Assembly: GCA_011176535.1 (NCBI GenBank)
Contig: DUEP01000109.1
Location: forward strand, 1 to 32,254
Reading direction: 5' to 3'
Origin: Anaerolineae bacterium
GTDB lineage: Bacteria > Chloroflexota > Anaerolineae > Anaerolineales > DRMV01
Length of the DNA stretch: 32,254 nt
Shown piece after piece: positions 1-32,254 of the stretch. The translations under genes and the position numbers were made by a program. How positions within the stretch are numbered: the stretch's first letter is position 1; each line of letters opens with the position of its first letter. The notes beneath the pieces are model-generated. The model did not search any database, was not told where the DNA came from, and saw nothing but the letters and a program-made list of their open reading frames with translations.

Positions 1-1013
1 GTGGGCATACCTACTCTCGCAATGCACCTTATATTCTCCAAGACCTTACCCAAAGCAACGAGCCCTTTGTCCCCTTCTTGAGAGAGATGGGCTTTCGTGC
101 GTATATAGGCATTCCTTTACGTTACGGCGGACGCACCCTGGGCACCATTTGTCTGTTCCGCAAGGAGGTCTATTATCCACGCCCTGGTGAGATTGCCTTG
201 CTCCAATCCATGGCGCAGGAGGTAGCCGTAGCCCTGGAAAACGCCCGCTTGTATCAACAAGCCCAAGAAGCGCTGGCCGAGGCCGAACGGCTCTATCAAA
301 TCGGACGTGCATTAAGTCAAGCGCGATCCTACACCGAGGTGTTAGAGGTGCTGCGCACCCAAACACCCCTCGGTGAGGGCGCCCTAAACATCTCCCTCAA
401 CTTCTTCAATCGGCCATGGAATGAACCTGAAGATATCCCCGAATGGAGCATCGTAGCAGCACGGTGGACACGACTTCCTATGGAACGTTTGGCACCACGG
501 TACCCCTTGCGTCAATTCCCCACGGCCAAGTTGCTCACTCCAAACGAACCTTTCATTATTTATGATGTAGCCACCGACCCTCGTCTGGATGAACAAACAC
601 GCCGATTGTACAGCGAGCGTTTTCAGGCCCAGAGCACAGCGTTCTTCCCCTTGGTGGTGGGCGGTCGGTGGATCGGCTACATTAACCCCATCTACGAAAA
701 ACGGCGGGAGTTTTCTGAGGAGGACCTACATTACCTACAAGGAGCCATCGCTCAAGCTTCAGTTGCCTTGGAAAACCTGATTTTGCTGGAGCGCTCCCGC
801 CGCGGCGCCGAGGTCGAGCGCACAGTGCGTGAAATCGCCGCCGAGCTCCTCAAAGCCCCGCGAACTGCCGACGCCCTACAAACCGCTGCCCGCATGCTGG
901 CTCAGGCCGTGGGCGTTTCCCACGCCCAGGTCCACTTGTTAGGCTCGTGGCGCCCCCAGAACGCCCTTTCCCAAAACTCTACAGAAGAGGAGGAAACCGA
1001 TGAGCGTGGATGA
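1..1013 (+). CDS. GAF-domain protein, 5' end outside window
   Basis: The frame is open from base 3 to the stop at 1011-1013, with no stop upstream of the first TTG (78) or ATG (87), so the true start lies left of the window. The visible part begins inside a GAF domain (YIGIPLRYGGRTLGTICLF, then the helix EVAVALENARLYQQ). A second GAF-like unit follows (LYQIGRALSQ to VALENLILLERS, about 390-790). A third starts (VREIAAELLKAPRTADAL, AVGVSHAQVHLLG) but is cut after about 50 residues and ends in a polar acidic tail. No kinase core is present. GAF domains bind small ligands or mediate dimerisation in sensors; the ligand is unknown. The gene overlaps the next by 14 bases, so the two are probably co-translated. 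Up to about 780 the DNA looks less GC-rich than the rest. It may be a sensor kinase that lost its 3' half. Confidence 0.8.
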   Translation, partial: GHTYSRNAPYILQDLTQSNEPFVPFLREMGFRAYIGIPLRYGGRTLGTICLFRKEVYYPRPGEIALLQSMAQEVAVALENARLYQQAQEALAEAERLYQIGRALSQARSYTEVLEVLRTQTPLGEGALNISLNFFNRPWNEPEDIPEWSIVAARWTRLPMERLAPRYPLRQFPTAKLLTPNEPFIIYDVATDPRLDEQTRRLYSERFQAQSTAFFPLVVGGRWIGYINPIYEKRREFSEEDLHYLQGAIAQASVALENLILLERSRRGAEVERTVREIAAELLKAPRTADALQTAARMLAQAVGVSHAQVHLLGSWRPQNALSQNSTEEEETDERG

Positions 1014-1794
1014 CCGCATGAAACCCAACGCTGGCCGCATTTACGACTACCTGCTCGGCGGCCACCACAATTTCGAAGCCGACCGCCAGGTGGCCGAGCG
1101 GTTCACCTCGAACTTTCCCAGCATGCCCCTGGTGGCCCGGCTGCAACGCTGGTGCCTGCAAGATGTCGTCCGGGAACTGCTCAGCCGGGGCATGGAGGTC
1201 ATCATCGACTTCGCCTCCGGCCTGCCCACCCAGGATCACATCCATGAGGTGGTGCCCCCCGAAGTCGTCGTGATCTACTCCGACAAAGACCCCCTGGTCG
1301 TGGAATACGGCCGCGAAATCCTCCAGGACGTCCCCAACGCCCACATTTTCCAGGCCGACGCCCGCCGGCCGGAGGACATACTGGAAAACCCCGAGGTGCA
1401 GAAACTCATCGGCGACCGGCGGGATGTGGGCCTGGTTTTATGGGGTGTGTCCAGTTTCCTCCCCGATGAGGACCTGCGCCATGCCTTCCAATACCTTTAC
1501 GAATGGAGCGGGCCTAAGGCCGTGCTGGCCTTCAACGCCCAACTGGCCGATGTGGAACTCGACCCCAACGACCCCATCCAGCAAAAATTGCTGAAGACAT
1601 ACCGTGAGATGGGCTCCCCGTTGTACATCCGCACCCTGGAGCAGTACCGGGAACTCATCCAGCCCTGGAAACCCGACGGGGGTTTCGTGTCCCTGCTGGA
1701 ATGGCACGACTTCGACCCCTCCCTGTTCAGCGACCGCGACCGCGCTCTGGTGGAGAAAAGCGGCGGCGGGTACGGTGCCTATCTGATCAAATGA
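1000..1794 (+). CDS. SAM-dependent methyltransferase, DUF574 / S-adenosyl methyltransferase family
   Basis: The 264-aa protein carries the family's N-terminal signature R-I-Y-D-Y-L-L-G-G (residues 13-21). Motif I is a SAM-binding loop (IIDFASGLPT, 68-77), followed by an acidic strand end (VIYSDKDPLV, 91-100) that would bind the ribose of SAM. LVLWGVSSFLPDEDL (145-159) matches the post-motif region. Length is usual for the family. The methyl acceptor is not known for most members and cannot be read here. The start is ATG 1000, with GAGGAGG at 987-993 six bases upstream. It overlaps the preceding GAF gene by 14 bases and is followed 67 bases later by a GAF/histidine kinase gene. A role in the same signalling unit is inferred from this layout only. 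Confidence 0.85.
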   Translation: MSVDDRMKPNAGRIYDYLLGGHHNFEADRQVAERFTSNFPSMPLVARLQRWCLQDVVRELLSRGMEVIIDFASGLPTQDHIHEVVPPEVVVIYSDKDPLVVEYGREILQDVPNAHIFQADARRPEDILENPEVQKLIGDRRDVGLVLWGVSSFLPDEDLRHAFQYLYEWSGPKAVLAFNAQLADVELDPNDPIQQKLLKTYREMGSPLYIRTLEQYRELIQPWKPDGGFVSLLEWHDFDPSLFSDRDRALVEKSGGGYGAYLIK

Positions 1795-1861
1795 CCCGCG
1801 CCTCGGCCCGAAGTGCATGTACCCCTCGCCCCACCAAATGTTAGCCAAAGGCGGATAGCCC

Positions 1862-4800
1862 ATGACGGATCGTCCACTTTCCCCCTTCTTGCCCGAAAGC
1901 CTCGTGAGCGCCATGGAGGAAGCCGCGCGGCAAACCCTGCAGCGCCTGCTGTTCCAACAGCGGGCCGTGCTCCATCCCCGCCGCATTCCTCAGGTGGCCC
2001 GCGAAAGCCTCCAACGGCTGCTGGACTTTCTCCAGAATCCCGTGCCCGAGAAAGCCAAGGAGCACGGACGCTGGTTGTATCACCAGGGCATCACGGAGCA
2101 GACCCTGCCCCAGATGGCCGACGCCCAGCGCGGCATCCTGGCCGAACGCCTCCCCCCCGAACAGGCCATCTCCCTGATCGAGCGCATGGTCACCTGGGAA
2201 ACGCTCAGCCTGCTGGCCTTCCAGCAAGAAGCCCGCGCGGCCATTCTACGCGAGCAAGAAGAACTGCGCCGGGCCGCCATTCGCACCCTGGAAGCACAAC
2301 AACAGCGGCTGGCGCTGGCTTCTAAGGTGGCCCAACTGATCACCACCTACACCGATCTGGAAAGCCTGCTCCGCGAGAGCGTGGAACTCATCCGTCGGGA
2401 ATTGGGGCTATATTATGTGGGCATTTTCCTGCTGGACGAATTCGGCCACTGGGCCGTGCTGCGCGCCGGCAGCGGCGAGGCGGGCCGCCGCATGATGCAG
2501 GATGGGTACAAACTGGCGGTGGACGAGAACTCCATGATCGGCTGGAGCATCCTCCACCGCCAGGCCCGCATCGCCCAGGATGTGGGCGAGGACGCCGTGC
2601 GCTTCGCCAACCCCTACCTTCCCGAAACCCACTCCGAAATGGCCCTCCCGCTGATGGTGGGCGAGGCGATACTGGGGGCCATGACCGTGCAAAGCGACCA
2701 CGTGGCCACCTTTAGAGAAGAAGACATCCAGGTGCTGGAAGTGGTGGCCAACCAACTGGCCATCGCGCTCCAAAACGCCCAACGCTTCGCCCAACTCCAG
2801 GAAGAAGTGGAGCGGCTGCAGGAACTGTTCCGGCAGGAAGAACAACGCCGCTGGAGCGGAGTGCGTCCGCAGGCCTTCCAGTACATCCTCAACACCGATA
2901 CCCTCCGCCCCACGGACCCACATGATTTGCGCCCCGAGGCCCGAAGGGCCCTGGAGGAGCAACGCCCGGTGGTCCTGCCCTCAGGCAACGGGGACGCCAA
3001 AACTGCCCTGGCCGTGCCCATTCTGCTCCACGAAAATGTGCCCATCGGCGTCGTTGACCTGTACGATGTCCAACAGGAACATTACCTGGACGACGAAACC
3101 TGGGTGATCCTCAACGCCGCCGTCTCCCAACTGGCCCTGGCCCTGGAAAACCGGCGCCTGTTCGAGGAGGCCCAGCGGCGCGCCCAGGAGTTGCAGACCG
3201 CGGCCGAAATCGCCCGCGACACCTCCTCGCTGCAATCCCTGGACGAATTGCTCGCCCGGGCCGTGAACCTCATCCGCGACCGCTTCGGCTTCTACCACGC
3301 CTCGGTGTTCCTGCTGGACGAAACCGGCGAATACGCCGTGGTCCGCGAATCCACGGGCGAGGCGGGGGCGGAAATGAAACGACGCGGCCACCGCCTGCGC
3401 GTGGGCTCCCGCTCGGTGGTCGGTCAGACGGCCGACCAGGGCCAGCCCGTGGTGATCAACGATGTACTCCAAAGCGACATCCACCGGCCCAACCCCTTGC
3501 TCCCCGACACCCGCGCCGAGTTGGGCCTGCCCCTCAAGGTAGGCGACCGCATCATCGGCGTGCTGGATGTGCAATCCACCGAGGTCAACGCCTTCACCGA
3601 AGACGATGTCCAAGTGCTGCAAATCCTGGCCGACCAGTTGGCCGTGGCGGTGGAAAACGCGCGGGCTTACGAACTCAGCCAGCGCGCCCTTGAGGAACTG
3701 CGCCGCGCCGACCAACTCAAGAGCCAGTTCCTGGCCAACATGAGCCACGAACTGCGCACGCCGTTGAACTCCATCATCGGCTTCTCTAAGGTCATCCTCA
3801 AAGGCATCGACGGCCCCATTACCGACCTGCAACGCCAGGACCTGACCGCCATTTACAACGCCGGTCAGCACCTCCTGGGGTTGATCAACGACATCCTGGA
3901 CATCTCCAAGATCGAAGCCGGGAAGATGCAACTCAACTTCCAGGAAGTCGCCATGGCCGACATCGTCCAAGGGGTCATGTCCACTGCCGTGGGACTGGTC
4001 AAGGACAAACCCATCCAACTCATCCAGGAAGTGGAGCCGGACCTTCCCACCGTGCGCGCCGACCCCACCCGCGTGCGCCAGGTGCTGCTCAACCTGGTCT
4101 CCAACGCGGCCAAGTTCACCGAAGAGGGGCACATCCGGGTCTTTGTGCGCCGTCAGGTGGATCCGGACAGCGGTCTGGAAGAAATCCTGGTGGGCGTCGA
4201 GGATACCGGCCCCGGCATCGCCCCGGAAGACATGCAGAAACTCTTCAAGCCCTTCTCCCAGGTGGACGACTCCCTCACCCGGGCCGTGGGCGGCACAGGC
4301 CTGGGCCTCTACATCTCCCACAGTCTGGTGGAACTGCACGGGGGGCGCATCTGGGTGGAAAGCGAGATGGGCAAAGGCTCCACCTTCTACTTCACCATCC
4401 CCATCATCCGTCCCCAGGATGAGGCCACCGAGGCCGAACGCATCGCACTGGCCGTGGCCCAGCCGGAGGCCATCCACCACCTGCAACGGCACCTCACGCC
4501 CGTGGGCTACCGCATCGTGCCCTCGGTCGATCCCCGTCAGAGCGTGGCCCGCGCCCGCGAGGTCAACCCCATCGCCCTGCTGCTGGACCCCGCCGCCATC
4601 GGCCCCGACGGATGGGACATCGTGCTGGCCTTCAGCCAGGACCCGGAGGTGAAAGCCCTGCCCTTCCTGCTCTTCACCCTGACCGACGAAGCCCATGGGT
4701 ACACTTTGGGACCTACGGTCTTCCTCACCAAGCCCATCTACCGCGACGACCTTTACCGCGCCCTGGAACGCCTCCTCCCCGAACCCGCTCAACGCCGGGC

Positions 4801-5188
4801 GCTGGTGGTCAGCCCCGAAAACGAAGAACAGGACTTGCTGGTCAAATTGCTGGAAACGGCCGGGTGGGAGGTCCGGGCCCACGCCTCCGGTGAAGAGGCC
4901 CTGGCCGGCCTGGAGACAGCCTCCCCCGAGATGGTCGTGTTGGATCTGGCCGCCGGCGCGATGCAGGATCGACTGGACTTCCTCAAAGCGCTCCGCAGCC
5001 AGGAGGCCTATCGCAACCTCCCGCTGGTGACTTACCTGCCCGACGAGATGAGCCTCCACGAAAAAGAACAACTCCAACGCACACTGCAAAACCTGGCCCG
5101 CGAGCACGCCCGGCCCATCGAAACCTTGATGACCACCCTGGAGAGTCACCTGAAACGCTGGGCGGCCAGAACCAGTCCATCGGTCTGA
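1862..5188 (+). CDS. Multi-GAF histidine kinase with two degenerate C-terminal receiver domains
   Basis: The 1108-aa protein is cytoplasmic, with no membrane segment or signal peptide. Residues 1-140 are a helical region of unknown fold. GAF1 spans about 149-305, a shorter GAF-like unit about 325-435, and GAF3 about 440-605. The HisKA helix has the phospho-acceptor His629 in SHELRTP. The ATPase domain has its N box at 744-752 (NLVSNAAKF), the G1 box DTGPGIA at 781-787 and a GGTGLGL G2 box near 810. Two receiver-like domains follow (about 858-975 and 978-1095). The first keeps Asp909 and Lys957 (TKP) but lacks the acidic pair after strand 1. The second keeps Asp1028 but has VSPENEE in place of the acidic pair and no conserved Lys. 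Neither is likely to be phosphorylated normally. A terminator follows at 5200-5235, and the next gene encodes an intact receiver domain that could be the partner. Confidence 0.93.
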   Translation: MTDRPLSPFLPESLVSAMEEAARQTLQRLLFQQRAVLHPRRIPQVARESLQRLLDFLQNPVPEKAKEHGRWLYHQGITEQTLPQMADAQRGILAERLPPEQAISLIERMVTWETLSLLAFQQEARAAILREQEELRRAAIRTLEAQQQRLALASKVAQLITTYTDLESLLRESVELIRRELGLYYVGIFLLDEFGHWAVLRAGSGEAGRRMMQDGYKLAVDENSMIGWSILHRQARIAQDVGEDAVRFANPYLPETHSEMALPLMVGEAILGAMTVQSDHVATFREEDIQVLEVVANQLAIALQNAQRFAQLQEEVERLQELFRQEEQRRWSGVRPQAFQYILNTDTLRPTDPHDLRPEARRALEEQRPVVLPSGNGDAKTALAVPILLHENVPIGVVDLYDVQQEHYLDDETWVILNAAVSQLALALENRRLFEEAQRRAQELQTAAEIARDTSSLQSLDELLARAVNLIRDRFGFYHASVFLLDETGEYAVVRESTGEAGAEMKRRGHRLRVGSRSVVGQTADQGQPVVINDVLQSDIHRPNPLLPDTRAELGLPLKVGDRIIGVLDVQSTEVNAFTEDDVQVLQILADQLAVAVENARAYELSQRALEELRRADQLKSQFLANMSHELRTPLNSIIGFSKVILKGIDGPITDLQRQDLTAIYNAGQHLLGLINDILDISKIEAGKMQLNFQEVAMADIVQGVMSTAVGLVKDKPIQLIQEVEPDLPTVRADPTRVRQVLLNLVSNAAKFTEEGHIRVFVRRQVDPDSGLEEILVGVEDTGPGIAPEDMQKLFKPFSQVDDSLTRAVGGTGLGLYISHSLVELHGGRIWVESEMGKGSTFYFTIPIIRPQDEATEAERIALAVAQPEAIHHLQRHLTPVGYRIVPSVDPRQSVARAREVNPIALLLDPAAIGPDGWDIVLAFSQDPEVKALPFLLFTLTDEAHGYTLGPTVFLTKPIYRDDLYRALERLLPEPAQRRALVVSPENEEQDLLVKLLETAGWEVRAHASGEEALAGLETASPEMVVLDLAAGAMQDRLDFLKALRSQEAYRNLPLVTYLPDEMSLHEKEQLQRTLQNLAREHARPIETLMTTLESHLKRWAARTSPSV

Positions 5189-5199
5189 CCGACCTCCCC

Positions 5200-5235
5200 G
5201 CGCCCCGCCCGCGCATGTGAGGCCGGGGCGCTTTT
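5200..5235 (+). terminator. Intrinsic terminator after the GAF/histidine kinase gene
   Basis: GCGCCCCG at 5200-5207 pairs perfectly with CGGGGCGC at 5224-5231 across a 16-base loop and is followed directly by TTTT (5232-5235). It begins 12 bases after the kinase stop codon, so the kinase transcript probably ends here. Confidence 0.75.
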
Positions 5236-5262
5236 CATGCCGCTCGAACCACCCTTGTCGAT

Positions 5263-5268
5263 AAGGAG
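5263..5268 (+). promoter_or_regulatory. Ribosome binding site that fixes the PLP-enzyme start
   Basis: AAGGAG lies 10 bases before ATG 5279. The upstream in-frame ATG at 5237 sits directly behind the terminator U-tract and has no Shine-Dalgarno sequence, so 5279 is preferred. Confidence 0.7.
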
Positions 5269-5278
5269 AACTCCATCC

Positions 5279-6958
5279 ATGTCACTGCACATTATGGCCC
5301 GTTGTCTGGACTGCGGCGATATCAGCCCCTACAGCCCCCTCAACCCCGCCTGCCCTCGCTGTGGCAGCGAATGGCGGGAAGCCCAATACGACTACAAGGC
5401 CGTGGCCCAAATCTGGCCTCAGGTCCTCCGCTCACGTCCTTTCAATTTGTGGCGCTATGCCGAATTGCTTCCTGTGAGCAGCGCCACCCCCGAAATCTCC
5501 ATGGGCGAAGGGGGTACCCCCCTCTTGAGCGCCCCGAACTTGAGCATGATGCTGGGCCTGCCTCACTTGTACATCAAGGACGAGCGCCAGGGGCCCACCT
5601 CCTCGTTCAAGGACCGCCAGGCCGCCGTGACCATCGCCGCCCTCAAAGAGAGCGGCCTGACCGAAATGGTGGTCGCCTCCACGGGTAATGTGGCCATCGC
5701 TTACGCGGCCTACGCCGCCCGTGCCGGTATCAAACTCTGGGCTTTCCTCTCCAGTACCGTGCCGGCAGAAAAGATGCGCGAAGTGGCCATTTACGGGGCG
5801 CAGGTGGTCAAAGTGACCGGCTCCTACGACCGTACCAAACAGGTAGCCGCTGAGTTCGCCCGCCTGCGGGGCCTCTATCTGGACAAAGGCTCGCGCTCCA
5901 TCCCCACCGTGGAGTCCATGAAAACCTTAGCCTTTGAAATGGTGGAACAAATCACCGCCCGGTACGGTCCTCCGGAGGATGGCCGCGCCCCCTGGCGCGC
6001 CCCCCACTGGTATGTCCAGGCCGTCTCCGGGGGGCTGGGGCCGCTGGGCATGTACAAAGCCTTTCAGGAACTCCATCGCATGGGGCTGGTAGATCACATC
6101 CCCAAGATGGCTCTAATCCAAAGCGAAGGCTGCGCCCCCATGGCGCAGGCATGGCGCCAGGGCAAGGAGGTCGCCGAGCCAACGCTTGTGCCTCAAACCA
6201 ACATTGTCACCTTAGCCACCGGGGACCCCGGCCGCACCTACACCCTGCTGTTCCACGCCCTGCGGGAACACGGCGGGGTCATCGAGGCGGTGAGCGACGA
6301 AGAGGCCTTTCGCGCCATGCACAACCTGGCCAAAATGGAAGGCCTCTCGGTGGAGCCGGCCGCCGGGGTGGCCTTTGCCGGGCTGACAAAATTGGTGCGG
6401 CAGGAGATCATCTGCCCCGAGGAGATCGTAGTGGTCAATGCCACCGGACATACCCTGCCCGTGGAGTCTCACATCCTGGGCGAACGCTGGGCCAAGCATG
6501 TGGTGTTGCGCCCCGAAAAAACGCCTTCTGCAGCCCCGCCGCCCACCGAGGGCCTGCTGGCCGCCCTCAGCCACCTTTCCGACCGCCACTACCCCAAAGT
6601 GCTGGTGGTGGACGATCATCCACCAGCCCGCCTGCTGCTCCGGCGGGTGCTCCAGGGGCTGGGCGAATACGAAGTGATCGAGGCGGCCAACGGCTTCGAA
6701 GGCCTGGAAAAAGCCCTCACCGAGCGCCCTGACCTTCTCATTCTCGACCTGATGATGCCCGAGATGGATGGCTTCGCCGTCCTGGAGGCGCTGAAGAACA
6801 ACCCCAACACAGCAGGCATCCCCGTCATCGTGGTCACGGCCAAAGCGCTTACCCCTGAAGAACAGCAACGCTTACGCGGGCAGATCGAGCGCCTGATGCA
6901 AAAAGGGGAATTCCTCAGCGACGAGTTTATGGAGGAAATCCGCGCCCTGTTAGGATAG
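5279..6958 (+). CDS. Threonine synthase-like PLP enzyme fused to a response-regulator receiver domain
   Basis: The 559-aa protein has three parts. An N-terminal zinc ribbon has Cys9, Cys12, Cys25 and Cys28. A fold-type II PLP enzyme follows (about 60-415): GEGGTPLL, the PLP lysine Lys111 in TSSFKDRQ, STGNVAIAYAAYAA, and a phosphate loop VSGGLGPLG. After a Pro/Ala-rich linker (about 420-440) comes a complete receiver domain with acidic pair Asp445/Asp446, phospho-acceptor Asp490 (LLILDLMMPEMDG) and Lys522. The enzyme half resembles threonine synthase, which converts O-phosphohomoserine to threonine. Its C-terminal glycine loop reads NATGHTLPVE rather than the usual TGHGLKDP type, so the substrate may differ. 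The receiver has all phosphorylation residues, unlike those of the kinase upstream. Fusion of an amino-acid enzyme to a receiver is unusual. The EamA transporter gene starts 12 bases downstream. Confidence 0.85.
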   Translation: MSLHIMARCLDCGDISPYSPLNPACPRCGSEWREAQYDYKAVAQIWPQVLRSRPFNLWRYAELLPVSSATPEISMGEGGTPLLSAPNLSMMLGLPHLYIKDERQGPTSSFKDRQAAVTIAALKESGLTEMVVASTGNVAIAYAAYAARAGIKLWAFLSSTVPAEKMREVAIYGAQVVKVTGSYDRTKQVAAEFARLRGLYLDKGSRSIPTVESMKTLAFEMVEQITARYGPPEDGRAPWRAPHWYVQAVSGGLGPLGMYKAFQELHRMGLVDHIPKMALIQSEGCAPMAQAWRQGKEVAEPTLVPQTNIVTLATGDPGRTYTLLFHALREHGGVIEAVSDEEAFRAMHNLAKMEGLSVEPAAGVAFAGLTKLVRQEIICPEEIVVVNATGHTLPVESHILGERWAKHVVLRPEKTPSAAPPPTEGLLAALSHLSDRHYPKVLVVDDHPPARLLLRRVLQGLGEYEVIEAANGFEGLEKALTERPDLLILDLMMPEMDGFAVLEALKNNPNTAGIPVIVVTAKALTPEEQQRLRGQIERLMQKGEFLSDEFMEEIRALLG

Positions 6959-6970
6959 GGATGGTCAACG

Positions 6971-7903
6971 ATGCGCAAAACCATGGCCGGGAGCGCCGCC
7001 GCGCTGAGTTCCGCCGTCTTTCTGGGGCTGGCGCCCGTGTTTGGCAAGCAAGCCATCCAGGCTGGGGCTCCGCCGTTGGGCGTGGTCGCCTGGCGCACGC
7101 TGATCGCCACCCTACTCCTCCTGGCCCTGATCTTCTGGCGCCACCGCAACCTGCTGGCCATCTATCCTTTAGGCCTGGCCGGATGTTTGCTGGCGGGGTT
7201 CCTCAACGGCGTAGGCTCCCTGTTCTATTACGGCGCCCTGGGGCGCATTGACGCCTCCTTAGGACAACTGCTGTACTCCCTGTACCCCATCTTTGTCGCC
7301 TTGCTCTCCTGGCTGGATCACACGCCCCCCACGCCTCTGACCTGGTTGCGCATCGTCCTGGCGATTCCCGCGGTGTATCTGCTCACCCGCACCGGAAGCG
7401 CCCATCCCGACTGGCTGGGCATCGGTATGATGCTGGTGGCCGCAGCCCTCTACGCCTTCCATATCCCCATCAACCAGCGGGTACTTTACGATATTCCCGC
7501 GCCCACAGTCACCCTCTACACGCTGAGCGCCATGAGCGCGGTGGTGGTTTCGGCCTATCTTATCGCCGGAGCGCCCCCTGTGCCTCTTACCCCCGCCGTG
7601 GCCCGCGGCGTGCTGGGGCTAGCGCTGGTGACTTCCCTCTCCCGGCTCACCCTGTTCATGGGCGTCAAGCGCATCGGCAGCGTGCAGACCGCGCTGTTGG
7701 GACTTTTCGAAATCCTGGTCACCGTGGGGCTAGCCCACTGGTGGCTGGACGAACGCCTCAGCACCTGGCAATGGGTCGGCGCCGGGCTACTAATGCTCAG
7801 CCTGTTGCTCAAGGGCCTGGACCGCGCTTCCGCACCTCGCCGCCCCCGAGGGGGCTGGCTCGCCTGGATTCGCCCGCCGGGCGTTCCCCCCGATCTATGG
7901 TGA
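6971..7903 (+). CDS. EamA/DMT-family transporter
   Basis: The 310-aa protein is strongly hydrophobic, with about ten membrane helices in two repeats of five, the usual EamA arrangement. Recognisable parts are AVFLGLAPVFGKQAI in helix 1, VVAWRTLIATLLLLALIF in helix 2, and, in the second half, FMGVKRIGSVQTALLGLFEI with WLDERLSTWQWVGAGLL. The first half starts without a signal peptide. These proteins export or import metabolites such as amino acids; the substrate cannot be told. It starts 12 bases after the PLP enzyme-receiver fusion gene and is probably in the same transcript, so export of an amino acid or a related product is a possible but unproven link. The last 9 bases overlap the end of the convergent response-regulator gene. 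Confidence 0.88.
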   Translation: MRKTMAGSAAALSSAVFLGLAPVFGKQAIQAGAPPLGVVAWRTLIATLLLLALIFWRHRNLLAIYPLGLAGCLLAGFLNGVGSLFYYGALGRIDASLGQLLYSLYPIFVALLSWLDHTPPTPLTWLRIVLAIPAVYLLTRTGSAHPDWLGIGMMLVAAALYAFHIPINQRVLYDIPAPTVTLYTLSAMSAVVVSAYLIAGAPPVPLTPAVARGVLGLALVTSLSRLTLFMGVKRIGSVQTALLGLFEILVTVGLAHWWLDERLSTWQWVGAGLLMLSLLLKGLDRASAPRRPRGGWLAWIRPPGVPPDLW

Positions 7904-8737
7904 TTCAGGCGTCTCATCCGCCTCTCCCCTCGCCTGCTCCTCCCCCATTACCATCTCCCAATCCAGCATATACCCCACCCCGCGCACATTGACGATCCAT
8001 TGCCGGCCCTTAGGCAGGTCGGCCAGTTTGCGACGCAGGCGACTGACGATGGGCCGCATGATTTCCGGCGCCTCCCACTCGTTCACCTGATAGCCGTGCA
8101 CCGCATCCACCAACGCCTGATGCGACATCACCTCCCCACGATGCATCAACAACACCTGCAACAAACGCGACTCCGAGGGGGCAAGGTGAATGTCCCGCCC
8201 TTGGTAGCGCAGCCGCCGACGCCCTAAATCCAGGACGACGCCGTTGGGCAATTCCACCACGGTAGGCACGAAATCCGACTTGCCTTTGCCCTGCCCCATC
8301 TCTTCGATTTGCAGCATCTGGGTCAACATGCGCTCCAACTGCTCGTAGAGGGCCCGTTGGCGGCGTTCCCTGCGCACCCGAACCACGCCCCGCGCCACGC
8401 TTTCCAACAACGCTTCGGGAGAGATGGGCTTGAGCAGATAATCGTAAGCCCGTTGCCGCAGGGCTTCGATGGCCGATTCCATCGAGCCATGTCCGGTCAA
8501 CACAATGACCCCCACATCGACGCCCATGGTGCTCAACTGGCGCAGCACCTCGGTACCGCTCAGGCCCGGCATCCGTAGGTCCAGAATCATGAGGTCAAAC
8601 TTCTCCTCCGCCAGGATGTGCAGCGCTTCCTGGCCGTCCTGAGCCGTGCGCACCTCATACCCCTCCAGGCGAAGCAAATCGCGCAAAGTGCGCCGCATCG
8701 CCGGCTCGTCGTCCACCACCAACAAGCGCCCTTTCAT
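7895..8737 (-). CDS. Response regulator with OmpR-type winged helix
   Basis: The 280-aa protein has an N-terminal receiver domain (residues 3-120): Asp9/Asp10 acidic pair, Asp53 phospho-acceptor (LMILDLRMPG), Thr81 switch and Lys103 (LLKPIS). A charged helical linker (about 117-150) leads to a winged-helix DNA-binding domain (about 158-262: VLDLGRRRLRYQGRDIHLAPSE, then VNVRGVGYML at the wing). It is a transcription factor switched by phosphorylation. The start is ATG 8737, with GGGAGGAG about 10 bases upstream. That ATG overlaps the stop of the kinase gene as ATGA, so kinase and regulator are translationally coupled. A longer upstream frame exists but runs through the kinase gene and is not needed. 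The target genes are unknown; the shared promoter region with polX makes autoregulation plausible. Confidence 0.92.
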   Translation of the reverse strand: MKGRLLVVDDEPAMRRTLRDLLRLEGYEVRTAQDGQEALHILAEEKFDLMILDLRMPGLSGTEVLRQLSTMGVDVGVIVLTGHGSMESAIEALRQRAYDYLLKPISPEALLESVARGVVRVRRERRQRALYEQLERMLTQMLQIEEMGQGKGKSDFVPTVVELPNGVVLDLGRRRLRYQGRDIHLAPSESRLLQVLLMHRGEVMSHQALVDAVHGYQVNEWEAPEIMRPIVSRLRRKLADLPKGRQWIVNVRGVGYMLDWEMVMGEEQARGEADETPESP

Positions 8738-10380
8738 GATCTCGTCTCCTCCCAAAACCCATCGTCTGCGGTCAAAACAGGTAATACGATGCGGAAACAC
8801 GCGCCATCCTGATCCTCCGTGGCGCAATAGGTCAGCGTGCCGGCATGAGCGGTCACGATACCATAACTCACTGCCAACCCCAACCCGGTGCCGTTGGCCT
8901 TGGTGCTCACAAAGGGCTCGAACAAACGTTCCCGCACTTCGGCGGGCACGCCGGGCCCCGTATCCCGGATTTCCAAAACCACTTTTCCTTCTTCTGTCCA
9001 GCCCCGCACAGTCAACACCCCGCCTCCGGGCATGGCCTCCAGCGCATTGATAACCAGATTGAGCACCACCTGCTGCAACTGGCCAGCGTTCCCCAAAACC
9101 AGGGGCAAACCCTCGGGTACCTGACGCCGGACCAGCACCCTTTGCCGACGGCACTGTCCTTCCACCAGCTCCAGGACCCGATCCACCACCTGCGAAAGGG
9201 CCACCGGGCGGCGCTCCACCTCTTCGGGGCGGTAGTAGGCCAGCATCCGGCGCACCGTCTCCCGCAACCGGTGCAGTTCTTTCTCGGCCAGGTTCAGGTA
9301 TTCCTCCCGTTGCTCCTGGGGCAGGCCCGACCGCCGCGCCAGATGCAGACTGGTCAGCACGGCCTGCAAGGGGTTGTTGACCTCGTGGGCGATGACGGCC
9401 ATCAGCCGCCCCATGGTGGCCAATTTGGCCGCCTGGATCAACCGCTGGCGCGAGGCCTTCAGGTCGGCCAACGCCTGGCGCAGCGCTTCGTACAGGCGGG
9501 CATTGCGCAACGCCACCGCCACCGGGAGGGCCAGCATCTGCAAAAAGCGCATATCCTCCTCGGTGAACACTCCCTCGCGGTCCTCGTACGCCGTCAGAAC
9601 CCCCAAAATCTCGCCCTGATACTGCAAAGGCACGCTAAGCACCGAGCGGAAGGGGGCCTCAAAGGCGGCCTCTTTCCGGTGCTCCCAGCGGTTGAAATCG
9701 GCCACCCGAATCGCCTCTCCTGTGGCAGCCGTCCAGCCCGCCACCCCTTCCCCCAAAGGAAAGGTAATTCCGGTGTAATCCCGCCACGGTGAAGCCGAAG
9801 CCACGATCCGCACCATGCCTGCTTCGCGCTCCACCAGCCCGATTTCCGCCCCGCGCACCCCCAAAATCTGCTTCACTCGCTGCACGGTGTGCTGCAGCAC
9901 CGTTTGCATATCCAGGTTCGCGGTGATGTCCAGCGTGGTCTCCCACATCACCTGCCAGCGGGCCAAGAGGCCGCTATGGGCGTCGCCCCCGGCGAGGGGC
10001 GGTGCCGCTTCGGGGGCGGCCTCCCACAGACGCGCCAGCCAACGCCACACTCGGGTCTCCATCGCGGGCGGGCCGCTGACCAAAAACGCCTCCCGACGCG
10101 AGGTCACTGGCACCAACACCACCTGGCCGTCTCCTAAGGGGGCACCCTCCCCATGCCACCACCGCAAACGGCCCAGACGCACTCCCTCGCCTACCCAACG
10201 CGACGCTTCGTCCTGGGTCAGCCATGCGCTCAACGCCCGCCGCTGGCGCGGGGCCAACCCCACCGTCTGGCGTACCGCCCATCGTCCCTCTTGTTGAGCC
10301 ATCCACGCGGCCCATGAGGCCCCACTCAGACGGCAGGCCTCCCGAAACACCTCGCGACGCCAGCGCGCTCCACCGCTCAT
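8734..10380 (-). CDS. GAF-domain histidine kinase, NtrB-like core
   Basis: The 548-aa soluble kinase has three parts. An unassigned N-terminal region (1-130) is rich in Trp and Arg. A GAF domain spans about 140-310 (ITANLDMQTVLQHTVQRV to ALPVAVALRNARLYEAL). The kinase core has phospho-acceptor His332 in IAHEVNNPLQAV, an N box NLVINALEAMPGG, a G1 box DTGPGVP and a G2 box GTGLGLAVSYGIV. The NNPL and FVSTKANGTG forms are typical of NtrB-like kinases. No membrane segment is seen, so the signal is probably internal. It is the first gene of a two-gene operon with the response regulator. The start is ATG 10380. The TATAAT at 10387-10392 lies 6 bases before it and there is no proper Shine-Dalgarno, so the mRNA is probably leaderless. 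Confidence 0.92.
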   Translation of the reverse strand: MSGGARWRREVFREACRLSGASWAAWMAQQEGRWAVRQTVGLAPRQRRALSAWLTQDEASRWVGEGVRLGRLRWWHGEGAPLGDGQVVLVPVTSRREAFLVSGPPAMETRVWRWLARLWEAAPEAAPPLAGGDAHSGLLARWQVMWETTLDITANLDMQTVLQHTVQRVKQILGVRGAEIGLVEREAGMVRIVASASPWRDYTGITFPLGEGVAGWTAATGEAIRVADFNRWEHRKEAAFEAPFRSVLSVPLQYQGEILGVLTAYEDREGVFTEEDMRFLQMLALPVAVALRNARLYEALRQALADLKASRQRLIQAAKLATMGRLMAVIAHEVNNPLQAVLTSLHLARRSGLPQEQREEYLNLAEKELHRLRETVRRMLAYYRPEEVERRPVALSQVVDRVLELVEGQCRRQRVLVRRQVPEGLPLVLGNAGQLQQVVLNLVINALEAMPGGGVLTVRGWTEEGKVVLEIRDTGPGVPAEVRERLFEPFVSTKANGTGLGLAVSYGIVTAHAGTLTYCATEDQDGACFRIVLPVLTADDGFWEETRS

Positions 10381-10386
10381 AATTCC

Positions 10387-10392
10387 ATTATA
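10387..10392 (-). promoter_or_regulatory. -10 element of the kinase/regulator operon, leaderless
   Basis: Perfect TATAAT on the minus strand, with 6 bases between it and start codon ATG 10380. The expected transcription start falls on or next to the A of ATG. No good -35 is seen at the usual distance, which would lie near 10410-10415. Confidence 0.6.
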
Positions 10393-10421
10393 CCCTTTCT
10401 GCCGTTCCTGTTGCCCCGTGC

Positions 10422-10427
10422 TATAAT
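10422..10427 (+). promoter_or_regulatory. -10 element of polX, leaderless
   Basis: Perfect TATAAT, with 7 bases between it and ATG 10435, so transcription should begin at or within a base of the start codon. It mirrors the divergent -10 at 10387-10392; only 29 bases separate the two hexamers, so the two -35 regions must interleave. Confidence 0.6.
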
Positions 10428-10434
10428 TTTTGCC

Positions 10435-12195
10435 ATGGAAACCTACCTTATCTACCGCCTGCCTTCCCTCTTCCGCCGCATTGCCCTGCTCCTGGAACTC
10501 CAGGGCGAAGACGGCTTCAAAATCAACGCCTACCGCCGCGCGGCCGAGCGCCTGGCCAACACCGAGCCCGAGACCATCCGCTACCTCTGGGAACAGGGCC
10601 GCCTGACCGATCTCCCCGACATCGGCATGGCCATTGCCAAAAAGATCGACGAATTCCTGCGCACCGGCCATCTGGACTTTCTCGCCCGCCTGGAAGAGGA
10701 AGTCCCTCCGGGGCTGGTGGACCTGACCCGTTTGCCGGGGCTGGGTCCCAAGCGGGTGCGTCGCCTGTGGCTGGAACTGAGGGTCACTGATCTGAACTCC
10801 CTGGAACGGGCCGCCGCCCAGGGACAGGTGCAAACTCTCAAGGGCTTCAGCGCCCGCACCGAGGCCAGGATCCTCCAGGCGGTGCAAACCTGGCGGGAGC
10901 ACGAAGACCGCCTGCTCCTGGGCGAAGCCCTTCCCGCCGCCGAGGCCCTTCTGCACCGCCTTCGGGATCACCTGGCCGTGGTGCGCGCCGAATGGAGCGG
11001 CAGCCTGCGCCGTGGCGTTGAAACGGTGGGCGACCTCGACCTCCTCGTTGCCACCCCCAACCCCCAAGCCGTGCGCCGCCTGCTGGAAGACCTGCCCACC
11101 TGGGAAACCTTCACCCACAGCAGCGAAGAAGTGCGGGCGCGCTGGCAGGGCCTGCCGGTGCACCTGCGCTTTTGTGCCCCCGAAGCCTTTGCCGCCCAGT
11201 GGCTCTACGCTACCGGCAGCGCCGGCCACCGCCAGGGCCTGGCCCAATACGGGGCCGAACGCGGCCTCACCCTCACACCCCAGGGCTGGCGCGACGCCCA
11301 GGGCAAAACCCTGCCTGCCGACACCGAGGCCGACCTCTACGCCCGCGTCGGCCTCCCCTTCATCCCTCCCGAACTGCGCCAGGGCCGGGGCGAAATCGAG
11401 GCCGCCGCCCAGGGCCGCCTGCCCACGCTATTGCGCAGCGAAGACCTCCTCGCCGACCTCCACAGCCACAGCACCTGGAGCGATGGCCGCTTTTCCATCC
11501 GCGAGATGGCCTTAGCCGCCCTCGAGCGCGGCCTGCGCGTGCTGGCCATTACCGACCACTCGCAAAGCCTCAGCGTGGCCGGGGGCCTCACGCCCGAGGA
11601 CCTGCGCCGCCAGCGCGAGGAAATCGCCCAGGTTCAGGCCGAACTGGGCGACCGCATCCTCTTGCTGCAGGGCGCCGAGGTGGAAATCGCCCCCGACGGA
11701 GCCCTGGACTACCCCGACGAGGTGCTGGCCGAACTGGACATTGTCATCGCCTCCCTGCACACCCACTTGCGTCAGACCGCCAAGAAAATCACCCAACGCC
11801 TGCTGGCCGCCATCGCCAACCCCCATGTGGACATCATCGGCCACCCCACAGGCCGCCTGCTCCCCCACCGCCCCCCGGCCGACCTGGATATGGAGCGCAT
11901 CTTCGCCGCGGCCGCCGCCCATGGCGTGGCCCTGGAGATCAACGCCAACCCCCACCGCCTGGACCTCAAAGCCGAACACATCCGCCGCGCTTTAGCCCAC
12001 GGCGTGCTGCTGAGCCTGAACACCGACGCCCATCGTCCCGCCGACTTCGCCTACCGACGCTACGGCGTGCTCACCGCCCGCCGGGGCTGGGCCACCGCCG
12101 GGGCCATCCTCAACACCTGGCCGCCCGAACGCCTGCTGGCCTGGCTGCGCACCCCCAAACCCCAACGCGCCCAACCCTCTGGCAAATCTGAGTGA
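10435..12195 (+). CDS. polX: PolX: family X DNA polymerase with C-terminal PHP domain
   Basis: The 586-aa protein has the standard bacterial PolX layout. N-terminal helix-hairpin-helix regions (GEDGFKINAYRRAAERL; LPGLGPKRVRRL) come first. The nucleotidyltransferase palm has G189-S190 and the metal pair Asp200/Asp202 (GDLDLLV), and the thumb begins at YATGSAGHRQ. The PHP domain starts at about 338 (His343, His345 in DLHSHSTWSDG; then ITDHS, GAEVEI, SLHTH, GHPTGR, NTDAH). PolX acts in base-excision and gap repair, and the PHP domain gives Mn-dependent 3'-5' exonuclease or AP-endonuclease activity. The third palm aspartate, expected in a V-D-x-R motif, is His243 here (LPVHLRF), so polymerisation may be weak or lost, while the PHP metal site looks complete. 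The start is ATG 10435, just after the -10 box; a TTG at 10411 lies upstream of that -10 and is rejected. Confidence 0.93.
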   Translation: METYLIYRLPSLFRRIALLLELQGEDGFKINAYRRAAERLANTEPETIRYLWEQGRLTDLPDIGMAIAKKIDEFLRTGHLDFLARLEEEVPPGLVDLTRLPGLGPKRVRRLWLELRVTDLNSLERAAAQGQVQTLKGFSARTEARILQAVQTWREHEDRLLLGEALPAAEALLHRLRDHLAVVRAEWSGSLRRGVETVGDLDLLVATPNPQAVRRLLEDLPTWETFTHSSEEVRARWQGLPVHLRFCAPEAFAAQWLYATGSAGHRQGLAQYGAERGLTLTPQGWRDAQGKTLPADTEADLYARVGLPFIPPELRQGRGEIEAAAQGRLPTLLRSEDLLADLHSHSTWSDGRFSIREMALAALERGLRVLAITDHSQSLSVAGGLTPEDLRRQREEIAQVQAELGDRILLLQGAEVEIAPDGALDYPDEVLAELDIVIASLHTHLRQTAKKITQRLLAAIANPHVDIIGHPTGRLLPHRPPADLDMERIFAAAAAHGVALEINANPHRLDLKAEHIRRALAHGVLLSLNTDAHRPADFAYRRYGVLTARRGWATAGAILNTWPPERLLAWLRTPKPQRAQPSGKSE

Positions 12196-12211
12196 CTGGT
12201 AAAAAAACGGG

Positions 12212-12239
12212 TTGACAGGTCCAACAAAAGTTCTACAAT
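12212..12239 (+). promoter_or_regulatory. Promoter of the decayed toxin-antitoxin module
   Basis: TTGACA (12212-12217), a 16-base spacer, then TACAAT (12234-12239). This is close to the sigma-70 consensus. The predicted start is near 12246, about 27 bases before the antitoxin ATG. A partial repeat of the -35 region (GTTGACaGGTC and GTTGACgTGTC at 12211 and about 12260) might be an operator, which is speculative. Confidence 0.65.
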
Positions 12240-12272
12240 CTGCTCAGACAAAAAGACCAGTTGACGTGTCTC

Positions 12273-12523
12273 ATGCGATACGCTGTGGCCAAAGCCAAAA
12301 AATCCTTTTCCCGTCTGTTGCGCAAGGCCCAAACCCAACCCGTCGTCATCACCCGGCATAGGAAACCCGAAGCCGTGATGATGAGTTAACCGAATACAAC
12401 CGCCTACGCCGTCTTCAGGCCTACGAACAACTGCCGGCCCTGAACGAACGGCTGCGGGGTCAAGGGCCGCTCGTGGACGATCTGCTCCGGGCCTCTCGCG
12501 CTGACCTGGATCAACGGCGATGA
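12273..12523 (+). pseudogene. Phd/YefM-type antitoxin, frameshifted
   Basis: ATG 12273 opens a frame whose product has Phd/YefM features (VAKAKKSFSRLLRKAQ, then PVVITRHRKPEAVMMS) but meets TAA at 12387-12389 after 38 codons. The missing C-terminal half is intact in another frame from 12389 (TEYNRLRRLQAYEQLPALNE to the stop at 12521-12523). One deleted base at about 12387-12388 explains this: restoring it would give the usual M-S-L-x-E-Y-x-R-L junction. The antitoxin's job would be to bind the operator with its N-terminus and the toxin with its C-terminus. Its end overlaps the toxin ATG as ATGA, the normal layout of such a pair. A sequencing or assembly error is an alternative explanation. Confidence 0.75.
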
Positions 12524-12932
12524 AAATCATCGACGCCGGTGTCTTGCCACAGGCTTTCTTTCCCGATGAAGAAGACCACCCGACCGTCCTGGCGCTCCTC
12601 CGCGCTCACGCCTTGGGGGAGGAAGAACTGCACGCCCCCACCCTGCTGGCTTACAAAATCATCAGCGCCCTTGTGCAAGGCGTGCACGGGAACGTATCCA
12701 CCCGAACACCGCGTTGGAAATCCTGACCACCTTTGAAGGGCTGGGGATCGTTCTGCACGCCGTTCCCCTATCTCGCACCCTGAAACTTGCCCGGCGCTTC
12801 GGACGGTCGGCCTACGATGCCGCCTATCTGGCGCTGGCCGAGGCGATGGGCGCGCCTTTTATCACCGCCCACCAGCGTCTGTTCCATGCCATGCAGGCCA
12901 CTTTGCCGTGGGTTCATTTGCTGGGGGAATGA
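12520..12932 (+). pseudogene. PIN-domain (VapC-like) toxin, frameshifted and with altered active site
   Basis: ATG 12520 opens MKIIDAGVLPQAFFPDEE, the usual VapC start with Asp5. The frame then drifts to a stop at 12724-12726. The rest of the domain continues in another frame (NTALEILTTFEGLGIVLHAV, SAYDAAYLALAEAMGAPFIT, ending WVHLLGE). One lost base at about 12691-12692 joins them (GVHG-K-RIHPNTALE). Beyond the shift, two usual metal-binding acids are changed: the Glu expected in the Y-E-x-x-N helix is Lys46 (LLAYKIIS), and the last Asp of I-T-A-D is His (FITAHQRLF). VapC toxins are Mg-dependent RNases, so this copy should be inactive even if the frame were repaired. Confidence 0.8.
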
Positions 12933-12976
12933 ACCGCACCTCTCCCCTCCACCGACACGCCTCCACGAAGAACTCG

Positions 12977-13007
12977 TTGAGGATTTTCGCCAAACATCGT
13001 TTATAAT
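12977..13007 (+). promoter_or_regulatory. Probable promoter of the radical SAM gene
   Basis: A perfect TATAAT lies at 13002-13007. The best -35 match is TTGAGG at 12977-12982, with a long 19-base spacer. AGGAGG at 13032-13037 lies 12 bases before the start codon. The -10 is convincing; the -35 is not. Confidence 0.45.
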
Positions 13008-13049
13008 TTACCTTCTGACGGCAACCCTCCCAGGAGGTTTGGTTTCCTG

Positions 13050-15005
13050 ATGCTCACCCCACGCGATATCGAAGCCCGGCTGGCGCGCATCCTGCCCAAA
13101 GTGCGCAAACCGGCCCGCTACACCGGCGGCGAATACAACCAGGTGGTCAAGGACTGGGCCACAACCCCGCTTAAGATGGCCCTGGTGTTCCCCGACATCT
13201 ACGAAATCGGCATGTCCAACCTGGGGCTGGCCATCCTGTACGACCTCATCAACCGCCGCGAAGATGCTTTGGCCGAGCGGGCCTACGCCCCCTGGACCGA
13301 CATGGAAGCCGAGATGCGCGCCGCCGGCATCCCCCTCTACAGCCTGGAGACCAGGCACCCGCTGCGCGCCTTCAACATCGTGGGCTTCTCCCTGCCCATG
13401 GAGACCCTCTACACCAACCTGCTCAACCTGCTCGACCTGAGCGGCATCCCGCTGCGCAGCGAGGACCGCGGGCCCGACGATCCCCTCATCATCGCCGGGG
13501 GGCACGCCACCTTCAACCCTGAGCCCATCGCCCCCTTCGTGGACGCCTTCGTCATCGGAGAGGGAGAAGAGGTCATCCACGAGATCCTCGACGCCTACCG
13601 GGAATGGAAGCAAGCCGGCACCACGCGCGAAGACCTGCTCCACCGCCTCAGCCGGCTGTGGGGCGTCTATGTGCCCTCGTTCTACCGCGCTCACTACGAC
13701 ACCGACGGCATCTTCGCCCACATCGAGCCCCTCGTCGAAAGCGCCCCCCTACCCATCGTCAAGCGCATTGTGGCCCAACTCCCCCCGCCGCCCACCCGCT
13801 TAGTGGTGCCTTACATTGACACCGTCCACGACCGCTTCCCCGTGGAAATCACGCGGGGATGCACCCGGGGGTGCCGCTACTGCCAGGCGGGCATGGTGGT
13901 GCGCCCTGTGCGCGAGCGCAGCGTGGCCGAGATTGTCCAGGCCATCGAGGAAGGTTTACGCCACACGGGCTTCGAGGAAGTGGGCCTGCTTTCCCTCTCC
14001 TCCTCGGATTACACCCACATCCTGGAACTGGTTCAGGAAGTCACCCGTCGTTTCGGCAAGGCAGGCATCAGCATTTCGCTGCCCTCCCTGCGCATCGAAA
14101 CCTTCTCGGTCGACATCATGGAAGCCCTGGCGGTCACCCGCCGCAGCGGGTTCACCCTGGCCCCCGAAGCGGGCAGCGAACGGATGCGCAACATCATCAA
14201 CAAACCTATTCCCACCGAGCAGTTGCTTCAGGTGGCGCGGGAGATCTACCGGCGAGGCTGGCAGACCATCAAACTGTACTTTATGATCGGCCTGCCCGGC
14301 GAGACCGAGGAGGATGTACGGGCCATCGCCGACTTGGCCAGGGCGGTTCTGGCCCAGGGCCGCGAGGTCATGGGCCGACGCGCCCAGGTGCACGCCAGCG
14401 TGGGCACTTTTGTCCCCAAACCCCACACCCCCTTCCAGTGGGCCCCCACCGACACCGCCGAAACCATCCGCGCCAAACAGCGCCTGCTGCGTCAGGCCCT
14501 CCGCCGGGACCGCAACATTCGCCTGAGCCTGGTGGACCCTGAAGAGACGCTGCTTGAAGCCTGGCTCTCCCGGGGCGACCGCCGCCTGGCCGAAGTGGTG
14601 TACCGCGCCTGGCAAAAGGGCGCTAAATTCGACGCCTGGAACGAGGGGCGGCGTCTCGACCTCTGGCTGGCGGCCTTCGCCGAGAGCGGCCTGGACCCCG
14701 ACTTCTACGCCCATCGTCGCCGACTCATCGACGAGCCCTTCCCCTGGGACCACATCAGCGTGGCGGTGCGCAAGGAATTTCTCGCCCAGGATTACCTGCG
14801 CAGCCAACAAGGCGAGACGCGCATCGACTGCCGCCATCGCTGCTACGCCTGCGGCATCCTGCCCACCTTCGCCGACCTACGCTTCGCCCACCCCGGCGAG
14901 GTGTGGAAGTGCCCGGAAGTCAAGCGACCGCCCAAGCGCCGGGCGCCCTATCTGCCGCCGCCTCCGGTGCCTCAACCCTACCCCACGACCTCTGACCTGC
15001 GATGA
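13050..15005 (+). CDS. B12-binding-type radical SAM protein, TIGR03960-like
   Basis: The 651-aa protein has an N-terminal region resembling a B12-binding domain (ALVFPDIYEIGMSNLGLAIL; NIVGFSLPMETLYTNLLNLL; DPLIIAGGHATFNPEPIAPF; DAFVIGEGEE). A radical SAM core follows, with the 4Fe-4S cysteines Cys271, Cys275 and Cys278 (ITRGCTRGCRYCQ). Later parts include LAPEAGSERMRNIINK and a C-terminal Cys/His stretch (DCRHRCYACGI) that may bind metal. Proteins of this family occur with a DUF2344 partner, as here, where the next ATG overlaps the stop as ATGA. The reaction is not established to my knowledge; a link to tRNA or ribosome modification has been suggested for relatives. The start is ATG 13050, 12 bases after AGGAGG. 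Confidence 0.9.
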   Translation: MLTPRDIEARLARILPKVRKPARYTGGEYNQVVKDWATTPLKMALVFPDIYEIGMSNLGLAILYDLINRREDALAERAYAPWTDMEAEMRAAGIPLYSLETRHPLRAFNIVGFSLPMETLYTNLLNLLDLSGIPLRSEDRGPDDPLIIAGGHATFNPEPIAPFVDAFVIGEGEEVIHEILDAYREWKQAGTTREDLLHRLSRLWGVYVPSFYRAHYDTDGIFAHIEPLVESAPLPIVKRIVAQLPPPPTRLVVPYIDTVHDRFPVEITRGCTRGCRYCQAGMVVRPVRERSVAEIVQAIEEGLRHTGFEEVGLLSLSSSDYTHILELVQEVTRRFGKAGISISLPSLRIETFSVDIMEALAVTRRSGFTLAPEAGSERMRNIINKPIPTEQLLQVAREIYRRGWQTIKLYFMIGLPGETEEDVRAIADLARAVLAQGREVMGRRAQVHASVGTFVPKPHTPFQWAPTDTAETIRAKQRLLRQALRRDRNIRLSLVDPEETLLEAWLSRGDRRLAEVVYRAWQKGAKFDAWNEGRRLDLWLAAFAESGLDPDFYAHRRRLIDEPFPWDHISVAVRKEFLAQDYLRSQQGETRIDCRHRCYACGILPTFADLRFAHPGEVWKCPEVKRPPKRRAPYLPPPPVPQPYPTTSDLR

Positions 15006-15637
15006 CCCGACTACGCCTGACCTTCAGCAAAGACGAAGCCATGCGCTTCACCAGCCACCTGGATGTGCAGCGCACCCTGGAACGCACCTTGCGCCGCGCC
15101 GGGGTGCCTCTGCAACACACCCAGGGCTACCACCCGCGGCCCAAAATGCACATCGCCGCTGCGCTGCCCTTAGGCTGCACCGGCGAGGCGGAGTTGGCCG
15201 AGATATGGCTACGCGAAGAGCGTTCCCCCCACGAAATCCTGGCCGCCCTGCAGCCCGTTTCTCCCCCGGGGATGCACTTCCACCATGCCGAAATCATCCC
15301 CCCCGATGCCCCACCACTGCCCAACCTGGTCCGCGCAGCCGAGTACCGCGTCACCTTCCTTGACCCCATCCCGGATCTCGCCGAGCGGGTGCAACACCTG
15401 CTCAGCCAGCCCTCCCTGGAACGCATCCGCCGGACCAAAAAAGGACCCAAGCCCTACGACCTGCGCCCTTTGATTCTGGCCTTGGAAGCCCGGCGTGAGC
15501 CCCAGGCCCTGGATATGCTGCTGCGAGCCGAGCCCGGCGCCACCGGACGGCCCGACGAAGTCCTTGCCGCCTTAGACATCCCCCTTGAGATCGCCCGGAT
15601 GCACCGTACACGCCTGGTGCTGGCAGAAGGAGCGTGA
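15002..15637 (+). CDS. DUF2344 protein, TIGR03936-like partner of the radical SAM protein
   Basis: The 211-aa protein begins RLTFSKDEAMRFTSHLDVQR and continues TLERTLRRAGVPLQHTQGYHPRPKMHIA and ALPLGCTGEAELAEIWL, a typical DUF2344 start. In many bacteria it is separate, as here, or fused to the radical SAM protein. The ATGA overlap with the upstream gene indicates translational coupling and probable physical partnership. No catalytic motif can be named. The last 236 bases lie opposite the extended 3' end of the convergent acetyltransferase gene. Function unknown. Confidence 0.88.
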   Translation: MTRLRLTFSKDEAMRFTSHLDVQRTLERTLRRAGVPLQHTQGYHPRPKMHIAAALPLGCTGEAELAEIWLREERSPHEILAALQPVSPPGMHFHHAEIIPPDAPPLPNLVRAAEYRVTFLDPIPDLAERVQHLLSQPSLERIRRTKKGPKPYDLRPLILALEARREPQALDMLLRAEPGATGRPDEVLAALDIPLEIARMHRTRLVLAEGA

Positions 15638-16256
15638 GCCTTTCCTCTCGCGGGGGACGAATCATCTGAAACACGGTGGGCCCCTGGGGCAACTCCACCT
15701 TTCGCACCACTTCGAAACCGACCCGACGGTAAAACGGCAGATTGCCCGGATGGCCTGTGTCCAGATAAATCGACCACCCTTCCTCATCGCACCGGGCCAG
15801 CATGGGGCGCAGCAAAGCCGAGCCGATCCCGCGCCCCTGATGTTCAGGCAGCACCCCGATGAGAAACAACTTCCAGTGCGGATAATGGGGTTGCCGGGTC
15901 TCCACAAGACGCCACCACAGCAAACCACGCCAGATACGCTTGCCCAGCAACCTTACGATCTCAAATGGCTGCCTGATTTGCCCACGCCACCCCGGCGCCA
16001 CCTTTCCCTTCGGGGGAACCCACACGGACGCCCCTTCGCGTTGAGGCGTGGTGAAGACCGTCCCGGCCACCATCAGGGGCCGCAGAAAAACCGCAAATAG
16101 GGCTTCGAGTTTTTTGAGCCGCCTCCCGGCATCCGGGAACAACCACCGGTACACGGGGTCAGCCTCAAACGCCAGCGCCAACCTTCGTGCCAGGGTTTCC
16201 AGCGCCTCCAGAGGGGCTGAGACGACCGCCACCTGCCCACGAACAATCCCTTCCAT
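15402..16256 (-). CDS. GNAT-family N-acetyltransferase with an antisense-overlapping C-terminal tail
   Basis: The 284-aa frame codes for a GNAT fold in residues 1-205. The acetyl-CoA loop is in LIGVLPEHQGRGIGSALLRPML (V-x-P-x-x-Q-G-x-G-I-G), followed by YLDTGHPGNLPFYRRVGFEV and VFQMIRPP, the usual last strand. Residues 207-284 are rich in Arg, Gly and Ala and are encoded opposite the 3' end of the convergent DUF2344 gene. This tail resembles no GNAT extension I know and may simply be read-through after loss of a stop codon. It starts at ATG 16256, 20 bases after the gyrA stop, with a purine-rich Shine-Dalgarno, so it is likely transcribed with gyrA. It transfers an acetyl group from acetyl-CoA to an unknown substrate. 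Confidence 0.8.
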   Translation of the reverse strand: MEGIVRGQVAVVSAPLEALETLARRLALAFEADPVYRWLFPDAGRRLKKLEALFAVFLRPLMVAGTVFTTPQREGASVWVPPKGKVAPGWRGQIRQPFEIVRLLGKRIWRGLLWWRLVETRQPHYPHWKLFLIGVLPEHQGRGIGSALLRPMLARCDEEGWSIYLDTGHPGNLPFYRRVGFEVVRKVELPQGPTVFQMIRPPREERLTLLLPAPGVYGASGRSQGGCLRRQGLRRAVRWRRARLAAAYPGPGAHAGLPRPESKGAGRRAWVLFWSGGCVPGRAG

Positions 16257-16276
16257 TTCCTTTCTTCCAAACCGCC

Positions 16277-18739
16277 TTATGCTCTTCGTCGCCTGCCCCG
16301 CGGAGAGGGCCAGGCGGCCGACAGAGCGGCCACCCAGACCACGCTATCCCCGGTCTTGAGGTCCACCACCCGCACCCCGCGCACCGAAGCGCGGGTGCGC
16401 ACCGGGGCCTCGTCCAGCCGCACCGATTTGGGCGCGGCTTTGTGCAGGTGCAGCACCACCTTCTGCGTGCCCTTGCCTGTGGCGCACCCGGCCAGGATGG
16501 CCCCCTTGGGCAACTTCCAGGCCACCACCCCCTGGCCGTAACGCCGCTGCAGGGGGAACTCGTCAAAAGGCACCCGCTTGGCGTACCCCCGGCTGTCCAC
16601 CAGGAACAACTCGCGCTTGGGGTGCACCACCACCGCACCCACCACCACATCGTCGCCCTTGAGTTTGATGCCGTTGACGCCTGCGGCCACCAGGCCCATC
16701 GGGCGCACATCTGTCTCGGCAAAGCGAATAGCCATGCCCCGCGCCGTGACCAACACCACTTCATCCTCGCCCCGGGTCAACAACACCTGCAGCAAAGCGT
16801 CCCCCGGGTTCACCTTGACCAGGGTAAACGGCTGGGTTGCAGGCCCGGGCAACAGGGTCAGATCGCTCTTTTTCACCATGCCCTGGCGGGTCACCGTGAG
16901 CACATACCCTCCCCCCTCTTCCAGGCCCCCGTTGGGAGGCACAGCGAACAGGGCCACCACCTCCTGCCCCGCCGGGAGTGGGGTCACCCGAGACACCGAC
17001 GCCCCCCCGGCCAGCTTGTCCGCCTCGGGCAGCGTGTGCACCGGCACGGCGACGGCCTGCCCGTTCTCAGCCACCAGGTAAAGGGTATCGCGGGTGCTGG
17101 CCCTGGCCCACAACCAGGGGGCGGCACGACCGCTGAGGCGCGGCGTCTTGCCCACCGGCATCCGGGCCAGGTTACCCTCGGCGTCCAGGCCCACCCACAC
17201 CTCCTCGGCCGGGATCAGATCCTCGGCCGTGAGGGCCTGGGCCGCCTGTCCGGCTTTCAGGTGCACGATTTGCGTCCGTCGGGGATCGCCGTAACGCCCT
17301 TTGAGGGCAGTCAACTCCTCGGCCACGGCCTGGCGCATCTTCTTGGGGGAGCGCAACAGGGCCTCCAGGGAGCGGATATGCTTTTTGGTCTCCCTGTACT
17401 CTTCCTGCAACTTCCTGCGCTCCAACGCAGCCAGACGCCGCAAAGGCATGTCCAGAATGGCCTGGGCCTGCTCGGCGCTCAACTTGAACTTCCGCCGCAG
17501 GTTCTGGTGGGCCGTCTCCACCGTGCGCGAGCGGCGGATGGTGGCGATGACCTCATCCAGGTTGTCCAGGGCGATGAGCAGCCCTTCGAGGATGTGGGCC
17601 CGCTTGCGCAAACGGCGCAAATCGTGCTCGCTGCGGCGACGGACGACTTCCAGCCGATGTTCCAGGTACACCCGCAACGCCTGTTTGAGCGAAAGCAGGC
17701 GCGGCTCGCCACCCACCAGGGCCAGCATGATCACCCCAAAGGTGTTTTGTAGTGGCGTGTGCTTGTATAGTCTGGTCAGCACCTCATCAGGGTCCGCCCC
17801 TTTGGCCAACTCAACGACCACCCGCAGGCCCTGGCGGTCCGATTCGTCCCGCAGATCAGCGATGCCCTCGATTTTGTTCTCGCGGGCTAAGTGTGCGATG
17901 CGCTCCAACAGAGTCGTCTTGTTCACCGCGTAGGGCAACTCAGTGATGACCAGCCGCTGGCGGCCTCTTCCGGCCGCTTCCAGGTGCACCCGGGCGCGAA
18001 CGGTCAACTTGCCCCGCCCCGTGCTGTAGGCGCGCAACAACTCATCCCGCCCCTCTTCGACGATGACCATCCCCCCTGTGGGGAAATCGGGCCCTTTGAC
18101 AAAGCGGGTCAGGTCCTCCACGGTGATGCTATCCAGTTTGCGCCAGTTGTCCAGCATGTACACCAGGGCGTCCACGATTTCGTTGAGATTGTGGGGCGGG
18201 ATGTTCGTGGCCATGCCCACAGCAATGCCCGCTGCGCCATTGAGCAACAGGTTGGGCAGAGCGGCGGGCAGCACGGTGGGCTCGGTCAACGAACCGTCGA
18301 AGTTCTCGGCAAAGTCCACCGTGTCCTTCGGGATGTCGGCCAGCATTTCCATGGCCGTCTGGGCCAGCCGGGCCTCGGTGTAGCGCATGGCCGCGGGCGG
18401 ATCGCCGTCCACCGAGCCAAAGTTGCCCTGCCCCTCCACCAGGGGGTAGCGCATCACGAAAGGCTGGGCCATGCGCACCATGGCGTCGTAAACCGCCTGA
18501 TCCCCGTGGGGGTGATACTTCCCCAGCACCTCGCCCACAATGCGGGCCGATTTCTTGAAGGCCGCGTTGGGCCGGAGCCCCATGTCGTACATAGCGTACA
18601 AAATGCGACGCTGCACGGGCTTGAGGCCGTCGCGGGCGTCGGGCAGGGCCCGGGCCACAATCACGCTCATGGCATACGAGAGGTACGCCTGGCGCATCTG
18701 CTCGGTGATGTCCACCGATCGAACCAGACCGACTTCCAT
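16277..18739 (-). CDS. gyrA: DNA gyrase (type IIA topoisomerase) subunit A, GyrA box degenerate
   Basis: The 820-aa protein breaks and rejoins DNA as the A subunit of a type IIA topoisomerase. The N-terminal winged-helix/tower part has the active-site Tyr120 ([10 protein letters not shown]), the 74-84 region [11 protein letters not shown], and [13 protein letters not shown]. The C-terminal beta-pinwheel has the repeated strands typical of GyrA/ParC (for example [20 protein letters not shown]). The position equal to E. coli Ser83 is Gln81, while Asp85 matches Asp87. Between strands of the first blade, where GyrA normally has the Q-R-R-G-G-K-G box, this protein has [12 protein letters not shown] (531-542). 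The ParC/GyrA split is therefore uncertain and no gyrB is present in the window. ATG 18739 is chosen over GTG 18745 because GGAG (18745-18748, minus strand) overlaps that GTG and lies 5 bases from the ATG. Confidence 0.9.
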
Positions 18740-18770
18740 GTGCACTCCTTTGCCTCAGGATAACATCCCT

Positions 18771-18799
18771 ATCATACGGGATAACCCCCATCCCGTCAA
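18771..18799 (-). promoter_or_regulatory. gyrA promoter
   Basis: On the minus strand TTGACG (18799-18794), a 17-base spacer, then TATGAT (18776-18771). Transcription should begin near 18764, about 25 bases before ATG 18739. It lies downstream of the rpoC terminator, so gyrA and the GNAT gene can be transcribed independently of rpoC. Confidence 0.7.
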
Positions 18800-18879
18800 C
18801 GGCGCCTGTGCCAACCGCCCCCTACGGACCGCCCGCTCCTCTTTGCCTATCCCTCCTCCCAACAGGACCTCATAGCAGC

Positions 18880-18912
18880 CATTAAACCACCCGGCGGGGC
18901 CTGAGCCCCGCC
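18880..18912 (-). terminator. Terminator after rpoC
   Basis: A perfect 8-base stem, GGCGGGGC and GCCCCGCC (18893-18900 with 18905-18912), with a 4-base loop, 28 bases after the rpoC stop. On the minus strand it is followed by a weak T-containing run (GGGTGGTTTAAT), so termination may be incomplete. Confidence 0.6.
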
Positions 18913-18940
18913 AGGGAAAGTGCTGAACCTCACAAGCGGA

Positions 18941-23227
<4,287 letters not shown>

Positions 23228-23234
23228 GCAGCGG

Positions 23235-23240
23235 CCTCCT
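23235..23240 (-). promoter_or_regulatory. Ribosome binding site deciding the rpoC GTG start
   Basis: A perfect AGGAGG on the minus strand, 7 bases before GTG 23227. The frame stays open upstream to 23329, but the extra residues have no conserved content and no ribosome binding site. Confidence 0.8.
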
Positions 23241-23385
23241 GAAACGGTAAACTGGGCTTTTGACAAGGTGGACCAGCGCAGAGCCTTTGGCCCCCTAGAT
23301 GACGGCCCTCGAGAGCGAAACTGGAGCAAGATATCTGTCGCAACGCATCATCGCCGGCCCGCCATCCCACCAATGAAGGGAACAT

Positions 23386-23431
23386 AAACACAGAAAACAA
23401 GCGCGTGAGAACCTTCGCTCTCAAGCGCTTG
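23386..23431 (-). terminator. Terminator-like hairpin in the rpoC leader, possible attenuator
   Basis: On the minus strand CAAGCGCTTGAGA (23431-23419) pairs with TCTCACGCGCTTG (23410-23398), 12 of 13 positions, with an 8-base loop. It is followed at once by TTTTCTGTGTTT (23397-23386). It lies between the rpoC promoter and the rpoC start. A smaller hairpin, AGCGC-N7-GCGCT (23440-23424), uses part of the left arm and cannot form at the same time. The geometry fits transcription attenuation; it might instead end transcripts of the upstream kinase gene. Confidence 0.6.
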
Positions 23432-23465
23432 CTCCGCGCTCGTGGCTCGCTATCCTTTTCTGCAT
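23421..23465 (-). CDS. Possible 14-codon leader peptide of rpoC
   Basis: ATG 23465 opens MQKRIASHERGASA and stops at TGA 23423-23421. The predicted transcription start of the rpoC promoter is about 3 bases upstream, so the frame would be read from a nearly leaderless 5' end. The stop codon lies inside the left arm of the terminator-like hairpin, so a terminating ribosome would cover that arm. There is no run of one amino acid as in classic amino-acid attenuators. There is no independent evidence that it is translated, and a frame of this length can occur by chance. Confidence 0.35.
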   Translation of the reverse strand: MQKRIASHERGASA

Positions 23466-23474
23466 GCTGCAGCA

Positions 23475-23503
23475 ATTATAATCGGCCTCTTTAAGCCCGT
23501 CAA
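23475..23503 (-). promoter_or_regulatory. rpoC promoter
   Basis: On the minus strand TTGACG (23503-23498), a 17-base spacer, then a perfect TATAAT (23480-23475). The -35 overlaps the stop codon of the upstream kinase gene. The predicted start is near 23468, which leaves a leader of about 240 bases before rpoC. Confidence 0.75.
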
Positions 23504-26500
23504 GGTTTGCCTGCGGAATCCTCTCCGGCAGGCTGGCGCAAAGGCAGGGCGATGAAGAAGGTGCTGCCCTTGCCCAATTGGCTTTCCACCCAAACGCGGC
23601 CATGGTGGCGATCGACAATGGATTTCACAATAGCCAGCCCCAGGCCCGACCCCTGCTGGCGCTGCACATCCCTCCGCTTGACCCGGAAGAAACGCTCAAA
23701 CAAGCGCGGCTGGTCCACCGGCGCGATCCCCACCCCGGTATCTTCAACGGCAAACAGCACGCCGTCCTCGCCCTCCAGCGGACCGACCCGCACCGTCACC
23801 CGCCCCTCGGCCGGGGTGTACTTGATGGCATTATCCACTAAATTGCCCAGCGCCCGCTCCAGCAGATCTTCATCCGCCTCGATCAGGGGGGGCGTGCTGG
23901 CCGCCACTTCCATGTTCAGTTGAATGTGCTTGGCCCGGGCCTTCGGCTCGCCAGCGGCCACCACCCGTCGCACGACCTCCTCGGGAGACACCTGGCGTAA
24001 CCGCAGACCTACTCCGGCCTCAATGCGGCCCAGGTCCAGCAAATTGTTCACCAGGTGCGCCATGCTGTCCACCGCCTGCAGGATTTGCCGCAGGTATTGC
24101 CGCTGGCGCTCGTTCAGATTGGCGGTCAGGTCCAACATGGTGGCGTAGCCCCGCAGCAGGGTGAGGGGCGAGCGCAGGTCGTGGCTCACCGTAGCCACGA
24201 ATTCCGACTTGAGGGCGTCCAACTCTTTGTACCGGGTGATGTCGCGCAACAGGGCCACCCGCCCCACCATACGCGCGCCCATGCGCACCTCGCTCACCGA
24301 AGCGAAAAACACGCGGCCATCCTCCAGGGCGACCTCGGCCACCCGAGGGCGCTGTGCCCCTTTGGCGACGAGCAATTCCGCCAGGGAAGGCACAGGCAAC
24401 ACTTCGGAGAGGGGCAGCCCCACCTGATCCGGGCGCATTCCCAAGGCCTCCAGCGCTGCCGGATTGCACAAAAGCAGATTGCCCCGCACATCGGTCACCA
24501 GGATAGGATCCGGTGAAGAGGCGAGAATCGCTTCTAGGCGCTGCTTGTCCAGTTGCACTTCCAGCAAAAGGCGCACATTGGCCAGAGCCAAACTCAACTG
24601 GCTGGCCAGGGTGCGGAGGTAATCCAACAGATGAGGCTCTGGGGTGCGCCCTTCTGGGAGAAGCACATAAAACGCACCAAAAAGGTGCTCCTCATAACGC
24701 AGGGCCAGGGCCACCAAACTACCCACAGAGGTCTCCCGTGATAGGGGCCATCCTGGTACCCCTTGTGGCTGTCGCAAGATCACCTGTGTCTTGCTGTGGG
24801 TCCATTCCAAAACTAAGCGGTCTATCTTTTCCACGACTTCTGGCGTCGTGCCAACACCATACCCCAACCGTTCTGAACGCCGTTCACCGGCGGGCAAAGC
24901 GTCTGGCTGAAGCACCACACGCGCTAAAAGGGGGCGCACCTGCTGCGCCGCCTGTAGCACGGGTTGCACCAGCGTTTCCACCCGATTGGCCCTGGCAGTG
25001 CGCTGGCTGACCTCTAAAAGTTGCGCCAACTCGGTCAAGCGTTCTTTCAGTCGGCGGCGCATGGTCTCAAACGCCTGCCGCAACTGGCTGACCTCATCAA
25101 CTCCTTCCACCGTGAGAGCATGATCCAGGTCGCCGCGGGCGATGCGTTGGGCCTCCCTGGCCAGAGAACGCAGGGATTGGGTCACCACCCGCAGCAGACT
25201 ATACATCCCCAGCAACGAAAGGCCGTAGAGGGCCAGCGCTACCATGGCCAACGGCCAGGCGATGCGAAAGGCCATTTGACGCACCTGGGTCATCGGCAAA
25301 AGCACCACCACCCACCAGGGCCGCCCCAGGGTGCGTTGCGCCATCATCCAAAAACGCTCTCCAGCGGGACTATCCACCACAAGTAACTGGCCTTGAAGGC
25401 CCGTCCAAGACTCAGGCTGGAAAGCCACTGGCGAGTGGGCTAAATCCAAAGGATATAGCACTCGCCCTTCCTCGTCCAGGATAATACCCAGGCCACGGTC
25501 ATCTTGCAAAGAGGCCAATACCTGGGTGATAGGTTCACTAACTGGACTCAGAGCGAGGTCCGCCCGGCCGATGAGCACCAGCCCTTGCTTTTTGAGGGGC
25601 ATAATGAAACTGACCCAACCGGCCCGTTGCTGCCCCAACGCCGGAGAAGGGATGATTTGCATGGGCACGCCGCTCAAGGCGAACGGCACTGCTGACCATT
25701 CATCGGGGCTTAACCGCAACCCCTGCTCGGAGGGGTAAGCCGCCTGAATCCGCCCCTGGGCGTCAACCACAAGCAACCGGTTGAAAAACACCTCCTGGGG
25801 GTAGTACGCCGCCTGCAGCGCCTCCTCCAACGACGCGCTCGCCTCCCCGTGTTCCACCTCCTCGGCCAGCGCCTGGAGGTGTTGTTGACCAGCCTCCACA
25901 AAGGAAGGGATGCTGGTCGCGGCCAGACGCGTGACGACCAGCAAACGCTCGCGCAACATTTGTCGGGCCACCTGTACCGACACCACCCCACTCACCACCA
26001 CCAGGGTCAGCCCAATCCCCACCGCCAGGGGGAAGGAAAGCCCCGCAAACCGCGCCGTCAGGCTGCGTTCCATCGGGGAGGGAACCGTGGCTTCTTCCTC
26101 CCGCCGACCCCAGGCGCACACAGGCAGCGATGAACAGAGCCAAGCCACGCCGCCCACCAGCAGTAATTCCAGCCCGCGAAAGGCCAACAGCGCGCCATAG
26201 CTTCCCGGTGCGATCCAGGTATCGGGATGGCTGAACCCGTACACCAGGGCTTCCCCCAGGAGCAGCGCTGCATAGGTCGCCAGGGCCATCAAGGCGCTCC
26301 CCCAGGGGCGGCGCAACACCCGAAAGAAGCGGGTCCGATAAGGCTGAAAGGCCGCCCAGGCCATGGCCCCCGCCAGGGTCACCTCAACCCAGAGGGAAAA
26401 AGCGGTATGCGTCCACAGCAAACCGCGCGCCGCGCCGACCAGAAGGGCCAGCACCATGGCCGGAAGAACGCCTAACCAGCCCGCCGCCAGCCCCCAAGAG

Positions 26501-26781
26501 AGAGAGCCCAAAGGCAGCCAGAGGGCCACACGCCGCTCCACCAGAGGGTTCCAGGGAAGTGCCGCCTGGGTGGGATAGGCTTTCCACCATGCCCCAAGGC
26601 CCACCAGGGCTAAGAGCAGCACGGCCAGGAGCGTGTAGCCGCTGCTCCAGGGCCGCCGCCGCCAGCGACGCCACCACACCCCCCCCAAGAGCAACCCCAC
26701 GCCCCACACGATCCACACCCCCCACTCCCATCCTCCGGTGGGCCAACGCCAGTACCAGGATGCGGGCTGCCACCATGCCAT
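23500..26781 (-). CDS. Large membrane-bound histidine kinase (orphan) with HAMP, GAF and PAS domains
   Basis: The 1093-aa protein has a Trp-rich N-terminus with about six or seven membrane helices (residues 19-270). A probable extracytoplasmic sensor domain resembling a Cache fold follows (about 280-490: FFNRLLVVDAQGRIQAAYPS and GLGIILDEEGRVLYP). A further membrane helix (about 495-525) leads to HAMP (about 526-580), a GAF-like domain (about 590-745), PAS (about 748-860: ILASSPDPILVTDVRGNLLL), HisKA with His867 (VSHDLRSPLTLL) and an ATPase domain (N box NLVDNAIKYTP, about 976-986; G1 DTGVGIAP; G2 GSGLGLAI). No response regulator is adjacent, so its partner is elsewhere. The start is ATG 26781, with AAGGGG about 8 bases upstream. 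It is divergent from rplS, and its stop codon lies under the rpoC promoter. Confidence 0.92.
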   Translation of the reverse strand: MAWWQPASWYWRWPTGGWEWGVWIVWGVGLLLGGVWWRRWRRRPWSSGYTLLAVLLLALVGLGAWWKAYPTQAALPWNPLVERRVALWLPLGSLSWGLAAGWLGVLPAMVLALLVGAARGLLWTHTAFSLWVEVTLAGAMAWAAFQPYRTRFFRVLRRPWGSALMALATYAALLLGEALVYGFSHPDTWIAPGSYGALLAFRGLELLLVGGVAWLCSSLPVCAWGRREEEATVPSPMERSLTARFAGLSFPLAVGIGLTLVVVSGVVSVQVARQMLRERLLVVTRLAATSIPSFVEAGQQHLQALAEEVEHGEASASLEEALQAAYYPQEVFFNRLLVVDAQGRIQAAYPSEQGLRLSPDEWSAVPFALSGVPMQIIPSPALGQQRAGWVSFIMPLKKQGLVLIGRADLALSPVSEPITQVLASLQDDRGLGIILDEEGRVLYPLDLAHSPVAFQPESWTGLQGQLLVVDSPAGERFWMMAQRTLGRPWWVVVLLPMTQVRQMAFRIAWPLAMVALALYGLSLLGMYSLLRVVTQSLRSLAREAQRIARGDLDHALTVEGVDEVSQLRQAFETMRRRLKERLTELAQLLEVSQRTARANRVETLVQPVLQAAQQVRPLLARVVLQPDALPAGERRSERLGYGVGTTPEVVEKIDRLVLEWTHSKTQVILRQPQGVPGWPLSRETSVGSLVALALRYEEHLFGAFYVLLPEGRTPEPHLLDYLRTLASQLSLALANVRLLLEVQLDKQRLEAILASSPDPILVTDVRGNLLLCNPAALEALGMRPDQVGLPLSEVLPVPSLAELLVAKGAQRPRVAEVALEDGRVFFASVSEVRMGARMVGRVALLRDITRYKELDALKSEFVATVSHDLRSPLTLLRGYATMLDLTANLNERQRQYLRQILQAVDSMAHLVNNLLDLGRIEAGVGLRLRQVSPEEVVRRVVAAGEPKARAKHIQLNMEVAASTPPLIEADEDLLERALGNLVDNAIKYTPAEGRVTVRVGPLEGEDGVLFAVEDTGVGIAPVDQPRLFERFFRVKRRDVQRQQGSGLGLAIVKSIVDRHHGRVWVESQLGKGSTFFIALPLRQPAGEDSAGKP

Positions 26782-26873
26782 GAGCGTCCCCTTTTTGCTC
26801 CAAGAGATGCCCTGATTTTAGCATAACTCGCCCTGCTCCCCGCCCATCAGCCACGGCGAAACAGGCGAAAAAC

Positions 26874-26902
26874 TTGGCGCTTTGATAGTGCCATGGTATA
26901 AT
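26874..26902 (+). promoter_or_regulatory. rplS promoter
   Basis: TTGGCG (26874-26879), a 17-base spacer, then a perfect TATAAT (26897-26902). The predicted start is near 26909, giving a leader of about 93 bases before rplS. Confidence 0.7.
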
Positions 26903-26909
26903 GCAGCGT

Positions 26910-26965
26910 CCCTCGCCAGTGTGGCGAGGGCGTGTATTGCGTCGTGAATGTGCTCATCGGAGCAC
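26910..26965 (+). promoter_or_regulatory. Structured 5' leader of rplS
   Basis: Two perfect hairpins lie at the start of the predicted mRNA. CCCTCGCC pairs with GGCGAGGG (26910-26917 with 26923-26930, 5-base loop), and GTGCTC pairs with GAGCAC (26950-26955 with 26960-26965, ATCG loop). CGTC and GACG flank the second and could extend it. Neither is followed by a U-tract, so translational rather than transcriptional control is more likely. Ribosomal protein genes, including L19, have autoregulatory leaders in several phyla; I cannot match this one to a known family. Confidence 0.5.
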
Positions 26966-27001
26966 CTCTTCGCTGACGAACTTCAACTGAGGGATGAGAC
27001 G

Positions 27002-27355
27002 ATGAACTACCAGGAATTGTTGAAAGCCGTAGAAGCTCCCCCGAATCCAAATGTGCCTGACTTGCGCCCTGGGGATGTGATCGCTGTGCATCTGCGCATC
27101 AAGGAAGGCAACCGCGAGCGTATTCAGGTGTTCAAAGGCACGGTCATTCGGGTGCGCGGCGGTGGCAACGACGCCACCTTCACCGTCCGCCGCATCGCCA
27201 GCCACGGCATCGGCGTGGAGCGCACCTTTCTGTTACGCTCACCCCTGATCGAGAAGGTCGAGGTCTTCCAACACTCCAAGGTGCGCCGCGCGCGGCTGTA
27301 CTATCTGCGCGGCCTCCGGGGCAAAAAAGCCCGCCTCAAGAGGAAGTTCAACTGA
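27002..27355 (+). CDS. rplS: Ribosomal protein bL19
   Basis: The 117-aa protein has the normal bL19 length and signature: [58 protein letters not shown], then [21 protein letters not shown] at the C-terminus. bL19 binds at the 30S-50S interface of the ribosome. ATG 27002 is chosen because a purine-rich GAGGGA (26989-26994) lies 7 bases upstream. The frame is open to 26948, but the extra residues are not part of bL19 and would run through the leader hairpin. It is a single-gene unit with its own promoter, leader and terminator, not next to trmD/rimM/rpsP as in many bacteria. Confidence 0.98.
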
Positions 27356-27361
27356 CCATCC

Positions 27362-27396
27362 AAACGCCCGGCCTCCGGTCGGGCGTTTTGCTTTTT
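27362..27396 (+). terminator. Intrinsic terminator after rplS
   Basis: AAACGCCCG (27362-27370) pairs with CGGGCGTTT (27380-27388), 9 bases with a 9-base loop, followed by TTTTGCTTTTT to 27396. It begins 6 bases after the rplS stop codon. Confidence 0.85.
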
Positions 27397-27530
27397 GCCA
27401 GCCCTCCCCCCAGAGAGCGGCACCGCCCCGTAGAGCTTCCCTCCCGTTGAAGGCCCTGCCCATCGGATCCCGGTGGGAACCTGAAGCCCTGGGGACGGTG
27501 CCAACCCCACTTCCCCGGGCCGCTTTGGGG

Positions 27531-27536
27531 TACAAT
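27531..27536 (+). promoter_or_regulatory. Possible -10 element for the hydrolase-murI operon
   Basis: TACAAT at 27531-27536, about 33 bases before ATG 27569. No good -35 at the usual distance. It is the only -10-like site seen between the rplS terminator and the next gene; the rest of 27397-27530 shows nothing recognisable. Confidence 0.35.
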
Positions 27537-27568
27537 AGGCCGCACACCCTTCCATCACGGAGCAGCCT

Positions 27569-28315
27569 ATGCCCAAGCCGTGCATCCTGCTCACGGGCAC
27601 CACCTGCACCCACCATGCCTACGCCATGCCCATGGCCGCCCTGGGCCAACGCTATCTGGACACCCTGCAAACCGCTGGGGCGATTCCCCTCATCGTGCCG
27701 CCGGATACGCCGCCCCAGGAGGCCGCCATGCTGCTAGAGCGCGCCGATGGGGTGTTGCTCACTGGCGGCGGAGACATAGACCCGGCCCACTATGGCGGTC
27801 AGCCACACCCCAAAGTGTACGGCGTGAACCCCCAACGCGACGCCCTGGAACTGGCCCTGGCCCGACTGGCCGTGGAACACCGCATGCCTCTGTTGGGCAT
27901 CTGCCGCGGCATCCAAGTGCTCAATGTGGCTCTGGGAGGCACCCTGTACGAAGACCTGGAAGACCAAATGCCCAACGCCCTCCCCCATCGCCGCGACCCA
28001 CGCACCGAGCGCACGCTCCTGGCCCACGAAGTCACAGTGGCTGCGGAAAGCCGCCTGGCCGCCATTTTGGGCGATACGCGCCTGCCGGTGAACAGCCTGC
28101 ATCATCAGGGTATCCGCGACCTGGCGCCCGGCTTGCACGCCACGGCCCACGCTCCTGATGGCCTGGTTGAGGGCGTCGAGGTGCCCGCACACCCCTTCGC
28201 CCTGGCCGTGCAGTGGCATCCTGAGTGGCTTTACGACACCGACGCGCGCATGGCGGCCTTGTTCCGCGCCTTCGTCGTCGCCTGCCAGGATTACAACGGA
28301 GGTGCCCACCGATGA
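27569..28315 (+). CDS. Class I glutamine amidotransferase-like hydrolase (peptidase C26, PuuD-like)
   Basis: The 248-aa protein has the C26 catalytic triad: Cys112 in the elbow GICRGIQVLN, His217 and Glu219 in QWHPEW. Other marks are DGVLLTGGGDIDPAHYGG (60-77), VNSLHHQGI (174-182), and the N-terminal hydrolase strand. Family members cleave gamma-glutamyl bonds, for example gamma-glutamyl-GABA in putrescine breakdown or gamma-glutamyl amides. The exact substrate cannot be fixed. The start is ATG 27569, with GGAG 6 bases upstream. The stop overlaps the murI ATG (ATGA), so the two are coupled; releasing glutamate next to a glutamate racemase is a sensible pairing, though this is inference. Confidence 0.88.
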   Translation: MPKPCILLTGTTCTHHAYAMPMAALGQRYLDTLQTAGAIPLIVPPDTPPQEAAMLLERADGVLLTGGGDIDPAHYGGQPHPKVYGVNPQRDALELALARLAVEHRMPLLGICRGIQVLNVALGGTLYEDLEDQMPNALPHRRDPRTERTLLAHEVTVAAESRLAAILGDTRLPVNSLHHQGIRDLAPGLHATAHAPDGLVEGVEVPAHPFALAVQWHPEWLYDTDARMAALFRAFVVACQDYNGGAHR

Positions 28316-29151
28316 CCCCTGCCCTGAGTGAAAACAAAGGCCCCATCGGGGTATTCGACTCAGGCGTGGGGGGGCTTTCGGTGCTGCGGGCCATCCGTCG
28401 CGAACTGCCCCACGAAGACCTGCTTTACCTGGCCGACCAGGCCCATGTGCCCTACGGCCTTCGGCCGCTGCTGGAGGTGCGCCGTTTCGCCGAGGGCATC
28501 ACGCGCTACTTTTTAGATCAGGGAGCCAAGGCCATTGTTGTGGCCTGCAACACGGCCTCGGCGGCGGCGCTGCACTATCTGCGTCGGCGCTTTCCGCAAG
28601 TGCCTTTCGTGGGCATGGAGCCAGCGGTCAAACCCGCCGCCAAGCACACCCAAACGGGGGTGGTGGGCGTGCTGGCCACGCCGGCCACCTTTCAAGGGCA
28701 GTTGTACGCTTCGGTGGTGGAACGCTTCACCCAGGGTACCGCGTTGCTGGAGCACACCTGCCCGGGTCTGGTGCAGCAAATTGAACGGGGCGATCTAGAA
28801 GGCCCCCAAACCCGTGCCATTCTGGAAGAAGCCTTGCGTCCGATGCTGACGCAAGGGATGGACACGGTGGTGCTGGGATGCACCCACTATCCTTTCGTGA
28901 TTCCGCTCATCGAAGATATCGTGGGGCCTGGGGTGCGGGTCATTGATCCGGCGCCGGCCGTTGCCCGGCAGACACAGCGCGTGCTGGCCCAGCGGAACGC
29001 CTTGCGTCCGCCGCGCAACGGGCGCGGCCGGGTGACCTTGCTCACCACCGGGGCGAATGTCGAGGCCTTTGCCCACCTGGCCACCCGCCTGCTTGGAGAA
29101 TCGCATCTCGTGAAAGGCCTGACCTGGGGAGCCGAGGGGCTGCAAGGGTAG
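28312..29151 (+). CDS. murI: Glutamate racemase
   Basis: The 279-aa enzyme interconverts L- and D-glutamate for peptidoglycan synthesis, without a cofactor. Both catalytic cysteines are present: Cys79 in VVACNTASA and Cys190 in VLGCTHYPF. The N-terminal IGVFDSGVGGLSVLR loop and ADQAHVPYG are also typical, and the length is usual for the family. The start is ATG 28312, with GGAGG at 28298-28302. The frame stays open upstream to 28225, but that part lies inside the preceding gene. It overlaps the hydrolase gene by 4 bases and ends 3 bases before the end of the convergent FemAB-like gene, so there is no room for a terminator between them. Confidence 0.95.
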   Translation: MTPALSENKGPIGVFDSGVGGLSVLRAIRRELPHEDLLYLADQAHVPYGLRPLLEVRRFAEGITRYFLDQGAKAIVVACNTASAAALHYLRRRFPQVPFVGMEPAVKPAAKHTQTGVVGVLATPATFQGQLYASVVERFTQGTALLEHTCPGLVQQIERGDLEGPQTRAILEEALRPMLTQGMDTVVLGCTHYPFVIPLIEDIVGPGVRVIDPAPAVARQTQRVLAQRNALRPPRNGRGRVTLLTTGANVEAFAHLATRLLGESHLVKGLTWGAEGLQG

Positions 29152-29154
29152 CGG

Positions 29155-30246
29155 TCACTGCCTCTCCGACTTCACCCGGGCCATGCGCCATCGACGCCAG
29201 GCGGCCAGCACCACCGGCACCCCGCGTACAAAGAGCGCATACAGGGCCGGCCGGGCCGGATAATCCCACGCCCCCAAAGTCCGCACCACTTGACCGCGAA
29301 AGCCGGCCTTGAACCGGTAAACTCCCCACATGGGGTCCGTCTCGTCAAAGACCTCGGGCGCACCCCAAAAATCGTACACCCTGCACCCTGCTGCCCTGGC
29401 CCGCCGTATGGCCTCCCATTGCAGCAGGTAGGTGGGCATCTTGTTCCGATGCTGTCCGGTGGACATCCCGTAAAAGTAGTACGCCCGCCCGGCAAAGCGA
29501 AAGATCACCACCGCGGCCACAGGCTCGCCTTCTACCTCTGCGATGAGCGGCTCGGCCATCCCGGCGGCCAGCATGGTGCGCCATACGGTCAGATAATACG
29601 CCTGCGGGCGGATGACGAAGCCATCCCGCGCTGCGGTCTCCGCGTACATGCGGTACAGCAGGCCCAAATCTTCCTCGTTGGCTACACGAACAACCACCCC
29701 TTTGCGGGCCGCCAGACGGATGTTATAACGCGTCTTTTGCTTCATCGCGGCCAGCAGTTCTTCCTCAGACCGCGTAAGGTCCAGCCACACCGTATTGCGG
29801 AACTGCACCTGTTCGGGGGAAAACCGCCACCCCCGGGACCGCAATTCCCGGACCACTTGCGCGCCCACCGGGTCATCGTGGGCGTCCTCGGTCCTGGGTA
29901 TCCCCGTTCCCAGAAGAACATCGGGGTCCACCTTGAGCAGCACAGCGCCGGTGCGTCGGGTATAGCGCTGCAAATCGTCCAACACCTGCGCGCGCAAGGT
30001 CGCATCGGCCCAGGGCAGCAACGGCCCCTTGGGGGCGTAGAGCACACTCCAGGGCAGCCCAGGGGCCAGCCGACGGCGCAGCAGCAGGGCAGCGGCCACC
30101 ACACGCCCATCGCGCTCCCACACAAAAGGCTCCGGGAGCCAGCCAAACTGCGCCTTGACCAGCGCCCACTCCCGCGTTTGCAAGATGTGCGCGCCGGGCA
30201 GGGCGGCGATCGTTTTGTTCCAACCTTCCCAGGAAGCCAGGCGCAT
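29155..30246 (-). CDS. FemAB-like aminoacyltransferase, copy 1
   Basis: The 363-aa protein has two GNAT-like halves, as in Fem proteins. The first begins HILQTREWALVKAQFGW. The second holds the family marks KQKTRYNIRLAARKGV, YYFYGMSTGQHRNKMPTYLL, CRVYDFWGAPE and MWGVYRFKAGFRG. Fem proteins transfer amino acids from aminoacyl-tRNA to the lysine of lipid-linked peptidoglycan precursors, at the inner face of the membrane. Which amino acid is added cannot be read. It is the last gene of an operon, 30 bases after the Nudix gene. The start is ATG 30246, with AAGGAG upstream. It is a clear paralogue of the copy at 30810-31799. Confidence 0.88.
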   Translation of the reverse strand: MRLASWEGWNKTIAALPGAHILQTREWALVKAQFGWLPEPFVWERDGRVVAAALLLRRRLAPGLPWSVLYAPKGPLLPWADATLRAQVLDDLQRYTRRTGAVLLKVDPDVLLGTGIPRTEDAHDDPVGAQVVRELRSRGWRFSPEQVQFRNTVWLDLTRSEEELLAAMKQKTRYNIRLAARKGVVVRVANEEDLGLLYRMYAETAARDGFVIRPQAYYLTVWRTMLAAGMAEPLIAEVEGEPVAAVVIFRFAGRAYYFYGMSTGQHRNKMPTYLLQWEAIRRARAAGCRVYDFWGAPEVFDETDPMWGVYRFKAGFRGQVVRTLGAWDYPARPALYALFVRGVPVVLAAWRRWRMARVKSERQ

Positions 30247-30276
30247 GAGGGGCTCCTTGCGAGTTGCGGTTTGCGA

Positions 30277-30813
30277 TCACCCGGCGTACTTCCCCGCCGC
30301 CCAGGCGCGGATGACCACATCATGGGCTCCACCGGCCAGGTCGGCGGGAAGTTCGTCAGGAGCGCAGAAAGCCACGGCGTCGGTTTCGTCGGCGGCGCGC
30401 AGTTGGCCGCCCATCACCTCAGCGCGGTAGACCAGCAGCAGCCCGTTTCCCCGGGGATCATCGGCGAAGAAGCGGGCGTCCACCAGACGCACGATGCGCA
30501 CTTCCAGGCCGGTTTCCTCACGGGCCTCGCGGGCAGCGGCCCGTTCCGGGGGTTCGTCAATTTCTACATAGCCCGCCGGCAGGTTCCAGGCCCCCGGCCA
30601 GGGCGGATGCGCCCGTCGCAAGAGCAGCAGCCGCCCCCCACACTCAATGAGCACACCGGCCCCCACTTTGAGATGAGGATAGTGCACCCAGCCGCATTGG
30701 GGACAAACGGCCCGCTCCTGCCCCTCGTGCTCCAGGTAGCGACGCTCAGTGGCCGCCCCGCAGCGCATACAGTAGCGGGCAAAGCGCAGTTCGCGCATAG
30801 CGTCCAGGTTCAT
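30277..30813 (-). CDS. Nudix hydrolase with N-terminal zinc ribbon
   Basis: The 178-aa protein has a four-cysteine ribbon (CMRCGAA and CPQCGWVHYP) followed by a Nudix domain. The Nudix box is complete: G-x5-E-x7-R-E-x-x-E-E-x-G in GYVEIDEPPERAAAREAREETG. Such enzymes hydrolyse nucleoside diphosphates linked to other groups with Mg2+; the ribbon is also seen in NADH pyrophosphatases, but the substrate here is unknown. ATG 30813 is chosen because GGGAG lies 8 bases upstream and the ATG overlaps the stop of the preceding FemAB-like gene (ATGA). A Met five codons inside is an alternative. It is the middle gene between two FemAB-like genes, which suggests co-expression with wall synthesis; a direct functional link is not shown. 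Confidence 0.88.
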   Translation of the reverse strand: MNLDAMRELRFARYCMRCGAATERRYLEHEGQERAVCPQCGWVHYPHLKVGAGVLIECGGRLLLLRRAHPPWPGAWNLPAGYVEIDEPPERAAAREAREETGLEVRIVRLVDARFFADDPRGNGLLLVYRAEVMGGQLRAADETDAVAFCAPDELPADLAGGAHDVVIRAWAAGKYAG

Positions 30814-31799
30814 CGTGGATGCTCCCGCAACCGCCATAAATACAGACGATAAAGCCAGGGGTGGTACACCCGGTCCCACACCGGGGCGCGGCGCAGCACC
30901 CCGCCGAAGCCGCGTTTGAAACGGTACACCCCCCACAGCCCGTCGCGGCGTTGAGGAAACTGTATCTCCAAAGCCTCCCGATCGGCGTCGGGCACGCCCC
31001 ACAGGTCGTATTCCGTGCATCCCTGCGCTTTGGCCCAGCGCATGGCCTCCCACTGAAGCAAATAGGTGGGCATTTTGTTGCGATGCTTGCCCGTGGAAGC
31101 GCCGTAGAAATACCAGGCCCGCCGCCCCCGGGCGAAAACCATCAACGCCGCCAGGGGCTCTCCCTGAAATTCGGCCACCAAAAGCACGGCCTCACCTTGC
31201 GGGTGAAAGGCCTCGTATGCCCGCCGGTAATACGCCAGGCTGTGTACACCGAAGCCATCCCGCTCACCGGTCTCGCGCATCAGCCGGTAGAAGCCCTCCA
31301 GATCGTCCCACGGGCGCACGGTCACCCCTTTGCGGGCGGCCAGGCGGATGTTGTAGCGGGTCTTCTGCTTCATCCGGGCCAGGATCTCCTCTTCGCTGCC
31401 CTGCAGGGAGACGACCAGCGTGCGCCGCGGCTGGATGGCATGGGGGCTCGGCCGGAACCCGGGGGGAGGGGCTGCTCCCTGGGGGTCGGTCTCCTCCCAG
31501 AGGTCCGGCTCGACCTTGAGGAACACCGCCCGATAACGGCGGCAGAGGGCGTCCACTTTGGGCCAGAGCGCCGCCCAGGGCGCCCGTTCCCCCACCGGCC
31601 CTTTCGGGATGTACGCCACAGAGAACCCCAAAGGCAACGGGCGAAAGAGCACCTGAGCGCCCGTCTCGCCCACAATCAGCCGCTCCACCCGCCAGCCAAA
31701 AGCGGCCTTGAGATCCCCCCAGGCCGCGGTCTGCAACACATGGGCGTCGGGATAACGCGCGAGGAAACGCTCCCAGTTTGTTTCCTTCTCAAAAGACAT
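30810..31799 (-). CDS. FemAB-like aminoacyltransferase, copy 2
   Basis: The 329-aa protein shares the same order of marks as the copy at 29155-30246: HVLQTAAWGDLKAAFGW, KQKTRYNIRLAARKGV, WYFYGASTGKHRNKMPTYLL, CTEYDLWGVPD and WGVYRFKRGFGG. Shared blocks such as KQKTRYNIRLAARKGV are identical, while the rest has diverged, which points to an old duplication and different substrates or steps (for example adding the first and second residue of an interpeptide branch, as FemX, FemA and FemB do). It starts at ATG 31799, 6 bases after the stop of the upstream partial gene, and its own stop overlaps the Nudix ATG. Confidence 0.88.
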   Translation of the reverse strand: MSFEKETNWERFLARYPDAHVLQTAAWGDLKAAFGWRVERLIVGETGAQVLFRPLPLGFSVAYIPKGPVGERAPWAALWPKVDALCRRYRAVFLKVEPDLWEETDPQGAAPPPGFRPSPHAIQPRRTLVVSLQGSEEEILARMKQKTRYNIRLAARKGVTVRPWDDLEGFYRLMRETGERDGFGVHSLAYYRRAYEAFHPQGEAVLLVAEFQGEPLAALMVFARGRRAWYFYGASTGKHRNKMPTYLLQWEAMRWAKAQGCTEYDLWGVPDADREALEIQFPQRRDGLWGVYRFKRGFGGVLRRAPVWDRVYHPWLYRLYLWRLREHPR

Positions 31800-31805
31800 A
31801 TTCCA

Positions 31806-32254
31806 TCACTCCAAAACCACTCTTTCCAGGGGCCAACTTTCCACCTCACGTGGCCTCACCTGTTTCAGCGAGCGTCCCCTTGCTACAAATTCGAGGAATG
31901 CCGACGAGGCTGGGCGAAAAGAGGAGAGGCTTTCCACATCACAGGGTTGGACGGGAAGAGGCTCTTGAGGACGGATACGGGTAAGGATAACGTACGGTCT
32001 TCGGGAAGTACACAGCACCTCCCACCCCTGTTGCTTCCATAGAAGGAGACGCGCTTGATGAGCCGCGTCACGCAGCCATACAGCACCGTTGTCCAGCACC
32101 ACGGCCTGGACGTTCAACTGGGCAAGGTCTTCCACGCCCGAGGGGTCGATGGGCACAAAGTGCACATCAGGCAAATAAACGACCACGTTACGTCCATCCC
32201 ACTGATCTCTGGGTACCGCGACATCCTTCACCCCATATCGCTTCAACACACGAA
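31806..32254 (-). CDS. Unrecognised protein, C-terminal part only
   Basis: The frame is open to the right edge (a GTG at 32249 is the first start codon in view, but Arg and further codons precede it), so the gene probably begins beyond the window. About 149 residues are visible, with no membrane helix. Pieces such as LKRYGVKDVAVPRDQWDGRN, VQAVVLDNGAVWLRD and GWEVLCTSRRPYVILTRI suggest the soluble C-terminal domain of a larger protein. The alternating strand-helix pattern resembles the tail of some membrane glycosyltransferases, but I cannot assign a family. It lies 6 bases upstream of a FemAB-like gene and is part of the same operon. Codon use looks less GC-rich than its neighbours. Confidence 0.65.
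   Translation of the reverse strand, partial: RVLKRYGVKDVAVPRDQWDGRNVVVYLPDVHFVPIDPSGVEDLAQLNVQAVVLDNGAVWLRDAAHQARLLLWKQQGWEVLCTSRRPYVILTRIRPQEPLPVQPCDVESLSSFRPASSAFLEFVARGRSLKQVRPREVESWPLERVVLE

Follow-up and report, generated by a model that had tools for sequence, protein, structure and literature searches.

The leader of rpoC in most sampled Anaerolineales carries a conserved hairpin and U-rich tail directly after the promoter, which we interpret, at roughly two chances in three, as a promoter-proximal transcription attenuator of this gene, i.e., a terminator or a terminator-like pause; RNA polymerase output in these bacteria would thus probably be held down at an early stage of transcription. 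The case is built from sequence evidence, namely the promoter, the hairpin with its conservation and covariation, its restriction to rpoC and its spacing. The original prediction that no rpoC attenuator of this form had been described agrees with the open papers searched, in which none was found; subscription journals were mostly not covered, and the novelty of the element is therefore provisional.

The window, i.e., the whole 32,254-nt stretch of DNA that was analysed, carries the following features around the rpoC leader:

18941..23227, minus strand: rpoC, RNA polymerase subunit beta', with a GTG start at 23227 (TIGR02386, 1677 bits)
23235..23240, minus strand: rpoC Shine-Dalgarno sequence AGGAGG (from sequence)
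23383..23397, minus strand: U-rich tail UUUUCUGUGUUUAUG, matching the conserved GYUUUUGUUUGUCU (family alignment; Carafa score)
23384..23432, minus strand: match to R1, a covariance model built from 38 sequences (46.4 bits, E = 8.6e-9 per genome, R1 E-values being rough)
23398..23431, minus strand: hairpin CAAGCGCUUGAGA (23431-23419) / UCUCACGCGCUUG (23410-23398), 12 of 13 positions paired, the conserved core of the element
23421..23465, minus strand: 14-codon near-leaderless frame MQKRIASHERGASA (from sequence; not conserved across the order)
23424..23440, minus strand: possible small competing hairpin AGCGC/GCGCU (23440-23436 / 23428-23424; from sequence, not conserved)
23475..23503, minus strand: rpoC sigma-70-type promoter TTGACG-17-TATAAT (promoter scan; bases conserved in homologous leaders)
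23500..26781, minus strand: upstream sensor kinase (HAMP/PAS/HisKA/HATPase), whose stop overlaps the rpoC -35 hexamer

The downstream gene is certainly rpoC. The near-consensus promoter originally predicted ahead of it was confirmed, TTGACG (23503-23498), a 17-nt spacer and TATAAT (23480-23475) matching 11 of 12 consensus bases and placing the predicted transcript start near 23468 on the minus strand. The 1.1 kb scanned contains 2 promoter-like sites versus 0.2 in shuffled sequence, and among 101 non-redundant homologous rpoC leaders TATAAT is found in 94 and a -35 TTGA in 90. The rpoB and rpoC genes are unlinked, being on separate contigs in the window's genome (G000:C79 and G000:C109, respectively) and more than 1 Mb apart in three complete Anaerolineales genomes (G028, G111 and G073), and what precedes rpoC in this order is a kinase or other sequence, not rplJL-rpoB.

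The 94-nt leader of the window folds at -39.9 kcal/mol (z = -3.76), a value equalled by 1 of 200 shuffles, and its hairpin and tail obtain a d'Aubenton-Carafa score of +17.6, which lies in the terminator range. The hairpin was missing from the output of a simple terminator scan of the region, probably owing to its internal mismatch. The leader occurs once in the window's genome, ruling out a repeat or mobile element. No Rfam family matches it at the gathering threshold, the single match up to E 10 being P8 (15.7 bits, E 2.4).

Among 121 related genomes, mostly metagenome assemblies, rpoC N-termini were found in 111 and the upstream regions could be read for 107; in nearly all of these 107 regions a hairpin comes after a strong promoter, and most have a GCUUUUGUUUGUCU-like tail. 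A DNA search found conservation in two families, confined to the hairpin region and every time before rpoC, and the sequence between transcript start and hairpin shows no conservation across families. The conserved leader element is the hairpin plus tail, GCGCUUG-YNUUUGUUUGUCU, with weak or differently sequenced hairpins in families f13, f15 and part of f1. Of the structures that the original prediction expected to be kept in relatives, the main hairpin is retained and covaries, while the competing hairpin is not conserved and the short frame is lost in several families. Covariation was counted in the 38-sequence alignment only, because model-fitted alignments lean towards structure: both partners had changed in 8 of 13 pairs, where shuffles gave 5.1 and reached this count in 2 of 500, and 22 further pair types were seen versus 16.7 (0 of 500 as high); three stem pairs are invariant.

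The element is also specific to its gene. In most relatives R1 matches the rpoC leader best of all sites in the genome, usually as the only strong match, and R1 also picks out the rpoC leaders of f19, f24, f36 and f64, which belong to other orders of the class; matches are scarce in the rest of the phylum. A second gene family carrying the element was considered and rejected, most other R1 matches being unrelated hairpins. In one genome (G014) an R1 match lies at a contig end, and the visible part of this leader is identical to that of the genome's rpoC. An exact pattern for the 3' half, GCGCTTGYNTTTGTTTGTCT, has 97 sites in 84,980 species genomes: 88 are less than 700 nt before rpoC, 3 run off contigs and 6 are in unrelated phyla, the last being roughly the number that we estimate for chance. 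A matching element was not found in the rpoB leaders of this order. Overall, the element stands before rpoC in most sampled Anaerolineales and almost nowhere else.

The quality of the tail as a terminator varies among lineages. A positive intrinsic-terminator (Carafa) score is obtained for 29 of 101 elements, among them that of the window's genome, the majority in f1 and some in f7, f8 and f9; scores in f12 are nearly all negative, its tail CCUUUGUUUGUCU being a poor U-tract, so that a pause or another role may apply. The NusG motif TTNTTT is missing from the tails of several families. A hairpin-stabilised regulatory pause that is not a terminator, with polymerase waiting at the UUUGUUUGUCU tail during factor loading, would account for the many tails that are poor for release, for the conservation of bases past the U-tract (TTGYC in 75 of 103) and for the fact that few other hairpins have TTTT-TTGTCT tails in G028 and G073, of which 200 kb each were scanned. 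It is the strongest of the alternatives and nevertheless unlikely, given good terminator scores in several families, the window's genome included. The same rarity at other hairpins disfavours a generic terminator tail of the clade, although a similar tail is found in rRNA leaders: in L256-L263, a hairpin with TTTTnTTGTCTG-like tails lies between tandem 16S rRNA promoters, recalling the rpoC tail, with a boxA-like TTAACAACTGA downstream of the second promoter. Antitermination of the boxA/boxB type was set aside for rpoC, the rRNA boxA TTAACAACTGA being absent by eye from its leaders.

The leader had originally been read as a ribosome-sensing attenuator, in which a ribosome, on reaching the end of the short frame, occludes the left arm, so that termination fails and rpoC output tracks translation capacity. 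The anatomy of the window fits this: the frame begins, as originally noted, about 3 nt into the predicted transcript (ATG at 23465-23463), and its TGA (23423-23421) does lie within the left arm of the 12-of-13-pair terminator-like hairpin with its U-tract. Left-arm stops, with differing codons, also occur in L020, L004, L092, L109, L112, L035, L182 and L129. However, the frame is not conserved across the order, and its phase varies. Every leader of f1, f7 and f8 has an ATG close to the transcript start and no leader of f2, f4, f10 and f11 does, and in f12 any ATG is usually met at once by a stop. Among the 31 frames open to the hairpin, the stop is in the left arm in 9, as against 10.0 expected for a random frame because GCGCTTGAG holds TGA in one frame, and the whole element is read through in 18 (18.7 expected). 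The frame also differs between sister genera, running straight through the hairpin in g5, a genus of the same family as the window's genome; in leaders of g5 (L010-L014 and L017) the frame lies at a constant 31 nt from the hairpin, and the peptides contain ...LAFVCL or LAFMCL. A slight excess of openness exists in f1, f7 and f8, where 15 of 20 frames stay open as far as the hairpin against an expectation of 11.0 +/- 2.2, a count of 15 or more arising in 25 of 500 shuffles; the frame may have a lineage-specific role there, the excess being too weak to build on.

The pairing of the smaller, mutually exclusive hairpin of the original prediction is possible, but the 5' half and left arm of the window's leader fold at chance level (z = -1.4, 9 of 100 shuffles as good), and no competing upstream (antiterminator) hairpin is conserved, the mean z over 101 leaders being +0.11. 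With starts lost in whole families, stops placed as in a random frame and no conserved antiterminator, blockage of the terminator by a terminating ribosome, and with it the dependence of rpoC output on translation capacity, is unsupported as a general mechanism and on the whole improbable; attenuation is therefore kept, and ribosome sensing dropped in that general form. In f12 (e.g., L037, L038 and L052), GTTGGATRTAAAAAACGAG is conserved within the first 20 transcribed nucleotides and varies in length, and is given this variable length probably non-coding.

The position of the element is informative in its own right. Over the 101 leaders, its distance from the -10 box has a median of 36 and a standard deviation of 5.2 (promoter positions were picked by score, and this spacing may lean slightly towards the best-scoring site), whereas its distance to rpoC ranges from 16 to 260 with a standard deviation of 54.8. 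Tight spacing to the promoter with loose spacing to the gene indicates that the element is placed by transcription start, not by translation. In some leaders the hairpin ends about 30-48 nt ahead of the rpoC start codon, and transcripts from this promoter must therefore cross it. Together, these two observations point to an early step of transcription, and argue against translational control and against the terminator of an upstream gene. A stand-alone small RNA, or a hairpin for mRNA processing or stability, is very improbable: promoter and hairpin could give a transcript of about 85 nt, but the 5' part before the hairpin is not conserved across families, the element's position is tied to the promoter, and a 13-pair stem is a short substrate for RNase III. 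Least probable of all is a terminator of the upstream gene lying by chance 3' of the rpoC promoter, since the element, although in the window's genome fewer than 100 nt separate the kinase stop from the hairpin downstream of it, keeps its fixed spacing to the promoter and is retained without a preceding kinase (one was recognised in 21 of 101 leaders).

Under promoter-proximal attenuation, RNA polymerase would initiate about 30 nt upstream of the hairpin, which would form with the enzyme over the U-rich tail and cause part of the complexes to stop, the remainder continuing into rpoC. We infer such stopping or pausing in vivo, as well as a factor that sets the readthrough. The readthrough fraction would depend on the elongation machinery itself, through polymerase supply, NusA or NusG, amounting to autogenous control of beta'; this is the probable source of control because stem and tail are conserved, and antiterminator and leader peptide are not. 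The often poor U-tract likewise suggests that a factor, for example NusA or NusG, assists. How RNA polymerase subunits are kept in balance is understood for few bacteria, and best where rpoBC are linked. With rpoC standing alone behind a conserved, gene-specific leader of tight promoter geometry, autogenous control by attenuation can readily be tested here.

Several families appear to add a further component downstream. In 24 of 27 leaders an SOS-type (LexA-like) box, with the sequence TAGCACNNNTGTTCKA or one close to it, starts 21 nt past the right-arm GCGCU, these leaders being drawn from f3, f4, f5, f8, f9 and f11 plus two further records (among the box leaders are L042, L059, L060, L064, L068, L073, L077, L085, L089, L105 and L107). 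A search of 101 whole genomes returned nearly 80 copies of the box versus about eight for a reversed control, and TAGCACNNNTGTTCKA stands before recA in six genomes, the window's included, and also before radA and repair genes; lexA genes have a related box, mostly GAACNNNNGTTC, which is not identical. The rpoC leader of the window's genome is without the box. A similar sequence, TAGTACATATGTTCTA, is present in one f10 leader (L066), outside the 24 of 27, and five f12 leaders (L037, L038, L041, L052 and L054) have a GCGACTACACG-like motif about 10-15 nt after the tail, at the site occupied by the SOS-type box elsewhere. The occurrence of the box in at least six families suggests, from sequence, damage-linked control of rpoC in those lineages, and the rigid 21-nt spacing suggests that box and hairpin are coupled, possibly by roadblock-assisted termination through a box-bound repressor. 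A tentative and rather doubtful synthesis would have one leader device setting beta' output throughout the order by sensing the elongation machinery, with at least six families coupling it, at the rigid 21-nt spacing, to an SOS-type repressor bound just in front of the stopping polymerase; DNA damage would then relieve roadblock-assisted termination and release polymerase synthesis. If real, the box would make synthesis of a core subunit of polymerase respond to DNA damage.

The rpoC element shares features with several known systems. Leader-peptide attenuators, of the trp type or as in ilvB1 of M. tuberculosis (PMC13236596), resemble the window in having a short frame upstream of a terminator, but differ from rpoC leaders at large, where neither frame nor antiterminator is conserved and no regulatory codons were seen. 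The E. coli rplJL-rpoBC attenuator (Barry et al. 1980; Newman et al. 1982; Steward and Linn 1992, cited in PMC1242208 and PMC6181997) is the functional precedent, in placing a terminator-like hairpin upstream of polymerase subunit genes, with partial readthrough in E. coli. According to the works cited, rifampicin leads to readthrough there and autogenous control was suggested, and a cyanobacterial rpoBC leader was noted as a counterpart. The E. coli attenuator, however, is inside a ribosomal-protein operon, whereas the element described here directly follows its own promoter and precedes rpoC alone, rpoB being unlinked and its leaders lacking the element, unlike E. coli rpoBC.

Similar in design is the rimP-leader (Naville and Gautheret 2010, PMC2965389), a short terminator with a conserved stem before the nusA operon, described with no antiterminator and with a proposed protein factor. 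Both systems combine a short conserved terminator-like stem with a core transcription gene and no antiterminator; they differ in the gene and in the stem, GGGc...gCCC in the rimP-leader versus AGCGCUUGAG here. Finally, the NusA/NusG-dependent intrinsic terminators of B. subtilis have a weak A-U/G-U stem base and distal interruptions of the U-tract (PMC8060035), and the rpoC element resembles them, in sequence features only, by its A-U/G-U stem base and interrupted tail, to which it adds a conserved GUCU end.
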